The position numbers and the translations under genes were made by a program. A DNA stretch of 64,000 nucleotides from Micromonospora inositola (lineage in GTDB: Bacteria; Actinomycetota; Actinomycetes; Mycobacteriales; Micromonosporaceae): assembly GCF_900090285.1 (NCBI RefSeq), contig NZ_LT607754.1:62001-126000 (forward strand). The letters are read 5' to 3'. Below, in pieces: positions 1 through 64,000 of the stretch. Positions within the stretch are counted from its first letter, which is position 1. Each line of letters opens with the position of its first letter. The notes beneath the pieces are model-generated. The model searched no databases. It saw only the letters and a list, made by a program, of their open reading frames with translations, and had not been told where the DNA came from.

Positions 1-1
1 G

Positions 2-1009
2 AGCCACGAGACGCCGGCTACGGACCGCCCGCTGACCACCGCCCTCGCGGAGGCCGCCGGAACGGCGAGCCACGCGCCCTCGGTGCACAACACCCAGCCG
101 TGGCGCTGGACCGTCCTTCCCGACTCGCTGGAGCTGCGGATGGCCCGGGACCGCCAGCTCGCCGCCACCGACCCGGAGGGCCGGCTGCTGGCGATCAGCT
201 GCGGCACCGCGCTGCACCACGCCCGGGTGGCGCTCGCCGCCGAGGGCTGGACGCCGGTGGTGGAGCGGCTCCCCGACCCCGCCCAGCCGGACCTGCTGGC
301 CCGGTTGACCGGGTTCCGGCACACCGGGGCGGACCCGGAAGCGATGCACCTGGTGCAGTGCATGCAGGTCCGGCACACCGACCGTCGACCGGTCAGCGAG
401 GAGCCGGTGCCGACGGCGGCCCTCGGCGAGATCGACCGGGCGGCCACCCAGGAAGGCGTGAACCTGCAACTGCTCGACGACGACCAGAAGCTCCAGCTGG
501 CCACCGCGGCGCAGCACGCCGCCGAGGTCGAGGCGGAGGACCCGCAGCTGCGCGAGGAGCTGGCGTACTGGACCAGCCGGGCCGGCACCGGCACCGGACT
601 GCCGCCCGAGGTGCTGCCCGAGCAGGCGCCGCAGACCACCGTCCCGGCCCGCGACTTCGGGCGCCCCGGCAGCCTGCCGGTCAGCCCGGGGCACGACCGG
701 GCCGCCGCCTACGGGATCCTCTGGGGTACCGAGGACGAGCCGGACAGCTGGCTGCGGGCCGGCGAAGGGCTCTCCGCCGCCTGGCTGACCGCCACCCGGC
801 TCGGGGTATCGCTGGTCCCGCTCAGCGGAGTGGTCGAGGTCGAGGGCACCCGGCAGGTACTGCGCCAGCTGCTGTCCGGACTCGGCTTCCCGTACCTCGC
901 GCTGCGGCTGGGGATCGCGGACCCGACGCACGCCGGGCCGCCGCACACCCCGCGGCTCGACGCCGCGCAGACCGTCGACACCTCGGCGGTACGCGACCAG
1001 CTGTCGTAA
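2..1009 (+). CDS. Acg-like FMN-binding nitroreductase-fold protein, 5' partial
   Basis: The reading frame is open from base 2 with no stop, so the true start lies upstream of the window. The readable part begins in the segment that ends SHAPSVHNTQPWRW. The HNTQPW motif is the FMN-phosphate-binding signature of the Acg/Rv2032 branch of the nitroreductase superfamily, and the gene at 3635 carries the same motif in the same N-terminal position. Mycobacterial Acg proteins bind FMN but lack ordinary nitroreductase activity and are thought to sequester flavin during hypoxia; that role is known for the family and only inferred here. The gene sits 43 bases upstream of a DevS-like kinase, and together with the DevR-like regulator and second Acg paralogue it forms a dormancy-type module. 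Confidence 0.85.
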   Translation, partial: SHETPATDRPLTTALAEAAGTASHAPSVHNTQPWRWTVLPDSLELRMARDRQLAATDPEGRLLAISCGTALHHARVALAAEGWTPVVERLPDPAQPDLLARLTGFRHTGADPEAMHLVQCMQVRHTDRRPVSEEPVPTAALGEIDRAATQEGVNLQLLDDDQKLQLATAAQHAAEVEAEDPQLREELAYWTSRAGTGTGLPPEVLPEQAPQTTVPARDFGRPGSLPVSPGHDRAAAYGILWGTEDEPDSWLRAGEGLSAAWLTATRLGVSLVPLSGVVEVEGTRQVLRQLLSGLGFPYLALRLGIADPTHAGPPHTPRLDAAQTVDTSAVRDQLS

Positions 1010-1040
1010 CGGGCCCTCGTCCCGCACCGGCACCGGGCGA

Positions 1041-2777
<1,737 letters not shown>

Positions 2778-2807
2778 CCGGGGCGTCCCGGCGGGGGCCG
2801 GGCCGGC

Positions 2808-3446
2808 TCAGTGGGCCTTGCCGAGCAGCCGGGTGGCGAGCACCGCGGCCTGGGTACGCCGTTCCAGGCCGAGCTTGGCCAGCACGCTGGAGACGTAGTT
2901 CTTCACGGTCTTCTCGGCCAGGAACATCTTGCCGGCGATCTCCCGGTTGGTGAGCCCCTCGGCCACGTACTCCAGGATCCGCCGCTCCTGCTCGGTGAGG
3001 GTCTTCAGCTCGCGGGGCTGCTCGACGCCGTTGCGGATCCGCTCCAGCACCCGGGTGGTGATCGCCGGGTCGAGCAGCGACTGCCCGGCCGCCACCCGGC
3101 GCACCGCGTCCACCAGGTCGGTGCCGCGGATCTGCTTGAGCACGTACCCGGCGGCGCCCGCCATGATGGCGGCGAAGAGCGCCTCGTCGTCCTCGTACGA
3201 GGTGAGGATCAGCCCCTTGATCGAGGAGTCCACCGCCCGGACGTCCCGGCACACGTCGATGCCGTTGCCGTCGGGCAGTCGAGCGTCGAGGATCGCCACG
3301 TCGGGGCGCAGCGCGGGGATGCGGCGGGCCGCCTCCTGGGCGGAGCCGGACTCGCCCACCACCTCGATGTCGCCGCTGCTCTGCAGCAGGTCGGCAAGGC
3401 CACGACGGACGACCTCATGGTCGTCGAGCAGGAACACCCGGATCAT
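2808..3446 (-). CDS. DevR/NarL-family response regulator
   Basis: A 212-aa two-domain regulator. The receiver domain (1-120) has the acidic pair Asp8/Asp9, phospho-acceptor Asp54 in AILDARLPDG, the switch residue in LTSYEDD and the conserved Lys in YVLKQ. The C-terminal LuxR helix-turn-helix (about 150-200) reads LTNREIAGKMFLAEKTVKNYVSSVLAKLGL. Length and arrangement match DosR/DevR. The neighbouring DevS-like kinase is the obvious phosphodonor, and the Acg-like gene across the divergent intergenic region, which carries two DosR-box-like 14-mers, is the likely target. TAGAAA six bases before the ATG may be its own -10. Confidence 0.92.
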   Translation of the reverse strand: MIRVFLLDDHEVVRRGLADLLQSSGDIEVVGESGSAQEAARRIPALRPDVAILDARLPDGNGIDVCRDVRAVDSSIKGLILTSYEDDEALFAAIMAGAAGYVLKQIRGTDLVDAVRRVAAGQSLLDPAITTRVLERIRNGVEQPRELKTLTEQERRILEYVAEGLTNREIAGKMFLAEKTVKNYVSSVLAKLGLERRTQAAVLATRLLGKAH

Positions 3447-3482
3447 CCGTCTTTTCTACCCCGCCGGCGCTCCGCTGCACAC

Positions 3483-3497
3483 GGGCCAAAGGTCCCT
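3483..3497. promoter_or_regulatory. candidate DosR/DevR box 1
   Basis: GGGCCAAAGGTCCCT keeps the GGG/CCC outer arms and the 14-bp core length of the DosR consensus GGGACTWWAGTCCC (about 10 of 14 positions). It lies between the divergent devR-like and acg-like genes. Match by eye only. Confidence 0.45.
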
Positions 3498-3539
3498 ACC
3501 GCGACCGCGCCACGGCGGGCAGACGGGCCCACCGAGGAG

Positions 3540-3554
3540 GGGACCTCCGGCCCT
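3540..3554. promoter_or_regulatory. candidate DosR/DevR box 2
   Basis: GGGACCTCCGGCCCT is a second 14-bp GGGAC...GCCC site, about 57 bp downstream of the first and about 81 bp before the ATG at 3635. Paired boxes in front of acg are typical of mycobacterial DosR promoters. The match is imperfect and by eye. Confidence 0.4.
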
Positions 3555-3634
3555 GCTCGCAAAACCCCTGGTTGACGCACCGTGGGAGGGAACCAAACGG
3601 GGGTGGCACGGCCTGCCACGGAAGGAGCACAACC

Positions 3635-4609
3635 ATGGACACCGGCTTCACCGTCGAGCAGTTGAGCGCCGCCGCCTCCGACGCGGTCCGGGCGCCGTCC
3701 CTGCACAACACCCAGCCGTGGCGGTTCCGGCTGCGCGACGGCGGGATCGAACTCTCCGTCGACCCGCTGCGCCGGCTCCCCGCCACCGACCCCAGCGGCT
3801 GGGGCGCCCGGATCGCCTGCGGAGCGGCGCTGTTCAACCTGCGGCTGGCCCTCGCGGTGGCCGGCACGCCGGCCACGGTCCGGCTGCGCCCGTGCCCGGC
3901 GGAGCCGGACGTGGTGGCCCGGCTGGTCCCGGACCTGCCGCGCCGCCCCACCCCGACCGAGCAGAGCCTGCACGCGGCCATCGGCCGCCGGTTCAGCAAC
4001 CGCGCGCCGTTCTGGCCCGACCCGGTCCCCGCCGACGCCCGTTGGCGGCTCAGCGAGGCGGCCCGCGCCGAACAGTCCTGGCTGGAGCTGGTGATCGGCA
4101 CCAGCGCGGTCAACGCGTTCGCCGAGATCGCCCGCAGCGCCCACCGGGTGCTCGAACGCGACGCCGCGTACGTGGCCGAGCGGTGCGCGTGGATCCGCTC
4201 GGAGCCCTCCCCCGACGGGGTGCCGGTCGCCGCCGGCGGTCCGCGGAGCGAACCGCAGGACCTGCTGCCGCAGCGCGGCTTCGGCGGGCGCAACCGGGCG
4301 CCGGGGCGGGACTTCGAGTCGGAGCCCCTGGTCGCGGTGCTCGGCTCGGCGGGAAACACGGCCACCGACCAGATCATCGCCGGGCAGGCCCTGCAGCGGG
4401 TGCTGCTCACCGCCACTGACGCCGGGCTGAGCGTGTCGATGATCTCCCAGCCGATCGAGGTGCCGGGGGCGCGGGAGGCGCTGCGGCTGTCGCTCGGCCG
4501 GTTCGGCACGCCGCAGATGGTGATGCGGATCGGGTACGGGCAGCCCGGCGTCACCACCCCGCGCCGCTCCGTTGACGAGGTGCTCGACCTGCCGGTGGTG
4601 CCGGCCTGA
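3635..4609 (+). CDS. Acg-like FMN-binding nitroreductase-fold protein
   Basis: A 324-aa protein with the N-terminal FMN motif LHNTQPWRF and the family's later blocks RRFSNRAPF and GLSVSMISQPIEV. It is the second member of this family within 4 kb and belongs to the DosR-regulated Acg group by motif and by context. The ATG at 3635 is chosen because it follows GGAAGGAG at about eight bases; an upstream in-frame TTG at 3572 has no such signal. Two candidate DosR boxes lie upstream, so induction under low oxygen or NO by the adjacent kinase/regulator pair is the likely control (inference). The family function, probably flavin storage or a non-classical reductase, is unsettled. Confidence 0.9.
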   Translation: MDTGFTVEQLSAAASDAVRAPSLHNTQPWRFRLRDGGIELSVDPLRRLPATDPSGWGARIACGAALFNLRLALAVAGTPATVRLRPCPAEPDVVARLVPDLPRRPTPTEQSLHAAIGRRFSNRAPFWPDPVPADARWRLSEAARAEQSWLELVIGTSAVNAFAEIARSAHRVLERDAAYVAERCAWIRSEPSPDGVPVAAGGPRSEPQDLLPQRGFGGRNRAPGRDFESEPLVAVLGSAGNTATDQIIAGQALQRVLLTATDAGLSVSMISQPIEVPGAREALRLSLGRFGTPQMVMRIGYGQPGVTTPRRSVDEVLDLPVVPA

Positions 4610-4662
4610 CCCCGACCGCGGCGGTCCCGCTCCGGCCACGGGAGCCCGGGCGCGGTGACCGG

Positions 4663-5679
4663 TCAGGCCGGCATGACGCGGCCCGCCACCGCGGCCAGCA
4701 GGGCCGCCTCCCGCTGCGGATCCAGGCCCACCGCCGCCCGCGCCGGTCGGCCCGCCCGCGGCGGGACCCGCCCCACCTCCCGCAGCCAGCGCCAGGTGTC
4801 GGCGACCGTCTCGGCCACCGGACGGCAGACCAGCCCCGCCGCATACGCCCGGGTCACGTCGCGTTCCTGCAACCAGCGGTACTCGTGGCCGAGCGGGATC
4901 CAGATCGGCAGGTCGTTCCAGGGCACCACGCCGGCGGCGAGAATCGGCTCCGGGTCCGTCCAGCGCAGCACCGCGCCCGAGGCGATCATCGCGACGGCCG
5001 CGTCGAGCAGCTCACCCATCGTCGCGTGCCCCGTTCGACTGACCACGTTGTACGCCCCGCCGACGCCCTCCGCACCCCGGTCCAGCAGCCACGCCGCCAG
5101 GTCGCGCACGTCCACGTACTGCAGGGGCAGCTCGCGCGGCCCGGGCGCCAGCACTTCGCCGCCACGCGCGATCCGGCTCAGCCACCAGGGCAGCCGGCCG
5201 ATATCCTCCCCCGGACCGAGGATCAGCCCGGCCCGCGCCAGCAACGCCCGGTCACCGAAGACCTCCACCGCGGCCCGCTCACCGCCGGCCTTCAGCTGCG
5301 CGTAGTCGCCGTCCACCGCGTCGGCGGCCGCCTCGACGGTCGGCGCGTCCTCGTCCGAGCCGGGTTCGACGGGTTCGGCGTAGACGGAACCGCTGGACAC
5401 GTAGACGTAGTGAGGCGTCGAATCGACCAGCGCCCGCGCGGCCTCCCCCACCGCCCGGGGCGCGCCGTCCCAGGTGTCCACCACCAGGTCCCACTCGCCG
5501 CCGGCCAGCGCCGCCAGCCCGCCCGGCGCGGTCCGGTCACCCCGCAACCGGTGTACACCCGCCTGCACGTCGCCGTGCAACCCCCGGTTGAACACCGTCA
5601 CCGACCAGCCGCGGCGTACCGCCTCGGCCACGGTGGCCCCACCCACGAATCCCGTTCCGCCCAGCACCAGCAGTCTCAT
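4663..5679 (-). CDS. NAD-dependent epimerase/dehydratase family protein
   Basis: A 338-aa extended short-chain dehydrogenase-type protein. The N-terminus MRLLVLGGTGFVGGATVAEA is the GxxGxxG dinucleotide-binding loop. A YVYVSSGSVYAEP stretch gives the Ser-containing strand of the nucleotide-sugar epimerase family. The classical YxxxK pair is not obvious: the equivalent region reads DYAQLKAGGE, which has Tyr and Lys at the right spacing (YAQLK). The substrate cannot be inferred. CAGGCT six bases before the ATG suggests a leaderless message. No partner genes are adjacent, and transcription converges on the Acg gene to the left. Confidence 0.85.
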   Translation of the reverse strand: MRLLVLGGTGFVGGATVAEAVRRGWSVTVFNRGLHGDVQAGVHRLRGDRTAPGGLAALAGGEWDLVVDTWDGAPRAVGEAARALVDSTPHYVYVSSGSVYAEPVEPGSDEDAPTVEAAADAVDGDYAQLKAGGERAAVEVFGDRALLARAGLILGPGEDIGRLPWWLSRIARGGEVLAPGPRELPLQYVDVRDLAAWLLDRGAEGVGGAYNVVSRTGHATMGELLDAAVAMIASGAVLRWTDPEPILAAGVVPWNDLPIWIPLGHEYRWLQERDVTRAYAAGLVCRPVAETVADTWRWLREVGRVPPRAGRPARAAVGLDPQREAALLAAVAGRVMPA

Positions 5680-5880
5680 GCGTCCAGCCTGCCGAGGCTC
5701 CGGGGTTACCGGGAGGGATGTTCACGGTGAGCGGATCTGCCGTGGGCAGAACGCCCGGCGCCGGACCCGCACCCTGGTCGGGGTGTCCGGTTGTCCGAGC
5801 GCGGGTGGGCGACCGGGGCGGGCCGGCTGCGGGGTCTGTACCCGGATGTCGGGTTGGGTGTGACCGGCGGCATCCCCCAG

Positions 5881-5993
5881 CCGGAATCGTGGCCGGGCCG
5901 TGGTCGTTACATCTCCCGTACGACCGAGTACCTGGCCCGCTCGACGGGTTGGTGGACGGGCCCCGGAATGATGGCGGGCCGGCGGTCGTTACA
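5881..5993. repeat. two 31-nt direct repeats with GGTCGTTACA ends
   Basis: Positions 5881-5911 and 5963-5993 match at about 25 of 31 bases and both end in GGTCGTTACA; the copies start 82 bases apart. They lie in the 460-base gap before the lysozyme-like gene at 6140 and may be regulator-binding sites (GTTAC half-sites resemble MtrA-type motifs). The rest of the gap shows no gene and no riboswitch I recognise. Confidence 0.5.
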
Positions 5994-6139
5994 CATGGTC
6001 CCGGCGCTGCGAAGAGGCCCCGCCCCGCGGCCGGACCGGGCAGAGACTTTCCCCCTTGCAGTTTTTGAGCGCCTGACGGTGCTTGCGCACGTGCCGGCCC
6101 CCCTCGGCGGTGACGCCGACCCCCGAATGGAGCTTCACC

Positions 6140-6730
6140 ATGAACACGATCATGCGTAAGAGCGTTCTGGGCATTGCTGGTCTGGCTTTCACCGGTGGCG
6201 TGTTCGCCGGTCCGGTCGCCGCGCACGCCGACGCCACCCCGGTGGCCGGCAAGCCGGTCGCTGTGCAGGCCGACAAGCCGGGCGTGGACAAGGGCAAGCT
6301 GATTCCGCATGGTGTGCAGGGCGCGCAGTCGAAGATCACCCTGAACGCTGAGCAGACCGGCAACGCCAAGGCGATCATCGCGGCGACGAAGAAGGCGGGT
6401 CTGCCGGAGCGGGCCGCGGTCATCTCGATCGCGACCAGCCTGCAGGAGTCGAAGCTGGAGAACCTGGGTCACCTGGGTGACGCCAACGACCACGACTCGC
6501 TGGGCCTGTTCCAGCAGCGCCCCTCCTCGGGTTGGGGCACGCCGAAGCAGATCACCGACCCCGAGTACGCGACCCTGGCCTTCGAGAAGGGTCTCAAGCA
6601 GGTCGACGGCTGGCAGGACATGCCGCTGACCGAGGCCGCCCAGACGGTGCAGGTGTCGGCCTACCCGGACGCCTACGCCCAGTGGGAGCAGCAGGCCGCC
6701 GACATCGTCGCCGCCAACTGGAACAGCTGA
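6140..6730 (+). CDS. secreted lysozyme-like (transglycosylase-fold) protein
   Basis: A 196-aa protein with a Sec signal peptide (MNTIMRKSVLGIAGLAF..., cleavage probably after the AHA near residues 29-31) and a C-terminal domain with the actinobacterial pattern SLQESKLENL...HDSLGLFQQRPSSGWG. The Glu in LQES occupies the catalytic position of lysozyme-like folds. It probably acts on peptidoglycan outside the membrane. Its codon usage is noticeably richer in T-ending codons (GGT, GCT) than its neighbours, as in highly expressed genes. The ATG follows GGAGCTT. It is bounded by an 18-bp stem terminator, and two 31-nt repeats lie upstream. The substrate is inferred from the fold only. Confidence 0.8.
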   Translation: MNTIMRKSVLGIAGLAFTGGVFAGPVAAHADATPVAGKPVAVQADKPGVDKGKLIPHGVQGAQSKITLNAEQTGNAKAIIAATKKAGLPERAAVISIATSLQESKLENLGHLGDANDHDSLGLFQQRPSSGWGTPKQITDPEYATLAFEKGLKQVDGWQDMPLTEAAQTVQVSAYPDAYAQWEQQAADIVAANWNS

Positions 6731-6752
6731 CCCAAGCGAACAAGGGCAACAA

Positions 6753-6795
6753 GCCGCTGGCCGGCACCCCGAGACACGGGGTGCCGGCCAGCGGC
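6753..6795 (+). terminator. 18-bp stem terminator
   Basis: Perfect inverted repeat, arms 6753-6770 (GCCGCTGGCCGGCACCCC) and 6778-6795 around GAGACAC, 22 bases after the stop of the lysozyme-like gene. It lacks a long U-tract, as is common in actinobacteria. Confidence 0.75.
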
Positions 6796-6906
6796 ATTTC
6801 CACGTACCGCAGAAGAACCGCGACCGCCGCACGGACCGTGACCAACGTCAGCGCTGGGGGCGACCAAAGAATCAGACCGGCCGGACGGACCGGCCCAGGG
6901 CCTGGT

Positions 6907-6931
6907 CGCCGGGGTGCAGGGCACCCCGGCG
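6907..6931. terminator. 11-bp hairpin in gene-free stretch
   Basis: CGCCGGGGTGC, AGG, GCACCCCGGCG is a perfect stem. It lies in the 6796-7030 gap, where no gene is seen; it may be a back-up terminator for either direction. Confidence 0.35.
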
Positions 6932-7030
6932 TCCTGGTTCAGGTTGTGCCGTTGGCGGCGTCGACGAGGGATCCGCACAGGGCCCGAGGGCCACCGGAGG
7001 CATCGTTCCCGCCCGCCGTCCGGTCCGACG

Positions 7031-7067
7031 AAAGACGGCCTGTCCATCGCCTGGACAGGCCGTCTTT
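7031..7067 (-). terminator. terminator of the Gly-Val tRNA cluster
   Basis: A 16-bp perfect stem, AAAGACGGCCTGTCCA (7031-7046) and TGGACAGGCCGTCTTT (7052-7067) around TCGCC, sits two bases past the 3' end of tRNA-Val on the leftward strand. The leftward RNA has U residues at the stem end. Confidence 0.8.
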
Positions 7068-7069
7068 GC

Positions 7070-7144
7070 TGGTGGGCGATACTGGGTTTGAACCAGTGAC
7101 CTCTTCCGTGTCAAGGAAGCGCGCTCCCACTGCGCCAATCGCCC
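7070..7144 (-). tRNA. tRNA-Val(GAC)
   Basis: The leftward strand starts GGGCGATTGGCGCAG and ends ...ATCGCCCACCA, with 7-bp acceptor stem, T-arm GGTTCAAACCC and anticodon loop TTGACAC (anticodon GAC). The 3' CCA is encoded. It is identical to the copy at 9916-9990. Confidence 0.95.
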
Positions 7145-7208
7145 GCGCGCCCGCCGGGTGGAGAGACCAGCACCGGCGGCGGTCGGCCCCGCGAGGGGGC
7201 GGATCGCG

Positions 7209-7281
7209 AGCGGACGACGGGATTCGAACCCGCGACCCTCACCTTGGCAAGGTGATGCGCTACCAGCTGCGCTACGTCCGC
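7209..7281 (-). tRNA. tRNA-Gly(GCC)
   Basis: The leftward sequence begins GCGGACGTAGCGCAG. The anticodon stem-loop is TCACC TTGCCAA GGTGA (anticodon GCC), and the T-arm is GGGTTCGAATCCC. CCA is not encoded. It is identical to the copy at 10109-10181. The -10-like TACAGT upstream has no good -35, unlike the second cluster. Confidence 0.95.
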
Positions 7282-7423
7282 GTGCCGCCGGCTTGCGTCG
7301 GCGACGGGGAGAACTGTACCCGATCGCAAGATCGCCGTAGGGCAGGCCCCCGGGCCGTGCGTCGGTAGCGTGGGCGGACCTGGCGACGCTCTTCCTGACC
7401 TGCGGCATCCAGGGCGCCGGCTC

Positions 7424-7561
7424 TGCGTACTCGACCCGCCGGAGGATGAGCTCCGCCGCCGGCTGGCCCGGCGCAACGCCGACCCGCCGGCCGGCACGCT
7501 CGCCGTCACGGACCTGGCGCCGACCCGGGCGCGGGCGGTTCTTCGAGCGGCCGACCCCCCG
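7424..7561 (+). pseudogene. possible remnant of an AAA-type kinase
   Basis: The frame reads CVLDPPEDELRRRLARRNA then DPPAGTLAVTD, which resembles the conserved distal region of small AAA-family kinases (LDxPxxELxxRLxxRNA...PPGT). No Walker A or N-terminal part exists upstream: the Gly tRNA occupies that DNA. I read it as a decayed fragment. The similarity is from memory and short. Confidence 0.3.
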
Positions 7562-7633
7562 GTGGTTGCGCTGCTCACCACCTGGGTACTGACTGCTCTC
7601 GACAGCACACCACGTCCCCTGAAGGAGGCTGTC

Positions 7634-7873
7634 GTGGGAATCGGTACCAGCATCTTCCTGATCGCGGTCGGCGCGATCCTCACGTTCGCGTTGGACGCCA
7701 GCATCGGTGGCGTCAACCTCGACGTCGTCGGCTGGATCCTGATGGCGGCCGGCGTCCTCGGCCTCATCATGACGACCCTGGTCTGGGGTCGCCGCCGCGA
7801 GGTGGTCACCCCGGCCGAGCCGGTGGAGTACCGGCGGGTCGAGGAGCGCCGGGACGTCGGCCCGCCGCTGTGA
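7634..7873 (+). CDS. DUF6458-type small membrane protein
   Basis: A 79-aa protein starting MGIGTSIFLIAVGAILTFAL, with two membrane helices separated by GGVNLDVVGW and a charged C-terminal tail (RRREVVTPAEPVEYRRVEE). This matches the short actinobacterial DUF6458 family. The GTG start at 7634 follows GAAGGAGG. The open frame upstream of it reads the kinase-like remnant and is not part of this gene. No function is known. Confidence 0.8.
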   Translation: MGIGTSIFLIAVGAILTFALDASIGGVNLDVVGWILMAAGVLGLIMTTLVWGRRREVVTPAEPVEYRRVEERRDVGPPL

Positions 7874-7926
7874 CCCGACCGAACCGGGGCCGACGGAGCT
7901 GATCGGTCACGGTCACCACGCACGCG

Positions 7927-7967
7927 CACGAAGGGGTGCCGGCCGACGCGGCCGGCACCCCTTCGTG
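7927..7967. terminator. bidirectional terminator between convergent genes
   Basis: Perfect 18-bp stem, CACGAAGGGGTGCCGGCC (7927-7944) and its complement at 7950-7967 around GACGC, between the DUF6458 gene (rightward) and the PEP-mutase-like gene (leftward). Confidence 0.75.
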
Positions 7968-7975
7968 TCCCGGCT

Positions 7976-8794
7976 TCAGCCGCGCATCAGGTCGTTCAGC
8001 GCGCCGTAGTCGAACGCGCCGGCGAGCGCGTCGTACGTCCCGGCGCCGAGCGTCTCCTCGGCGGCCCGGCGGGCCACCGCGTACGCGGCCTCGGCGACCG
8101 AGGAGCCGAGGCTGATCCGGGCCACCCCGAGGCGGGCCAGCTCCGGCACCGCCGGGGCGCCCGGCCCGACCAGCACGTTCAGTGGGGCCGGGATGGCCGC
8201 GACCAGGGCGGTCACCGTCTCCGGGTCGACCGCCCCCGGCACGAACACGCCGTCCGCGCCGGCCGCCAGGTAGGCGTGGGCCCGGGCCACCGTCTCGTCG
8301 ACGCCGCCGGCGCCGCGCAGGAACGTGTCGATCCGGGCGTTGACGTACAGCGGCACGCCGGCGTGGTCCGCCGCCTTCCGCACGGCGGACAGCCGGGCGC
8401 ACTGGTCCGCCACCTCGCGCAGCGGCGCGCCCCCATCGTGGCGGGCGTCCTCGACGTTCACGCCGACGGCGCCCGCCGCCACCACCGCGCGTACGGTCGC
8501 GGCGACCTCGTCGGCGGTGTCGCCGTACCCGGACTCGATGTCGGCCGTGACCGGCAGCGGCACCCCGGCGACGACCCGGCGGACCAGGTCGACGGCCGCG
8601 TCGCGGCCGAGAGCGTCGCCGTCGGGCGCGCCGAGGCTCCAGGCGACCCCGGCGCTGGTGGTGGCGACCGCGCGGGCGCCGGCGGCCGCGACGATCCGGG
8701 CGCTCGCCACGTCCCAGGCGTTGACCAGGACCAGCGGCTCGCCGGGGACGTGCAGGGAACGGAAGTGCAGGGCTCGGGTGTGGTGATCGTTCAC
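7976..8794 (-). CDS. isocitrate lyase/PEP mutase superfamily enzyme
   Basis: A 272-aa TIM-barrel protein. NAWDVASARIVAAAGARAVATTSAG is the N-terminal substrate-binding strand. TADIESGYGD gives the metal-binding acidic cluster, GVNVEDARHDGG is the family's EDxxxxxG block, and YVNARIDTFLRG follows. The lyase KKCGH loop is absent, as in the broad family of PEP mutase-like and oxaloacetate or 2-methylisocitrate lyase-like proteins, so the substrate is unknown. The GTG at 8794 is preceded by CAGACT at exactly six bases (leaderless type). It is divergent from an ArsR/DUF5937 regulator and shares with it a 70-base intergenic region holding a perfect palindrome, so it is probably that regulator's target. 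Confidence 0.85.
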   Translation of the reverse strand: MNDHHTRALHFRSLHVPGEPLVLVNAWDVASARIVAAAGARAVATTSAGVAWSLGAPDGDALGRDAAVDLVRRVVAGVPLPVTADIESGYGDTADEVAATVRAVVAAGAVGVNVEDARHDGGAPLREVADQCARLSAVRKAADHAGVPLYVNARIDTFLRGAGGVDETVARAHAYLAAGADGVFVPGAVDPETVTALVAAIPAPLNVLVGPGAPAVPELARLGVARISLGSSVAEAAYAVARRAAEETLGAGTYDALAGAFDYGALNDLMRG

Positions 8795-8831
8795 CCGGCC
8801 AGTCTGGGTCCGCACCGCCACCGGGCGTAAT

Positions 8832-8851
8832 GTTTCAGCCCCAGCTGAAAC
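8832..8851. promoter_or_regulatory. palindromic operator candidate
   Basis: GTTTCAGC CCCA GCTGAAAC is a perfect 8+8 inverted repeat in the divergent promoter region. It ends one base before the GGAGGGAGG ribosome-binding site of the ArsR-type gene. It is a likely binding site for that regulator, controlling itself and the PEP-mutase-like gene. Confidence 0.55.
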
Positions 8852-8864
8852 GGAGGGAGGCCGG

Positions 8865-9845
8865 GTGGTCGCCATCGGCCTGTCCGCGGGCGCGGTCGCC
8901 CGGCTCCGCTTCGCGCTCTCCTGCCTCTGGGAGGTCGTCGCCAGCGTGCGGGTGCTCCGCGACCCCGGCGACCACGCAATCCACCTGCCCTGGGTCAACC
9001 GGGTCCGGCCACGGCTGATCGAGGCCGGGCTGGTCGGCGCCGACGGCGGCCTGCTCTGGCAGCTGGTACCGCGGGCACCGGGCTACCTGGCCGACTTCCT
9101 CACCCCGCCACCCGCCGGCCTGACCCCCGACCTGGGGCAGGAGCTGTCCGCGCTGCGGGCCACCCCGCCCGACACGGTGCGCGCCCAGCTCGACCTCTAC
9201 CCCGGGGACCGGCCGCCGGCGCTGGAAGGCCTGTACGCCGACCCGGCGGACGGGCTGCGCCGGCTGGCCGAGGAGATCGGCACGTACTGGCGGCTGGCCC
9301 TGGCCGCCGAGTGGCCCCGGATCCGGGCGCTGCTCGACGCGGAGGTGTTCCGCCGGGCCCGCCGGCTGGCCGAGGAGGGCGCCGCCGGGCTACTGAACGA
9401 CCTGCACGAGCGGGTCCGCTGGGAGGGCGACGCCCTGCTGATCAGCCAGCGGCACTGCGCCGCGCCGGACGTGCCGGAGGGTAGCGGGCTGGTCCTGGTC
9501 CCGTCGGTCTTCGTCTGGCCGTCCGTGCTCAGCATCGCGGCGGGCGACGTACCGCAGCTGGCGTACCCCGCCCGGGGCCTCGGCGCGCTGTGGGAGTGCC
9601 CGCCGGCGGCGCCGGACGCCCTGGGCGCCGTGCTCGGCCGGGGGCGGGCCCGGCTGCTCGCCGAGCTGGACGCGCCGCGGTCGACCACCGAGCTGGCCCG
9701 GCGGACCGGCATGTCCCCCGCGGGCGTGTCACAGCACCTCGCCGCGCTGCGCGCGGCGGGCCTGGTGGTGACGCACCGGGCGGGCCGGTCGCTGCTGAGC
9801 GGTCGGACGCCGGTCGCGGAGGCGCTGCTGACCGCCGCGGGGTGA
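8865..9845 (+). CDS. ArsR-type winged-helix regulator with DUF5937 domain
   Basis: A 326-aa protein: a long N-terminal DUF5937-type region (SALSCLWEVVASVRVL-like start, HLPWVNRVRPRL) and a C-terminal winged helix from about residue 240, with TTELARRTGMSPAGVSQHLAALRAAGLV as the recognition helix-turn-helix. No metal-binding Cys pair is visible, so it is not a classical ArsR metal sensor. The ligand is unknown and may relate to the divergent PEP-mutase-like enzyme. The GTG at 8865 follows GGAGGGAGG. Autoregulation through the 8832-8851 palindrome is inferred. Confidence 0.85.
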   Translation: MVAIGLSAGAVARLRFALSCLWEVVASVRVLRDPGDHAIHLPWVNRVRPRLIEAGLVGADGGLLWQLVPRAPGYLADFLTPPPAGLTPDLGQELSALRATPPDTVRAQLDLYPGDRPPALEGLYADPADGLRRLAEEIGTYWRLALAAEWPRIRALLDAEVFRRARRLAEEGAAGLLNDLHERVRWEGDALLISQRHCAAPDVPEGSGLVLVPSVFVWPSVLSIAAGDVPQLAYPARGLGALWECPPAAPDALGAVLGRGRARLLAELDAPRSTTELARRTGMSPAGVSQHLAALRAAGLVVTHRAGRSLLSGRTPVAEALLTAAG

Positions 9846-9865
9846 GCGGGCGGGCCGGGAGAAAC

Positions 9866-9904
9866 AGAACGGCTCGTCACCGTTGTCCGGTGACGAGCCG
9901 TTCT
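9866..9904. terminator. bidirectional terminator
   Basis: 17-bp perfect stem, AGAACGGCTCGTCACCG (9866-9882) and complement 9888-9904 around TTGTC. It sits between the rightward regulator gene and the leftward tRNA operon and ends 12 bases from tRNA-Val. Confidence 0.8.
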
Positions 9905-9915
9905 GATCATCCAAC

Positions 9916-9990
9916 TGGTGGGCGATACTGGGTTTGAACCAGTGACCTCTTCCGTGTCAAGGAAGCGCGCTCCCACTGCGCCAATCGCCC
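9916..9990 (-). tRNA. tRNA-Val(GAC), second copy
   Basis: Identical over 75 bases to the copy at 7070-7144, anticodon GAC, CCA encoded. It is the last gene of the leftward Gly-Cys-Val transcript. Confidence 0.95.
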
Positions 9991-10003
9991 TCGTCAACTG
10001 CCG

Positions 10004-10074
10004 AGGTGGAGACGGGATTTGAACCCGTGTACACGGCTTTGCAGGCCGTTGCCTCGCCTCTCGGCCACTCCACC
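10004..10074 (-). tRNA. tRNA-Cys(GCA)
   Basis: The leftward sequence begins GGTGGAGTGGCCGAGAGGC. The anticodon stem-loop is ACGGC CTGCAAA GCCGT (anticodon GCA), and the T-arm is GGGTTCAAATCCC. CCA is not encoded. It lies between the Gly and Val genes; the upstream duplicate cluster has lost or never had it. Confidence 0.95.
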
Positions 10075-10108
10075 GAGGTTGCCCCCGACATGCCTGGCGG
10101 CAGCTCCG

Positions 10109-10181
10109 AGCGGACGACGGGATTCGAACCCGCGACCCTCACCTTGGCAAGGTGATGCGCTACCAGCTGCGCTACGTCCGC
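10109..10181 (-). tRNA. tRNA-Gly(GCC), second copy
   Basis: Identical to 7209-7281. It is the first gene of the Gly-Cys-Val transcript. Confidence 0.95.
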
Positions 10182-10212
10182 GTGTCCCCGGTGTTTCCGG
10201 TGACGGATGAGA

Positions 10213-10242
10213 ACTTTAGCCGAGGCCGGGAACGGTTGCCAA
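10213..10242 (-). promoter_or_regulatory. promoter of the Gly-Cys-Val tRNA operon
   Basis: On the leftward strand TTGGCA (10237-10242) and TAAAGT (10213-10218) are 18 bases apart, a good housekeeping promoter about 31 bases before tRNA-Gly. The duplicate cluster at 7.2 kb keeps a TACAGT-like -10 but no matching -35. Confidence 0.6.
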
Positions 10243-10363
10243 ATCGGGGGGTCCCCCGGCGCGTCCCGCGCGGTGGTGGCCGCCGGCCTCCCCGGGAGGC
10301 TCGGCCCACCCTTCCAGAGCTTCCTAGGAACCTGGGTGGCAGGTCGAGGGTTCTCGGTACGCA

Positions 10364-10395
10364 CCGGGGCCGGGAGGTTCCCGTCCCGGCCCCGG
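10364..10395 (-). terminator. 12-bp stem terminator
   Basis: CCGGGGCCGGGA (10364-10375) pairs with TCCCGGCCCCGG (10384-10395). It lies 20 bases past the stop of the anchored protein gene. The remainder of 10243-10363 shows no gene. Confidence 0.5.
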
Positions 10396-10415
10396 CCACC
10401 CCCGATCGGCGGCCC

Positions 10416-11258
10416 CTACCGCCACCGCCGCGCCCGCGGACGCTCGAAGGCCAGGCGCGGATCGCCCTCGGCCGCCGCGTTCCCGTCCGGACGCATCAGG
10501 TGCCGCAGCCGCAACAGCAGGCCCGCGCCGAGGAAGAGGAGCAGGCCACCGAGGAGGAAGGCCCCCTGCACCACCCCGAAACCACCGGACTGCGCCACCG
10601 GCCGGCCCGCCGCACCCGGCGGCGGCAACTCCGCCACCGCCTCGTCGCTCGGCGTCGCCTCCTCGCCGGGATCGTCCGCCGCCGGCTCCGAGGCGGCCGG
10701 TTCGCTCGGCGCGGCGGAGCTCCCCGTCTCGCTCGGCGTCGCCTCGACCTCCTCCCCGATCACCTGCCGCGTCGCCGTCTGCCGGGCGAGCAGGCGCAGG
10801 TTCTCGTCGTACGCCTCGGCGGCGAAGCTCACCCGCCCCCGGCTGACGTCCTCGGCGAAGGCCACCCGGTAGCGGGCGGTGACCGTCCGCCCGGGGCAGA
10901 GGATCCCCGGGTCAAGCTGACGGTCGGTCAGCCGGGCCACGTCCCCCTCGGTCCGGATCTCCAGCGGGAAGGAGCCGCTGTCCTCCACCCGGTCCACCTT
11001 CACCTGGTCCAACCGCAGCCCCTGCACGCCGAGCACCATCGACCAGCGCACCTTGACGCAGCCACCACCGTCCGAGCGGGAGACCACCGCGGAGACCGTC
11101 TCCACCCCGTTGCCGGCGGTGAACTCGTCCGGCAGCCCGCTCAGCTCGGTGGCGAAGCCGGCCGCCGCCCGCGCCGGCACGGCCGCACCCAGACCCGCCC
11201 CCGACAGACAGGCCAGCACCACCCCGGTCCGCAGCGCGTTCCGCCACACGCTCACCAC
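10416..11258 (-). CDS. secreted, C-terminally membrane-anchored protein
   Basis: A 280-aa protein with an N-terminal signal peptide (WRNALRTGVVLACLSGAG...AVPARA), an exported domain with two cysteines (GGGCVKVRWS and PGILCPG) that could form a disulphide, a Glu/Pro/Ala/Ser-rich linker (about 175-225), one membrane helix ([20 protein letters not shown]) and a basic cytoplasmic tail. No LPXTG motif is present. The GTG at 11258 is chosen for the GGGAGG eight bases upstream; GTG at 11255 is an alternative. The family is not recognised. Confidence 0.75.
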   Translation of the reverse strand: MVSVWRNALRTGVVLACLSGAGLGAAVPARAAAGFATELSGLPDEFTAGNGVETVSAVVSRSDGGGCVKVRWSMVLGVQGLRLDQVKVDRVEDSGSFPLEIRTEGDVARLTDRQLDPGILCPGRTVTARYRVAFAEDVSRGRVSFAAEAYDENLRLLARQTATRQVIGEEVEATPSETGSSAAPSEPAASEPAADDPGEEATPSDEAVAELPPPGAAGRPVAQSGGFGVVQGAFLLGGLLLFLGAGLLLRLRHLMRPDGNAAAEGDPRLAFERPRARRWR

Positions 11259-11437
11259 CGCCTCGTCCTCCCGTCGGTCGCGTCCACCTGGCAACGCTAT
11301 GAGCGGCCCGGGTAAGCCGGTAGACGGGCGTGTTCGCACCGACCGCCAAGCGCGGGGCCCGATTTCACGGACGGTGGTGAACCGGTCACGCCCGCCCCGC
11401 GACACGCCCGGAATCCCGGCCGGGGCAGAATCACCGG

Positions 11438-12106
11438 GTGTCCGACCTGTCCGCGGCCTTCGTCCGGCTGCACGCCCGGCTCGCGCCGGTCCCGTTCGTC
11501 CCCGAGGTGCGGCTGCACCAGGCCGACGAGCCGATCGGCCTGTGGGAGCTGACCGAGGGCGAGTTCCGCAGCGCCCAGCCCCCACCGTTCTGGGCCTTCG
11601 CCTGGGCCGGCGGCCAGGGACTGGCCCGCTACGTCACCGACCACCCCGAGCTGGTCGCCGGCCGCCGGGTGCTCGACCTCGCCTCCGGCTCCGGCCTGGT
11701 CGCCATCGCCGCCGCCCGCGCCGGCGCGGCGTCCGTCCGCGCCGTCGAGGTCGACGAGCGGGCCGTCGCGGCCGTCGCGCTCAACGCCGAGGCAAACGGG
11801 GTACGCGTCGACGCCGAGTTCGGCGACATCCTCGACGGGGATGCCGGTGACGCCGAGGTGGTGCTCGCCGGCGATGTCTTCTACAGCGAGGCGATGGCCC
11901 GGCGGATGCTGCGCTTCCTGCTCCGGGCCGCCCGGTCCGGGGCCCGGGTGCTGGTCGGCGACCCCGGGCGGGCGTTCCTGCCCCGCGAACGCTTCCGCGA
12001 GCTGGCCGCGTACGACGTGCCGGTGCCGGAGGCGCTGGAGAGCGTACGGGTGAAGCACACCACCGTGTGGGAGCTGGACCCGGCGCCGCCGGGAGCCGGC
12101 CGCTAG
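11438..12106 (+). CDS. class I SAM-dependent methyltransferase, METTL20/nicotinamide-NMT-like
   Basis: A 222-aa single-domain enzyme. VLDLASGSGLVAIAAARAGA is motif I of Rossmann methyltransferases, VRAVEVDERAV is motif II and EVVLAGDVFYSEAMA is the post-I block typical of the protein-lysine methyltransferase (ETFB-KMT/METTL20) type. FWAFAWAGGQGLARY upstream of motif I is also characteristic. The substrate is probably a protein lysine, but this is not certain. The GTG has CAGAAT six bases before it (leaderless type). The P450 gene starts ten bases downstream with its own -10. Confidence 0.85.
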   Translation: MSDLSAAFVRLHARLAPVPFVPEVRLHQADEPIGLWELTEGEFRSAQPPPFWAFAWAGGQGLARYVTDHPELVAGRRVLDLASGSGLVAIAAARAGAASVRAVEVDERAVAAVALNAEANGVRVDAEFGDILDGDAGDAEVVLAGDVFYSEAMARRMLRFLLRAARSGARVLVGDPGRAFLPRERFRELAAYDVPVPEALESVRVKHTTVWELDPAPPGAGR

Positions 12107-12109
12107 CGT
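12104..12109 (+). promoter_or_regulatory. leaderless-type -10 of the P450
   Basis: TAGCGT ends exactly six bases before the GTG at 12116 and overlaps the stop of the methyltransferase gene. Confidence 0.5.
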
Positions 12110-12115
12110 GGCGGC

Positions 12116-13279
12116 GTGCTGTTCCGGGGCTGGGGGGAGTCCGTCGACCGGCGGTGGCCGGACGTGGCGACCGTGGTCGACCACGTCGGCGTCGGTCACC
12201 TGGTGGTCACCCGGCACGCGCTGGTCCGGCGGGTGCTCACCGACCCCGTCACGTTCCGGCCGGACAACGCCCTCGACGCGGTGACCCCGATGCCGGTGGC
12301 CGCGCTGCGGGTGCTGGCCGGGCACCGGTTCCGGCTGCCGCCGACCCTCGCCAACAACTCCGGCGCCAGCCACCCGGAGATCCGCGGCATCGTCGCCGAC
12401 GCGCTGCACCCCACCCGGGTGGCGGCGCAGCAGCCCTGGCTGACGGCGCTGGTCCGAAAACGGGTGGACCGACTCGCCGCCGCCCTCGACGCGGGCCGGG
12501 TGGTCGACCTGTACGCCGAACTCGCCGCCGACCTGCCGCTGCTGGTGCTGGCCCGGCTCGTGGAACTGCCGGACGCCCCGGTCGGTGCGGTCAAGGAGTT
12601 CGCCCGGGCCGCGCTGGAGCTGTTCTGGGCGCCGCTGGACGCCGAGCGGCAGCGGGCGCTCGCCACCGAGGTCGGCCGGTTCCACACCGTGCTCCGGGCG
12701 TTCGCCGCCACCGGCGGGGGGCTGGCCGCCCGGCTTCGCGCCGCCGGGCACTCCCCCGACGTGGTGGTGGGCGCGCTGTTCTTCCTGCTGGTCGCCGGCC
12801 AGGAGACCACCTCGCAGTTCCTCACCCTGCTGCTGCACCGGCTGACCGGCGAACCGGAGGTACGCGCGGGGCTGCGCGCCGGCGAGGTCGCCGTCGCCGA
12901 CGTGGTCGAGGAGGGGCTGCGGCTGGAGCCGCCGATCGTCACCTGGCGGCGGGTGGCCGCGGTGGACACCACGCTGGGCGGGACGGCGGTGCCGGCGGGC
13001 ACCAGCATCGTGGCGTGGCTGGCCCGGGCGGGCCGGGACCCCGAGGTGGTGGCCGCCCCGGCCGAGTTCCGGCCGGGACAGCCCGGTTCCCGCCGGCACC
13101 TGGCCTTCGGGGCGGGCGCGCACCGCTGTGTGGGGGCCCAACTGGCCCGGATGGAGGCGGCGGTAGTGGTCGCCGAGGCGGCCCCGCTGCTCGACGGGGT
13201 GACCGTGGTCCGGCCGCCGTGGTGCCCGGACAACCTGACCTTCCGGATGCCGGACGCGTTCGTCGTCCGCCGCGCCTGA
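12116..13279 (+). CDS. cytochrome P450
   Basis: A 387-aa soluble bacterial P450. The I-helix oxygen-activation motif is VAGQETTS, the K-helix ExxR is EEGLR, and the haem-binding loop is FGAGAHRCVG with the axial thiolate at about Cys338. The N-terminal part is short but complete for class I bacterial P450s. It needs a ferredoxin and reductase from elsewhere; none is adjacent. No biosynthetic cluster surrounds it, so the substrate is unknown. The GTG start is supported by a TAGCGT at six bases. Confidence 0.92.
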   Translation: MLFRGWGESVDRRWPDVATVVDHVGVGHLVVTRHALVRRVLTDPVTFRPDNALDAVTPMPVAALRVLAGHRFRLPPTLANNSGASHPEIRGIVADALHPTRVAAQQPWLTALVRKRVDRLAAALDAGRVVDLYAELAADLPLLVLARLVELPDAPVGAVKEFARAALELFWAPLDAERQRALATEVGRFHTVLRAFAATGGGLAARLRAAGHSPDVVVGALFFLLVAGQETTSQFLTLLLHRLTGEPEVRAGLRAGEVAVADVVEEGLRLEPPIVTWRRVAAVDTTLGGTAVPAGTSIVAWLARAGRDPEVVAAPAEFRPGQPGSRRHLAFGAGAHRCVGAQLARMEAAVVVAEAAPLLDGVTVVRPPWCPDNLTFRMPDAFVVRRA

Positions 13280-13413
13280 CCGCTCCGGCCCGAGCGGCCG
13301 ACCGGCGGGAACTCCGGCGGCGGCGCGCGAGGTACGGCGTGGGACGGCGGCCCTGACGAAAGTCGGGGTCGGTTGACGGCGATCGGCAGCGGCGGGGTGG
13401 CCGGTCCGGTTCG

Positions 13414-13419
13414 TACCGT
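13414..13419 (+). promoter_or_regulatory. leaderless-type -10 of the chimeric ABC gene
   Basis: TACCGT lies exactly six bases before the ATG at 13426. Confidence 0.5.
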
Positions 13420-13425
13420 CGGCGC

Positions 13426-14211
13426 ATGATCACACTACGTGGGTTGACGAAACGGTTCGGGGGGACGACCGCGGTCGACGACCTGACCGTCGACATCGCG
13501 CCCGGGCGGGTGACCGGCTTCCTCGGCCCGAACGGCGCCGGCAAGTCCACCACCATGCGGATGGTCCTCGGCCTGGACCGACCGACCGCCGGCGAGGCCC
13601 TGGTCGACGGGCGGCCGTACCGGGCGCTGCGACACCCGTTGCACGAGGTGGGGGCGCTGCTGGACGCGACAGGCGTGCACCCGGCCCGGTCCGGCCGGGC
13701 GCACCTGCGGGCCATGGCCCGCAGCAACGGCATCCCGCCGCGCCGGGTCGACGAGGTGCTCGGCCTGGCCGGTCTGGACGGACGCGCCGCGGACAAGCCG
13801 GGACGCTCGCTCTCCCTCGGCATGGCGCAACGGCTCGGCATCGCCGGTGCGCTGCTCGGCGACCCGCCCGTGCTGCTCTTCGACGAACCGGTCAACGGGT
13901 TGGATCCCGACGGGGTGCGCTGGATCCGGCGGTTGACCCGCACGCTGGCCGCCGAGGGGCGGACCGTCCTGGTCTCCAGTCACCTGATGAGCGAGATGCA
14001 GCAGACCGGGCTGCTCGGCAACCAGCTGCTGCGCTCCGCCGTCGACCCGGCGAGCTTCGTGGTGATGAGCGAGTGGACCAGCCTGGCCGCCTTCCAGGAC
14101 TGGGAGGGCGGCGCCACGCACCGGGGCGCCACCGCGCCGCTGCGCCCCTACCAGGACCGGCGCCGGCAGCCGCCGTACGAGATCCTGGAGACCGTGGCGG
14201 CGTACTCCTGA
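13426..14211 (+). CDS. chimera: truncated ABC ATPase fused to C-terminal half of an antibiotic-biosynthesis monooxygenase (ABM) domain
   Basis: Residues 1-193 are an ABC-type ATPase: Walker A GPNGAGKST (35-42 region), a drifted signature LSLGMAQRL (129-137), Walker B VLLFDEPVNGLD (149-160) and the switch His in SSHLMSEMQQ (about 187). The family normally continues 50-110 residues beyond this point and is followed by a permease gene. Instead, from about residue 194 (base about 14005) the frame becomes TGLLGNQLLRS...FVVMSEWTSLAAFQDWE...PYEILETVAAYS, the distal part of an ABM dimeric ferredoxin-like domain lacking its first strands. I infer an in-frame deletion that removed the ATPase end, any permease and the ABM start. 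The upstream -10 and ATG are intact, so the product may be made; activity is doubtful. Confidence 0.8.
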   Translation: MITLRGLTKRFGGTTAVDDLTVDIAPGRVTGFLGPNGAGKSTTMRMVLGLDRPTAGEALVDGRPYRALRHPLHEVGALLDATGVHPARSGRAHLRAMARSNGIPPRRVDEVLGLAGLDGRAADKPGRSLSLGMAQRLGIAGALLGDPPVLLFDEPVNGLDPDGVRWIRRLTRTLAAEGRTVLVSSHLMSEMQQTGLLGNQLLRSAVDPASFVVMSEWTSLAAFQDWEGGATHRGATAPLRPYQDRRRQPPYEILETVAAYS

Positions 14212-14215
14212 AGGG

Positions 14216-14947
14216 TCAGCTGATGTCCTCGGCCCAGGTACGCCAGTCGTCCAGCACCCCGTGCAGCGCGGGGGTGAGCCAGCCGGGCGCGGAGCGGCGG
14301 AAGACCCCCGGGTCCATGCCGCCCGCCCCGTCGGGCAGGGCGCCGAGCAGGTTCGGCACCAGGTCGGTCAGGTTGGTCCAGTGCACCAGCTCCGGGGTGG
14401 CCGGCCAGGCGCCGATCACCACCCCGGCCGGGACGGCCCGACGCTCCAACGCCTCCAGGGTGAGCGCGGTGTGGTTCAGCGTGCCGAGCCCGGCGCGGGC
14501 CACCACCACGGCCGGGGCGCCCAGCGACACCGCCAGGTCGGCCACCGTCCAGGGCTCACCCGAGGGCCGCAGCCCCATCGGTACGAGCAGCCCGCCGGCC
14601 CCCTCGACGAGCACCAGGTCGTGCTTGTCGGCCTCCTCGCGGACCGCGTCGACCGCCGCGTACAGCTCCAGCGGCTCCAGCTCGGCGACCCGGGCGGCAG
14701 CGAGCGGGGCGAGCGGGTCCGGGTAGCTGGCCAGGGTCCGGCCGGTCAGCGGAGCGGCCAGCCGGGTCACCGAGTCGACGTCGCCGGGCTCGCCGGTGGC
14801 GGTACCGGTCTGGCCGGGCTTGATCACGGCCACCCGCAGCCCGGCGGCCTGCGCCGCCGCCGCGATCGCCGCGGTCACCACGGTCTTGCCCACCTCGGTG
14901 TCCGTGCCGGTCACCAGCACCGGCCCGCGCCACGCACCATCCGTCAT
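14216..14947 (-). CDS. bioD: dethiobiotin synthetase
   Basis: A 243-aa ATP-dependent enzyme that closes the ureido ring of 7,8-diaminopelargonate with CO2. The N-terminus VLVTGTDTEVGKTVVTAAIA is the BioD P-loop (GTDTEVGKT). Acidic Mg-binding and substrate blocks include IKPGQTG (with the catalytic Lys) and LVEGAGGLLVPM. The ATG at 14947 overlaps the bioF stop by four bases, so bioF and bioD are translationally coupled. The sequence just before it is a diverged copy of the 59-bp repeat found in the sbc operon. Confidence 0.95.
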   Translation of the reverse strand: MTDGAWRGPVLVTGTDTEVGKTVVTAAIAAAAQAAGLRVAVIKPGQTGTATGEPGDVDSVTRLAAPLTGRTLASYPDPLAPLAAARVAELEPLELYAAVDAVREEADKHDLVLVEGAGGLLVPMGLRPSGEPWTVADLAVSLGAPAVVVARAGLGTLNHTALTLEALERRAVPAGVVIGAWPATPELVHWTNLTDLVPNLLGALPDGAGGMDPGVFRRSAPGWLTPALHGVLDDWRTWAEDIS

Positions 14948-16146
14948 CGCGCCACCTCGGTTCGCGACTGCGGGGCTCGCAAAACCGGCTCACTCCTCGC
15001 GCTCACGGGCGCACACTCCACGATGACGTCCAAAGCCCGTTCGTAGTCCGCCCGGGCCACCCCGGCGCTGATGGTCAGCCGGAGCCGGGAGCGGCTGTCC
15101 GGGGTGGACGGCGGCCGGAAGCAGCCCACCGCGACCCCGCGGTCGCGGCAGTCCGCCGCCCAGGCGGTCGCCGCCTCCGGGCTCGGGGCGGTCACCGAGA
15201 CCACCGCCGCGTCGGGGGCGGAGACGGTCAGCCCGGCGGCGCCGAGCCGCCGCACCGCGAGCGCGGCCCGGTCGGCCAGCTCGGCGCGGAGGTCGTCGCC
15301 GGCGCGGGCCAGCCGCGCGGCGGCGGCGACCCCGGCGGCCACCGCCGGGGGCAGCGCGGTGTCGAAGATGAACGTCCGGCCCGTCTCCACCAGGTGGCGG
15401 ACGAACTCGGCCGGGCCGGCGACCACCCCGCCCGCGCCGCCGAGCGCCTTCGACAGGGTGGCGGTGACCACCACGTCCGGCTCGCCGGACAGGCCCGCGG
15501 CGGCCACTCCGCCGGCACCGGCCGGGCCGGTCACGCCGAGCGCGTGCGCGTCGTCGACCAGCAGCAGCGCGCCGTGCCGCCGGGCGACCGCGTGCAGCGC
15601 GGCCAGCGGGGCCAGGTCGCCGTCGACGGAGAAGACCGACTCGGTGACCACCACGGCCGGCCGGCCGGGGGCGGCGGCCAGCGCGGCGGCCACCGCGTCG
15701 ATGTCGGCGTGCGGGGTCACCACGGTCTCCGCGCCGGAGATCCGGCAGCCGTCGATCAGCGAGGCGTGGTTGTGGGCGTCGGAGACGAGTAGCGTACGCG
15801 GCTGAACGACGCCCCGGACGGCGGCGAGGTTGGCCAGGTAACCGGAGGAGAAGACCAGCGCCCGATCGGTGCCGAGCCAGTCGGCGAGGGTGTCCTCGAG
15901 GGCGTGGTGGGCGTCGGTGGAGCCGCGCACCAGGCGCGACCCGGTGGCCCCCAGCCCGTACCCGGACAGCGCCCGCGCGGCCGCGGCGGTGACCTCGGGG
16001 TGGGTGGCCAGGCCGAGGTAGTCGTTGCCGGCCAGGTCGACCACGGCGTCGCCGGCGGCGCGGGGGCGCAGGGTGCGGGTGAGTCCCGCCCTGGCCCGTA
16101 GCTCGGCGCGGCGGTCGAGCGCCGCCAGCCAGTCCGCCACCGTCAC
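14944..16146 (-). CDS. bioF: 8-amino-7-oxononanoate synthase
   Basis: A 400-aa PLP enzyme condensing pimeloyl thioester with alanine. [23 protein letters not shown] and [10 protein letters not shown] are family blocks, and [11 protein letters not shown] carries the Schiff-base Lys. The last 20 residues, starting [16 protein letters not shown], are unlike BioF and are exactly what the repeat element (14959-15006) encodes in this frame. The original C-terminus has therefore been replaced or extended by the repeat. The GTG at 16146 follows GAGGGGA. It diverges from bioB. Confidence 0.95.
14959..15006 (-). repeat. diverged copy of the 59-bp junction repeat
   Basis: Read leftward from GTGAGCGCGAGGAGTGAGCC at 15006 to GCGAGCCCCGCAGTCGCGAA near 14960. 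It shares the two ends of the sbc-operon repeat (GTGAGCGCGAGGAGTG and GAGCCCCGCAGTCGCGAAC) but has a different middle (AGCCGGTTTTGC in place of CAGCGCAGCG). It supplies the last codons of bioF and the leader of bioD. Confidence 0.85.
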
Positions 16147-16309
16147 TCCCCTCGTCCGCCGCGCCCACCGGCGCTCCCGCCGGGCGAAGTTACCACCCGT
16201 CCGACCGGCCCCGGCGTGGCGTGGGCCGCCCCGCCGGGGCTGCTCGGACGCCGCTGGTGCCCGGATCGAACGCCGGGCCTGGGCCGTTCTCCCCCGTCCG
16301 GCGGCCTTG

Positions 16310-16315
16310 TAGGGT
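16310..16315 (+). promoter_or_regulatory. -10 of bioB
   Basis: TAGGGT lies seven bases before the bioB ATG, with no Shine-Dalgarno sequence between. On the other strand TAACTT (16187-16192), about 40 bases before the bioF start, is the best -10 for bioFD. Confidence 0.45.
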
Positions 16316-16322
16316 ACGAGCC

Positions 16323-17318
16323 ATGCCAGAGATCCTCGACCAGGCCCGGACCCAGGTGCTGGAGAACGGCGTCGGCCTCGACGAGGCCGGTGTCCTCGCC
16401 GTGCTGAACCTGCCCGACGAAGACGTTCCCGCCGCTCTCCAGCTCGCCCATGAGGTGCGGATGCGCTGGTGCGGCCCGGAGGTCGAGGTCGAGGGCATCG
16501 TCTCGCTGAAGACCGGCGGCTGCCCGGAGGACTGCCACTTCTGCTCGCAGTCGGGGCTGTTCACCTCGCCGGTCCGCTCGGTCTGGCTGGACATCCCGTC
16601 GCTGGTCGAGGCGGCGAAGCAGACCGCGAAGACCGGGGCGACGGAGTTCTGCATCGTGGCCGCCGTGCGCGGCCCGGACGCCCGGCTGATGAAGCAGATG
16701 CGCGAGGGCGTCGCCGCCATCAAGGCGGAGGTCGACATCCAGGTCGCCGCGTCGCTGGGCATGCTCACCCAGGAGCAGGTCGACGAGCTGGTCGAGATGG
16801 GCGTGCACCGCTACAACCACAACCTGGAGACCTGCCGCTCCTACTTCCCGAACGTGGTCACCACGCACTCCTGGGAGGAGCGCTGGGAGACGCTGAAGAT
16901 GGTCCGGGAGTCCGGCATGGAGGTCTGCTGCGGCGGCATCCTCGGCCTCGGCGAGACCGTCGAGCAGCGCGCCGAGTTCGCCGCGCAGCTCGCCGAGCTG
17001 GACCCGCACGAGGTCCCGCTGAACTTCCTCAACCCGCGCCCGGGCACCCCGCTGGGCGACCGCCCGGTGGTGGAGGGGAAGGACGCGCTGCGGGCCATCG
17101 CCGCGTTCCGGCTGGCCATGCCGCGGACCATCCTCCGGTACGCGGGCGGCCGCGAGATCACCCTCGGCGACCTGGGCACCCGGGACGGCCTGCTGGGCGG
17201 CATCAACGCGGTGATCGTCGGCAACTACCTGACCACCCTGGGCCGGCCGGCGACCGACGACCTCGCGCTGCTGGACGACCTGAAGATGCCGGTCAAGGCG
17301 CTCTCCGCGACGCTGTGA
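16323..17318 (+). CDS. bioB: biotin synthase
   Basis: A 331-aa radical-SAM enzyme inserting sulphur into dethiobiotin. The [4Fe-4S]-SAM cluster cysteines are Cys67, Cys71 and Cys74 in [26 protein letters not shown] and the auxiliary-cluster cysteines (CRSYF, VCCGGI) are present, and [13 protein letters not shown] closes the barrel. The ATG is supported by the start of the BioB alignment; the upstream open frame has no homology. It is the long-chain actinobacterial type that works with BsaP, and the bsaP gene starts inside its stop codon (GTGA overlap). Confidence 0.96.
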
Positions 17319-17548
17319 GGCCGACGGTGACGGACGCGGCGACGCGCGGCGGGGGTTCGGCGCCGGTGGCGATCTGGTGCGACCGCTGCGGTGAGTCCGC
17401 CGCGGCGGGTCCGCACCAGGCGTGCGCGGCGGCCCGGGCGCTGGAGCCGCCGCGCTACTGCGCGCGCTGCCGGCGCCGGATGAAGGTGCAGGTGCTGCCG
17501 GTCGGCTGGTCGGCGGTCTGTGTCGAGCACGGCGAGACCTGGGGCTGA
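17315..17548 (+). CDS. bsaP: biotin synthase auxiliary protein
   Basis: A 77-aa (73 if the GTG at 17327 is used) small Fe-S protein with [32 protein letters not shown] and a last Cys in WSAVCVEHG. The pattern is that of actinobacterial BsaP (mycobacterial Rv1590 type), which is needed to rebuild or supply the auxiliary cluster of BioB. The GTG at 17315 overlaps the bioB TGA, so it is translationally coupled. Position and Cys pattern together make the call firm. Confidence 0.88.
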
Positions 17549-17552
17549 GGCC

Positions 17553-18059
17553 GTGCTGCGGGGGCGGGCGGTGACGCTGCGACCGGCGACGGACGCGGAC
17601 GTGCCGGTCCTCGCGGCGATCCGGTCCACCCCGGAGGTCCGCCACTGGTGGCGCGGCGGCGCCGACCTGGCCGAGGCCGTCCGCGCCGACCTGGCCGACG
17701 ACGACCTGACCGTGTACGCCATCGAGCACGACGGCCGGGTGGTCGGCGCGATCCAGTGGTACGCCGAGCCCGACCCGGACTACCGCCACGCCGCGATGGA
17801 CATTTTCCTCGACCCGGCGGTCCGCGGCACGGGCCTCGGTGGGGACGCCATCCGCACCCTGGCCCGGCACCTGGTCGACGAGCACGGCCACCACCGGTTC
17901 ACCATCGACCCGGCGGCGGCGAACACCGCGGCGATCCGCGCGTACGCGAAGGTGGGTTTCCGCCCGGTCGGCATCTTGCGCCGGTACGAGCGCGGCGCCG
18001 ACGGCCGCTGGCACGACGCCCTCCTGATGGACCTCCTCGCGGACGAACTGGCTGAGTAG
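17553..18059 (+). CDS. GNAT acetyltransferase, aminoglycoside 6'-N-acetyltransferase-like
   Basis: A 168-aa protein. LRGRAVTLRPATDADVPVLAAI starts the fold, DIFLDPAVRGTGLGGDAIRTLA is the acetyl-CoA pyrophosphate loop, and RAYAKVGFRPVGILRRYERG and WHDALLMDLL match the AAC(6')/RimJ-like branch. Whether it modifies an antibiotic, a protein or a small amine cannot be told. The GTG at 17553 is chosen because homology starts there; the gene follows bsaP by four bases and could be co-transcribed. Confidence 0.8.
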   Translation: MLRGRAVTLRPATDADVPVLAAIRSTPEVRHWWRGGADLAEAVRADLADDDLTVYAIEHDGRVVGAIQWYAEPDPDYRHAAMDIFLDPAVRGTGLGGDAIRTLARHLVDEHGHHRFTIDPAAANTAAIRAYAKVGFRPVGILRRYERGADGRWHDALLMDLLADELAE

Positions 18060-18117
18060 CCCGCATTCCGGACGAAACACCCGGGGCGGGTGATGTCCCG
18101 ATCCGAGGGTCGCCTGT

Positions 18118-18129
18118 CCGTCCGGACGG
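18118..18129. promoter_or_regulatory. 12-bp palindrome upstream of the MFS gene
   Basis: CCGTCCGGACGG is a perfect palindrome about 70 bases before the exporter start. It is a possible operator; the association with any regulator is unproven. Confidence 0.3.
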
Positions 18130-18199
18130 CCATCACCCCCCGACCCCTCCCCGTTCCATCTGCCAGCGGGCCGACGAGCCCGCCGACAGAGGAGGAACG

Positions 18200-19420
18200 A
18201 TGTCCCCGAATCCACGCCGACGCGAGACGTTGATCGCGCTCGGCCTGGCCGCCGGCCCGGTCGTCGCGCTCGGCTTCACCCGCTTCGCGTACGCCCTGCT
18301 GCTGCCCGCCATGCGCGGCGACCTGCACTGGACGTACGCCCAGGCCGGCGGCCTGAACACGGCGAACGCCGCCGGCTACGTGATCGGCGCCGGGACGGCG
18401 GTGCTCTGGGCCCGCCGGCTCGGCGACCGGGCCGCCTTCGCGGGCGCCCTCGCCGTCAGCGCGCTCGCCCTGCTGCTCACCGCGACCACCGCGGACTATC
18501 CGGTGCTGAGCCTGCTGCGGTTCGTCGGCGGGCTGGCCACGGCGGTCTCCTTCGTGCTCGGTTCGGCGCTCGCCGCCCGGGTCGCCACCGGCGGTGGCCA
18601 GCGCCGGGCCGCGCTGCTGGTCGCCCTCTACATGGCCGGGGTGGGCATCGGCGTGGTGCTCTCCGGACTGCTGGTGCCGGCGGCGCTCGCGGTGGCCGGG
18701 GACGCCGGGTGGCGGGCCGGGTGGCTGCTGCTCGGCGTGGTGGCCGTGCTCGCGGTCGGGCCGGCCCTGCTCGCCGTCCGGTGGGTCCCGGCGGCGGCCG
18801 CGACGCCCGGTGCCGGGCTGCCCCGCGCGGACCTGGCCCGGCTCGCTCCGACGTTCGCCTGGTACGTCCTGTTCGGCGCCGGCTACGTCAGCTACATGAC
18901 CTTCGTCATCGCGCTCCTGCGCGACCAGGGTCTCGGCACCTCGGGCATCGCCACCTTCTTCGTGGTGCTCGGTCTCGCCTCGGCGGTCGCCACGCTGACG
19001 GTGTGGGGGCGGGTGATCGGGCGGCTGCCCGGCGGCCGGGCGCCCGCGCTGGTCTCGGTGCTGGTGCTGGTCGGCGTGCTGCCGGTGCTGCTGCTGCCGG
19101 CCGGGCTGCCCGCGGCGCTGGTGTCGGCGGCGGTCTTCGGCAGCTCGTTCATGGCCGGCCCGACGGCGGCCACCGTGCTCGCCCGGCGGGCCCTGCGGGC
19201 CGGCGGCTGGACCGCCGGCATCGCCCTGCTGACCGTGGCCTTCTCGATCGGTCAGGGGGTCGGCCCGCTGATCTCGGGCGCGCTGTCGGACTCCGGTGGT
19301 GTCGCGGTGGGGCTCTGGCTCTCCGTCGCGCTCCTGGCCGCCGCCGGCCTGGTCGCCCTGCGCCAGCGCGACACCGTCGCGGCCGAAGCCCCGGAGCCCG
19401 TCGCCGCCCTGCGTCGCTGA
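18200..19420 (+). CDS. YbfB/YjiJ-family MFS transporter
   Basis: A 406-aa membrane protein with about 12 helices. The first block, GFTRFAYALLLPAMRGDLHW then TYAQAGGLNTANAAGYVIGA, is diagnostic of the YbfB/YjiJ branch of the major facilitator superfamily. The substrate is unknown. The ATG has a strong GAGGAGG seven bases upstream. It converges on a GlxA-type regulator, with a shared stem terminator between them. Confidence 0.88.
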   Translation: MSPNPRRRETLIALGLAAGPVVALGFTRFAYALLLPAMRGDLHWTYAQAGGLNTANAAGYVIGAGTAVLWARRLGDRAAFAGALAVSALALLLTATTADYPVLSLLRFVGGLATAVSFVLGSALAARVATGGGQRRAALLVALYMAGVGIGVVLSGLLVPAALAVAGDAGWRAGWLLLGVVAVLAVGPALLAVRWVPAAAATPGAGLPRADLARLAPTFAWYVLFGAGYVSYMTFVIALLRDQGLGTSGIATFFVVLGLASAVATLTVWGRVIGRLPGGRAPALVSVLVLVGVLPVLLLPAGLPAALVSAAVFGSSFMAGPTAATVLARRALRAGGWTAGIALLTVAFSIGQGVGPLISGALSDSGGVAVGLWLSVALLAAAGLVALRQRDTVAAEAPEPVAALRR

Positions 19421-19443
19421 CCCCGGTCGCCCCCGGCGTCGAT

Positions 19444-19493
19444 CCGGGACCTGTCGTCCGGCCCGCTCCCCCGCCGGCCACGACAGGTCCCGG
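19444..19493. terminator. bidirectional terminator
   Basis: 14-bp perfect stem, CCGGGACCTGTCGT (19444-19457) with ACGACAGGTCCCGG (19480-19493), and a further inner CCGGC/GCCGG pairing. It lies between the convergent MFS and GlxA-type genes. Confidence 0.7.
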
Positions 19494-19500
19494 TCGGCGT

Positions 19501-20487
19501 TCAGGGGGTGGGGCTGATGCCGGTGGTGCGGAAACGGGAGCGGTAGGCGCCGGGGGTGACGCCGAGTTCGCGGAGGAAGGCCCGACGCATCGTCTCCGGC
19601 GAGCCGAAGCCGACCCGGCGGGCCACCACGTCGAGGGTGTCGTCGCCCCGCTCCAGCAGGTCCTGCGCCGCCTCGATCCGGACCCGGTCGAGGTACACCG
19701 CCGGCGTGATGCCCAGCTCGGTGCGGAACAACCGGCCCAGGTGCCGCACGCTCACCCCGGCCAGCGCCGCCAGACCGGCCAGGTCGTACGGCCGGCCCGG
19801 GTCCGCGGCCACCGTGTCCAGCACCCGGCGCAGCAGGTCGTTGCGGGTGCTCGCGGTGTTGGTCCGGACGCTGAACTGGGACTGGCCGCCGGGGCGCTGC
19901 ATGAAGACCACCAGGTGCCGGGCCACCGCGCGGGCCGTCTCCGGGCCGAGGTCCGCCTCGACCAGCGCCAGGGTCAGGTCGATGCCGGCGGTGATCCCGG
20001 CCGACGTGATGATCCGGCCGTCGACGATGAAGATCGGGTCGGGGTCGACGGTGAGTGTCGGGAACTCCGCGGCGAGTTCGTCGGCGAGGTCCCAGTGCGT
20101 GGTGACCCGGCGGCCGTCCAGGAGGCCGGCGGCGGCGAGCGGGAACGCGCCTGCGCAGACGGAGGCGGTGCGGCCGGACTCGGCGGCGAGCCGGCGGATC
20201 TGGTCCAGCAGCGCCTGGTCCCCCGCGGCGGCCTGCCAGTCCGGCGCGCCGGGCACGACCAGGGTGCCTACCGGGCCGGCCACGTCGGGCAGCGCCAGGT
20301 CGGCGCCGAGCCGGGCGCCGGCGCTGCTCACCACGTCCCGTCCGTCGGGCGAGGCGAGCAGCGGCCGGTACGAACCGCCGTGCTCGTTGGCCACGGTGAG
20401 CACCTCCAGCGGCCCGGTGACGTCGAGCAGCCGCACCCCGTCGTAGACGACGAAGAGCACGGTGTCACTGCGCCCCCGGGCCCGCAC
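19501..20487 (-). CDS. GlxA-type regulator (DJ-1/PfpI domain plus AraC helix-turn-helix)
   Basis: A 328-aa protein. Residues about 8-190 are a DJ-1/PfpI fold with the nucleophile-elbow Cys in TASVCAGAFPLAAAGLL and the following HW (TTHWDLADEL). Residues about 215-320 hold two AraC helix-turn-helices (GLAALAGVSVRHLGRLFRTELG; DVVARRVGFGSPETMRRAFLRELG). Such proteins usually bind quaternary amines or amides, or lack a known ligand. The GTG is preceded by TAGGCT at exactly six bases (leaderless). The target is unknown and may be the neighbouring exporter (inference). Confidence 0.9.
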   Translation of the reverse strand: MRARGRSDTVLFVVYDGVRLLDVTGPLEVLTVANEHGGSYRPLLASPDGRDVVSSAGARLGADLALPDVAGPVGTLVVPGAPDWQAAAGDQALLDQIRRLAAESGRTASVCAGAFPLAAAGLLDGRRVTTHWDLADELAAEFPTLTVDPDPIFIVDGRIITSAGITAGIDLTLALVEADLGPETARAVARHLVVFMQRPGGQSQFSVRTNTASTRNDLLRRVLDTVAADPGRPYDLAGLAALAGVSVRHLGRLFRTELGITPAVYLDRVRIEAAQDLLERGDDTLDVVARRVGFGSPETMRRAFLRELGVTPGAYRSRFRTTGISPTP

Positions 20488-20493
20488 GGGTCG

Positions 20494-20499
20494 AGCCTA
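20494..20499 (-). promoter_or_regulatory. leaderless-type -10 of the GlxA-type gene
   Basis: TAGGCT on the leftward strand ends six bases before the GTG at 20487. The rest of the 20500-20856 gap shows no gene I can support. Confidence 0.5.
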
Positions 20500-20856
20500 G
20501 TCAGCCGGGCGATGGATGGGTGCCGGTCGGGGCGACCGGCGACCGGCCGACGACGCCGAGGGGGACGCCGTTGAGGGTGAAGGCGGTCGGCCCGGGTTGT
20601 GCGGGTGCCACTGCAAGCCGTGTCAGCCGTTCGTGCAGAGCGGAGAAGTCGGCAGAAGCTCGGCAGGCCGCAGCGTCGCACTGATCACCAGCGTTACATC
20701 GACACGCGGTGCATCGACGAAGAAATCGGCGTGCGCAGGTTGGCGGCCGCCACGTGGGCAAAGCTCAGACCGATCGTCCGATGTCTCCGGTGTCGACCCG
20801 GTGATCGGTTCATGCGAACATGTGCCGTCTCCATTTTCCAAGTTCGGAGGATCCAC

Positions 20857-21597
20857 ATGCCACAGCGTCGGCACGTCGCGCGCGCGGCCCTCACCGCAGC
20901 CGCCGCCACGGCCTGCCTCGCTCTCGGTAGTCCCGCCTTGGCCACCGACCCGGGCGGCGCGAACGGCACTGTCAAGATCGACGGGCCCGCGTACCAGCTG
21001 GACAACCGGAACGAGCCGCACGTCACCTGCGAGTTCCAGGTCGAGTTCTTCAACTTCGACAAGGACGAGCGGGCAAGCCTGATCTTCGAGGCGTGGCCGC
21101 CGTCCGCCCCGGACTTCCACGAGGTCAAGCGCGTCGAGAACGTGCTGGTCAGCAACGACCCGGCCACGGGCGGCTCGTACAAGCGCGACCCGGACGAGGT
21201 CTTCCGGTTCTCCGCCGCCGACCTCAATCTCACCGAGGCGATGGCGCACCCGAAGCAGGGCTACCACATCAAGCTCACGGTCGACCGCCAGAACCACCCG
21301 CAGTGGACCGAGAAGCACAAGGTGTTCTGGCTCCAGCCGTGCAAGTCGGGCGGGTCGCCGTCGCCGACCCCGTCCACGCCGGGTGAGGAGTCCCCGACCC
21401 CGGGCGGGTCCGACAACCCGTCCGCGCACCCGTCGGGCTCGGCGGGCGGCGGCAGCGGTGGCGGCAACGGCGGCAGCCTGCCGATCACCGGCGTGGCCGC
21501 GACCAGCACCGCATTGACCGGCCTCGCGCTGATCGGTGGGGGCGTCGCGCTGATGGTGCTCCGCCGTCGCCGCGGCAAGATCACCTTCACCAGCTGA
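20857..21597 (+). CDS. LPXTG-type cell-wall-anchored protein
   Basis: A 246-aa exported protein. It has a signal peptide (RRHVARAALTAAAATACLAL...PALA), an exported domain of about 135 residues with two cysteines (HVTCEFQVEFFNF and WLQPCKSG), a Pro/Ser/Thr/Gly-rich wall-spanning stretch, and the sorting signal SLPITG, a hydrophobic helix (STALTGLALIGGGVALMVL) and RRRRGK. LPITG fits sortase recognition, probably class E or A; no sortase is in the window. The ATG follows CGGAGG. The extracellular domain family is not recognised. Confidence 0.85.
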   Translation: MPQRRHVARAALTAAAATACLALGSPALATDPGGANGTVKIDGPAYQLDNRNEPHVTCEFQVEFFNFDKDERASLIFEAWPPSAPDFHEVKRVENVLVSNDPATGGSYKRDPDEVFRFSAADLNLTEAMAHPKQGYHIKLTVDRQNHPQWTEKHKVFWLQPCKSGGSPSPTPSTPGEESPTPGGSDNPSAHPSGSAGGGSGGGNGGSLPITGVAATSTALTGLALIGGGVALMVLRRRRGKITFTS

Positions 21598-21616
21598 CCC
21601 CCGCGTCGGCAGACGG

Positions 21617-21646
21617 CCGGCCGTCGGACCTCCGTCCGGCGGCCGG
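21617..21646 (+). terminator. stem terminator after the LPXTG gene
   Basis: CCGGCCGTCGGAC pairs with GTCCGGCGGCCGG (one G-U) around CTCC, then TCCGGCTTTT gives a short U-run. 20 bases past the stop. Confidence 0.6.
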
Positions 21647-21756
21647 TCCGGCTTTTCCACCCCGCGACGTCCGGACCGGACACGGCCGTTGAACCGGATG
21701 CGGTGTTGATCCGTACTGACGGGTAACCCGGTCGACGGCGCCCGGAGATGGATCAC

Positions 21757-21786
21757 ATCATCGATAGTTTTCTATTAGTTTGAGGC
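21757..21786. promoter_or_regulatory. AT-rich promoter-like patch before the aldehyde dehydrogenase
   Basis: The stretch around TCGATAGTTTTCTATTAG is sharply AT-rich for this genome. It lies about 190 bases before the dehydrogenase start, in the otherwise gene-free 21647-21970 gap. It probably holds a promoter or regulator site; I cannot assign -35/-10 elements with confidence. Confidence 0.3.
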
Positions 21787-21970
21787 GTACCCCCAGGTCG
21801 GAGCCGGTGTTCGACGGTCGCGAGACTCCACGAACGGCGCCGGGCGGCGGGCCTGGTGTCCTGGCATACGAGCGTACGGTTGCCGCCGCGCTCCAGGACG
21901 CGGGACAGTACGCGACACCAGCGGTGCCATCGACGCCGCCGCTCCCCCGGTCCACCCTGAGGAGATCGCG

Positions 21971-23536
21971 ATGGCTCTCAGACTCGCCGACGGCACCGCC
22001 TGGTCCGACACCCTCGCCCGCGCGGTGGCCGCCGCGCCGGAGGCCTTCGGGGCGCCGGCCGACGGCGTCACCACGCTGCACAACCTGGTCGAGGGCGACT
22101 GGCGCGCGGTCGGGGCACCCAGCCCGGTCCGCACCCCGGTCGACAACACCGTCCTGGTCAACCTGGCCCGGCTCGACGCCGACTCGGCGCGCGCGGCGGT
22201 CGCCCACGCCGCCGCCGCGCACCGGGAGTGGGCGCAGACCCCGCTCGCCGATCGCAAGGCCCGGGTCACCGACGCCCTGGACGCGCTCACCGCGCACCGC
22301 GACCTGCTCGCCCTGCTGCTGGTCTGGGAGATCGGCAAGCCGTGGCGGCTGGCCTGCGCCGACGTCGACCGCGCCCTGGACGGCGTCCGCTGGTACGTCG
22401 GCGAGATCGACCGGATGCTCGCCGACGGCCGGGAGCCGCTGCCGGGCCCGGTCAGCAACATCGCCTCCTGGAACTACCCGATGAGCGTGCTGGTGCACGC
22501 CGAGCTCGTGCAGCTGCTCGCCGGGAACGCGGTCATCGCCAAGACCCCGTCCCAGGGCGGCGCGGTCTGCCTCACCGTCGCGCACGCCCTGATGCGCCGC
22601 GCCGGACTCCCCGCCACGCTCGTCTCCGGCGGCGGCGAGGAGCTCTCCGAGGTCCTCGTACGGGCGCCGGAGATCGGCGCGGTCGCCTTCGTCGGCGGCC
22701 GCTCCAACGGCGGCAAGGTCGCCGCCGCGCTGCTCGACTCCGACAAGCGCCACTTCATCGAGCAGGAGGGCCTCAACGCCTGGGGCATCTGGGACTTCTC
22801 CCAGTGGGACATGCTCGCCGCGCACCTGAAGAAGGGCTTCGAGTACGGCAAGCAGCGCTGCACCGCGTACCCCCGGTTCGTGGTCCAGCGCGACCTGGTC
22901 GACGAGTTCCTCGACATGTACCTGCCGGTGGTCCGCTCCGTCCGGTTCGGACACCCGCTCGCCGTCGACGCCGACCGGTCGGCCGGCGATCCGCTGCCCG
23001 AGCTGGACTTCGGCCCGCTGATCAGCGCCGCCAAGGCCGAGGAACTGCGCCGCAAGGTCGACGAGGCGGTACGCGGCGGCGCGGTGCCGCTGCACCGCGG
23101 CAAACTGGACGGCGCGCCCTTCCTCGACGGGCAGGACACCTCGGCGTACGTCGCCCCGGCGGTGCTGCTCGCCCCGCCCGGGCGGTCCCGGCTGATGCAC
23201 GCCGAGCCGTTCGGCCCGGTCGACACCATCGTCGTGGTGGACACCACCGACGAGCTGCTGGCCGCGATGAACGCCTCCAACGGCGCGCTCGTGGCGTCGC
23301 TGGCCTGCGACGACACCGACGAGGCGGCGAAGCTCGCGGTCGACCTCCAGGCCTTCAAGGTGGGCATCAACAAGCCTCGCTCCCGCGGCGACCGGGACGA
23401 ACCGTTCGGCGGCCGGGGCGCCTCCTGGAAGGGCGCCTTCGTCGGCGGCGACCTGCTCGTCCACGCGGTCACCGTCGGCGGGGACGGCCGGCTCTACGGC
23501 AACTTCCCCGAATACAGCAGCTACCCCGCCACCTGA
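21971..23536 (+). CDS. aldehyde dehydrogenase family protein
   Basis: A 521-aa NAD(P)-dependent oxidoreductase. SNIASWNYPMSVLVH is the cofactor-binding start, FIEQEGLNAWG holds the general-base Glu (in place of the usual ELGGKN), and GKQRCTAYPRFVV carries the catalytic Cys. EPFGPVDTIVVV and the C-terminal FGGRGASWKGAFVGG close the fold. The drifted ELGGK and the RCTAYP Cys block place it in a divergent subgroup, so the substrate is open. The ATG has GAGGAG upstream, and it is monocistronic with its own terminator. Confidence 0.88.
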   Translation: MALRLADGTAWSDTLARAVAAAPEAFGAPADGVTTLHNLVEGDWRAVGAPSPVRTPVDNTVLVNLARLDADSARAAVAHAAAAHREWAQTPLADRKARVTDALDALTAHRDLLALLLVWEIGKPWRLACADVDRALDGVRWYVGEIDRMLADGREPLPGPVSNIASWNYPMSVLVHAELVQLLAGNAVIAKTPSQGGAVCLTVAHALMRRAGLPATLVSGGGEELSEVLVRAPEIGAVAFVGGRSNGGKVAAALLDSDKRHFIEQEGLNAWGIWDFSQWDMLAAHLKKGFEYGKQRCTAYPRFVVQRDLVDEFLDMYLPVVRSVRFGHPLAVDADRSAGDPLPELDFGPLISAAKAEELRRKVDEAVRGGAVPLHRGKLDGAPFLDGQDTSAYVAPAVLLAPPGRSRLMHAEPFGPVDTIVVVDTTDELLAAMNASNGALVASLACDDTDEAAKLAVDLQAFKVGINKPRSRGDRDEPFGGRGASWKGAFVGGDLLVHAVTVGGDGRLYGNFPEYSSYPAT

Positions 23537-23547
23537 CACCGGACATG

Positions 23548-23576
23548 GGCAGGGCCCCCGCACCGGGGGCCCTGCC
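23548..23576 (+). terminator. rho-independent terminator
   Basis: GGCAGGGCCCCCG, CAC, CGGGGGCCCTGCC followed by GTTT, 11 bases after the aldehyde dehydrogenase stop. Confidence 0.8.
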
Positions 23577-23654
23577 GTTTCACCGCCTCCGCACCGGAGG
23601 TCGGCCATCCCGCCGGCGCCGGGCGCACCGCCCGCCGCCGACGCTCCATTCAGC

Positions 23655-24713
23655 TCACCCGGACCGCGCCGGGCTGGTCACGCCGGCCACCAGCGGCACC
23701 GTCGCGGTCAGCAGGGAACCGTCCCGCTCCACCGCGGTCGGCCGGCCCAGCCGGGCCAGGGTCCGCAGCATCGGCGCGTTCTCCGCCTGGACGTGCAGCA
23801 CCAGGGCCGCGTATCCGGCCCGCTCGGCGTGCCCGACCAGGCGACGGAGCAGGGCGGTGCCGAGGCCACGCCGCTGCCAGCCGTCCCGGACCAGCAGCGC
23901 CACCTCGGCCTCGTCCCCCTCCGCCAGCAGGTTCGCCATCGCGACGACCGCCTCCGCCTCCCCGGCGGAGCCGGGCCGCGTGGCGAGGAGGGTTACCCCC
24001 CGGGCCGGTTCGAGCAGCCGGCGCAGCCGGGCCGCCGGTGGGCACGCCGCGCCGCCCAGGTACCGGCGCTGCCGGCTGCGCGCCGAGCAGGCCCCGTGCA
24101 GCTCCACCACACCCGGCAGGTCGTCCACGGTCGCCGGCCGGACCAGCAGCTCCGCCCCGTCGGGCAGCAGCAGGGTGACCTGGTCCGTCGCCCGTCGGGC
24201 CACCGTGGCGGCCAGCTCGACCAGCGCCTGCGCCCGGGCGTACTCCGCCGGGGTGAAGCTCGGCGCGGCCCGGCGCAGCTCGAACGACCCGCCGGTCGGG
24301 TCGGCGAGCAGCATCGCCGCCGCGCCGATCCCGGGCCGGCCGCCGACCGGCACTGGCCGCCAGGTCACCGCGTCCGCGCCGAGCAGGGTGCGCAGTGCCT
24401 CCCCGGTCGCGTCCGGGTCGCGGACCAGCCGGGTGGCCAGGCCGAGGACCCGGGTGGGCTGGTCGGCCAGGCCGCGCGCCTCGCTGCGCGCCACCCAGCA
24501 GTCCCGTCCCCGCCCCCGCTCGACCGCGGCCAGCAGGTCCGCGTCGTTCAGCTGGTCGGGCGCGTCGACGAGGAAATCGTCGACGGCGCCCACCTCGGTG
24601 GTGTGCACCTGCACGGTGAGGATGTTGACCCCGCGCAACGCGAGGCTCGCCGTGAGGACCGACAGGTACCCCGGTCGGTCGTCCACGGTGGCTCGGATCC
24701 GCCACAGCGTCAT
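23655..24713 (-). CDS. ACT-domain/GNAT acetyltransferase fusion
   Basis: A 352-aa protein with an N-terminal ACT-like ligand-binding domain (WRIRATVDDRPGYLSVLTAS...VNILTVQVHTTEVGAVDD, residues 1-75), a middle region, and a C-terminal GNAT domain (LLVRPATVDDLPGVVELH from about 205; VRDGWQRRGLGTALLRRLVGHAE is the acetyl-CoA loop). The combination suggests acetylation controlled by an amino acid, as in some actinobacterial protein acetyltransferases with ACT domains (inference). The ATG at 24713 follows GGAAGGGAG. It lies 81 bases downstream of another ACT-domain gene in the same direction, so the two are probably one unit. Confidence 0.82.
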   Translation of the reverse strand: MTLWRIRATVDDRPGYLSVLTASLALRGVNILTVQVHTTEVGAVDDFLVDAPDQLNDADLLAAVERGRGRDCWVARSEARGLADQPTRVLGLATRLVRDPDATGEALRTLLGADAVTWRPVPVGGRPGIGAAAMLLADPTGGSFELRRAAPSFTPAEYARAQALVELAATVARRATDQVTLLLPDGAELLVRPATVDDLPGVVELHGACSARSRQRRYLGGAACPPAARLRRLLEPARGVTLLATRPGSAGEAEAVVAMANLLAEGDEAEVALLVRDGWQRRGLGTALLRRLVGHAERAGYAALVLHVQAENAPMLRTLARLGRPTAVERDGSLLTATVPLVAGVTSPARSG

Positions 24714-24794
24714 GTCTGCTCCCTTCCTCACCACCCGACCCTGCCGGTCCGCTGTTGCGCCGCCGTTGCCCGGGGGTGACACGGCGGGAACCGG

Positions 24795-25499
24795 TCAGGT
24801 GACGCTGGTCACGGGTGGCGCGCCGACCAGGTCGAGTCGGTCGCCGAGGATCACCGCGCTGGCCCGGACCAGCTGGGCCAGCCGGTCCACCTCGGTGGAG
24901 TGGAACGCGGCGGCCGCGAGGGGCTCGGTGCGGTCGCGCGCCACCACCAGCACGAGGCCGGCCCGACCGAACGGCGCGACCGCGTAGTGGTCGCCGTCCG
25001 CGGTGGTCGTCGAGCGGGCCCGCAACGGGGTCACCTCCGGCAGCCGCGGCGGTTCCGGCGCCCGCCAGCTCGCGTGCCCGACCGTCGCCTCGCCGGCCCC
25101 GCCGCGGCGCGAGGCCCAGTCCAGCGGTACGACGGCGGCCGCCGCCCAGTCGGCGGCGAGCAGCCCGGGCACCGCGTCCACCAGGGTGGCCACCCCGTCG
25201 GTCGGGTTCGCGGCGACCTGGGCGAGCAGTTCGGCGTCCTGGCCGGTGGTGGTCGGCGCCCCGATCGCCCGCCACACCCCGTCCACCTTGACGCCGGGGA
25301 TCGCGGCCAGGCCGGCGAGGAGACGTTCCACCCGCGCCGCCCCCGGCCAGACCACCGTGAAGTCGTCGACCGCCCGGCCGCCGAGCCGCTCCAGCACCAC
25401 CACCTGGACGATGTCGGCGCCGGACACGCCGAGCGTGCGGGCCACCTGGCCGAGCGTCCCGGGTCGGTCCGGCAGGGTCACCCGAACTCTCAGCAACAT
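24795..25499 (-). CDS. ACT-domain protein
   Basis: A 234-aa protein whose N-terminus LLRVRVTLPDRPGTLGQVAR, then TLGVSGADIVQVVVLE, is a clear ACT domain (beta-alpha-beta with DRPGTLG). The rest resembles the middle region of the following ACT/GNAT protein and contains YAVAPFGRAGLVLVVAR, a GAF-like or regulatory strand pattern. No catalytic domain is visible. It lies directly upstream of the ACT/GNAT gene and may be its partner or a paralogue without the acetyltransferase half. The ATG at 25499 has GGAGGG upstream. Confidence 0.75.
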   Translation of the reverse strand: MLLRVRVTLPDRPGTLGQVARTLGVSGADIVQVVVLERLGGRAVDDFTVVWPGAARVERLLAGLAAIPGVKVDGVWRAIGAPTTTGQDAELLAQVAANPTDGVATLVDAVPGLLAADWAAAAVVPLDWASRRGGAGEATVGHASWRAPEPPRLPEVTPLRARSTTTADGDHYAVAPFGRAGLVLVVARDRTEPLAAAAFHSTEVDRLAQLVRASAVILGDRLDLVGAPPVTSVT

Positions 25500-25537
25500 G
25501 TCTGGTCCCTCCGCTCGGCGGGCCGGCCGTGGCGGCC

Positions 25538-25560
25538 GGCAGGCTGGGCACCAGCCTGCC
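25538..25560. other. 10-bp hairpin in divergent intergenic region
   Basis: GGCAGGCTGG, GCA, CCAGCCTGCC is a perfect stem between the divergent ACT-domain and APH-like genes. It may be an operator or an attenuator; nothing more can be said. Confidence 0.35.
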
Positions 25561-25648
25561 GGGTGACCATTTCGCCCCTGTTGCAGCGGCATGTCCCGGC
25601 GGAAAATCCGACCTTGACAAGAAAGCTGAGCTGCCATCAACTATTCGG

Positions 25649-26737
25649 ATGACCGAACCGGCCGTCGACCCTGCCCAGACCCCGACCGGCTCGGCGTCCG
25701 ACCGGTCCCCCAAGGGCCTCGATCTCGACCGGCTCGCCGCGTACCTGGCCGAACGGCGGCCCGAGCTGGCCGCCGGCCCGCTGTCGGCGCGGCTGATCGC
25801 CGGCGGCAAGTCCAACCTGACGTACCTGGTGCGCGCCGGCGGGCGCGAGATGGTGCTGCGCCGGCCCCCGCTCGGGCACGTGCTGGCCACCGCGCACGAC
25901 ATGGCCCGTGAGCACCGGGTGATCTCGGCGCTGGCGCCGACCGACGTCCCCGTCCCGGAGGCGCTGCTGCTCTGCGCCGACGATGAGGTGATCGGCGCGC
26001 CGTTCTACCTGATGGAGAAGGTCGACGGCGAGGTCTACCGGACCCGGGCGCAGACCGACCCGCTCACCGCCGGGCAGCGGCGCGACCTGGCCATGGCGAT
26101 GATGGACACCCTGGCCGCGCTGCACATGGTCGAGCCGGCCGCCGTGGGGCTGGCCGACTTCGGCCGTCCCGAGGGCTACCTGGGCCGGCAGGTACGCCGC
26201 TGGGCCGGCCAGCTCGACCGCTCCCGCAGCCGCGAGCTGCCCGGCATCGACGAGCTGCGCGACGCGCTCGCCGACACCGTGCCGGAGGGCGCCAACGCGG
26301 GACGCATCGTGCACGGCGACTACCGGCTGGACAATCTCCTCGCCAAGGTCGACCCGGTCACGGTCCGGGCGGTGCTGGACTGGGAGATGGCAACCCTCGG
26401 CGATCCCCTCGCGGACCTGGGGCTGCTGCTGACCTACTGGAGCGTGCTGGGCGACAGCGAACTCGCCGAGGGCAACCCGGTCGCCGACGGGATCGGGCCA
26501 CGCGCCGGCTTCCCCACCGGCGCCGAACTGATCGACCGGTACGCCGGCCGCAGCGACGTGGACGTGGGCCCGCTGCACTGGCACGTGGCGCTCGGCTGTT
26601 TCAAGCTGGCGGTGATCTGCGAGGGGATCCACTACCGGCACACCCTTGGGCAGACGCTCGGCGGCGGCTTCGACCGGATCGGTGACATGGTGGCGCCGCT
26701 GGTCGAGCACGGCCTGCACGAAGTCCGCGAAAAGTAA
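25649..26737 (+). CDS. APH-like phosphotransferase family protein (ACAD10/11 type)
   Basis: A 362-aa kinase-fold protein. AGGKSNLTYLVRAGGREMVLRRPP is the nucleotide loop with the ATP-binding Lys region, HGDYRLDNLLAK is the catalytic loop with the Asp base, and LDWEMATLGDPLADL carries the metal-binding Asp. The pattern matches the acyl-CoA dehydrogenase-associated phosphotransferases (hydroxyacyl substrates in known members) more than true aminoglycoside kinases. The ATG at 25649 is chosen because homology begins soon after it and there is no upstream signal. Confidence 0.85.
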   Translation: MTEPAVDPAQTPTGSASDRSPKGLDLDRLAAYLAERRPELAAGPLSARLIAGGKSNLTYLVRAGGREMVLRRPPLGHVLATAHDMAREHRVISALAPTDVPVPEALLLCADDEVIGAPFYLMEKVDGEVYRTRAQTDPLTAGQRRDLAMAMMDTLAALHMVEPAAVGLADFGRPEGYLGRQVRRWAGQLDRSRSRELPGIDELRDALADTVPEGANAGRIVHGDYRLDNLLAKVDPVTVRAVLDWEMATLGDPLADLGLLLTYWSVLGDSELAEGNPVADGIGPRAGFPTGAELIDRYAGRSDVDVGPLHWHVALGCFKLAVICEGIHYRHTLGQTLGGGFDRIGDMVAPLVEHGLHEVREK

Positions 26738-26765
26738 CCGACCTCGGGTGAGCCGTCCCGACGGG

Positions 26766-27812
26766 TCAGGCGGAGGCGCGGTGGATGAGCTTGGTGTCGA
26801 GTAGGACGTGCGGGGAGGGCACCTCGTCGCCGCGGGTCCGGGAGACCAGGAGGCGGGCCATCTGGCGGCCCATCTCCTCCACCGGTTGGAAGACGGTGGT
26901 CAGCGGGGGTTCGGCCTGCCGCGCGATGGGCGCGTCGTCGAAGCCGATCACGGCCACGTCCTCGGGCACCCGGCGGCCGGCCTCGCGGAGCGCACGGAGG
27001 GCGCCGAACGCCATCAGGTCGGAGGCGGCGAAGACCGCGTCCAGGTCGGGGCAGACCTCCAGCAGCCGCCGCATGCAGGCGGTGCCGCTGCCCTCGCTGA
27101 AGTCCCCGTACGCGATCAGGTCCGGGTTGACGCTGGCGCCCGCGGCCCGGACGGCCTCCCGGTAGCCGGACAACCGGGCCAGGCCGGCGCCCATGTCCTG
27201 CGGCCCGGCGATGGTGGCGATGCGGCGCCGCCCCCGCGCGAAGAGGTGCTCCACCGCCTGCCGGGCGCCGCCGACGTTGTCCACGTCGACGAACCAGGCC
27301 GGCTGGACCCTGGGGTGCAGCATCCGGGCCGGCCGACCGCCGAGCACGGTGGGCAGGCCACGCTCCTCCAGCAGGGTGGGCAGCGGGTCGGAGTCGTGCA
27401 GCGAGAGCAGCAGGACGCCGTCGACGTGCTGGTTGGTCAGGTGGTGCTCGACCCGTTCCCGTTCGATCGGCGACTGCACCATGGCCAGCCAGAGCTGCAT
27501 CGGGGTCTCCAGCAGCCCGGAGCTGACGCCACGGACGATGCTGGCGAAGAACGGCTCGGTGAAGACCCGCTCGCCGGACTCGGAGACCACCAGCGCCACC
27601 GAGTCGGTCCGCTGGGTCACCAGCGCCCGGGCGGCGCGGTTCGGCACGTACCCCAGCTCGGCGATCGCCTGTTGGACGGCGGCCCGGGCCTCCGGGCTGA
27701 CCTGGGGCGAGCCGTTGACCACGCGGGAGACCGTGCCGCGCCCGACGCCGGCACGGGCCGCGACCGCGTCGAGGGTCGGGCGCCCGAGCGACCGCGTGCG
27801 CTGCGTTGTCAT
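26766..27812 (-). CDS. LacI-family regulator, CebR-like by context
   Basis: A 348-aa repressor: helix-turn-helix PTLDAVAARAGVGRGTVSRVVNGSPQVS (residues about 13-40), hinge helix NRAARALVTQ, and a periplasmic-binding-protein fold (residues 65-345). The ATG at 27812 is chosen because GGAGGA lies eight bases upstream, inside the longer frame that could begin at 27830. It follows the beta-glucosidase by 80 bases on the same strand. A CebR-like 14-mer lies in the promoter ahead of that gene, so cellobiose or another beta-glucoside is the likely inducer. Confidence 0.88.
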   Translation of the reverse strand: MTTQRTRSLGRPTLDAVAARAGVGRGTVSRVVNGSPQVSPEARAAVQQAIAELGYVPNRAARALVTQRTDSVALVVSESGERVFTEPFFASIVRGVSSGLLETPMQLWLAMVQSPIERERVEHHLTNQHVDGVLLLSLHDSDPLPTLLEERGLPTVLGGRPARMLHPRVQPAWFVDVDNVGGARQAVEHLFARGRRRIATIAGPQDMGAGLARLSGYREAVRAAGASVNPDLIAYGDFSEGSGTACMRRLLEVCPDLDAVFAASDLMAFGALRALREAGRRVPEDVAVIGFDDAPIARQAEPPLTTVFQPVEEMGRQMARLLVSRTRGDEVPSPHVLLDTKLIHRASA

Positions 27813-27892
27813 CGTCTGCTCCTCCGACATCGGACGGGCCCGGCACCTGGCACGGCGACGGTGCCGGGCCGCCCGTTACTGGCTGGCCAAGC

Positions 27893-29326
27893 CTATTGTG
27901 CGGCCAGACCGTTCCGTCGGATCACCTCGGCGTACCACCTGGCGCTGGACTTGGGGATCCGGGCCTGGCTGTCGTAGTCGACGTGGACCATGCCGAAGCG
28001 CTTGGTGTACCCCCACGCCCATTCGAAGTTGTCCATCAGTGACCAGGCGAAGTAGCCCTTCAGGGGCACCCCGGCGCTGATCGCGGCGCGCGCGGCGCGC
28101 AGGTGCGCGTCGAAGTACGCCAGCCGGTCGGGGTCGTCGACCCGGCCGTCGACCACCGCGTCGACGAAGGCGGAGCCGTTCTCGGTGATGTAGAGCGGCA
28201 GGTCGGTGTAGTCGCGGTGGACCCGCTCCAGCGTCTCGACCAGGCCGGGGGCGTCGATCTCCCAGTCCATGTCGGTGACCGGGACGCCTCGGGTGACGAA
28301 CCGGACGTCCTCGCTGCCCGGCCAGCACGACGGCGACCGCCAGTACGCCGCCGGCTCCGCCTCCTCGATCGGGGCGGCGACGACGTGCCGGCTGTAGTAG
28401 TTGATCCCCACCACGTCCAGCGGGCTGGAGATGATCTTCAGATCGCCGTCCTGGACGTGCCCGAAGTCGCTGATCTGGCGCAGGTCGGCGGTCAGGTCCG
28501 CGGGGTACGACCCGCGCAGCACCGGGTCGAGGAAGAACCGGTTCGCCAGCCCGTCGATCCGCCGCGCGGCGTCGACGTCCCCGGCCGCGTCGGTGGCCGG
28601 GGTGACCGGGTAGAGGTTGAGCGTGATGCCGAGCTGGGCGTCGGGCCGGGACGCCCGCAGCGCCTCCACCGCGAGGCCGTGGCCGAGCATCAGGTGGTGC
28701 CCGGCCCGGACCGCGTCACCGCCGTCGGAGCGGCCCGGCGCGTGCACGCCGGAGCCGTAGCCGAGGAACGCCGAGCACCACGGCTCGTTGAGCGTGGTCC
28801 AGTACCGCACCCGGTCGCCGAGGGCGTCCGCGACGAGCTGGGCGTAGTCGGCGAACCGGGCGGCGGTGTCCCGGGCCGGCCAGCCGCCGGCGTCCTCCAG
28901 CGGCTGCGGCAGGTCCCAGTGGTAGAGGGTCAGCCAGGGCTCGATGTCGTGGGCCAGCAGCTCGTCGACCAGCCGCCGGTAGAAGTCCAGGCCCGCCTGG
29001 TTGGCCGCCCCCGTGCCGCCCGGCTGGACCCGGGGCCAGGAGACCGAGAACCGGTACGACTTCAGCCCCAGCTCGGCCATCAGCCGGACGTCGTCCGGCA
29101 TCCGGTGGTAGTGGTCGCAGGCCACGTCGCCGGTGTGCCCGCCCACCGTCCGGCCCTCGGTGTGGCTGAACGTGTCCCAGATCGACGGGGTACGGCCGCC
29201 CTCGGTCGCCGCGCCCTCGATCTGGTACGCGGCGGTCGCCGCGCCCCACCGGAAACCGGGCGGGAAGGTGAGTTCCGGGCCCTGGTCGAGGACGCCGGCG
29301 GCGGGCGGGCTGGCGGGGTTGCTCAC
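27893..29326 (-). CDS. GH1 family beta-glucosidase
   Basis: A 477-aa cytoplasmic glycosidase. [15 protein letters not shown] is the N-terminal GH1 signature, [14 protein letters not shown] holds the acid/base Glu (NEP), [10 protein letters not shown] the nucleophile Glu (TENG), and [20 protein letters not shown] the C-terminal signature. There is no signal peptide, so it acts on imported disaccharides. In actinobacteria the gene usually follows cebEFG-type transporter genes; here only the last codons of a permease remain before it, with the permease stop overlapping this GTG. The locus therefore has no adjacent transporter. Confidence 0.95.
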
Positions 29327-29433
29327 GACTTGACGGCGCCTTCCATGATTCCGCCGATGATCTGGCGGCCGAACAGAACGAACACGATGAACAGGGGCAG
29401 GGTGGCGATCAACGTACCGGCGAGGGTCTGCAC
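29323..29433 (-). pseudogene. C-terminal remnant of a MalG/CebG-type sugar ABC permease
   Basis: Read leftward, the frame gives [20 protein letters not shown], then [15 protein letters not shown] and a stop, which is the conserved end of carbohydrate ABC permeases (last helix plus GRQIIxGxxxGAVKG/S). About 36 residues are left of a normal 270-300. Its stop overlaps the beta-glucosidase start by four bases (GTGA), as expected for an intact cebG-bglC junction. Directly upstream lie an operator and a promoter, not more permease, so an internal deletion is inferred. Confidence 0.8.
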
Positions 29434-29436
29434 TCG

Positions 29437-29450
29437 CGGGAGCGTTCCCA
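29437..29450 (-). promoter_or_regulatory. CebR-type operator
   Basis: On the leftward strand TGGGAACGCTCCCG matches the CebR consensus TGGGAGCGCTCCCA at 12 of 14 bases. It lies just downstream of the -10, overlapping the expected transcript start, the usual repressor position. Confidence 0.65.
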
Positions 29451-29452
29451 TG

Positions 29453-29481
29453 AGATTGCCGGGCGGTGTCAGGGGTGTCAA
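29453..29481 (-). promoter_or_regulatory. promoter of the beta-glucosidase unit
   Basis: TTGACA (29476-29481) and CAATCT (29453-29458) on the leftward strand are 17 bases apart. This is probably the original promoter of the transporter operon, now driving the permease tail and the beta-glucosidase. Confidence 0.6.
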
Positions 29482-29502
29482 TAGTCCATGGGAGGGCCCG
29501 GA

Positions 29503-30048
29503 TCAGCAGAGGCGGCGCAGCAGGGTGGTGGCGCGGGCGGCGTCGAAGGCGTCCGGGTCGAAGCCCGCGCCCGCCCACTCCCGCATCGCGCGGTGCTCGG
29601 GCTGGGCCGGATCGGTCAGCGCGGCAAGCAGGACGGCGTACCCGGACGGACCGCCGACGTCCTCCGGCGGACAGGCCCGCTCCCCCTGGAGGCAGGACGG
29701 GTACCGCTCGTCCGGGTCCGCCGTGCAGGCGTCCTCCACCAGCAGGTCGTGCTCCCACCAGTCGCCGAAGTCGTACGTGTAGTGGAACCGGCTGCCCTTG
29801 CCGACCACCGCGTCCAGCCGGACGTCCAGCTCGTCGCGGACCGCCAGCTCGCCGTCCGGGTCCGGCTCGCCGTACTGGAGCCCGTCGATCTCGAACGAGT
29901 GCAGGTGACAGTCCCGCCAGCCCATCGCGTGCTGCACCACCCGGTGCACGCGGTCCAGGGTGTACCCACCGGGGACGAGCACCCGCCGCCACACCGGCGG
30001 CCGGACCCCGGCCAGGGAGATCGCGAGCTGGAAGATCTGACGCGGCAT
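29503..30048 (-). CDS. pRiA4b ORF-3-like (IS1096 TnpR-type) protein
   Basis: A 181-aa protein with [20 protein letters not shown], then [19 protein letters not shown], and [17 protein letters not shown], the conserved blocks of the pRiA4b ORF-3 family. It then has a Cys-containing stretch ([15 protein letters not shown]) typical of members that bind a metal. The family occurs as a passenger in IS1096-type elements and as a chromosomal gene. No transposase or inverted repeats are seen here. The ATG at 30048 follows GGGAGGA; a second ATG eight codons upstream at 30072 is possible. Function unknown. Confidence 0.8.
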
Positions 30049-30071
30049 CGGTGTCCCATCCTCCCTCGGCA

Positions 30072-30077
30072 TAGGCT
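30072..30077 (+). promoter_or_regulatory. leaderless-type -10 of the CxxC mini-protein
   Basis: TAGGCT ends exactly six bases before the ATG at 30084. Confidence 0.55.
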
Positions 30078-30083
30078 GCCAGC

Positions 30084-30203
30084 ATGATCTGCCGAGCGTG
30101 CCGAGAGCGACGGCACGACGACTGTCCGGGCCGGAAGTGGTGCGACTGCCAGCACCGTACCCCCCGACCCACCCCTCCGGTCACCGGTCCGGCCAGCGAA
30201 TGA
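30084..30203 (+). CDS. 39-aa Cys/His-rich mini-protein
   Basis: ATG at 30084 opens a 39-codon frame beginning [20 protein letters not shown] and continuing DCQHR before a Pro/Thr-rich tail. Cys3, Cys6, Cys14, Cys20, Cys22, His11 and His24 form a plausible zinc site. I recall similar CRACRxxRHDxCPGxxWCDCQH mini-proteins in other actinobacteria. A TAGGCT -10 sits six bases upstream, and the stop overlaps the start of the RibD-like gene by four bases (ATGA), so the two are coupled. It is too short for routine gene finding but well supported by promoter, coupling and motif. Function unknown. Confidence 0.7.
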
Positions 30204-30979
30204 GCGGAACGGCGATTTCCCGGATCTGGCCCGCGCCCGCCGCCGGGCCGCTGACCGACCCCGAGCTGGCCGCGCTCTACGGCCCCGCCGGCCGTCCGCA
30301 CCTGCGGGTCAACTTCGTGACCAGCGCCGACGGCGCGGTCACCCTGGACGGCTACTCCGAAGGCCTCTCCGGCGAGCCGGACAAGCGGGTCTTCGGGCTG
30401 CTCCGGATGCTCTGCGACGGCCTCGTCGTGGCCGCCGGCACGCTCCGGCACGAGGGCTACCGGGCGGTCCGGCTGAGCGAGCCGCGCCGGGCCTGGCGCC
30501 GGGAGCACGGCCTGGCCGAATACCCGACGCTGGTGGTGGTCTCCGGCTCGCTCGACCTCGACCCGGACCAGGCCGCCTTCGCCGACGCGCCGGTTCGGCC
30601 GCTCGTGCTCACCCGGGCCGCCGCCGAGCCGCCGCCCGGGCTGACCGACGTCGCCGACCTCGTGTGCTGCGGCGACGACCGGGTGGACCTCGCCGCGGGC
30701 CTGGCCGAGCTGCGCCGCCGCGGGCTGGGCCAGCTGCTCTGCGAGGGCGGCCCGCACCTCTTCGGCGCGCTCACCGCCGCCGACCTGGTCGACGAGCTCT
30801 GCCTGACCGTCGCGCCGCTGCTCGCCGGGGCCGGCCCCGGTCGGATCACCGCCGGGGACGCCAGCGCGCCCCGCCGGCTGCCGCTGCGCCACGTGCTGGC
30901 CGCCGACGATGGCGTCCTGATGCTGCGCTACGCCCGGGACGACGACCGACCGCCGGCCGGCGCCGCACCGGCCGCCTGA
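30200..30979 (+). CDS. RibD C-terminal-type (dihydrofolate reductase-fold) reductase
   Basis: A 259-aa protein. [20 protein letters not shown] is the NADPH/substrate-binding start of pyrimidine reductases. [27 protein letters not shown] and [13 protein letters not shown] (GGxxL/F pyrophosphate loop) follow. It lacks a deaminase domain, so it is a stand-alone reductase, possibly a riboflavin-pathway pyrimidine reductase or a related enzyme. The ATG at 30200 overlaps the stop of the Cys-rich mini-protein. Confidence 0.88.
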
Positions 30980-31172
30980 TCGATGGCGCCGAGGGCGGCG
31001 AGGGCGGCGACCAGACGCCGCAGGTCCGCGTCCGCGCAACGCGGCCGCCGCGCCGGCCGCCGGCCTCGTCCGCCGACCACCCGGCGGTACGCGGACAACC
31101 CTTCTCCGCCCACGCGGACGGGCGCGGGCACGCCGGGTGGCGGACCCGCGCCCGTGATCGGTGGCGCCGTCG

Positions 31173-31210
31173 TCCGGCGTCGGCGGTGGAGGAGGGCCGC
31201 CGACGCCGGA
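31173..31210 (-). terminator. 14-bp stem terminator of the M4 protease gene
   Basis: TCCGGCGTCGGCGG (31173-31186) pairs with CCGCCGACGCCGGA (31197-31210) around a 10-base loop, nine bases past the protease stop. The rest of 30980-31172 has no supported gene. Confidence 0.65.
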
Positions 31211-31218
31211 TCAGGCGG

Positions 31219-32764
31219 TCAGTTGACGCTCACGGCCGACCAGGCGGCGGCGACCGTGTTGTACTCGGCGCTGCCGGCGCCGTACAGGTCCTTGGCGGCC
31301 GACAGGGTCGCGGTGCGGGCACCGGCGTAGCTGGTCCGCGAGGTCATGTAGGTGGTCAGCGCCCGGTACCAGATCGCGCCGGCCCTCGCGTTGCCGATGC
31401 CGGCGACGGTGCTGCCGTTGCAGGTCGGGCTGTTGCCGTACGACGACGAGCCGCTGCCGACGGCGAGCAGGTAGAAGAAGTGGTTCGCCACGCCGGAGGA
31501 GTAGTGCACGTCCAGCCGGCCCACCGAGCTGCTCCAGCAGTCGGCGGAGGCGCCGTCCTTGGACGGCTTGTCCATGTAGCGCAGCGGCGCGCCGCTGGTG
31601 CGCAGCTTCTCCCCGATCAGGTAGTCACCCGGGTCCTTGCTGTTGGCCGCGTAGAACTCGACCAGGGTGCCGAAGATGTCGCTGGTGGCCTCGTTCAGGC
31701 CGCCGGACTCACCGCTGTAGCGCAGGCCGGCGGTGTTGCTGGTGACGCCGTGGCTCATCTCGTGCCCGGCGACGTCCAGCGAGGTCAGCGGGTACCAGCC
31801 GGAGCCGCCGTCACCGTAGGTCATGCAGAAGCAGGAGTCGCTCCAGAACGCGTTGGCGTAGTTGGTGCTGTAGTGCACCCGGCTGTACGCGCCCACCCCG
31901 TCGTTGCGGATGCCGTTCCGGCCGAAGGTGGTCTTGTAGTAGTCCCAGGTCTCCTGGGCGCCGTAGGCGGCGTCGGCGGCGGCGGTCTGCCGGTTGGCCA
32001 GGGTGCCGTCGCCGAAGACGTTGCCGGTGTTGGTGACCAGGGTGCCGGTGCCGCTGGTGCCACCGTTCAGGTCGTACGTCCGGTGGCCGCCCCGGGTGGC
32101 GTCGGCGAGCTGGTAGGTGCCGCCGGAGAGGGTGCTGCCCACGGTCACCGAGCCGGAGTGGAAGGTGTTGCCGGTGCCTTCGCGCTGCACGCCCTCCCAC
32201 GAGTCGCGGACCCTGCCGCTGGCGGCGTCGACCAGCACGTGCAGCTCGCTGGGGGTGCCGTCGGCGTACGCGCCACCCACGACGACCTCGTACGCCAGGG
32301 TGGTGCCGGCGGCGTCGGCGTCGTGGACCAGCTGGCTGCCGTCGACCCGGCGGGCGGCGGCGGTCGAGGAGCCCAGCGCGGCCCGGCCCGCGGCCGCCGC
32401 GCTGATCTTCGCCTTGGCGCCCCGGGCGGGGGCCGCGGCGAGGCTCTGGCTGGCACCCCGCCAGGTGTTGCCCTTGCCGAGGTGCGTGCACGACCGTGTC
32501 TCCGCCCAGGACCGGCAGACCGTCCTGGTAGCGGTTGAGCCGGACGTGCTCGGTGCCGTCGGCGTCGGTGCTCGTGTTCTTGAGCGTGAAGCTCTGCCCG
32601 TCGGCGACGAGCGCGCTGCCCGGGTGGGCCTTGAGCTGGGCCACCGCGCGGGTGAACGCGTCGGCGGAGGTGGCGGGCGCGGCGGCGGCCGCGGTCGGCA
32701 CGGTGGCGGCGGCCGCCAGGAGAGCGGCCGTGGCGAGGCCGCTCAGGAGAGTGGTACGACGCAT
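31219..32764 (-). pseudogene. thermolysin-type (M4) metalloprotease, frameshifted in the propeptide
   Basis: The gene starts at ATG 32764 with signal peptide MRRTTLLSGLATAALLAAAA and an FTP-type propeptide (SFTLKNTSTDADGTEHVRLN...QDGLPVLGGDTVVH). Then the frame breaks. At 32482-32489 the four bases GTGC occur twice in tandem; removing one copy restores VVHLGKGNTWRGASQSL... and the rest of the protease in one frame. The distal frame holds the zinc site HEMSH, the third ligand Glu in GGLNEATSDIFG and the catalytic His in SGVANHFFYLL, and ends SAVSVN. Apart from the 4-base duplication it is full length. It is either a recent pseudogene, a phase-variable gene or a sequencing error. Confidence 0.85.
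32482..32489. repeat. GTGC tandem duplication causing the frameshift
   Basis: GTGCGTGC on the + strand (GCACGCAC in the gene). One unit is surplus to the conserved reading frame of the M4 protease. Confidence 0.75.
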
Positions 32765-33045
32765 GAAGTTCCTACCTTCACTAGGACTGCCAGTCGGGGG
32801 GGTGCCGACTGACCGGTGACCCGCCGGTGGTGGACGACGGATCAGTCGCGACCCCGCGGGTGGCAGGGCGCGACGGCGCACAGGGATCGACGTTTGGAAG
32901 ATCCTCGATGCGTTGTTGCATATTTTTGCGTCAAGCCGCCCTTCCCTGTCACGACCTGCGACCAAGATTTTTTCCACAACTTTTCGCATCCCGTTCACCA
33001 CTGTGGGCATCCGGCTGTTCGCCCGGGACCCGGCCGCAGGGGCCT
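32765..33045. other. AT-rich divergent promoter region
   Basis: A 281-base gap with unusually AT-rich patches (TTGCATATTTTTGCGTCAAG near 32917-32936; AAGATTTTTTCCACAACTTT near 32964-32983) between the secreted protease and a divergent membrane protein. It is probably the regulated promoter of the protease; a leftward TTGACG at 32929-32934 is a -35 candidate without a clear -10. No gene is seen. Confidence 0.4.
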
Positions 33046-33051
33046 TAACCT
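33046..33051 (+). promoter_or_regulatory. leaderless-type -10
   Basis: TAACCT ends exactly six bases before the ATG at 33058. Confidence 0.5.
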
Positions 33052-33057
33052 GGGACG

Positions 33058-33561
33058 ATGGGATCCGCAGGGGTAGGCGACGCCAGGGCGGCCGGGCATG
33101 GCCGCCCGCTGCTCGCCGCCGGACTGCTGACCGGCGCCGGACTGGTGGACGTGCTCTCCGCCTGGGCGCACACGGCGCGCGACGCGTTCGCCGTGGAGAC
33201 CGCGCAGGGCGTGTACCGGGTCGACATCACCGGCTGGGCATGGCTGCACGTCGCCATCGGGGCCGCGGCAACGCTCGCCGGGCTGCTGGTGCTCACCGGG
33301 CGACCCGGAACGGTTCCGCTCGCGATCTGCTGCGCCGTACTGGCGGTCGCCGTCGAGCTGGCGCTCCTGCCGTACGCGCCGATCCGGGCCGTCCTGGTGG
33401 TCGCGCTCGACCTGGCGGCCGTCCGACTGCTCCTCCGCTACCGGCGCGCCGTCCGCGGCCGCACGCCGGCCCCGCCCGGGCCGGATCGGCTCAGCGCGCC
33501 TCGCAGACCCGGCCGGTCCTCGCCGGGTCCCCCTCCCGGCTCGCCGACCACACCGGGTTGA
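33058..33561 (+). CDS. DUF7144-like four-helix membrane protein
   Basis: A 167-aa protein with four predicted membrane helices (about residues 18-35, 62-80, 88-105, 110-125). The pattern (G)xxxVDVLSAWAHTARDAFAVE, YRVDITGWAWLHVAIGAAATLAGLL, and PYAPIRAVLVVALDLAAVRLL fits the actinobacterial DUF7144 family. The C-terminal tail is Pro/Arg-rich and overlaps the end of the convergent gene by 71 bases. Start supported by TAACCT at six bases. No known function. Confidence 0.75.
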   Translation: MGSAGVGDARAAGHGRPLLAAGLLTGAGLVDVLSAWAHTARDAFAVETAQGVYRVDITGWAWLHVAIGAAATLAGLLVLTGRPGTVPLAICCAVLAVAVELALLPYAPIRAVLVVALDLAAVRLLLRYRRAVRGRTPAPPGPDRLSAPRRPGRSSPGPPPGSPTTPG

Positions 33562-35128
33562 GCGACAGCGCCAACGGCGGCGCCTGCCAGGCGGCGCCCA
33601 GCCGCTGGAGCAGGCCGTACTCCCGGCGGGGCTGGTCGACCTGCTCGCCGGCCAGGAACGCGATCACCCGGTCCTCCACCATCCGCTGGCCGATCAGGCC
33701 GCCATGGAACGCGGGCTGCTGGTAGACCGGGATGCGGCTGTACTCCCCCGGCGGCGCCTCGGCGGCGCTGACCGTGGGCAGGAAGGCGATCATCCGGACG
33801 CCCGGCACCGGGCAGAGCGTGCGGTTGCGGTAGAACGGCGCGCCGCTCAGCACCGAGCGCACGAACGGCTCGTCGGGGTCGTCCTTCACCGGATTGGGCA
33901 GGCTCGCCAGCCAGAACAGGGCGCGCAGCTCCCAGCCCGCCGCGACCCCCCAGCCCTGGTGCCCCGGGGGCGGGTAGTAGGTCCGCCCGGCCTGGACCAG
34001 CGGGCTGAACATCACCGCCGCGGTCACCGGGCCAGGGGGCAACAGCAACTTCTCCAGGTAGGTCCGGACCACCATGGCGCCCTCGCTCTGCCCGACCAGC
34101 GCCACCGGCCGGCCGGTACGCCGGTGCAGCGCGTCCACCTGGGCGGCGAGCAGGACGCTGCTGGAGTCGAGCGACCGGTGGGTCGCCGCCGGCGGGTACG
34201 GCAGGGGCCGACCACCCGCGTCCAGCCCCTGGTAGGAGAAGTGCTCGACCCGCGGGTCGGCGGGTGGTTCCCCGTCCCACTGCGAGTCGTGCCCGTCGAG
34301 GACGATCACCGCGTGGTTGACCCGGTCGGGCAGCCGTTCGGTGAGGACCGGCGGCCGCCATATCCCCGGCCCGGGGGCGGCGATCCCGATCAGCGACGGG
34401 GCCCAGACCGCCCCCGCCATGGTGAGGACGATGGCGATCGGGGCGACCGGCACCCGCGGCCAGCGGATCCGGGCCGGCAGCGCCGCGGCGGCCACGCTCC
34501 GTTGCCAGAGCAGCCCGTTCGCCACCCCGGCCAGGCCGGCCACCCCGACCGTCCACCAGCCGGGGGTGCTGGAGATCAGCGCGCCGGCCAGGGTCAGCAG
34601 CACGAAGTTCAGCGCCGACCAGCCGAACACCTCGATTGTCGGCAACCCCCGCCACCAGTTGGCCACGGCCCCGGCCCGTACGAGGAAGGGGGCGAGCACC
34701 AGCATCGGGCCCAGCGAGGCGAACAGGTACCAGGAGAGCGCCACCGCGGAGAAGGCGACGGAGAGCGCGGCCCACGGCGAGATGACCAGCATGGCCAGCG
34801 CCGCGACCTCCAGGTTGCGTCGCATCAGCCGGCCCCGGGAGGGGCGCGGTGTCCCCTCGGGCCAGGCCAGCGCGGTCAGCCCGGCGGAGAGCAGCCCCCG
34901 GGCCAGGGTGACGCCGAGCAGCCCGAGCACGAACGTGAGCCACGAGTCGTGGTAGACCAGCAGCCAACGCAGGTCGTGGTACGAGTCGTACGGCCAGACG
35001 GCGGTGACCTGCGGGGCGAGCCCGCGGGCGGCGTGCAGCCCGACGGCGACCAGCACCACCTCCTCGACCACCGCCGGCAGCCCGGCGAGGACGAGCAGTG
35101 CGACCGTCCGGCCCCGTGTCGATCCCAC
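33491..35128 (-). CDS. membrane protein with C-terminal alpha/beta-hydrolase domain
   Basis: A 545-aa protein with about eight N-terminal membrane helices (residues 10-270) and a C-terminal alpha/beta-hydrolase domain (about 290-520) with nucleophile elbow GQSEGAMVVRTYLEKL (Ser in GxSxG). VNHAVIVLDGHDSQWDG gives the first strand, and a His near FHGGLIGQRMVEDRV may complete the triad. The GTG at 35128 follows GGGGAGCGG. It diverges from the HerA operon; the 230-base gap between them shows nothing recognisable. Substrate unknown, perhaps a lipid or cell-envelope ester. Confidence 0.78.
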   Translation of the reverse strand: MGSTRGRTVALLVLAGLPAVVEEVVLVAVGLHAARGLAPQVTAVWPYDSYHDLRWLLVYHDSWLTFVLGLLGVTLARGLLSAGLTALAWPEGTPRPSRGRLMRRNLEVAALAMLVISPWAALSVAFSAVALSWYLFASLGPMLVLAPFLVRAGAVANWWRGLPTIEVFGWSALNFVLLTLAGALISSTPGWWTVGVAGLAGVANGLLWQRSVAAAALPARIRWPRVPVAPIAIVLTMAGAVWAPSLIGIAAPGPGIWRPPVLTERLPDRVNHAVIVLDGHDSQWDGEPPADPRVEHFSYQGLDAGGRPLPYPPAATHRSLDSSSVLLAAQVDALHRRTGRPVALVGQSEGAMVVRTYLEKLLLPPGPVTAAVMFSPLVQAGRTYYPPPGHQGWGVAAGWELRALFWLASLPNPVKDDPDEPFVRSVLSGAPFYRNRTLCPVPGVRMIAFLPTVSAAEAPPGEYSRIPVYQQPAFHGGLIGQRMVEDRVIAFLAGEQVDQPRREYGLLQRLGAAWQAPPLALSLNPVWSASREGDPARTGRVCEAR

Positions 35129-35358
35129 GTCCGCTCCCCGCTCCCCCCGGCCCCCTGCAGGATCTCGCGGATGACGCCCGGCCGGGGCGGGAATCGCGTC
35201 GCCGCCGACACGCGGTGTGGTTGGCCGACCCCGGTGCGCGAGGGGCGCGGAGGACCTCGGGTGGCGTCCGCCGCGTCGCGTGGCAACCTGTCGCATCCCT
35301 CGGGCAGGATGCACCACGTGTGCCGCGACCGAGACGACCAGCTGACCGGAGTCCGCCG

Positions 35359-37110
35359 ATGACCGACGACCCGCTCGACGGCCCCGGCGACGGGGTCGGC
35401 CGGGTGCTCGGCACCGCCGACGCCACCCCGCTGACGTTCTGGACCGCCGTCGCCCCCGGCAGCTACCTCCAGCTCGACGACGTGGTGGTCACCCGCCGCG
35501 AGCTGCCCGACCGGGAGCCGGTGACCATCGCCGGCGTGGTCACCCAGGTCCGCGCCCGGCATGAGGGCGCGCAGTTCGACTCCGACGTATTCGCCATCGC
35601 CGACGGGACGCTGCCCGCCCAGGTGCAGGAGGCCGCGGAGATCACCACCACCCGGGTCGACCCCGAGTTCTACGTGCCGCCCACCCCGGGGGCGGTCGTG
35701 CACCGGGCCGAGGGCGACGCCCGGGCCCGGGCTTTGCACTTCGACCGGATGGAACGGCGCATCCCGATGGGCATGGGCCGCGACGGCGTGCCGGTCTACC
35801 TCAACGCCGACTTCCTCGACGGCACCCGCGGCGCGCACGTCTCCATCTCCGGCATCTCCGGGGTGGCCACCAAGACCAGCTTCGCCACCTTCCTGCTCTA
35901 CTCGGTCTTCCGCTCCGGGGTGCTCGGCGGCGACGCGGTCAACGCCAAGGCGCTGATCTTCAACGTCAAGGGCGAGGACCTGCTCTTCCTCGACCACCCC
36001 AACACCCGGCTCGACGACGCCACCCGGGCCGGGTACGCGAAGCTCGGGCTGGACGCCGGCGCCTTCCCCGACGTGCGGGTGTACGCGCCGCCCCGGGTCG
36101 GCGACTCCTCCGGCACGCCGGACGTGAGCAGCCGGCTCACCGGCGTCGACAGCTTCTACTGGACACTCGCCGAGTTCTGCGCCGACCGGCTCCTGCCGTA
36201 CGTCTTCGCCGATGCCGACGACGAGCGCCAGCAGTACACGATGGTGGTCCACTCGGTGGCCGCCCACCTGGCCCGGTACGCCCAGCCCGCCGACGGCGGG
36301 GTCAGCCTGGACGGCGTCCGGCTGGGGTCGTACGCCGACCTGGTCGACCACATCGTCGAGCAGCTCAACGACGACGAGACCCGGTCCGAGTGGGCGGGCA
36401 GCGCGGTCGGGCTCGGCACCGTCAACGCGTTCGCCCGCCGGCTGATCGGCAGCAAGAAGGACCTGGGCCGGCTGCTCCGGGGTGACCTGGCCACCCGCCG
36501 CCCGCACTCGATCAACACCGCCGAGAGCGCCCAGGTCACCGTCGTCGACCTGCACAATCTCCCCGACCGGGCGCAGCGCTTCGTGGTCGGCGTGACGCTG
36601 AAGAGCGAGTTCGAGCGCAAGGAGAAGGCCGGCACGGCCAAGCCGCTGCTCTTCGTCGTCCTCGACGAGCTGAACAAGTACGCCCCCCGCGAGGGCTCCT
36701 CCCCGATCAAGGAGGTGCTGCTGGACATCGCCGAGCGGGGCCGCTCGCTCGGGGTGATCCTGGTCGGCGCCCAGCAGACGGCGAGCGAGGTGGAGCGCCG
36801 GATCGTGACCAACTCGGCGATCCGGGTGGTCGGCCGGCTCGACCCGGCCGAGGCGTCCCGCCCCGAGTACGGCTTCCTCCCGCCGGCCCAGCGGCAGCGG
36901 GCCCTGCTGGCCAAGCCCGGCACCATGTTCGTCAACCAGCCGGACATCCCGGTCCCGCTCTGTTTGGAGTTCCCCTTCCCGGCCTGGGCGACCCGGGTCT
37001 CCGAGGCCGGCCGGGCGCCGTCGGAGACGCTGCGTTCGATCACCCAGTCGGCCGACCCGTTCGCCGTGGTCGGCTCCGGCGCCGCCACCGACGACGACAT
37101 CCCGTTCTGA
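35359..37110 (+). CDS. herA: HerA-type DNA-translocating ATPase
   Basis: A 583-aa HerA/FtsK-superfamily ATPase. An N-terminal HAS-barrel-like beta region (residues about 30-110) is followed by the ATPase: P-loop GISGVATKTSFATFLLYS (about 168-185; the usual GxGKS is altered to VATKTS), Walker B LLFVVLDELNKYAP, the sensor Gln in LVGAQQTASEVE, and arginine-rich NSAIRVVGRLD. In archaea HerA is a hexameric translocase that loads NurA for 5'-strand resection with Mre11-Rad50. It heads an operon with sbcD, sbcC and a NurA-like gene, which fixes the assignment. The ATG at 35359 starts the homology. The family also includes phage-defence HerA proteins. Confidence 0.85.
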   Translation: MTDDPLDGPGDGVGRVLGTADATPLTFWTAVAPGSYLQLDDVVVTRRELPDREPVTIAGVVTQVRARHEGAQFDSDVFAIADGTLPAQVQEAAEITTTRVDPEFYVPPTPGAVVHRAEGDARARALHFDRMERRIPMGMGRDGVPVYLNADFLDGTRGAHVSISGISGVATKTSFATFLLYSVFRSGVLGGDAVNAKALIFNVKGEDLLFLDHPNTRLDDATRAGYAKLGLDAGAFPDVRVYAPPRVGDSSGTPDVSSRLTGVDSFYWTLAEFCADRLLPYVFADADDERQQYTMVVHSVAAHLARYAQPADGGVSLDGVRLGSYADLVDHIVEQLNDDETRSEWAGSAVGLGTVNAFARRLIGSKKDLGRLLRGDLATRRPHSINTAESAQVTVVDLHNLPDRAQRFVVGVTLKSEFERKEKAGTAKPLLFVVLDELNKYAPREGSSPIKEVLLDIAERGRSLGVILVGAQQTASEVERRIVTNSAIRVVGRLDPAEASRPEYGFLPPAQRQRALLAKPGTMFVNQPDIPVPLCLEFPFPAWATRVSEAGRAPSETLRSITQSADPFAVVGSGAATDDDIPF

Positions 37111-37122
37111 GGCGGTCCACCG

Positions 37123-37181
37123 GTGAGCGCGAGGAGTGCAGCGAAGCGGAGCCCCGCAGTCGCGAACGAAAGGCCAGCACT
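37123..37181 (+). repeat. 59-bp junction repeat, single copy before sbcD
   Basis: Begins GTGAGCGCGAGGAGTGCAGC and ends just before the sbcD GTG at 37182. It differs from the sbcC-nurA copies at a few bases (GAAGCG for GCAGCG, GGCCAGCACT at the end). It provides a GAAAGG ribosome-binding site about seven bases before the GTG. Confidence 0.9.
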
Positions 37182-38330
37182 GTGAAGATCCTGCACACCT
37201 CCGACTGGCACGTCGGCAAGGTCCTCAAGGGACGGTCCCGGGCCGAGGAGCACAAGCAGGTGCTGGCCCAGGTGATCGAGATCGCCCGGGCCGAGCGCCC
37301 CGACCTGGTCATCGTGGCCGGCGACCTGTACGACACCGCCGCGCCCACCCCGGAGGCGACCCGGCTGGTGACCCGGGCGCTGACCGCGCTGAGGCGCACC
37401 GGCGCGGACGTGGTGGCGATCGGCGGCAACCACGACAACGGGCAGGCCCTGGACGCGCTGCGCCCCTGGGCCGAGGCGGCCGGCATCACCCTGCGCGGCG
37501 GCGTCCGGGACAATCCGGCCGAGCACATCATCGACGGCGTCACCGCCGACGGGGAGCGCTGGCAGCTCGCCGCGCTGCCCTTCCTCTCCCAGCGGTACGC
37601 CGTCCGCGCGGTGGAGATGTACGAGCTGACCGCCGCCGAGGCCAACCAGACGTACGCCGACCACCTCGGCCGGGTGCTCGCCCGGCTCACCGAGGGCTTC
37701 ACCGAGCCCGACCGGGTGCACCTGGTCACCGCCCACCTGACCGTGGTCGGGGCGAGCACCGGCGGCGGCGAGCGGGACGCGCACACCGTCCTCGGGTACG
37801 CCGTGCCAGCCACCGTCTTCCCGGGCACCGCGCACTACGTGGCGCTCGGTCACCTGCACCGCTCCCAGCGGGTCATCGGCCCCTGCCCGGTGCGCTACAG
37901 CGGCAGCCCGCTGGCGGTCGACTTCGGCGAGCAGGAGAACGTCGGCTCGGTGACCATCGTCGAGGTGACCGCCCGGACCGCCGCCCGGATCCGGGAGGTG
38001 CCGGTGCCGGGGGCGACCCCGCTGCGCACCGTGCGGGGCACCCTGGCCCAGCTCGCGGAGATCGAGGCGCCGGAGGGCTGGCTGCGGGTCTACGTCCGCG
38101 AGCAGCCCCGCGCCGGGCTGCGCGAGGAGGTGCAGGAGCTGCTTCCCGGCGCGCTGGAGATCCGGATCGACCCGGAGCTGGTCCCGGCGCCCGGCAGCGG
38201 CACCCGCACCGCCCAGCGGGCCGGCCGGTCGCCGCGCGAGCTCTTCGCCGACTACCTGGGCAGCCGCGGGCACGCCGACGAGGGCGTCCAGGAGCTCTTC
38301 GACGAGCTCCTCGAGGAGGTCGACCGCTGA
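37182..38330 (+). CDS. sbcD: SbcD/Mre11 nuclease subunit
   Basis: A 382-aa calcineurin-like phosphoesterase with all Mre11 motifs: HTSDWHVGK, VVAGDLYDTAAP, GGNHDNGQ, LVTAHLTVVG and ALGHLHRSQ (two-metal site). It is the nuclease of the SbcCD/Mre11-Rad50 complex, which trims hairpins and protein-blocked DNA ends. The GTG start is set by the end of the preceding 59-bp repeat and its GAAAGG. Its stop overlaps the sbcC ATG (TGATG), as in a tightly coupled pair. Confidence 0.95.
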   Translation: MKILHTSDWHVGKVLKGRSRAEEHKQVLAQVIEIARAERPDLVIVAGDLYDTAAPTPEATRLVTRALTALRRTGADVVAIGGNHDNGQALDALRPWAEAAGITLRGGVRDNPAEHIIDGVTADGERWQLAALPFLSQRYAVRAVEMYELTAAEANQTYADHLGRVLARLTEGFTEPDRVHLVTAHLTVVGASTGGGERDAHTVLGYAVPATVFPGTAHYVALGHLHRSQRVIGPCPVRYSGSPLAVDFGEQENVGSVTIVEVTARTAARIREVPVPGATPLRTVRGTLAQLAEIEAPEGWLRVYVREQPRAGLREEVQELLPGALEIRIDPELVPAPGSGTRTAQRAGRSPRELFADYLGSRGHADEGVQELFDELLEEVDR

Positions 38331-40804
38331 TGCGCCCGATCCGGCTGGACATGGCGGGCTTCACCGTCTTCCGCGAGGAGACCACCGTCGACTTCACCGA
38401 CGCCGACTTCTTCGTGCTGGTCGGGCCGACCGGCTCCGGCAAGTCCACGGTGCTCGACGCGATCTGCTTCGCCCTCTACGGCACCGTGCCGCGGTGGGGC
38501 GGGACCCGGGGCCTGGCCAACGCGCTCGCCCCGTCGGCCACCGAGGCCCGGGTCCGGCTGGTCTTCGAGTCCGCCGGCGACCGGTACGTCGCCACCCGGG
38601 TGGTCCGCCGGGACGGCCGGGGCGCGGTCAAGACCGCCAACGCCGGGTTGCAGCTCATGCCCGCCGGCTTCGACGTGACCAAGCTCGACACCGGGCTCAG
38701 CCCGGACGACCTCGGCGAGGTGGTCGCCGGCACCCCCGCCGAGATGGAGGACGCGGTCCTCGAGGCGGTCGGGCTGCCGTACGAGCAGTTCACCTCCTGC
38801 GTGGTGCTGCCGCAGGGGCAGTTCGCCGACTTCCTGCACGCCAAGCCCGCCACCCGGCAGCAGATCCTGGTCAACCTGCTCGGCCTCGGCGTCTACGAGG
38901 AGGTGCAGAAGAAGGCCACCGAACGCGCCGGGCAGGCCGAGGCGAAGCTGGAGGCCGTGGACCGGATGCTCGCCGGGCTCGCCGCCGTCGACGACGAGAC
39001 GGTGGCCGGGGCGCAGGCGCAGGTCGACCGGATGCGGGAGCTGGCCGGGGCGGTGGCGACGGCCGTACCGGAGCTGGAGGGGGCGCGGGCCACGGCGCGG
39101 GAGGTGGCGGCGGCGCTCGCCGCGCTCGACGCGGAGCTGGCCGTGCTGGCCGGGGTGCGGGCGCCGGACGGGATCGCCGAGCTGGCCCGGGCGGTGACCA
39201 CGGCGCGGGCCGCGGCCGACGAGGAGGTCGCCGCGGTGGCGCTCGCCGAGGAGCGGGAGGAGAAGCTGCGCGGCGAGCTGACCGCGGCCGGCGACGAGAG
39301 CGCGCTGCGCCTGCTGCTGAAGGCGCACGCCGACCGGGACCGGCTGACCGCCGAGGCGGACACGGTCCGGGCGGCGGTGAACGCGGCGCAGGCCGAACAC
39401 GACGCGGCGGCGCGGGCCCTGGCCGAGGCACGGGCCGCGGCCGAGCGGGCGGACGCGGAGCTGGAGGCGGCGTTCCGGGCGCACGAGGAGGCCAAGGCCA
39501 CCGACCAGGCCGTGGCGCTGCGAGCGCACCTGGTCGACGGCGGGCCCTGCCCGGTCTGCGAGCAGGTGGTGCCCCGGGTGCCGGCGGTGCCGGCCGGTTC
39601 GGCGGTGGCCCGGGCCACCGCCGCGGGGAAGGCGGCCCGGGCCGCCAGCGAGGCGGCGAAGCGGCCGGTGCAGGAGCACGACGCGGCCGCCCGCGACCTG
39701 GACCGGATGCTGCTGCGCGCCCACGCCGAGCACGACCAGCTGCGGGCCCGGCTGGTCGAGCTGGACGACCAGCTCGCCGCCGCCGCCGCGCCGGCCGCGC
39801 TGCGGGCGGCCTTGGACGAGCACGCCCGGCTGCGCCGGGCACTGGAGGAGGCGGCGACCGCGGTGCGCGCCGGACGGGACGCCGCCCGGCGGGCCCGGGG
39901 CGCGCTGGACGGCGCCGAGGAGCGGCTGCGCCGGGCGTGGCGCGACTTCGACACAGCCCGGGACCGGCTCGCCCGGTTCGGGCCGCCGGCCGCCGACCGC
40001 GACGACGTGGCCGCCGCGTGGGCCGCCCTGGCCGGGTGGGCCGGCGGGGAGGCCGACCGGCGGCGGGCCGACCGCGGCGGACTGGTCGACTCGGTCGCCG
40101 CGGCCCGGGCGGCGGCGGCCGAGGTGGAGGACCGCATCGCCGCCCTCTTCACCGCCGCCGGCCTGGCCGTCGCCGACGACCCGGACCGGGCCGCCGCGGT
40201 GGCGGTGGAGCGCGCCGAGGCCGAGCTGCGCCGGCTGGTCGAGCGGCGCGAGCAGGCCGTCGAGCTGCGCGAGCAGCGGGCCGGCCACGAGCGGGAGGCC
40301 CGGGTCGCCCGGGCCCTGGCCGGGCACCTGCGGGCCAACAACTTCGAGCGCTGGCTGCTGGCCGAGGCGTTGGACCTGCTGGTCGACGGCGCGTCGCGGA
40401 TCCTGCGGGAACTCTCCGGCGGCCAGTACGACCTGGTGCACGACAAGGGCGAGTTCTTCGTGGTCGACCACCACGACGCCGGGCTGCGGCGGGGTGTGCG
40501 CACCCTCTCCGGCGGGGAGACGTTCCAGGCCTCGCTCGCGCTGGCGCTGGCGCTGTCCGAGCAGCTGGCCGGGATGTCGACCACCGCGGCCAGCCTGGAG
40601 TCGATCGTCCTCGACGAGGGCTTCGGCACGCTGGACGCGGCCACCCTGGACACCGTCGCGGCGACCCTGGAGAGCCTGGCCGCCCGCGGCGACCGGATGG
40701 TCGGCGTGGTCACCCATGTGCCGGCCCTCGCGGAGCGGATCCCGGTCCGCTACGAGGTCCGCAAGGACGCCCGCACGGCCCGCGTCGAACGGACCGGCCT
40801 GTGA
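38330..40804 (+). CDS. sbcC: SbcC/Rad50 SMC-type ATPase
   Basis: An 824-aa ABC-type ATPase with a split head. The N-terminal Walker A is GPTGSGKSTVLDAICFALYG. Two long Ala/Arg/Glu-rich coiled coils flank the zinc hook CPVC (GGPCPVCEQVVP, about residues 404-407). The C-terminal lobe has signature LSGGETFQASLAL and Walker B LESIVLDEGFGTLD. It is partner of SbcD. It is a little shorter than E. coli SbcC, as usual for actinobacteria. The stop TGA is embedded in the GTGA that opens the first of four 59-bp repeats; without them the same GTGA would be the nurA start. Confidence 0.95.
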   Translation: MRPIRLDMAGFTVFREETTVDFTDADFFVLVGPTGSGKSTVLDAICFALYGTVPRWGGTRGLANALAPSATEARVRLVFESAGDRYVATRVVRRDGRGAVKTANAGLQLMPAGFDVTKLDTGLSPDDLGEVVAGTPAEMEDAVLEAVGLPYEQFTSCVVLPQGQFADFLHAKPATRQQILVNLLGLGVYEEVQKKATERAGQAEAKLEAVDRMLAGLAAVDDETVAGAQAQVDRMRELAGAVATAVPELEGARATAREVAAALAALDAELAVLAGVRAPDGIAELARAVTTARAAADEEVAAVALAEEREEKLRGELTAAGDESALRLLLKAHADRDRLTAEADTVRAAVNAAQAEHDAAARALAEARAAAERADAELEAAFRAHEEAKATDQAVALRAHLVDGGPCPVCEQVVPRVPAVPAGSAVARATAAGKAARAASEAAKRPVQEHDAAARDLDRMLLRAHAEHDQLRARLVELDDQLAAAAAPAALRAALDEHARLRRALEEAATAVRAGRDAARRARGALDGAEERLRRAWRDFDTARDRLARFGPPAADRDDVAAAWAALAGWAGGEADRRRADRGGLVDSVAAARAAAAEVEDRIAALFTAAGLAVADDPDRAAAVAVERAEAELRRLVERREQAVELREQRAGHEREARVARALAGHLRANNFERWLLAEALDLLVDGASRILRELSGGQYDLVHDKGEFFVVDHHDAGLRRGVRTLSGGETFQASLALALALSEQLAGMSTTAASLESIVLDEGFGTLDAATLDTVAATLESLAARGDRMVGVVTHVPALAERIPVRYEVRKDARTARVERTGL

Positions 40805-41036
40805 GCGCGAGGAGTGCAGCGCAGCGGAGCCCCGCAGTCGCGAACGAAAGGGCGGCCCTGTGAGCGCGAGGAGTGCAGCGCAGCGGAGCCCCGCAGTCGC
40901 GAACGAAAGGGCGGCCCTGTGAGCGCGAGGAGTGCAGCGCAGCGGAGCCCCGCAGTCGCGAACGAAAGGGCGGCCCTGTGAGCGCGAGGAGTGCAGCGCA
41001 GCGGAGCCCCGCAGTCGCGAACGAAAGGGCGGCGCT
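40801..41036 (+). repeat. four tandem 59-bp repeats between sbcC and nurA
   Basis: Units start with GTGAGCGCGAGG at 40801, 40860, 40919 and 40978 (exact period 59). Units 1-3 are identical; unit 4 has one change near its end (GGCGCTG for GGCCCTG). Each ends with GAAAGG then about seven bases before the next GTG, so each carries a ribosome-binding site and a start codon. 59 is not a multiple of three, so successive units are in different frames. Confidence 0.97.
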
Positions 41037-41999
41037 GTGAGCGAGGCCCGGTTCTTCGTCGACGCCTGGGACCCGGCGTACGGTGCCTCGTTCGAGGCGT
41101 CGGCCGGCGGCCCGGCGGCGCCGAGCAGCGCGCAGGTCGACCCGGACGTGGAGCTGCCGGCGACGGACTGGCGGGCGATCGGGGCCCGCCGGGACCTGCC
41201 CGCCCCGGACGTGGTGCTGCTCGTCGACGGGGTACGCCGGATCGACGCCAGCGTCTGGACGGCCGAGGACGACGGCGGGTCGTTCCCCGGCATCGCCGCC
41301 TCGTACGCGGCCGGGGTGGTCCGCTGCGACCTGGAGCGCGGCGCGGCGGAGCTGGCCGGCGCCCGCGTCGGCCGGGGCCTCTTCACCGCCAGCCCGTCCG
41401 CCCAGGACGTGGTGGCCGGCCGGATCCACTACCCGGTGCACCGGGTCGGCGGCACCGGTGAGCTGAGCAAGCTCCCGGCGGCGGTGCAGGGCCCGCTGAC
41501 CGCGCTGGAGGTGGCGGTCTCCGACGCCGCCCGGGTCGACGGTGACCTGCTGGTGGTGGACGGTCCGCTGCGCAGCCGCCGGCAGCTGCCGCGCACGCTG
41601 GGCTACATCAAGACCCAGCACAGCCAGTACCTGGACGCCCGGCTGACCGCGGTGGTGACCGGGCTGGCCCCGGGCCAGCGCTCCCCGGTGTTCCGGCTCG
41701 GCACCGCCTGGGGCGGCTACTCGTGGTACCTGCGGCTGCCGGTGGCGGCCGGCGCGCCCTGGGCCGGCATCGTGCGGATGGAGTGCTCCGCCGAGCTGAC
41801 CGAGGCGGAGGCGATCGGCCTGGCCGACCTCTCCCTGGTCACCCTGCCCCGGTTCGCCTCCACCCCGTACAAGGACCCGCGCGCGCCGCAGAACCTCGTC
41901 CCCATCGCCGGATTGGAGCGCCGGCTGCGCGGGCTGCTGGGCGACGCCCGCCTGCTGCACCGGGTGCTGATCGCGGCGGCCCGCGGGATCCCGCGCTGA
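41037..41999 (+). CDS. nurA: NurA-like nuclease
   Basis: A 320-aa protein with the NurA RNase-H-like core. VVLLVDGVRRIDA (Asp64) is motif I, LLVVDGPLRSR is the second acidic motif, and TLGYIKTQHSQYLDA the basic/GYIK motif; SWYLRLP and the C-terminal VECS-like MECSAELTEAEA complete the pattern. In archaea NurA is the 5'-3' nuclease driven by HerA. Operon position after herA-sbcD-sbcC supports the call strongly; sequence alone is moderate. The GTG start follows the fourth repeat. Its stop overlaps the next gene's ATG by one base (TGATG). Confidence 0.78.
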   Translation: MSEARFFVDAWDPAYGASFEASAGGPAAPSSAQVDPDVELPATDWRAIGARRDLPAPDVVLLVDGVRRIDASVWTAEDDGGSFPGIAASYAAGVVRCDLERGAAELAGARVGRGLFTASPSAQDVVAGRIHYPVHRVGGTGELSKLPAAVQGPLTALEVAVSDAARVDGDLLVVDGPLRSRRQLPRTLGYIKTQHSQYLDARLTAVVTGLAPGQRSPVFRLGTAWGGYSWYLRLPVAAGAPWAGIVRMECSAELTEAEAIGLADLSLVTLPRFASTPYKDPRAPQNLVPIAGLERRLRGLLGDARLLHRVLIAAARGIPR

Positions 42000-42856
42000 T
42001 GGGCCGCCGACGCGACGCCGACCGGGTGGTCGAGCAGGTCGACACCGGGCAGGCCGAGCTGCTGCCGGATCCGGACCGGCCGGGCTCGTGGACGTTGCTC
42101 CTCGACGGCGCGCCGCAGTCGCATGTGGACCTCACCGACCCGACCCACCTGGAGTTCGAGTACGTCCGGCGGCTGGCCGCCGCGCTGGACCTGATCGCCC
42201 CGCCCGGCAACCCGCTGCGGGTGCTGCACCTCGGCGGCGGCGCGCTGACCCTGCCCCGGTACGTCACCGCGACCCGGCCCGGCTCGACCCAGCGGGTGTC
42301 CGAAGTGGACGGCGCCCTGGTCGAACTGGTCCGGCGGGCGCTGCCCTGGCCCACCGATCCCCGGCTCCGGGTCCGGGTGGCCGACGCCCGGGCCACCCTG
42401 ACCGCCAGCCGGGACGCCAGCTACGACGTGGTGGTCGCGGACGTCTTCGCCGGCGCCCGCACCCCGGCCCACCTGACCTCGGTGGAGTACGCCGGCGAGG
42501 TGGCCCGGGTGCTTCGGCCGGACGGCTGGTACCTGGCCAACATCGCCGACGGCCCGCCGCTGCGGCACGCCCGGGCCCAGGTCGCCACGGTCCGCTCGGT
42601 GCTGCCCCGGGCCTGCCTGGTCGGCGACGCGGCGGTGTTGCGCGGGCGGCGCTACGGCAACCTGGTGCTGGTGGCCGGCCGGGTCGAGCCGCCTGTGCCG
42701 GAGCTGACCCGGCGGGCCGCCGGCGACTGGTTCCCCGGCCGGGTGCTGGCCGGCGAGGACCTGGACCGGTTCGCCGGCGGCGCCGGCGTGGTGCGCGACG
42801 CGGACGCCACCGCCTCCACCCCACCACCGCCCGGAATTTTTTCCGTGCGCCGTTGA
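41999..42856 (+). CDS. spermidine synthase-like SAM-dependent protein
   Basis: A 285-aa Rossmann protein. LRVLHLGGGALTLPRYVTATRPGS is the nucleotide loop of the spermidine synthase family, RVSEVDGALVELVRRAL the acidic strand end and YDVVVADVFAGARTPAHLTSVEYAGEVARVL the active-site block. The polyamine-site Asp-Ala pair is changed, so it may be a methyltransferase or orphan. The ATG overlaps the nurA stop. This co-transcription with the resection operon may be incidental or meaningful; no known role links the two. Confidence 0.85.
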   Translation: MGRRRDADRVVEQVDTGQAELLPDPDRPGSWTLLLDGAPQSHVDLTDPTHLEFEYVRRLAAALDLIAPPGNPLRVLHLGGGALTLPRYVTATRPGSTQRVSEVDGALVELVRRALPWPTDPRLRVRVADARATLTASRDASYDVVVADVFAGARTPAHLTSVEYAGEVARVLRPDGWYLANIADGPPLRHARAQVATVRSVLPRACLVGDAAVLRGRRYGNLVLVAGRVEPPVPELTRRAAGDWFPGRVLAGEDLDRFAGGAGVVRDADATASTPPPPGIFSVRR

Positions 42857-43060
42857 TCCGCTGGGCGGGGTCGCTCCGTATCACCGGGCGGCCATGCCCG
42901 TGGGGGGCCGGCTGATGTCATTGGACACCCGGAGGTCTGCATGCATGCGGTGGCGGCCGGTTGGCACGGCGAGCGGCCCGAGTGGATGTTCGCCCGGGCG
43001 CAGCCCAAGTCCCGTGCGTCGAGGACGGGCCGTGGGGTCGACGCACGCCCCACCGATCGC

Positions 43061-43066
43061 CAGAAT
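43061..43066 (+). promoter_or_regulatory. leaderless-type -10 of the ECF sigma gene
   Basis: CAGAAT ends six bases before the GTG at 43073 and helps choose that start over an ATG at 42941, which would add 44 unconserved residues. Confidence 0.45.
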
Positions 43067-43072
43067 GACCCG

Positions 43073-43636
43073 GTGACGCCGCGACCGGCGCCCGGGCGCC
43101 ACCAGGCGGCGGCGTCCCCTGAGGCCAGCCACTCCGACCAGCTGGTCCGGCTGCTCTACGCGGAACACGCCGGTCCGCTGCTGATGTTCGTGATGCGGCT
43201 GACCGGCGGCGACCGGCAGCGCGCCGAGGACATCGTCCAGGAGACGCTGCTGCGGGCCTGGCGCAACGCGCACCGGCTGGGCACGCAGGGCCAGGGGTCG
43301 CTGCGCCCGTGGCTGGTCACCGTGGCCCGGCGGATCGCCATCGACGAGCATCGCAGCGAGCAGGCCCGCCCGGCGGAGACCTACGACCGGGATCTGACCG
43401 CGTTCGCCGAGGCGGACAGCACGGACCGGGTGCTGCGCACGATGACGGTCGCCGACGCGCTGCGTACCCTGAGCCAGTCGCACCGGGAGATCCTGGTGGC
43501 GACGTACTTCCGGGGCCGGACGGTGCCGGAGGCGGCCGAGGAGCTGGGCCTTCCGCTCGGCACCGCCAAGTCGCGCGTCTACTACGCGCTGCGCGCGCTG
43601 CGCACGGCTCTGCAGGAAAGGGGGGTGACGGAATGA
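43073..43636 (+). CDS. ECF sigma factor (SigK/SigL type)
   Basis: A 187-aa sigma-70 family ECF factor: sigma2 at about residues 20-90 (DQLVRLLYAEHAGPLLMFVM ... RAEDIVQETLLRAWRNAHRL) and sigma4 at about 125-180 (LRTLSQSHREILVATYFRGRTVPEAAEELGLPLGTAKSRVYYALRAL). It overlaps the anti-sigma gene by four bases (ATGA). That gene encodes a zinc anti-sigma with one membrane helix, so release probably follows an oxidative or envelope signal. The lipoprotein gene at 44622 has an ECF-like promoter and may be a target. Confidence 0.92.
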   Translation: MTPRPAPGRHQAAASPEASHSDQLVRLLYAEHAGPLLMFVMRLTGGDRQRAEDIVQETLLRAWRNAHRLGTQGQGSLRPWLVTVARRIAIDEHRSEQARPAETYDRDLTAFAEADSTDRVLRTMTVADALRTLSQSHREILVATYFRGRTVPEAAEELGLPLGTAKSRVYYALRALRTALQERGVTE

Positions 43637-44418
43637 GCCGGGCAGACCACATGGACGTGGCCGCGTACGCGCTCGGCGTGCTCGACCAGCAGGACGCCGA
43701 ACGGTTCGAGGAGCACCTCGCCGCCTGCTGGGCGTGCGCCGCGGAGCTGGAGACCATGGTTCCCGTGGTGGGGATGCTCGCCGGCATCGACGGCGAGACG
43801 ATGGCCGCGCTGGAACAGACCCAGACCGACCCGGCCCTGCTGGACCGGACGCTGGTGGCGGTGCGGCAGCATCGCAGGCGTACCCGGTTCCGGCGGCTCC
43901 TCGCCACGGCGGCGGCGGTGGTGGTCTTCGGCGGCCTCAGCGGAGTCGGCATCGCCGGTGTCCTGGGCGGTGGCGACGGCGACCGGATCCCGCAGGCAGA
44001 GCCGACCCTGACCGCGCCGGTCACCGGCCCGCCGTCGCCCGAGCCGACGAACTCCGGGGACGGGTTCGGGGGGACCCCGGTGGACGGCGAGCAGCACGAC
44101 GCCACCGACCCGGGCACCGGGGTGAAGACCACGATGTTCCTCGACTCCAAGGAGTACGGCACGCAGGTGTTCGTCCGGCTCACCAAGCTGCCGGGACCGC
44201 GCACCTGCCGGCTGGTGATCATCCGGAAGAACTCCACCAGCGAGGTGGTCTCGACCTGGTCGGTGCCGGGCGGCGGCTACGGGACGAGCACCAACCAGCT
44301 CCCGCTGGAGCTGACCGCGTCCACCTCGGCCACGCAGGACGACATCGCGAAGATCCAGGTGCAGTCGGTCGACGTCAACGGGGTCGCCAGCCCACTGGTG
44401 ACGGTGGCCGACCTCTGA
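43633..44418 (+). CDS. zinc-binding membrane anti-sigma factor (RskA/RslA type)
   Basis: A 261-aa single-pass protein. The cytoplasmic N-terminal domain has the ZAS motif HLAACWACAAEL (HxxxCxxC), followed by one membrane helix (LLATAAAVVVFGGLSGVGIAGVL, about residues 90-112) and an extracytoplasmic anti-sigma-K-like domain (about 155-261). It binds and silences the sigma factor encoded just upstream. Start ATG overlaps the sigma stop. Regulated proteolysis or thiol oxidation could release the sigma (family knowledge). Confidence 0.92.
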   Translation: MSRADHMDVAAYALGVLDQQDAERFEEHLAACWACAAELETMVPVVGMLAGIDGETMAALEQTQTDPALLDRTLVAVRQHRRRTRFRRLLATAAAVVVFGGLSGVGIAGVLGGGDGDRIPQAEPTLTAPVTGPPSPEPTNSGDGFGGTPVDGEQHDATDPGTGVKTTMFLDSKEYGTQVFVRLTKLPGPRTCRLVIIRKNSTSEVVSTWSVPGGGYGTSTNQLPLELTASTSATQDDIAKIQVQSVDVNGVASPLVTVADL

Positions 44419-44431
44419 TCCGCAGCACAGC

Positions 44432-44460
44432 GGCGCCGGGCAGCGACAGCGCCCGGCGCC
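44432..44460 (+). terminator. 10-bp stem terminator of the sigma/anti-sigma operon
   Basis: GGCGCCGGGC, nine-base loop, GCCCGGCGCC, 14 bases past the anti-sigma stop. Confidence 0.65.
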
Positions 44461-44563
44461 GCTTCGGCGTGCCCGGCGGGCCGGACCCGACGTGCTCCCC
44501 CACGTGCCGGAACCCGGATCGGTTCAACCGGTCCACTGTGAAATGGAGCACCCTTTCCCCTTC

Positions 44564-44588
44564 AACCTTGACAGCGAACCACCCGTAC
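44564..44588 (+). promoter_or_regulatory. ECF-type promoter candidate
   Basis: AACC, 16 bases, CGTAC about 34 bases before the lipoprotein start resembles SigK/SigL-class promoters. A TTGACA at 44568-44573 offers an alternative housekeeping -35. Confidence 0.35.
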
Positions 44589-44621
44589 TACCCGGTGAAC
44601 TGCCAAGAATGAGGAGGGCAC

Positions 44622-45263
44622 GTGGCACACCTGAAGCGGACGACCGTCATCGTCGCGAGCGCGATGGTCGCACTAACGGCCTGCGCTCCCGCGGGTTACG
44701 ACGGGGCGAACTCGAGCGCGGCCGAGCCGGTCGCCGTCGCCGCGGCCGAACCCACCGCGGCGGCCGAACCCGAGGCCTCCGCCACCGAGAAGGCACCCCC
44801 GGCGGACGTCCGGCTCACCGACCAGCTGGTCGGCAAGAAGGTGCCCCGGATGGGCAACGTCGTGATGGACCAGGACGGCTGGATCCTCTACCGCTTCGAC
44901 AAGGACTCCGCCGACCCGCCGTCGTCGAACTGCGTGGACAAGTGCGCCCAGGTCTGGCCGCCCGCGCTGACCGACGGCAACGCGCAGCTCCAGGGCGTCT
45001 CCGACGACAAGGTCGGCACCGTCACCCGGCAGGACGGCACCCGGCAGATCACCATCGGCGGCTGGCCGGTCTACCGCTACATCGGCGACAAGAAGCCCGG
45101 CCAGTGGAAGGGCCAGGCCGTCGGCGGCACCTGGTTCGTGGTCGACCAGAACGGCAAGAAGAACCTGACCTGCCTGCCCAGCGGGACCCCGAAGGCGGTC
45201 GCCCCGCCCGCCTCGGGTGACTCGGGCAGCTCCGACGGCGGCAGCTCGGGGTACTCGTACTGA
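44622..45263 (+). CDS. SCO0930-type secreted lipoprotein (COG4315)
   Basis: A 213-aa lipoprotein with a type II signal peptide (KRTTVIVASAMVALTAC, lipobox LTAC). After an Ala/Glu-rich linker come two repeats of the COG4315 fold: GNVVMDQDGWILYRFDKDSADPPSSNCVDKCAQVWPP and GTVTRQDGTRQITIGGWPVYRYIGDKKPGQWKGQAVGGTWFVV. Conserved Cys pairs in SNCVDKC probably form a disulphide. Members often lie near ECF sigma genes and may be redox or stress related. GTG with GAGGAGGG upstream. Confidence 0.85.
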   Translation: MAHLKRTTVIVASAMVALTACAPAGYDGANSSAAEPVAVAAAEPTAAAEPEASATEKAPPADVRLTDQLVGKKVPRMGNVVMDQDGWILYRFDKDSADPPSSNCVDKCAQVWPPALTDGNAQLQGVSDDKVGTVTRQDGTRQITIGGWPVYRYIGDKKPGQWKGQAVGGTWFVVDQNGKKNLTCLPSGTPKAVAPPASGDSGSSDGGSSGYSY

Positions 45264-45446
45264 TCCCGCACCGCACGGACACGGTGGCCGGTCGCAGCCG
45301 GGGAGGGCGCGGCCGGCCATCGTCGTGTACCTGGACGCCGGCGTACCGGCAGCGCCCCGGGCCGGCGCCGCGACTTCCCCGGACCTCGGAGCGGTGCGGG
45401 CGGCGGTGTCGCCCGTCACCGGGCGGCGGCGTGGCAGAGTGGCGGG

Positions 45447-46361
45447 GTGACGCTCCCCGCCGCCCGCCGGACGCTGCGCCCGCCGGCCGGCTACCGACTG
45501 GCCGCCTCGGTCCGGGCGCTCACCTTCAGCCCGTACGACCCGTGCGCCCGGATCGCCGCCGGCACCTTCTGGTGGGCCACCCGCACCCCGGACGGCCCGG
45601 CCACGCTCACGCTGCGGCCGACCGCCGGCGAGCTGGTCGCCGAGGGGTACGGACCGGGGGCCGGCTGGGTGGTCGACCGGGCGGACGCGGTGGCCGGGCT
45701 CCGCGACGACCTCACCGGCTTCGCCGACCTCGCCGCCGCGCACCCGGTGGTGGCCCGGCTGGCCGCCCAGCACGGCGGGCTGCGGATGCCCGCCACCGGT
45801 CAGGTCTTCCCCCGGCTGCTGCGGGCCGTCTTCGAGCAGAAGGTCACCGGCAAGGAGGCCTACCGGGCGTACGCGGCCACGGTGCGGCACTTCCGCGAGC
45901 CGGCGCCGGGGCCCGTGCAGCCACTGCTGCTGCCTCCGGAGCCGGCCGCGGTGGCCGCCACCCCGTACTGGGTCTTCCACCCGTTCGGGGTGGAACAGCG
46001 GCGGGCCGAGACGCTACGCCGTGCGGCCGCCGCCGCCGACCGCCTGGAGCGCTGCGCGGACGCCGAGGAGGCCACCCGCCGGCTGACCGCGATCCCCGGC
46101 ATCGGCCCGTGGACCGCCGCCGAGGTGGTGCGGATCGCGTACGGCGACCCGGACGCGGTCAGCGTCGGCGACTACCACATCCCGAACACGGTGACCTGGG
46201 CCCTGGCGGGTGAGCCGCGCGGGGACGACGCCCGGATGCTGGCGCTGCTGGAGCCGTTTCGCGGCCACCGGGGGCGGGTCTGCCTGCTGCTGGAGGCGAG
46301 CGGTGTGCACGCCCCGCGCTACGGCCCGCGCGCCCCGATCCGCTCCTTCGCCCGCTTCTGA
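45447..46361 (+). CDS. DNA-3-methyladenine glycosylase II (AlkA-like)
   Basis: A 304-aa HhH-GPD glycosylase. LRAVFEQKVTGKEAYRAYAATV, LTAIPGIGPWTAAEVVRIAYG (helix-hairpin-helix) and the catalytic Asp in DAVSVGDYHIPNTVTWAL are present. It excises alkylated bases in base-excision repair. The start GTG is preceded by CAGAGT at six bases. It lies among other repair genes of this window but is not in operon with them. Confidence 0.9.
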   Translation: MTLPAARRTLRPPAGYRLAASVRALTFSPYDPCARIAAGTFWWATRTPDGPATLTLRPTAGELVAEGYGPGAGWVVDRADAVAGLRDDLTGFADLAAAHPVVARLAAQHGGLRMPATGQVFPRLLRAVFEQKVTGKEAYRAYAATVRHFREPAPGPVQPLLLPPEPAAVAATPYWVFHPFGVEQRRAETLRRAAAAADRLERCADAEEATRRLTAIPGIGPWTAAEVVRIAYGDPDAVSVGDYHIPNTVTWALAGEPRGDDARMLALLEPFRGHRGRVCLLLEASGVHAPRYGPRAPIRSFARF

Positions 46362-46393
46362 CCCCACCCATCCCCTGGGACGTGCGGCGGGCG

Positions 46394-46897
46394 TCAGCCG
46401 TCAGCGCAGAGGCGGCGCAGGGTACGGCCGAGCCACCAGGCGTACCCGCCCTGGAAGGCCCGGCCGGCCGGGCCGGCGGCGCGCATGAACCAGCGGTCCG
46501 GGCGGCTGAAGGCGCGTACCTCGAACCAGACCGCGCCGGAGGAGTCCCGGGTGACCACGAAGGCCTCCTCGCCGCGCGCCGGGTGACCGGGCAGCGTGCC
46601 GTATCCGAAGCCGGCCCGCCGCTCGTCGTCGGCGGCCCAGACCACCGCGCAGGGCGCGGCGAGCCGCAGCGGCCCGACGCCCACGCCGGAGACGACCCGG
46701 ACGCCGGGGGCGGCCCGCGGCGCGTCGGCCTCGATCCGGATGCCGGCCGCCCGGTGCAGCCGCCAGCCGAGCACGGCGTCCCCCGCGGCGCGGAAACAGC
46801 CGTCCGGCAGCGGGACCCGGTGCCGGACGTGCCGCCAGCCGGGCGGCAGCGGACCCTCGCGGGTGGCGCCCACGTCCGGGTAGGTCAGCTCCGGCAT
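46394..46897 (-). CDS. DUF1990 (UPF0548) family protein
   Basis: A 167-aa protein with LTYPDVGATREGPLPPGWRH at the N-terminus, LGWRLHRAAG, and YGTLPGHPARGEEAFVV, the signature blocks of DUF1990. The usual start is the MPELTYP Met at 46897, which follows GGGGGTG; a Met five codons upstream (46912) is possible. Function unknown. Confidence 0.85.
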   Translation of the reverse strand: MPELTYPDVGATREGPLPPGWRHVRHRVPLPDGCFRAAGDAVLGWRLHRAAGIRIEADAPRAAPGVRVVSGVGVGPLRLAAPCAVVWAADDERRAGFGYGTLPGHPARGEEAFVVTRDSSGAVWFEVRAFSRPDRWFMRAAGPAGRAFQGGYAWWLGRTLRRLCADG

Positions 46898-46970
46898 CGC
46901 ACGCACCCCCATGGTCGACTCGGACCCCGCCAGCGTACGGCCGGCGCGGGTGGGCCTCCCGGCGCGGGGC

Positions 46971-47183
46971 TCAGGCGGCCTCGCGCAGGTCGGCCAGGCC
47001 GACCGGGGCGTGCCGGCGCAGCAGTTCCTCCAGCTCGGCCACCGTGGCGACCTCGCCGACGACGTTCGCGCCGCCGCCGAACTCGGGCCGGTAGCGGTGC
47101 GCCAGCCGGTAGCGGTACCGCCCCCGGATCAGCTCCACGCTGACCCGCCAGCGCCCGCAGCAGCCGCACACCCACTCCCGCAC
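46971..47183 (-). CDS. small conserved protein with N-terminal CGCC
   Basis: A 70-aa protein starting REWVCGCCGRWRVSVELIRG, then RYRYRLAHRYRP and an acidic helix VATVAELEELLRRHAPV. The CGCC cluster could bind metal. TAGGTT ends six bases before the GTG, supporting a leaderless gene. I recall similar short actinobacterial proteins but no function. Confidence 0.65.
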   Translation of the reverse strand: MREWVCGCCGRWRVSVELIRGRYRYRLAHRYRPEFGGGANVVGEVATVAELEELLRRHAPVGLADLREAA

Positions 47184-47318
47184 CCGGCGAACCTAGCTCT
47201 GACCTGCGGTTTCATCATCCGCCCGCGGGTGACGAACGGGCCCGACCGGGGACACGCCGCCCCGCACCGGCGGTGATCTGCCGCACGGCTGTCGGTCCCG
47301 TCTGATTGACTGGTCGCC

Positions 47319-48431
47319 GTGGACCTGCCGATCAATCCGCCGGTCGAGCCGATGCTGGCCAAGAGCGTGCCCCAGCTCCCCACCGCCCCCGGCCTGACGT
47401 ACGAGCCGAAGTGGGACGGATTCCGCTGCATCATCTTCCGGGACGGTGACGAGGTCGAGCTGGCCAGCCGCGGCGGCAAGACGATGACCCGCTACTTCCC
47501 GGAGGTGGTCGAGCAGGCGCGCGCCCAGCTGCCGGACCGGTGCGCGGTCGACGGCGAGCTGATCGTGATCCGGCGCGACGGGCCGGGCGGCCAGCCGCGG
47601 CTCGACTTCGAGCTGCTCGCCCAGCGGATCCACCCGGCGGCCTCCCGGGTCAAGCTGCTCGCCGAGACCACCCCGGCCGACTTCGTCGCCTTCGACCTGC
47701 TGGCGATCGACGACGAGTCGCTCCTCGACCAGCCCTATCCGCATCGCCGGGCCCGGCTGGAGCAGGCGCTGGCCAAGGTCCACCCGCCGGTGCACGTCAC
47801 CCAGGTGACCACCGACCCGGAGACGGCCCGCCGCTGGTTCGACGTCTTCGAGGGCGCCGGGCTCGACGGCCTGATCGTCAAGCCGGCCGACCTGCGGTAC
47901 GAGCCGGGCAAACGGCTGATGTTCAAGGTCAAGCACGCCCGCACCGCCGACGCCGTGGTGGCCGGCTTCCGCTGGCACAAGTCCGGTCCCGTGGTCGGCT
48001 CGCTGCTGCTCGGCCTCTACGACGACGCGGGCGTGCTGCACCACATCGGGGTCAGCTCCTCGTTCACCGCGGCCCGCCGCAAGGAGCTGCTGACCGAGCT
48101 GGAGCCGTATCGGGACGTGGCCGGCGACCACCCGTGGGTGCACGGCGACCACGAGCGGGGCCAGCGCATCCCCGGCGGGGTGAGCCGGTGGACCGGCACG
48201 AAGAACCTCGAGTGGGAGCCGCTGCGCCCGGAGCTGGTGGTCGAGGTCGGCTACGACGCGATGGAGGGCGACCGGCTGCGGCACACCGCCCAGTTCGTCC
48301 GCTGGCGGCCCGACCGCGATCCCCGCTCCTGCCGCTACGACCAGCTGGAGCGCCCGATCCGCTACGACGTGGACCAGGTGCTGCGCGGGGATCCGGCGGC
48401 GACCGTCGGCAGCGCACCGGGCCCGGCGTAG
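47319..48431 (+). CDS. ligC: stand-alone ATP-dependent DNA ligase (LigC type)
   Basis: A 370-aa ligase with adenylation Lys31 in YEPKWDGFR, motif III VAFDLLAIDD, motif IV GLIVKPADLRYEPG, motif V MFKVKHARTADAVV and an OB-fold C-terminus (SLLLGLYDDAGVLHHIGV...WEPLRPELVVEV). It has no polymerase or nuclease domain, so it fits LigC or the separate ligase half of a LigD system. A LigD-type polymerase is encoded at 59652-60680, but no Ku gene is in the window. The GTG at 47319 is the first start with homology. Confidence 0.88.
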   Translation: MDLPINPPVEPMLAKSVPQLPTAPGLTYEPKWDGFRCIIFRDGDEVELASRGGKTMTRYFPEVVEQARAQLPDRCAVDGELIVIRRDGPGGQPRLDFELLAQRIHPAASRVKLLAETTPADFVAFDLLAIDDESLLDQPYPHRRARLEQALAKVHPPVHVTQVTTDPETARRWFDVFEGAGLDGLIVKPADLRYEPGKRLMFKVKHARTADAVVAGFRWHKSGPVVGSLLLGLYDDAGVLHHIGVSSSFTAARRKELLTELEPYRDVAGDHPWVHGDHERGQRIPGGVSRWTGTKNLEWEPLRPELVVEVGYDAMEGDRLRHTAQFVRWRPDRDPRSCRYDQLERPIRYDVDQVLRGDPAATVGSAPGPA

Positions 48432-48465
48432 CCTGGCCGTCGACACGATCACGGAAGGCTCCCAC

Positions 48466-50055
48466 GTGACCCGCTTCTCCGACCGGATCCGCCGGGTCCG
48501 CCTGACCCTGGCCGGGTTCGCCGCGGCGGTGGTGGTCGCCGCCGGGTGCACACTGCCGGCGTTCGCCCCACGGACCGAGGGTCAGGGCGAGGCGGCCGCC
48601 CCCGGCAGCGCGCCGACCTGGCGTACCTGCCCGGAGGTGCCCGACGAGCTGGTCGGCCGGGGTGCCCCGGGCATGCGCTACGAGTGCGCCCGGATCCTCG
48701 TGCCGAGCAACTGGGGCAGCGGCGCCCCGACCGGCGCGACCGCCGGACCGGGCAGCGGAGAGACCTTCGAGATCGCGCTGCTGCGGATCCGGTCGAACAA
48801 GCAGCACGACCGGATCGGGTCGCTGGTGGTCAATCCGGGGGGGCCCGGCGCGTCCGGTGTGGACACCGCCGTCTACCTCTCCTTCGGCTCCGCGTTCGGC
48901 GGGCTGCCGGCCACGGTGACCGACCGCTTCGACATCGTCGGCTTCGACCCGCGCGGGGTGGCCCGGTCCAGCCCGGTCAAGTGCATCCCCGACGCCGACC
49001 TGGACGCCAGCTTCGGCTACGACCCCGACCCGGAGAGCCAGGCGGCCTTCGACGGCTTCGTCGCGCTCAACAAGCGGATCGGGCAGCGCTGCGGCGACAA
49101 GTACGGCGACCAGCTTCCGCTCTACGGCACCGAGCAGGCGGCCCGGGACATGGACGCGGTCCGGGCGGCGGTCGGCGACGAGAAGCTCACCTACCTGGGC
49201 TATTCGTACGGCACCCTGCTCGGCGCGACCTACGCCCAGCTCTACCCGGACCGGGTCCGCGCCCTGGTGCTCGACGGCGCGGTGGACCCGCGGCAGCAGC
49301 TGATCGCCGGGTCGGAGAGCCAGGCGAAGGGCTTCGAGCGGGCGTTCGACAACTTCGCCCGGTGGTGCGGCGCCAACGCCGGCCGCTGCCCGATCGCGCC
49401 GGACGCCCGGGCCGCGGTCATCTCGGCGATCGACAAGGCGAAGGTCTCCCCGGTCCGCGGCGCCGGCGGGCGGGAGGCCACCTCGGGCTGGGTCTTCTAC
49501 GCGGTCATCTCCTCGCTCTACACGGAGTCCGGATGGCAGGAGCTGGCCCGGGCGATCGACCGGCTCCAGGGCGGCGACCCGGCCGAGGTGTTCAAGCTCG
49601 CCGACGCGTACGCGGGCCGCGAGGACGACGGGCACTACTCCAACCTCTTCGACGCCAACCTCGCGGTGAACTGCGCCGACGAGACCGAGAAGCCCACCCG
49701 GGAGCGGATCCGTCAGCTGCAGTCGCAGTGGCGGGAGAAGTACCCGCTCTTCGGGCCGGCCCTGGCGGTGGGCATGCTGGGCTGCGTGGAGTGGCCCGGC
49801 GGGCGGGACCCGTACCCGACCGGCAAGGCGGTCGGCGCGCCGCCGATCGTGGTGGTCGGCACGACCGGCGACCCGGCCACGCCGTACGAGCAGACCGCCG
49901 CGCTGGCCTCGATGCTCGGCGTCGGCCGGGTGCTGACCTGGGAGGGCGAGGGGCACACCGCCTACCCGCAGACCGCCTGTGTCACCGCCGCCGTCGACGC
50001 CTACCTGATCTCGCTGACCGTTCCCAGAGCGGGGCTGCGCTGCCCGGCGCGTTGA
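48466..50055 (+). CDS. secreted TAP-type alpha/beta-hydrolase (lipoprotein peptidase)
   Basis: A 529-aa exported hydrolase with a lipobox (VVVAAGCTLPAF), the catalytic Ser in YLGYSYGTLLGATYAQLYPDRV, and a C-terminal TAP-like domain (VVVGTTGDPATPYEQTAALASML with Asp; GEGHTAYPQTACV with His). It matches S33 tripeptidyl aminopeptidase-like proteins SlpD/SlpE of Streptomyces, which cut N-terminal peptides at the cell surface. GTG with GGAAGG upstream. Its last 74 bases overlap the end of the convergent K+ channel gene. Confidence 0.9.
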   Translation: MTRFSDRIRRVRLTLAGFAAAVVVAAGCTLPAFAPRTEGQGEAAAPGSAPTWRTCPEVPDELVGRGAPGMRYECARILVPSNWGSGAPTGATAGPGSGETFEIALLRIRSNKQHDRIGSLVVNPGGPGASGVDTAVYLSFGSAFGGLPATVTDRFDIVGFDPRGVARSSPVKCIPDADLDASFGYDPDPESQAAFDGFVALNKRIGQRCGDKYGDQLPLYGTEQAARDMDAVRAAVGDEKLTYLGYSYGTLLGATYAQLYPDRVRALVLDGAVDPRQQLIAGSESQAKGFERAFDNFARWCGANAGRCPIAPDARAAVISAIDKAKVSPVRGAGGREATSGWVFYAVISSLYTESGWQELARAIDRLQGGDPAEVFKLADAYAGREDDGHYSNLFDANLAVNCADETEKPTRERIRQLQSQWREKYPLFGPALAVGMLGCVEWPGGRDPYPTGKAVGAPPIVVVGTTGDPATPYEQTAALASMLGVGRVLTWEGEGHTAYPQTACVTAAVDAYLISLTVPRAGLRCPAR

Positions 50056-50503
50056 GCGGCTCGCGGCGCTCCGGCTCGGGCACCTCGATGCCCTGCCGGG
50101 CGGCCAGCTCCTCGATCAGCGCGCGCAGCCGGCGCACGTCGGCCTTGAGCTCCTCCTGCTCGTCGTGTTCGAAGGCGTCGTCGTCGACGATCAGCCGGCT
50201 GGCGAAGTGCGCGGTGATCAGCGGGATGACCAGCAGCACCATGGTGGAGATGAGCAGCGCGGCGAGGACCCGCCCCTCGGTGGTGGTGGGCGAGATGTCG
50301 CCGTACCCGACGGTGGAGGCGGTGACCACCGCCCACCAGACCGAGTCGGCGGCGCTCTTGCGCTCCGCGTGGCTGTAAAGCACCCCTGCCACCACGATCA
50401 TCAGCAGGTACGACATGATCAGCGTCCGCGGCGAGTTGGCGAACCAGACGAGACCCCGGTAGATCCACCGGAACGGCAGCAGCAGGAGCTCCATGGCGCA
50501 CAT
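49982..50503 (-). CDS. two-helix potassium channel
   Basis: A 173-aa (170 if ATG 50494) protein: helix 1 RTLIMSYLLMIVVAGVLYS, pore helix and filter SVWWAVVTASTVGYGDISP (TVGYGD, K+-selective), helix 2 GRVLAALLISTMVLLVIPLIT, then an acidic/coiled segment DEQEELKADVRRLRALIEELAARQG (probably tetramer-forming) and a basic tail. It belongs to the KcsA/ion_trans_2 group. The ATG at 50503 (MCAMELL) has only a weak GGGCAGC; the exact start is uncertain. Confidence 0.88.
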   Translation of the reverse strand: MCAMELLLLPFRWIYRGLVWFANSPRTLIMSYLLMIVVAGVLYSHAERKSAADSVWWAVVTASTVGYGDISPTTTEGRVLAALLISTMVLLVIPLITAHFASRLIVDDDAFEHDEQEELKADVRRLRALIEELAARQGIEVPEPERREPLNAPGSAAPLWERSARSGRRRRRR

Positions 50504-50566
50504 GCTGCCCAGTGCCGGCAACCCAGGCCCGCACATCGGCCGGTGTCGCTGTGTCAGGCTGCCGGT

Positions 50567-51019
50567 ATGACCGACGTGATCTTCCGGGACGCCATCCGGG
50601 CCGAACTGCCCGCCGTCATCGCCCTGCTCGCCGACGACGTACTGGGCAAGGCCCGCGACTTCACCGAGGTCGACGACGCGTACGAGAAGGCGTTCGCCGA
50701 GATCGACGCCGACCCGCGCAACCACCTGGTCGTCGCGGACGCCGGAGGCGAACTGCTCGGCTGCATGCAGATCACGTACATCCCGGGGCTGGGCCGGCAC
50801 GGCGCGGAGCGTTCGCTGATCGAGTCGGTGCGGGTGCGGTCGGACCTGCGCGGCCGTGGGCTCGGCCGGGAGATGATGGCCTGGGCCATCGACCAGGCCC
50901 GGCAGCGCGGCTGCGCGCTGGTGCAGCTCACCACCGACAAGACCCGGGCCGACGCGCACCGCTTCTACCGCAACCTGGGCTTCGTGGCCAGCCACGAGGG
51001 GATGAAGCTGCCGCTCTGA
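50567..51019 (+). CDS. GNAT acetyltransferase
   Basis: A 150-aa GNAT. VIFRDAIRAELPAVIALL, SLIESVRVRSDLRGRGLGREMMAWAI (acetyl-CoA loop RGRGLG) and ADAHRFYRNLGFVASHEG are the usual blocks. CAGGCT ends six bases before the ATG. Substrate unknown. Confidence 0.88.
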   Translation: MTDVIFRDAIRAELPAVIALLADDVLGKARDFTEVDDAYEKAFAEIDADPRNHLVVADAGGELLGCMQITYIPGLGRHGAERSLIESVRVRSDLRGRGLGREMMAWAIDQARQRGCALVQLTTDKTRADAHRFYRNLGFVASHEGMKLPL

Positions 51020-51129
51020 CCTCGACCGGCCCTCCCCCAGCTCGGGGAGCTGACTCCCCGCCGCTCGGGATGGCTGCCGGTCCGCCCGCGACCAGCCTGG
51101 AGAGGCAGCCGAGGGAACGGGGAACCGCC

Positions 51130-51666
51130 ATGCTCACCGCGACGCCGACCAGCTCCGTCAGCCACCCGCGGGACGGGCGGCCCGCGCCCGCCTGGGCGGT
51201 CCGCGTCGCCCACCTGGTCCCGGTGGTCACCCTGCCGTCCGGGCTGTGGCGGATCGCCCTGGTCGCCGGGGTGCCGCTCGGCGCCTCCGAGCACGGCGCG
51301 CCGCTCCGCCCGCACGGGTGGGAGAGCATCTACATCGTCTCGCTGAGCCTGGTCTCCGAGGCCCTCGCCCTGCTCGCGCTCGGCCTGGTCCGGCCGTGGG
51401 GCGGGGTCCTCCCCCGCTGGCTGCCCGTGGTCGGCGACCGGCGGGTGCCGCCGCCGCTCGCGGTCACGGCGGCCACCGCCGGCGCCGTCGCGGTCACCCT
51501 GATCTGGGGGTACGCGGCCTGGGGCGTCCTCGTCCACGGCAATGACCTGAGCCTCACCCCGGCCGGCTTCGCGCTGCTGGTGGCCTGCTACGCCCCGCTG
51601 CTGCTCTGGGGGCCGCTGCTGCTCGCGGTCACCGCCGCCTACCACCGCCGCCGCTGCCGCGACTGA
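51130..51666 (+). CDS. four-helix membrane protein
   Basis: A 178-aa protein with about four membrane helices (residues 25-50, 68-92, 108-132, 145-170). VAHLVPVVTLPSGLWRIALVAGVPLG and ESIYIVSLSLVSEALALLALGLVRPWG recall uncharacterised Streptomyces/Micromonospora integral proteins. The ATG follows GGGAACGG. The 187-base gap to the next gene shows nothing recognisable. Function unknown. Confidence 0.78.
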   Translation: MLTATPTSSVSHPRDGRPAPAWAVRVAHLVPVVTLPSGLWRIALVAGVPLGASEHGAPLRPHGWESIYIVSLSLVSEALALLALGLVRPWGGVLPRWLPVVGDRRVPPPLAVTAATAGAVAVTLIWGYAAWGVLVHGNDLSLTPAGFALLVACYAPLLLWGPLLLAVTAAYHRRRCRD

Positions 51667-51853
51667 CCGGCGGCCGCACGGAGGTCGCCGCCACGCGGCC
51701 GCCCGCCTTCGCACAGTCGCCCCGCCCGCGGCAGCGCCGCCGATTCGTTTACGACATCAGCTTCATAGGCAGTGCGAAGGGCACCGACCGGCCGGGAGCG
51801 CGGCGTGCCCGCACCCGGGGGCCGCCGGGACAGCACCAGCCCGGCGGCGGCCG

Positions 51854-52573
51854 TCAGTCGTCGACCAGGCGGCCGTCGCGGAGGGTGAGGATGCGGTCGG
51901 CCATCTCGATCAGCGCCGGGTCGTGGGTGGCCACCAGCGCGGTCATGCCGCGGGCGTGCACCACGGCCCGCAGCAGGTCCATGATGGACCGACCGGTCTC
52001 GGAGTCGAGCTGGCCGGTCGGCTCGTCGGCGATCAACAGGTCCGGCTCGTTCGCCAGGGCGCGGGCCACCGCCACCCGCTGCTGCTGCCCGCCGGACAGC
52101 TCGTACGGGCGCTGCGCGGCGTGCCCGCCGAGGCCCACGAGCTCCAGCAGCACCGCGACCCGCTGCTCCCGCTCGGCCGCCGGCACCCGGGCCAGCCGCA
52201 GCGGCACGCCGACGTTCTCCGCCGCGGACAGGATCGGCACCAGCCCGAAGGTCTGGAACACGAAGCCGACCGTCCCCCGGCGCAGCCGCAGCAGCTCCCG
52301 CTCACCGGCGGCCGTCACGTCGTGCCCGGCCACCCGCACCCGGCCCGAGTCCGGCCGGTCCAGCCCACCGACCAGGTTGAGCAGGGTGGTCTTGCCGGCG
52401 CCGGAGCGGCCCCGCACCGCGACCAGCTCACCCCGCCCGGCGGAGAACGACACGTCCCGGACGGCGTGCACGGCGTGCTCGCCCCGGCCGAAGGTGCGGC
52501 TCACCCCGTCGACCCGGACCACCTCGTCGGTGGTGGCCGTGCGGGCCGGCACCGGGGACAGTTGCTCGGTCAT
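51854..52573 (-). CDS. MacB-type ABC transporter ATPase
   Basis: A 239-aa ATPase: Walker A GRSGAGKTTLLNLVGG, Q-loop FVFQTFGLVPILSAAENV, signature LSGGQQQRVAVARAL, Walker B DLLIADEPTGQLD, switch His in VATHDPAL. It belongs to the lipoprotein-exporter/MacB group. It overlaps the upstream ATPase gene by four bases and is the last gene of a four-gene exporter operon. Confidence 0.93.
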   Translation of the reverse strand: MTEQLSPVPARTATTDEVVRVDGVSRTFGRGEHAVHAVRDVSFSAGRGELVAVRGRSGAGKTTLLNLVGGLDRPDSGRVRVAGHDVTAAGERELLRLRRGTVGFVFQTFGLVPILSAAENVGVPLRLARVPAAEREQRVAVLLELVGLGGHAAQRPYELSGGQQQRVAVARALANEPDLLIADEPTGQLDSETGRSIMDLLRAVVHARGMTALVATHDPALIEMADRILTLRDGRLVDD

Positions 52574-53565
52574 GCCTCACTCCGTTCGGCGTGCGCCCGG
52601 TCGCCGGGCCGCACCTCGACGTGGTCGGGTTCCAGGTTGAGCCGGACCCGGTCGCGCAGGACCAGCGCGTCGACGAAGGCCGCCGGCAGCTGCATCCGAC
52701 CGGTCCGGTCGAGCACCGCGTACTCCTCGCTGACCAGCTCGGTGCTGCCGTCCGCGGCGATCCGGGCGGTGCGACGTACCTCGGAGGCGGTCCGGCCGTC
52801 GCGGATCGCGACGGTCCGGCGGACCTGGCCGGCCACCGCCTGGTCGTGGGTGACCACCACGATGGTCACGCCCAGCTCGGCGTTGATGGTCCGCAGCGCG
52901 GCGAAGACCTGCGCGCCGGTCGCCTCGTCCAGCTCGCCGGTGGGCTCGTCGGCGAAGAGCACCTCCGGGTCGTTGGCCACCGCCACGGCCACTGCGCAGC
53001 GCTGCTGCTCGCCGCCACTCATCTGGCTGGGCTTCCGGTCCGCGCAGTAGCCGACACCGACCAGGTCGAGCAGCTCGCGAGCGCGTTCCCGCCGGGCCCG
53101 GCGGCCACCGCCGCGACCCGCCAGCTGCATCGGCAACTCGACATTCTCCTGCGCGGTCAGGTACGGCAGCAGGTTGCGGCCGGTCTGTTGCCAGACGAAG
53201 CCGACCATCTCTCGTCGGTAGCTCAGCTGCCGTCGGGCGGAGAGGTTGAGCAGGTCGTACTCCGCCACCCGGGCGATGCCAGCGGTCGGGGTGTCGAGCC
53301 CGGAGAGGATGTTCAGCAGGGTCGACTTGCCGGAGCCGGAGGCGCCCACGATCGCCACCAGCTCGCCCCGGTCGATGACCAGGTCGAGGCCCTGGAGGGC
53401 GACCACCTCCACCCCCTCGGTCTTGAAGATGCGGACCAGGCCGTCACACACGATGTGCCCGCGCAACCGGTCCTGGCCACCGGCCCGCTCGGCGGCACGC
53501 TGGGCGGCCTGGCGCTGCAGGGCGGCCAGGTCAAGGGCGACGGGGCTCTGTGCGGTAGCGGTCAT
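52570..53565 (-). CDS. MacB-type ABC ATPase with AbrB-like C-terminal extension
   Basis: A 331-aa protein. A short N-terminal leader is followed by the ATPase: Walker A GASGSGKSTLLNILSG, Q-loop VGFVWQQTGRNLLPYLTAQENV, signature MSGGEQQRCAVAVAVAN, Walker B VLFADEPTGELD and switch His VTHDQAV. After the ATPase come about 85 residues ending TGRMQLPAAFVDALVLRDRV with RLNLEPDHVEVRP, which resembles the SpoVT/AbrB swapped-hairpin pattern. It is coupled to both neighbours (TGATG upstream, four-base overlap downstream). Confidence 0.88.
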   Translation of the reverse strand: MTATAQSPVALDLAALQRQAAQRAAERAGGQDRLRGHIVCDGLVRIFKTEGVEVVALQGLDLVIDRGELVAIVGASGSGKSTLLNILSGLDTPTAGIARVAEYDLLNLSARRQLSYRREMVGFVWQQTGRNLLPYLTAQENVELPMQLAGRGGGRRARRERARELLDLVGVGYCADRKPSQMSGGEQQRCAVAVAVANDPEVLFADEPTGELDEATGAQVFAALRTINAELGVTIVVVTHDQAVAGQVRRTVAIRDGRTASEVRRTARIAADGSTELVSEEYAVLDRTGRMQLPAAFVDALVLRDRVRLNLEPDHVEVRPGDRAHAERSEA

Positions 53566-56309
53566 CAGCTCTCCTCTCCGAGCCGGAGCACCTCGCCGAG
53601 GCGCAGCCGGCGGTTGTTCAGGGCCTCGACGGCGACCGCGAAGCCGAGGGCGACCGCCCCCAGCGCGACGATCGCGGCGACCAGGCGGGGCTCGAACGCC
53701 ACCCGGACGGGGGCGCCGCTGGTGAAGGTCGACAGGCCGAGCACCGGGGTGAGCAGTAGCGGCAGCAGCGCCCCGACCAGCGCGCCGGTGAGCACCGCCA
53801 CGCCGACCAACGGGCCCAGCTCCACCAGCAGCAGTCCCCGCCACTGCCGGCGGGACAGGCCCAGGGTGCGCAGCCGGGACAGCACCTGACCGCGGGCCCG
53901 GGCGCCGGCCAGCACCACGAACGCGATCGCCAGCAGACCCAGCACCGTCCCGCCGGCGGCGCCGGCGACGAAGCCGAAGACCAGAACGCCGTTCGCGCTG
54001 CCCTCGCCCAACTGCCGGCGGGTCTCCGCCCAGGTGCGGACCTCCACCTCGCGCGGCGGATCGCCCCCAGTGACAGTTCCACCCTTCTGGAAGCGGCGCT
54101 GGCCCTCGTTGCCCACCCCTCGCAGCTCCCCGACGTCGAGGTCGTCGCCGGCGACCAGGAAGCCGGTCGGCACGGCAGCAGTGTCCCGCCGGGGCAGAGA
54201 CTGCCAGGGCAGGATGACGAACCGGCCGCTCTCCGCCCGGAGCATCGGGAAGCTGTCCGCCTGCTCGGCCACCCGGAACTCGTACCGCTGGCCCTGCACG
54301 GCCACGAACGCGGAGCGGTCCAGGCCGGCGGCAGCCAGATCGGCGGCCACGGCCGGGGAGACCACCGCGGGCAGCGGGCCCGGCTGCCCGCCGGGGGCGA
54401 GCAGCACCGCAGGCACGGTCACGCCGACTTCGGACTCCCGGACCACCCGGGCCATCGCCGGCCCGTCGACCAGCAGCACGTTGACCTCGCCGAGTCGGGC
54501 GTCCCTTCCGATCGCGTCCGATGCGAGGCGCTCACCCGCCTCCTGCAGCACCGGAGCGGCCGCTCGCACCCCGGGCAGCCGTTCCAGCTCGGCGCCGGTC
54601 TCCGGCGCGATCCGTTCTCCCCGGATCAACGCATCGGCGGGCACCTGCCGGCTGGCCGCCCCGTCTCGGCTCGTTTCGATGCCGGCCGCGACGACCGCGC
54701 AGAACGCCGCGGTCGCGATGGCCAGCACCACGACCACCAGCGGGGTGGTGACCATGGCGCGGCCGGCACGGGCGGTGCCCAGAAAGGCGACGCTGCCCCG
54801 GGCCCGGGCGGCGAGCCGGCTGAGCAGCCGCAGCGGCCACGGGTAGAGCCGTACGGCCAGCACAGCCGCGGCGACGGCGAGCAGCACCGGGACGGCGACG
54901 AGCAGCGGATCGATCTCGCCGAGAATGAGGCCGCGGCGGCGCAGCAGCACGACCGCGAGCCCGGCGAGCAGCAGCAGGCCCGCCTCCACGGTGATCCGTC
55001 GCGCGGAGGGGCGCAGCTTGATCAGGTCACGGCGCCCGGCGACTCCGGTCGGCGCGGCGAGCGTCGCCACCGGTAGCGCCAGCGTGGCCAGGATCGCCGC
55101 GACCAGCGCGGTCGCCGCGGTGTTCCCGGGCGCCCCCGGGGCCAAGTTTCCGAGGAGCCAGCCGAACGCCGCGGCGGGCAGCACCACGAGCAGCGACTCG
55201 GTGAGGCTGCGGCGGGCTCCGCTGGTGGCCGCGCCGCCCCGGGCACGCAGCAGGGTGAACTCGGTCCGGCGCCGGCGGACGGTCAGGCCGGTGGCCAGCA
55301 CGACCAGCCCGGCCAGGGTCGCCAGTACGCCGGTCGCGATCACCGCGAGGACGGTGCGGGCGGCGGCCACCGCCGCCATGAACTCCCGTAGCGGAAGGTC
55401 GAGGCCCTGGACGAAGGTGAAGCCCTGCGCCCGCTGACCCATCCGCTGAAAGCTGTCGATGAGCCCGGGTACGTCACGAGCATCGATGCCGTCGGCGACC
55501 AACCGGTAGCGCCAACCGAACCGCAGGCCCCAGCCGAGGTCGGAGAGGCGGTCCATCGCCGCGCGGTCGACGACCCCGAGGGCGATGAACGGCTGACCGT
55601 CCTTCTGCGGCTCGACCACGCGCAGTATCGGGGGCAGGCCCTGCCAGATGCCGTCCGCGGGCTCGCGCGGCTCGAACACGCCCACCACGGAGATCGGTAC
55701 GGGATCCGGGATGGCCTCCGCCATCTCCGGCGGGTAGGCCGCGCCGCCCTCAGCCGGTGGTGTCCTGGCGAGAGTCAGCCGGCTGCCGACCCGCAGGTTC
55801 AGCTTGCGGGCAACCTCGGCGGCCAGCGCCACCTGCACCGGCTGATCGGCCCGCGCCCCCGGGTCGGGCCAGCGCCCCTCGGTCAGGGTGCCGGCCTCCG
55901 CGATCCCCGGCATGTTCCGTAGACCGAGGTCGACCAGGAGGTTCTTCGCCGCCAGATCCGGGCCCCCGACGCGGCCGGGGTCGGTCTCCGCGGTGAACCA
56001 CCGCTGGTCGACCAGCCTCCGCACGTCCGGCGGCATCTCGGCCTGCTTCCTCGGCAGGTCCGCCTCGAACGCGTCCATCAACGACGTGCCGTTTCCGGCG
56101 CTGAAGACCGGATCGGAGGTCGTGTACGTCAGGTCCCGCTTCTCGGCCGGTTGGCTGGCCAGCAACGTCCGCAGGCCCTGATCCGTGCGCCAGTTCACGA
56201 CCCGTGGCATCCCGCTGATCAACAGCATGACGATCATCGTCAGCGCCGCGAGCAGCAGGAACCGTCCGCCGTACGCCCGGATCCGCCGGGCGGCCGCGCC
56301 GATGCTCAT
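53565..56309 (-). CDS. FtsX/MacB-type ABC permease
   Basis: A 914-aa permease: N-terminal helix (FLLLAALTMIVMLLISG), a large extracytoplasmic domain, a first FtsX block (helices near residues 265-440), further helices, a second large domain, and a C-terminal FtsX block (VLGLLAIAFVVLAGARARGQ onward). The ATG at 56309 follows GGGAGGCGG. Its stop overlaps the ATPase ATG (TGATG). It exports an unknown substrate, perhaps a lipoprotein or peptide. Confidence 0.85.
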   Translation of the reverse strand: MSIGAAARRIRAYGGRFLLLAALTMIVMLLISGMPRVVNWRTDQGLRTLLASQPAEKRDLTYTTSDPVFSAGNGTSLMDAFEADLPRKQAEMPPDVRRLVDQRWFTAETDPGRVGGPDLAAKNLLVDLGLRNMPGIAEAGTLTEGRWPDPGARADQPVQVALAAEVARKLNLRVGSRLTLARTPPAEGGAAYPPEMAEAIPDPVPISVVGVFEPREPADGIWQGLPPILRVVEPQKDGQPFIALGVVDRAAMDRLSDLGWGLRFGWRYRLVADGIDARDVPGLIDSFQRMGQRAQGFTFVQGLDLPLREFMAAVAAARTVLAVIATGVLATLAGLVVLATGLTVRRRRTEFTLLRARGGAATSGARRSLTESLLVVLPAAAFGWLLGNLAPGAPGNTAATALVAAILATLALPVATLAAPTGVAGRRDLIKLRPSARRITVEAGLLLLAGLAVVLLRRRGLILGEIDPLLVAVPVLLAVAAAVLAVRLYPWPLRLLSRLAARARGSVAFLGTARAGRAMVTTPLVVVVLAIATAAFCAVVAAGIETSRDGAASRQVPADALIRGERIAPETGAELERLPGVRAAAPVLQEAGERLASDAIGRDARLGEVNVLLVDGPAMARVVRESEVGVTVPAVLLAPGGQPGPLPAVVSPAVAADLAAAGLDRSAFVAVQGQRYEFRVAEQADSFPMLRAESGRFVILPWQSLPRRDTAAVPTGFLVAGDDLDVGELRGVGNEGQRRFQKGGTVTGGDPPREVEVRTWAETRRQLGEGSANGVLVFGFVAGAAGGTVLGLLAIAFVVLAGARARGQVLSRLRTLGLSRRQWRGLLLVELGPLVGVAVLTGALVGALLPLLLTPVLGLSTFTSGAPVRVAFEPRLVAAIVALGAVALGFAVAVEALNNRRLRLGEVLRLGEES

Positions 56310-56352
56310 CTCGCCGCCTCCCCGCTCGTGGTCGTCGCTCTGCTCCACCCGG

Positions 56353-59300
56353 TCACCGGTCTCCCCCAATCCGCAGCTGCGCCGCCGCCACCCGCTGCCG
56401 GATGCCGAGGGCGATGAACGCGCTGAAGGCCAGCGCCGCCAGCAACAGGCCGAGCGCGGTCAGCCCGATCGGCGCCCAGGGCAGCACGAAGGCCGCCTCG
56501 GGCACCGGCCGGCTGGCCGACGGGGTGAGGATGACCAGCGGGGCCATCGTCACGCCCACTGCGGCGCCCAGCAGCAGCCCGACCCCGACCCCAAGCCCGG
56601 CCAGGAACGTCTGCTCGGCCAGCAGCGCCCGGGTCAGCAGCCGGGGGGCGGCGCCGAGCGTGTGCAGCACGGCGAACTCCCCCAATCGGTGCCGGGCCGT
56701 CGCCCAGACATCGACGATCAACCCGACGAGGGCCAGTAGCACCGCACCGAGCGCGGCGGCGAGCAGACCGGTGCGGGCGCCCCGCCAGTACGGGTCTTCT
56801 GCGGCGCGTTCGGCCAGCTCCCGCCGGTCCAGCACGGTGGCACCGTGGAGGTCCGCCGCCGCGCGGGCCGCCGCGGCGTGTCCACCGTCGTCGGTGCCCA
56901 GCCACCACTCCTGCACCGGCCGGACGGTGCCTCGGTCCCGGATCAGCCAGTCCGTCGCTGCGGGCAGGTCCAGCAGCACGCCCTCTCCGGTGGTGGCCGG
57001 CACCGCGGCCATCTCGCCGATCAGCATGACCGGCAGCGACACGCCGGAGAGCGAGAGGGTGACGGTGTCCCCGGTGCGCAGGCTCAGCGCCTCACGTACC
57101 CGGGGAGTCATCAGCGCCGGCACCGACCGGTTGTCGCCGGCCGGCACCACGACGAAGCGGGAGGATTCCTGGTACGCGAACTGGCCGCCGGGCAGGAAGG
57201 TGACCTCGTTCTCGGCCGACAACCCGGTGGCCGTCGCCGAGACGGTCAGCTTGCCGGTCGGTTCACCGTTGGTCGCCAGCCACCCGTCGCCGAGCCGCGC
57301 CGGTTGCGCCGCCCCGTCGGCCCCGACCAGTCGCAGGTCGGTCACCTCCAGCCGGTACGCCGTGCCCGCCACGTCACCGCCGTCGGCCTCGAATCCCGCC
57401 AGCCGCAGAGGCCCAGCCTCGGGCAGTTTCACGGTGAACGGCGCCGGTCGGCCGTCGCTGCCCGTGCTTGCGACCGGCAGCCGGAAGGCCAGCCCGTCCG
57501 CCCGGGTCAACAGCATCGACACGGCGATCTGGTGCGGCGACACGGCGTCGCGCACCGGGGTCCGGACGGTGCCGGTGATCGATCTGGTGTCGGCGGGCAG
57601 CTCGACCCCGGCCGGCGCGCTCCGCGCCCGGACCAGCCGGTCGAACAGCGCCGGCACCGGCTCGTCGGCCAGCCGATCGTCGAGCCGCACCACCTGCGCC
57701 GCAGCCGCCACGTCGAGGCTCACCACGGTGGCGGGCAGGTCGGAGCGGCCGACCCGGATCTCGTCCCGCCAGGCCGGCAGTGCCCGCTCCGCCCCCGGCA
57801 GCGCCCTGAGCTCCGCGGCCCGGCCGACCGGGGCGACTCCGTCGCGCTCGGTGAGCCGCAGGTCGGCGCCGACGGCGTGGTTTGCCTGGTCGACCAGGGA
57901 GCGCTCGCCCGTGGCGACCAGCGACCAGGCCAGGGTGCTGCCGCCGACGGCGAGGGCGAGCAGCAGCACCGGCCCGGCGTGCGGGCGGCGACCCGCCTGC
58001 CACATGCCGAAGATGGTCGCCGTCCACAACTTCCGGTCGACAAAGCGTTCGGCGAACCGGGTTGCGGGTGGGAGCAGCCGCAGCGCCACCACCGCGCCGG
58101 CGAGCACGCCGAGCGTCGGCGCGGCGACCAGCAGCGGGTCCACCCCGAGCCGTCCGGCGGCGCCGGTCACCGGCGAGGAATACTGCCGCAGCTGCGTCCA
58201 GGCCAGCACCGCGAACGCGACCAGCACCAGGTCGAGGCTGGCCCGCTGCAGGGTGGCGGACCGGTCCGGTCGGGACCGGGCCGCCAGGTCGGCCACGTAC
58301 GTCCCGGCCCCGCGCAACGTCGGGGCAACCATCGCGACCAGACAGCCGGCGGCGGTGACCAACGCGGCCGCCCAGAGCAGCGTCGGGCTGCCGGCGGTGA
58401 GTGCGGGGCCGGTCGGATTGCCGCCCACGTGCCGCAACGCCTCACCGGCGAGCAGCGGCCCGAGCACGGCGGCCGGCAGGACGACGAGGGTTGCCTCCCG
58501 GGCGGCGAGGCCGGCCAACTGCCTGCGTGCGGCACCCCGCGCCCGCAGCAGGGCGGTCTGGTTCCGCCGGTCCTCGTGCAGCAGCGCGGCGACCAGCACC
58601 AGCGCGTACCCGCCGAGGACCACGATCAGCAGCACCGGGGTGGCCAGTGCGGAACGCCCCACCAGGTCGGCCCGGGCGATCCGGCTGAGCAGCCGGTCCA
58701 TGGCGGTTACGACCTGGACGGAGGAGCCGAGCCCGGCCGCCTCGGGCACCTGAGTGACGGCGTCGGTGAACGCCTGCCGGACGTCGAGCAGCCGGCCGTT
58801 CCGCGCCGCCGCCGTGAGATCCGGCTCGACCACCCACCATGCGGAGACCGAACGCGGGAAGGTCGCGGCGAAGTCCGCCGCGTCCAGCACGAACGGCCCG
58901 TACGAGGTGTCGGACGTCGCTGCGGCGTCCGTCCCCACCCCGGGCGCCAACCGCCAGTACGGCTCGGCCGGGTCACGCGGCCGCCACGTCCCGACGAGCA
59001 CCACCTCGCTGGCCCGCTCGGTGCTGCGGTCGAGCATCGGCACCCGCTCGCCGACGGTCATTCCCAGCGCGCCGGCGACCTTCTCCGGCAGTGTCACCTG
59101 CAGCGGCTTCGCCCCGGCCGACGGCCAGGCGCCGCTGGCGAGTTCGGCGTGCGCCGGCAGATCGTCCAGGGTTGCGAGGTTGGCGAAGATGGGGTCGTCG
59201 TCGGTCCGGACCCGGGGGCCAAGGTCGCCGGTCAGCTCCCGGCCACCGCCGTACCGGGCGCCGGTGACCGTGACCGGAGCACCGCCGAGACCAGCGGCGA

Positions 59301-59544
59301 ATCCCGCGCGGAGCGCCCGGTCCCGGGCCGCCAGCTCGGCGGCGTCCTTGCCGCCGGAGCCGCTCACCAGGATGCTGCGCTCCTCCAAGGGGGCACCGGC
59401 GAGCAACGCCCGCTGACCGGCCTCCACCGCTCGGCGGTTGTAGTCGGAGAGACCGGTGACCAGCGCGACCGCCACCAGGGCCGCGACCGCGGCGGCGAGC
59501 AGCAGCCCGCGCGCCTCGACGGCCCGCCTCCACACCAGTTTCAT
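56353..59544 (-). CDS. FtsX/MacB-type ABC permease
   Basis: A 1063-aa permease with an N-terminal helix (GLLLAAAVAALVAVALVTGL), a long extracytoplasmic domain, FtsX helices (ATPVLLIVVLGGYALVLVAALL; VLGPLLAGEAL) and a C-terminal FtsX block (LLAAALGAVLLALVGLIVDV...LGLLLAALAFSAFIALG). It is the first gene of the exporter operon, 43 bases before the second permease. A GTTAC, 6 bases, GTTAC direct repeat lies 75 bases upstream. Confidence 0.85.
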   Translation of the reverse strand: MKLVWRRAVEARGLLLAAAVAALVAVALVTGLSDYNRRAVEAGQRALLAGAPLEERSILVSGSGGKDAAELAARDRALRAGFAAGLGGAPVTVTGARYGGGRELTGDLGPRVRTDDDPIFANLATLDDLPAHAELASGAWPSAGAKPLQVTLPEKVAGALGMTVGERVPMLDRSTERASEVVLVGTWRPRDPAEPYWRLAPGVGTDAAATSDTSYGPFVLDAADFAATFPRSVSAWWVVEPDLTAAARNGRLLDVRQAFTDAVTQVPEAAGLGSSVQVVTAMDRLLSRIARADLVGRSALATPVLLIVVLGGYALVLVAALLHEDRRNQTALLRARGAARRQLAGLAAREATLVVLPAAVLGPLLAGEALRHVGGNPTGPALTAGSPTLLWAAALVTAAGCLVAMVAPTLRGAGTYVADLAARSRPDRSATLQRASLDLVLVAFAVLAWTQLRQYSSPVTGAAGRLGVDPLLVAAPTLGVLAGAVVALRLLPPATRFAERFVDRKLWTATIFGMWQAGRRPHAGPVLLLALAVGGSTLAWSLVATGERSLVDQANHAVGADLRLTERDGVAPVGRAAELRALPGAERALPAWRDEIRVGRSDLPATVVSLDVAAAAQVVRLDDRLADEPVPALFDRLVRARSAPAGVELPADTRSITGTVRTPVRDAVSPHQIAVSMLLTRADGLAFRLPVASTGSDGRPAPFTVKLPEAGPLRLAGFEADGGDVAGTAYRLEVTDLRLVGADGAAQPARLGDGWLATNGEPTGKLTVSATATGLSAENEVTFLPGGQFAYQESSRFVVVPAGDNRSVPALMTPRVREALSLRTGDTVTLSLSGVSLPVMLIGEMAAVPATTGEGVLLDLPAATDWLIRDRGTVRPVQEWWLGTDDGGHAAAARAAADLHGATVLDRRELAERAAEDPYWRGARTGLLAAALGAVLLALVGLIVDVWATARHRLGEFAVLHTLGAAPRLLTRALLAEQTFLAGLGVGVGLLLGAAVGVTMAPLVILTPSASRPVPEAAFVLPWAPIGLTALGLLLAALAFSAFIALGIRQRVAAAQLRIGGDR

Positions 59545-59618
59545 TCCGACGCCTCCCGGGGCCCCCGACGGGCCGACGACCAGGAAGACCGGTCGGGGCG
59601 CCGGAAAGGTTCGCGCCC

Positions 59619-59634
59619 GTTACATGATCGTTAC
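59619..59634. promoter_or_regulatory. GTTAC-N6-GTTAC direct repeat
   Basis: GTTAC ATGATC GTTAC has an 11-base period, upstream of the exporter operon. It may be an MtrA-like binding site. The same GTTAC element ends both repeats before the gene at 6140. Confidence 0.4.
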
Positions 59635-59651
59635 CGGGGCGGCGGGGTCGG

Positions 59652-60680
59652 TCAGTCCCGGGGCCGGTCGCGGTCCTTGGAGGGCTGCACCCGCTTGGGC
59701 TCGCCGGGCATCTTCGGGTGGTCCGGCGGGTACGGCAGGTCGCCCTGGCCGGCGGCGGCGTCCCGCTCGGCCCACTCCAGCAGCGGGGTGATGTCCCACG
59801 GAGCGTCGTCGATGCCGGCGTGCGGGTCGCCCCGCTCGGCGAGCCGGGCCGGCACGGTGCCCAGGTGGAAGTCGTCCGGGTCGACCTCGGGCAGCTCGTC
59901 CCAGTCGACCGGGGTGGAGACGGTGGCCCGAGCGTTGGCCCGCAGCGAGTACGCGCAGGCGATCGTCCGGTCCCGGGCCATCTGGTTGTAGTCCACGAAC
60001 ACCCGGCTGCCGCGCTGCTCCTTCCACCAGGCGGTGGTGATCAGCTCCGGGCGGCGGCGTTCCAGCTCCCGGGCCAGCGCGATGGTGGCCCGGCGCACCT
60101 CGGTGAACGTCCACCGGGGGTGGATCCGCAGGTAGACGTGCACGCCCCGGCCGCCGGAGGTCTTCGGCCAGCCGGTGGCGCCCAGCTCGGCCAGCAGCGC
60201 CCGGAGTTCGCCGGCGGCGGTGGCCGCGTCGGCGAAGTCGGTGCCTGGCTGCGGGTCGAGGTCGATCCGCAGCTCGTCGGGGCGGTCCACGTCGGCGGCG
60301 CGCACCGGCCACGGGTGGAACACCACGGTGCCCATCTGCGCGGCCCACGCGACGTGCGCCAGGTCCGCGGGGCAGAGCTCCGCGGCCGTCCGGCCGCTGG
60401 GGAAGCTGATCTCCGCGGTCCGCACCCACGGCGGTACGCCCCGGGCCGGCACCCGCTTCTGGAAGAACATCTCCCCCTCGATGCCCTCCGGGAAGCGCTG
60501 CAGCGTCGTCGGGCGGTCCCGCAGCGCCCGCATGATCCCGTCACCGACCGAGAGGTAGTAGCCGAACACGTCCGCCTTGGTGAACCCGCGCTGCGGGAAG
60601 ATCACCCGGTCCGGACTGCTCAGCCGTACGGTGTGCCCGGCCACCTGGATTTCCGCCGCCGCTGCCTTGGTGCCACCCAT
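59652..60680 (-). CDS. LigD-type NHEJ polymerase domain protein
   Basis: A 342-aa archaeo-eukaryotic primase-fold polymerase. FPQRGFTKADVFGYYL and FFQKRVPARGVPPWV start the fold. LRIDLDPQPGTDF holds two metal-binding Asp residues, KTSGGRGVHVYLRI the basic motif and NARATVSTPVDWDELP the end. It is a stand-alone polymerase half of LigD, typical of actinobacteria, and would add nucleotides at broken ends for NHEJ. Its stop lies 107 bases from the exporter operon. TATGGT ends six bases before the ATG. Confidence 0.92.
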   Translation of the reverse strand: MGGTKAAAAEIQVAGHTVRLSSPDRVIFPQRGFTKADVFGYYLSVGDGIMRALRDRPTTLQRFPEGIEGEMFFQKRVPARGVPPWVRTAEISFPSGRTAAELCPADLAHVAWAAQMGTVVFHPWPVRAADVDRPDELRIDLDPQPGTDFADAATAAGELRALLAELGATGWPKTSGGRGVHVYLRIHPRWTFTEVRRATIALARELERRRPELITTAWWKEQRGSRVFVDYNQMARDRTIACAYSLRANARATVSTPVDWDELPEVDPDDFHLGTVPARLAERGDPHAGIDDAPWDITPLLEWAERDAAAGQGDLPYPPDHPKMPGEPKRVQPSKDRDRPRD

Positions 60681-60715
60681 TGCGCGACCATATGCGATGG
60701 CACTGACGCCCGGCG

Positions 60716-60721
60716 TACCGT
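60716..60721 (+). promoter_or_regulatory. leaderless-type -10 of msrB
   Basis: TACCGT ends exactly six bases before the GTG at 60728; the divergent polymerase gene has TATGGT (60687-60692) at the same distance on the other strand. Confidence 0.55.
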
Positions 60722-60727
60722 TGAGCG

Positions 60728-61138
60728 GTGAGTCTTGACGAGAGCGAAGTGCCCCGCACCGAGGAAGAGTGGCGGGTCCGGCTGAGCCCCGAGGAGTTCC
60801 ACGTGCTCCGCGAGGCCGGCACCGAGCGGCCGTGGACCGGCGAGTACGTCGACACCAAGACCGCCGGCGTCTACCACTGCCGGGCCTGCGGCCTGGAGCT
60901 GTTCCGCAGCGACGCCAAGTTCGACTCGCACTGCGGCTGGCCGAGCTTCGACGACGCCATCCCCGGCGCGGTGAAGGAGATCCCGGACCGCACCCTCGGC
61001 ATGCTCCGTACGGAGATCCGTTGCGCCCGGTGCGACAGCCACCTGGGCCACGTCTTCGAGGGCGAGGGTTTCACCCCGAAGGACACCCGGCACTGCGTGA
61101 ACTCGCTCTCCATCCGGCTGGAGCCGAAGGAAGGCTGA
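60728..61138 (+). CDS. msrB: peptide-methionine (R)-S-oxide reductase
   Basis: A 136-aa MsrB: YHCRACG and IRCARCDSHLGHVF hold the four zinc cysteines, DSHCGWPSF the substrate strand, and DTRHCVNSLSI the catalytic Cys. It reduces methionine-R-sulphoxide in proteins. The C-terminus matches the thioredoxin-dependent type. Confidence 0.95.
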   Translation: MSLDESEVPRTEEEWRVRLSPEEFHVLREAGTERPWTGEYVDTKTAGVYHCRACGLELFRSDAKFDSHCGWPSFDDAIPGAVKEIPDRTLGMLRTEIRCARCDSHLGHVFEGEGFTPKDTRHCVNSLSIRLEPKEG

Positions 61139-61149
61139 CCCGGCACCGC

Positions 61150-61425
61150 TCAGAGCAGGAGGGTGCTGCCCTGGGCGTCCACCTGGTCGGCGGACTCGTC
61201 GTCGAGCCAGACGCCCCCGGTGGCGAGGTAGCGGAAGCGGTACTCGCCGGGGCCGAGCCGGACGGTCACCGTACGGCTGCCGTCGCGGCGGGTCACCAGC
61301 TCGTGCCGGCCGGGCTGCCAGTCGTTGAAGCAGCCGACGACGCTGACGGTGCCGGGCGGGGTGTCCCGGGGCAGGCAGAAGGTGACCCGGGTCTGGTTGC
61401 CGAAGAGCTTGCTGCGCTTGATCAC
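61150..61425 (-). CDS. CBM48 (isoamylase N-terminal-like) domain protein
   Basis: A 91-aa protein that is a single glycogen-binding-type domain: VTFCLPRDTPPGTVSVVGCF, then NDWQPGRHELVTRRDG and the closing YRFRYLATGGVWLDDESADQV. It resembles the AMPK-beta/isoamylase early set. No catalytic domain is attached. It probably binds alpha-glucan or acts in a regulatory complex. Confidence 0.85.
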   Translation of the reverse strand: MIKRSKLFGNQTRVTFCLPRDTPPGTVSVVGCFNDWQPGRHELVTRRDGSRTVTVRLGPGEYRFRYLATGGVWLDDESADQVDAQGSTLLL

Positions 61426-61580
61426 ATGGTCCTCCGGGGTTCGAGGCTGTCACCAGGCCCAACGCGCGACACGCCGGGGACGACTCGCCGTCGAGCCGGA
61501 TCAGGTTCGCCGGTTCCGGTTGCCCGGACGTGTCCGTTGCTCGACGCTGGTGTGACGTGTCCGTATCGGGGGGTTTTGGA

Positions 61581-61841
61581 ATGGCTACCTGCGAGGTCTG
61601 CGGTAACGACTACTGGATGGCGTTCGAGGTGCGCACGGTCAGCGGGGACGTGCACACCTTCGACTGCTTCGAGTGCGCGATCCACAAGATGGCGCCGATC
61701 TGCGAGCACTGCCAGATCAAGATCGTCGGTCACGGCGTCGAGGTCTCTGGCCGCTTCTTCTGCTGCGCACACTGCGCCCGCGCCGTGGAAGGCACGGAGG
61801 GCGCCGAGATCCGGGACGCGGTCGGCGCCCGCCCCGCCTGA
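61581..61841 (+). CDS. Cys-rich small metal-binding protein
   Basis: An 86-aa protein with CEVCGN, DCFECAIH, CEHCQIK and CCAHCAR, four CxxC clusters plus His residues, likely two zinc sites. It resembles conserved actinobacterial prokaryotic-ribbon proteins. The ATG follows GGGGGG. No operon partner. Confidence 0.85.
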   Translation: MATCEVCGNDYWMAFEVRTVSGDVHTFDCFECAIHKMAPICEHCQIKIVGHGVEVSGRFFCCAHCARAVEGTEGAEIRDAVGARPA

Positions 61842-61912
61842 CCGGCGGGTCCGGTCCACCCGCGCCGGCCGGCGGTGCGGCCCCGTCCGCCCGGCACCTG
61901 GCCGGCAGCCGA

Positions 61913-61948
61913 TATACCTGAGGGGCATATTTATGACTCTCAGGTATA
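61913..61948. repeat. AT-rich inverted repeat
   Basis: TATACCTGAG (61913-61922), 16-base spacer GGGCATATTTATGACT, CTCAGGTATA (61939-61948). It is perfect over 10+10 bases and strikingly AT-rich for this genome, in the 61842-62065 gap. No gene within. It may be a regulator site or a small mobile-element end. Confidence 0.6.
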
Positions 61949-62065
61949 CCGCTCACCGCGATGTTTCCGCCGACGGGCGGCCAGGGGCCACCGGGGGCGA
62001 CCGGGCATGGGCCGGCGGCCGGGCGTGATCGCCCTCCGCCGGAGGGCGGCCCGCGAGGGACCGCC

Positions 62066-62071
62066 TACCAT
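62066..62071 (+). promoter_or_regulatory. leaderless-type -10
   Basis: TACCAT ends six bases before the ATG at 62078. Confidence 0.5.
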
Positions 62072-62077
62072 CGCGGG

Positions 62078-62524
62078 ATGCCGTCGCAGCCTGTCGAGGT
62101 CCGGGTCGCCACCTTCGCCGACCTGGACGCCCGCACCTTCCACGACCTGCTCCGGCTGCGCATCGACGTGTTCGTGGTGGAGCAGGCGTGCCCGTACCCG
62201 GAGCTGGACGGCCGGGACGTCGAGCCGGGCACCCGGCACCTCTGGCTGACCCGGGACGGCGACGTCGTGGCGTACCTGCGGATCCTGGCCGACCCGGGCG
62301 GCGTGGCGCGGATCGGCCGGGTCGTGGTGGCGCCGACGGCGCGCGGCGGTGGCCTGGCCGGACGGCTGATGACCGAGGCGCTCGCCCAGGTGGGCGAGCG
62401 GCCGTGCGTGCTGGAGGCGCAGACCCACCTGGTCGACTTCTACGCCGGACACGGCTTCACGGTCAGCGGCGCCGACTACGTCGAGGACGGCATCCCGCAC
62501 ACCCCGATGCGCCGCCACGCCTGA
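62078..62524 (+). CDS. ElaA-type GNAT acetyltransferase
   Basis: A 148-aa GNAT: FHDLLRLRIDVFVVEQACPYPELDGRD is the diagnostic ElaA start, RIGRVVVAPTARGGGLAGRLM the acetyl-CoA loop and YAGHGFTVSGADYVEDGIPHTPM the C-terminus. Leaderless-type start (TACCAT at six bases). Confidence 0.9.
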   Translation: MPSQPVEVRVATFADLDARTFHDLLRLRIDVFVVEQACPYPELDGRDVEPGTRHLWLTRDGDVVAYLRILADPGGVARIGRVVVAPTARGGGLAGRLMTEALAQVGERPCVLEAQTHLVDFYAGHGFTVSGADYVEDGIPHTPMRRHA

Positions 62525-62623
62525 CCCGCCCCGCCGTCGTGGCGCGCGTCGACCCGGCGGGGTAACGCCCGGGACATTGATTACGCTGAGCCCTCCAGTG
62601 AGATCATTCGGAGGGACTCAGCT

Positions 62624-64000
62624 GTGAGATTTACGGGGATCCGCTGGAACCGCCGGACCGCCGGCATCGGCGCCGCGATAGTCGCGACCGCCGTGGCCGG
62701 CACGGCGAGCCTGGCCGCTGCCGGCTTCGGCGAGGACCTCGCCGGGTGGAGCGCCGGGGACGAGCCGGTCAGCACGGCGCTGCACACCGTGGCCTTCCCG
62801 GCCGCGAACGGCCGCGAGGTGACGATCCCGAGGCGGGACACCGACCGGTTCGCCATGGTCGGTGTCACCTGGGCGAACCCCAAGGTCGACTTCAAGGGCA
62901 CGATCGACGTCCGCACGCACGCGGTGGACGGCAAGTGGTCCGGCTGGCGGCCGCTGGAGCTCGACAACCACTTCGGTCCGGAGCCGGGTGCCGAGGCGAC
63001 CGCCGGCAAGGCGCGCGGCGGCACGGACCCGCTCTGGGTCGGCCCGTCCGACGGAGTCGAGGTGCGGGCCAGCGCTGCCGGCGGCACCAGCGACCAGCTC
63101 CCCGCCGGGCTGCGCCTGGAGCTGGTCGACCCGGGCCAGACGAAGCGCCGCAAAGCCGGCGCCGCCGGCGCCGGACACGTCCGGCCGGAGCGCCTCCAGC
63201 CGGTCGCCGAGGTGCGGGCGCTCGAGCCCACCGCGACCGACCCGGCGCCCACCGACACCGCGCCAACCGACCCGACGCCGGCCGATCCGCCGACCACGAC
63301 CGCGCCGGCCGAGACCACCGCCCCGGCGCCGACCGACACCACCGCGCCACCGGCGGCGACCACCGCGCCCGCGCCGACCACCACCGCGGCCCCGGCGCCC
63401 ACCACCACCGCGCCCCCCACCACCGCGCCCGCGAACCCGGTCCCCACGCCGAAGGTGGTCACCCGGGCGGAGTGGAAGGCCGACGAGTCGATCGTCACCG
63501 ACCAGCCGACGTACGGAACGACGGTCAAGGCGTTCTTCGTGCACCACACCGCCGGCACCAACAGTTACAGCTGCGCCGACTCGGCCGCCATCGTCCGGGG
63601 CATCGAGGTCTACCACGTCAAGAGCAACGGCTGGAACGACATCGGCTACAACTTCCTCGTCGACAAGTGCGGAGTCGTCTTCGAGGGCCGCAAGGGCGGC
63701 ATCGACAAGCCGGTGACCGGGGCGCACACCTACGGCTTCAACACCGACAACGCCGCGATCGCCGTGCTCGGCACCTACATCAGCACCGGCATCCCCACCG
63801 TGGTGCAGGACGCCGTCGCGCACGTCGCCGCGTACAAGCTCGGCCAGTACGGCAACGACCCGCTCGGCAAGGTCACCCTGACCTCGGGGGTGGAGGGCAA
63901 ATACCACCTGGGCCAGCAGGTGGTCTTCAACCGGATCTCCGGGCACCGCGACGCGGTGGCCACCGAGTGTCCAGGTGACGCCCTCTACGGCCAGCTGGCG
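62624..64000 (+). CDS. PGRP-type N-acetylmuramoyl-L-alanine amidase, 3' partial
   Basis: The GTG at 62624 (GGAGGG upstream) opens a frame that runs past the window end (459 codons seen). It has a signal peptide (GIGAAIVATAVAGTASLAAAG), a beta-rich region (about 45-170), a Thr/Pro/Ala-rich linker (about 195-280) and a PGRP/amidase_2 domain. KAFFVHHTAGT holds the first zinc His, NDIGYNFLVDKCGVVFEGR the Tyr and core, and ISGHRDAVATECPGDALY the second His, with Cys as the third ligand. It cleaves the amide between muramic acid and the stem peptide, outside the cell. Confidence 0.9.
   Translation, partial: MRFTGIRWNRRTAGIGAAIVATAVAGTASLAAAGFGEDLAGWSAGDEPVSTALHTVAFPAANGREVTIPRRDTDRFAMVGVTWANPKVDFKGTIDVRTHAVDGKWSGWRPLELDNHFGPEPGAEATAGKARGGTDPLWVGPSDGVEVRASAAGGTSDQLPAGLRLELVDPGQTKRRKAGAAGAGHVRPERLQPVAEVRALEPTATDPAPTDTAPTDPTPADPPTTTAPAETTAPAPTDTTAPPAATTAPAPTTTAAPAPTTTAPPTTAPANPVPTPKVVTRAEWKADESIVTDQPTYGTTVKAFFVHHTAGTNSYSCADSAAIVRGIEVYHVKSNGWNDIGYNFLVDKCGVVFEGRKGGIDKPVTGAHTYGFNTDNAAIAVLGTYISTGIPTVVQDAVAHVAAYKLGQYGNDPLGKVTLTSGVEGKYHLGQQVVFNRISGHRDAVATECPGDALYGQLA

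Follow-up and report, generated by a model that had tools for sequence, protein, structure and literature searches.

A bacterial-type HerA–NurA pair encoded with SbcCD in one operon of Micromonospora inositola

The proposal that the archaeal four-gene set of HerA, Mre11, Rad50 and NurA forms a resection machine is now disputed in print, a direct part in resection having been considered unlikely for the Thermococcus kodakarensis complex (PMC12977600). The role of bacterial HerA–NurA has been called controversial, and bacterial NurA is described as dimerizing in a form of its own and as carrying a pin motif (PMC9960219). One account gives Deinococcus radiodurans as devoid of Mre11–Rad50 (PMC12977600), and the available sections of another leave open any connection of sbcCD with HerA–NurA in this organism (PMC4663267). 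In Oceanithermus profundus, hepA (herA) is reported with sbcD and sbcC, a set that its authors liken to the archaeal one; the available text does not state outright that nurA is present (PMC5448004). This report was the one literature source we found that places a bacterial HerA beside SbcCD, and an earlier mention is possible. Because the arrangement is already in print, the locus described here is not the first of its kind. A literature search for 'NurA' with 'Micromonospora' returned nothing.

We analysed a window of 64,000 nucleotides from the soil actinobacterium Micromonospora inositola (NZ_LT607754.1), in whose coordinates all positions are given. It holds four real genes in one cluster on the + strand: herA (35359..37110; a predicted bacterial-type HerA hexameric double-stranded DNA translocase of 583 residues), sbcD (37182..38330; Mre11 homologue, 382 residues, GTG start), sbcC (38327..40804; Rad50 homologue, 825 residues) and nurA (41037..41999; a predicted bacterial-type nuclease of 320 residues with an RNase-H-like core). 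These identities and the linkage, proposed in a preliminary description, are borne out by sequence, fold and synteny; to call the genes mostly overlapping was too strong. The sbcD and sbcC genes overlap by 4 nt, and nurA shares a TGATG overlap with a gene of spermidine-synthase/methyltransferase fold (41999..42856, + strand, 285 residues). A family of 59-bp repeats is located at start/stop overlaps. One copy (37123..37185, + strand) is a mini-ORF of 20 codons (GTG...TGA), and its stop shares 4 nt with the GTG start of sbcD. A tandem array of four copies (40798..41043, + strand) runs from the end of sbcC to the start of nurA, so that GTGA overlaps link the sbcC stop through the four mini-ORFs to the nurA start.

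Upstream of herA stands a conserved element, TCGCGTGGCAACCTGTCGNANNNCTCGGGCAGGATG (35276..35311, + strand), which is probably the operon promoter or operator. In this locus, as in many others of Micromonospora, its GTGGC begins 79 nt ahead of the herA start; the element appears in an alignment of 17 upstream regions, in which one locus (L093) is without it, and has a single match in its own genome when up to 3 mismatches are allowed. With up to 6 substitutions, it is found at 30 of the 77 loci having upstream sequence, one of them (L117) a weak match at 6 substitutions, and it is absent at this threshold from Actinoplanes and most other genera among the 77. LexA and RecA-NDp-like motifs had no match between 34800 and 43200.

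The closest relative of HerA in the PDB by sequence is D. radiodurans HerA (phmmer E 3.4e-149; 54% identity over 534 aligned residues), and the best Foldseek matches of the HerA model are structures of the same protein (7WRW/7WRX, TM 0.83–0.85). D. radiodurans NurA is the best PDB relative of NurA (phmmer E 1e-18) and the best Foldseek match of its model, whereas the archaeal HerA and NurA structures show 12–14% identity. Judged by sequence and modelled fold, HerA and NurA are of the bacterial type whose structures were determined from D. radiodurans and not, as had been supposed, to the archaeal type. Of eight D. radiodurans HerA residues examined by alignment, seven are kept: K175, T176, D220, D487, E488, R495 and R552 correspond to K172, T173, D207, D436, E437, R444 and R501. 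By analogy, these would be Walker A (K172/T173), D207, Walker B (D436/E437) and DNA-contacting arginines (R444 and R501). The exception, R96, is Glu94 here, and an R96A mutant of the D. radiodurans protein is without defect (PMC9960219). Each residue so mapped is either invariant or conserved at 90% or more across 28 HerA homologues, with G165, G168, A170, T171, K172, T173, D436 and E437 identical in all 28. In a single-sequence NCBIfam scan, HerA models reached 14–15 bits, under cut-off and below T7SS EccC, and the HAS-barrel Pfam model matched 3 of the 28 members at E ≤1 (best 0.002).

For NurA, all three residues examined are kept (D53, K201 and R309 of the D. radiodurans protein align with D64, K192 and R282), and D64, E158, D175, K192 and R282 are invariant in 43 aligned homologues. 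The expected RNase-H-like core is present in the model with its catalytic Asp and Lys/Arg residues, and both Asp64 and the acidic residue of VDGPL, Asp175, are among these invariant positions. The NurA family of Pfam (PF09376) scores 12.0 bits against a curated cut-off of 21, and a search of the whole genome found no member; at E ≤1, the same model matches 29 of the 43 homologues, with a best value of 2.4e-6. We take the low score as probable insensitivity of the model and no biological feature. The alignments excluded NurA rows containing stop codons (L033, L035), NurA pieces (L039 and the like) and one HerA row (L086).

SbcD exceeds the cut-offs for Metallophos (50.8 bits), SbcD_C (29.6) and TIGR00619 (178.9 over 77.65), and SbcC those for AAA_23 (67.7) and SbcC_Walker_B (43.5), while its TIGR00618 score of 260.7 falls under 478.5. 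SbcD carries what we take to be the phosphoesterase motifs (DWH 8–10, GD 47–48, GNHD 82–85, H185, GHLH 223–226). In SbcC, both ABC ATPase halves and the zinc hook are present, presumably marked by the P-loop GPTGSGKS (33–40), CPVC (408–411) and LSGGE (727–731). In a tree computed after removal of two duplicate rows (L063, L066), a split with support 100/100 divides all 36 SbcD labelled as linked from 15 of the 19 stand-alone SbcD; one linked label (L190) was given to a 5.3-kb contig that shows sbcD and sbcC only. We rejected the idea that linked SbcD form one exclusive clade, because L188, L191, L205 and L206 fall on the linked side, and neither HerA nor NurA was found in the two genomes holding L205 and L206 (G143 and G039). 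The label changes 4 times on the careful tree, with at least 3 changes forced by starred branches, against 16.0 for shuffled labels; a quick tree gave 3. The length of the SbcC coil has a median of 680 in linked (n=28) and 887 in stand-alone proteins (n=13), 1 of 29 and 6 of 19 having been dropped for a missing motif, and was rejected as a strict mark of linkage since the ranges overlap (658–980 and 665–1001).

To survey the phylum, we sampled 198 Actinomycetota genomes, including that of M. inositola; 181 are of good quality, and genus and family were for part of them inferred from named relatives. A close NurA occurs in 45, and every one of these also has a close HerA, on the same contig and strand in 43; SbcD lies on the contig of NurA in 42 of the 45. 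Counted from gene distances, nurA adjoins herA in 30 of the 43 same-contig genomes, and in the other 13 it lies 3.5–18 kb away, beyond sbcDC. An SbcD match occurs in 88 genomes of the sample, and 44 of these carry a close HerA on the same contig, so that the earlier statement that SbcCD is usually not linked to HerA or NurA fails in Actinomycetota. Named loci show all four genes in the order herA-sbcD-sbcC-nurA in 67 of 80 cases (at L094, nurA is cut by the contig end), and 11 further loci end within 0–58 nt of the sbcC match. Within the family of M. inositola, NurA is core (147/150 genomes, 133/134 good ones). Too much weight had been placed on the spermidine-synthase-like neighbour: this gene lies within 1 kb 3' of nurA in 25 of the 67 four-gene loci, two of which end at nurA or 0.5 kb after it, and is a local, lineage-specific addition outside the conserved set. 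Another family, f16, holds 17 genomes with a distant HerA, left out of the close-HerA count of 46; 16 have a diverged NurA, found only by profile, on the same contig within ~1 kb, and none of the 17 has an SbcD match at E 1e-8. Nucleases of PF12705 have four matches in the M. inositola genome, which are therefore other candidates for end resection. Since this superfamily occurs in 189/198 genomes, and among the 45 close-NurA genomes is present in 44, G162 being the exception, we rejected HerA–NurA as a replacement for RecBCD-class nucleases, a rough test given the breadth of PF12705.

We observe the identities of the genes, the retention of catalytic residues, the modelled folds, and the conserved linkage and co-occurrence of the genes. 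The likeliest role of the proteins appears to be ATP-driven DNA-end processing. With a probability of about 0.58, we propose that the operon encodes a bacterial-type HerA–NurA helicase-nuclease together with SbcCD, working as follows. SbcCD would bind a DNA end and open hairpins or remove ends that are blocked or bound by protein. The cleaned duplex end would then be threaded by a 6:2 assembly of the D. radiodurans kind, a HerA hexamer with a NurA dimer, HerA using ATP to pump double-stranded DNA and NurA cutting the strands as they split; following the D. radiodurans precedent, cutting would fall mainly on the 5' strand and leave a 3' tail for RecA. We infer that there is a physical complex, that cutting has this polarity, that HerA–NurA cooperates with SbcCD and that the role is housekeeping repair alongside RecBCD-class nucleases; the four proteins may form one resection machine. 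Against this reading, loss of both nurA and herA raises the resistance of D. radiodurans to far-UV and mitomycin C about 10-fold (PMC9960219); the f16 pairs devoid of an SbcD match, the linked-side SbcD of L205 and L206, the PF12705 matches and the published judgement on the T. kodakarensis complex also weigh against it.

Could the motor be dead, with NurA acting without translocation? The HerA P-loop, described earlier as altered (VATKTS), does depart from what we take to be the usual GxxGxGK[ST] pattern. GVATKTS is nevertheless the normal loop of the Deinococcus type and stands likewise in D. radiodurans HerA; together with the invariance of P-loop and Walker B residues in 28/28 homologues, this makes a dead motor highly improbable. 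In the D. radiodurans protein, ATPase activity with Mg is poor, but K175 and T176 contact the ADP beta-phosphate and Mg, and K175 and D487/E488 mutants are impaired in ATPase and resection (PMC9960219).

We consider it unlikely that the operon merely co-expresses two independent modules, SbcCD for hairpins and blocked ends and HerA–NurA for something else, such as removing DNA at division or aiding its uptake. The f16 pairs would fit such independence, as would Thermus, in which HerA–NurA is reported beside unrelated genes and HepA mutants of T. thermophilus show defects both in competence and in donating DNA (PMC5448004); yet the four genes remain clustered in two different orders and across deep divergence, and in several relatives an xTGA overlap apparently connects sbcC with nurA. 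We are equally doubtful that the cluster mainly destroys foreign or linear double-stranded DNA in an antiviral or restriction-like manner, HerA pumping DNA into NurA, which would cut both strands, and SbcCD making or cleaning ends. DNA destruction was argued for the T. kodakarensis complex in a report that also cites antiviral pairs of HerA with Sir2 and DUF4297 (PMC12977600), and the HerA structures of those systems rank next in our fold search after the D. radiodurans and archaeal ones, from rank 10 down at 11–16% identity. In PADLOC searches of the five operon proteins, three matched mads models (SbcC with mad3, 94.2 bits; HerA with mad8, 32.9; the spermidine-synthase-like protein with mad2, 31.7), which we read as a probable general likeness of ATPases and methyltransferases. 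PADLOC HerA models gave HerA 23.5 bits at most, and at E 0.001 NurA had no match and none of the five matched a partner of Sir2-HerA or HerA-DUF4297. Patchiness, as seen in defence genes, is also unlike the near-universal presence of NurA in its family.

The distribution bears on whether bacterial HerA–NurA arose as two genes or as a block of four. Tentatively, HerA–NurA and an SbcCD lineage of its own may make up a single, ancient DNA-end machine of bacteria, passed down as a block across Actinomycetota and resembling the set in Oceanithermus; the Thermus/Deinococcus pair would then be a remnant after loss of SbcCD, rather than SbcCD a late recruit. Many relatives keep the parts side by side, which gives an easy test of whether bacteria use them as a single machine. 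Because the four genes form one operon in Micromonospora and NurA is core in the family, the connection between SbcCD and HerA–NurA could be tested there.

Among known systems, the defence ATPase-nuclease pairs TdpAB, Sir2-HerA and HerA-DUF4297 match far more weakly and have other partners. The archaeal herA-mre11-rad50-nurA operon (Sulfolobus, Pyrococcus, Thermococcus) likewise has four co-directional genes in one cluster, but its HerA and NurA are of another type, as the 12–14% identities indicate. The O. profundus set, compared by its description, shares a bacterial herA with sbcD and sbcC downstream; it was reported from a single species of Thermales, where SbcCD was taken to be a local recruit (PMC5448004), whereas the set here is found repeatedly across Actinomycetota and belongs to the core of one family. 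Thermotoga maritima TM1739 (1ZUP) is a bacterial NurA among the closest known systems. D. radiodurans HerA–NurA (7F6D, 7WRW, 7WRX) is alike in sequence family, P-loop, Walker B, fold, translocation arginines and NurA catalytic residues; the available text on that pair describes no SbcCD linkage (PMC4663267, PMC12977600), whereas in M. inositola sbcCD lies inside the operon.

The operon runs on the forward strand as herA (35359-37110, 583 aa), sbcD (37182-38330, GTG start, 382 aa), sbcC (38327-40804, 825 aa), nurA (41037-41999, GTG start, 320 aa) and a spermidine-synthase-like gene (41999-42856, 285 aa). The sbcD and sbcC genes overlap by 4 nt, nurA and the spermidine-synthase-like gene by 1 nt (TGATG), and gaps of 71 nt and 232 nt lie between herA and sbcD and between sbcC and nurA, respectively. 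The source genome is a single contig of 6.7 Mb, and the nearest named relatives of the operon among the matches listed are Micromonospora. A 36-bp element at 35276-35311 (about -79 before herA), conserved in Micromonospora and single-copy in its own genome, is probably the operon promoter; it is absent from loci L093, L119 and L121, and the other genera tested gave one weak match only. Among the matches listed, the spermidine-synthase-like gene follows nurA at a distance of up to 1 kb in 25 of the 67 named four-gene loci, and is reversed and elsewhere in two Asanoa loci (L128 and L144). Two Micromonospora loci carry ~1.56 kb extra between sbcD and sbcC (L088, ~12908-14467; L101, ~12944-14504).

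Judged by domain content, SbcD and SbcC are ordinary members of their families: Metallophos, SbcD_C, AAA_23 and SbcC_Walker_B all score above cut-offs, and SbcC scores below that of TIGR00618. SbcC carries a P-loop, the CPVC hook and an LSGGE motif. For HerA, the preliminary description had regarded the VATKTS P-loop as altered and the activity as in need of checking. The same GVATKTS occupies the equal position in Deinococcus radiodurans HerA (drHerA). In that protein, K175 contacts the ADP beta-phosphate and T176 contacts Mg, K175 and D487/E488 mutants are impaired in ATPase and resection, and R96A is without defect (PMC9960219). Seven of eight mapped drHerA residues and three of three from D. 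radiodurans NurA are identical here, the eighth, R96, being Glu94. Loop residues G165, G168, A170, T171, K172 and T173, together with D436/E437, are invariant in 28/28 HerA.

Linkage of the four genes was borne out in relatives. The best matches listed gave 80 named loci, whose record titles all point to Micromonosporaceae or Glycomycetaceae, and the order herA-sbcD-sbcC-nurA is found in 67; 11 of the 80 stop 0-58 nt from the sbcC match, one sequence (L117) stops directly after herA, and in a metagenome bin (L164) sbcD was not found in 6.1 kb downstream. In an even sample of 198 Actinomycetota genomes, close NurA occurs in 45 and close HerA in 46, with both present in 45/45 NurA genomes; the 46th HerA genome (G070) has a contig with herA and sbcD, and NurA was not found there, profile search included. 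Within this sample, NurA and HerA share one contig and strand in 43/45, SbcD and NurA a contig in 42/45, and SbcD and HerA a contig in 44/46. All 20 stretches (12-20 kb each) hand-picked in genomes that have the HerA-NurA pair match all four genes, counting one whose cut clips nurA (L175), one with herA in four pieces in different frames (L170) and one with sbcC in two frames (L183). The genes stand in one of two orders: herA-sbcD-sbcC-nurA, in some cases interrupted by other genes, or nurA-herA-sbcD-sbcC. One genome, G146, has besides its ordinary cluster a second, diverged nurA-herA-sbcD group (C15:13683-16809; HerA 30% identity, NurA E 7.5e-6, SbcD E 8.3e-21).

NurA is present in 147/150 genomes of the window's family (133/134 good ones) and in 19/296 genomes of the class, some in pieces or with stops; a repeat search with a profile found it in 0/16 same-order or same-class genomes. 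In another family, f16, 17 genomes have a distant HerA, which in 16 shares its contig with a diverged NurA, and an SbcD match at E 1e-8 was found in 0/17. At f16 loci L229-L245 the diverged nurA adjoins the distant herA without a match to the operon SbcD, and HerA-NurA can therefore do without the operon SbcCD.

Both operon gaps are filled by a 59-bp repeat, with one copy before sbcD (37123-37185) and four in tandem before nurA (40798-41043). The unit here is a 20-codon ORF (VSARSAAxRSPAVANERxAL) that ends in TGA and carries a ribosome-binding-like AAAGG ahead of the next start; the last unit runs into sbcD or nurA with a 4-nt stop/start overlap. Units of arrays with a 60-bp period fuse into one longer ORF. 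The arrays compared number 29 and come from the window and 25 further loci (L101, L102, L110, L112, L113 and L209-L228); among them, the last stop overlaps the long-ORF start by exactly 4 nt in 24 and the first start overlaps the upstream long-ORF stop in 22, counts that are indicative only because the loci were hand-picked, junctions are repeated and long spurious ORFs are frequent at this G+C. The 20 repeat stretches were chosen by hand from the matches listed and own-genome matches, and several of them repeat the sbcC-nurA or herA-sbcD junction from further species; as a loose control, 144 of their 498 [AGT]TGA open at least 150 codons. In repeat-free relatives (L092, L093, L122, L123, L135 and L147), sbcC and nurA are apparently joined by an xTGA overlap, with start codons read by eye. 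The repeat core, with up to 2 mismatches, occurs in at least 55/61 Micromonospora genomes. From these sequences, the repeat looks like a mobile, coupling-preserving insert at start/stop overlaps that in most cases leaves a 4-nt overlap on either side; a limited literature search found no published description of the family.

In a careful tree of 55 SbcD, a 100/100 branch divides 15 stand-alone SbcD from the 36 labelled linked, all of which fall on its other side together with four unlinked SbcD (L188, L191, L205 and L206). SbcC spacing from P-loop to LSGGE has a median of 680 in linked versus 887 in stand-alone proteins, with overlapping ranges. Apart from the operon SbcD, the M. inositola genome gives a single SbcD match at E 1e-8, L188 (C1:6664000-6681000), which is part of a second SbcCD pair. 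Its neighbours include a JetA-like protein (PADLOC E 4.1e-139) along with a DUF4194 protein and an AAA_11/AAA_12 helicase, and mark it as a Wadjet-side SbcCD; the locus also has a PD-(D/E)XK match below cut-off. Because the sole other SbcD match is thus Wadjet-side, the operon SbcCD is likely the general SbcCD of M. inositola.

Reports on related systems bear on the function. In D. radiodurans, HerA-NurA pumps dsDNA and removes the 5' tail as it translocates, so that a 3' tail remains, and yet the double knockout shows ~10-fold higher resistance to both far-UV and mitomycin C (PMC9960219). Thermococcus kodakarensis HerA-NurA was judged an unlikely direct actor in resection (PMC12977600), and mutants of Thermus thermophilus HepA (HerA) are sensitive to UV and heat and poorly competent (PMC5448004). 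On this basis, we put the probability that the operon proteins would act together in DNA-end resection at about 0.58. That HerA-NurA and SbcCD instead destroy DNA seems improbable, and we hold it no likelier that the operon merely co-expresses separate modules. If resection is indeed the role, HerA-NurA is not its sole candidate, since the genome has four PF12705 matches.

In the literature covered, which is incomplete, the breadth of the operon in Actinomycetota, its core status and its SbcD lineage were not found in print. The component proteins and the archaeal operon are already known, and in some databases orthologues already bear the name 'NurA domain-containing' or, for HerA, 'DNA helicase HerA-like ATPase'. 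Among bacteria, Oceanithermus profundus has sbcD and sbcC downstream of herA, with nurA beside them not stated outright in the part of the source available (PMC5448004).
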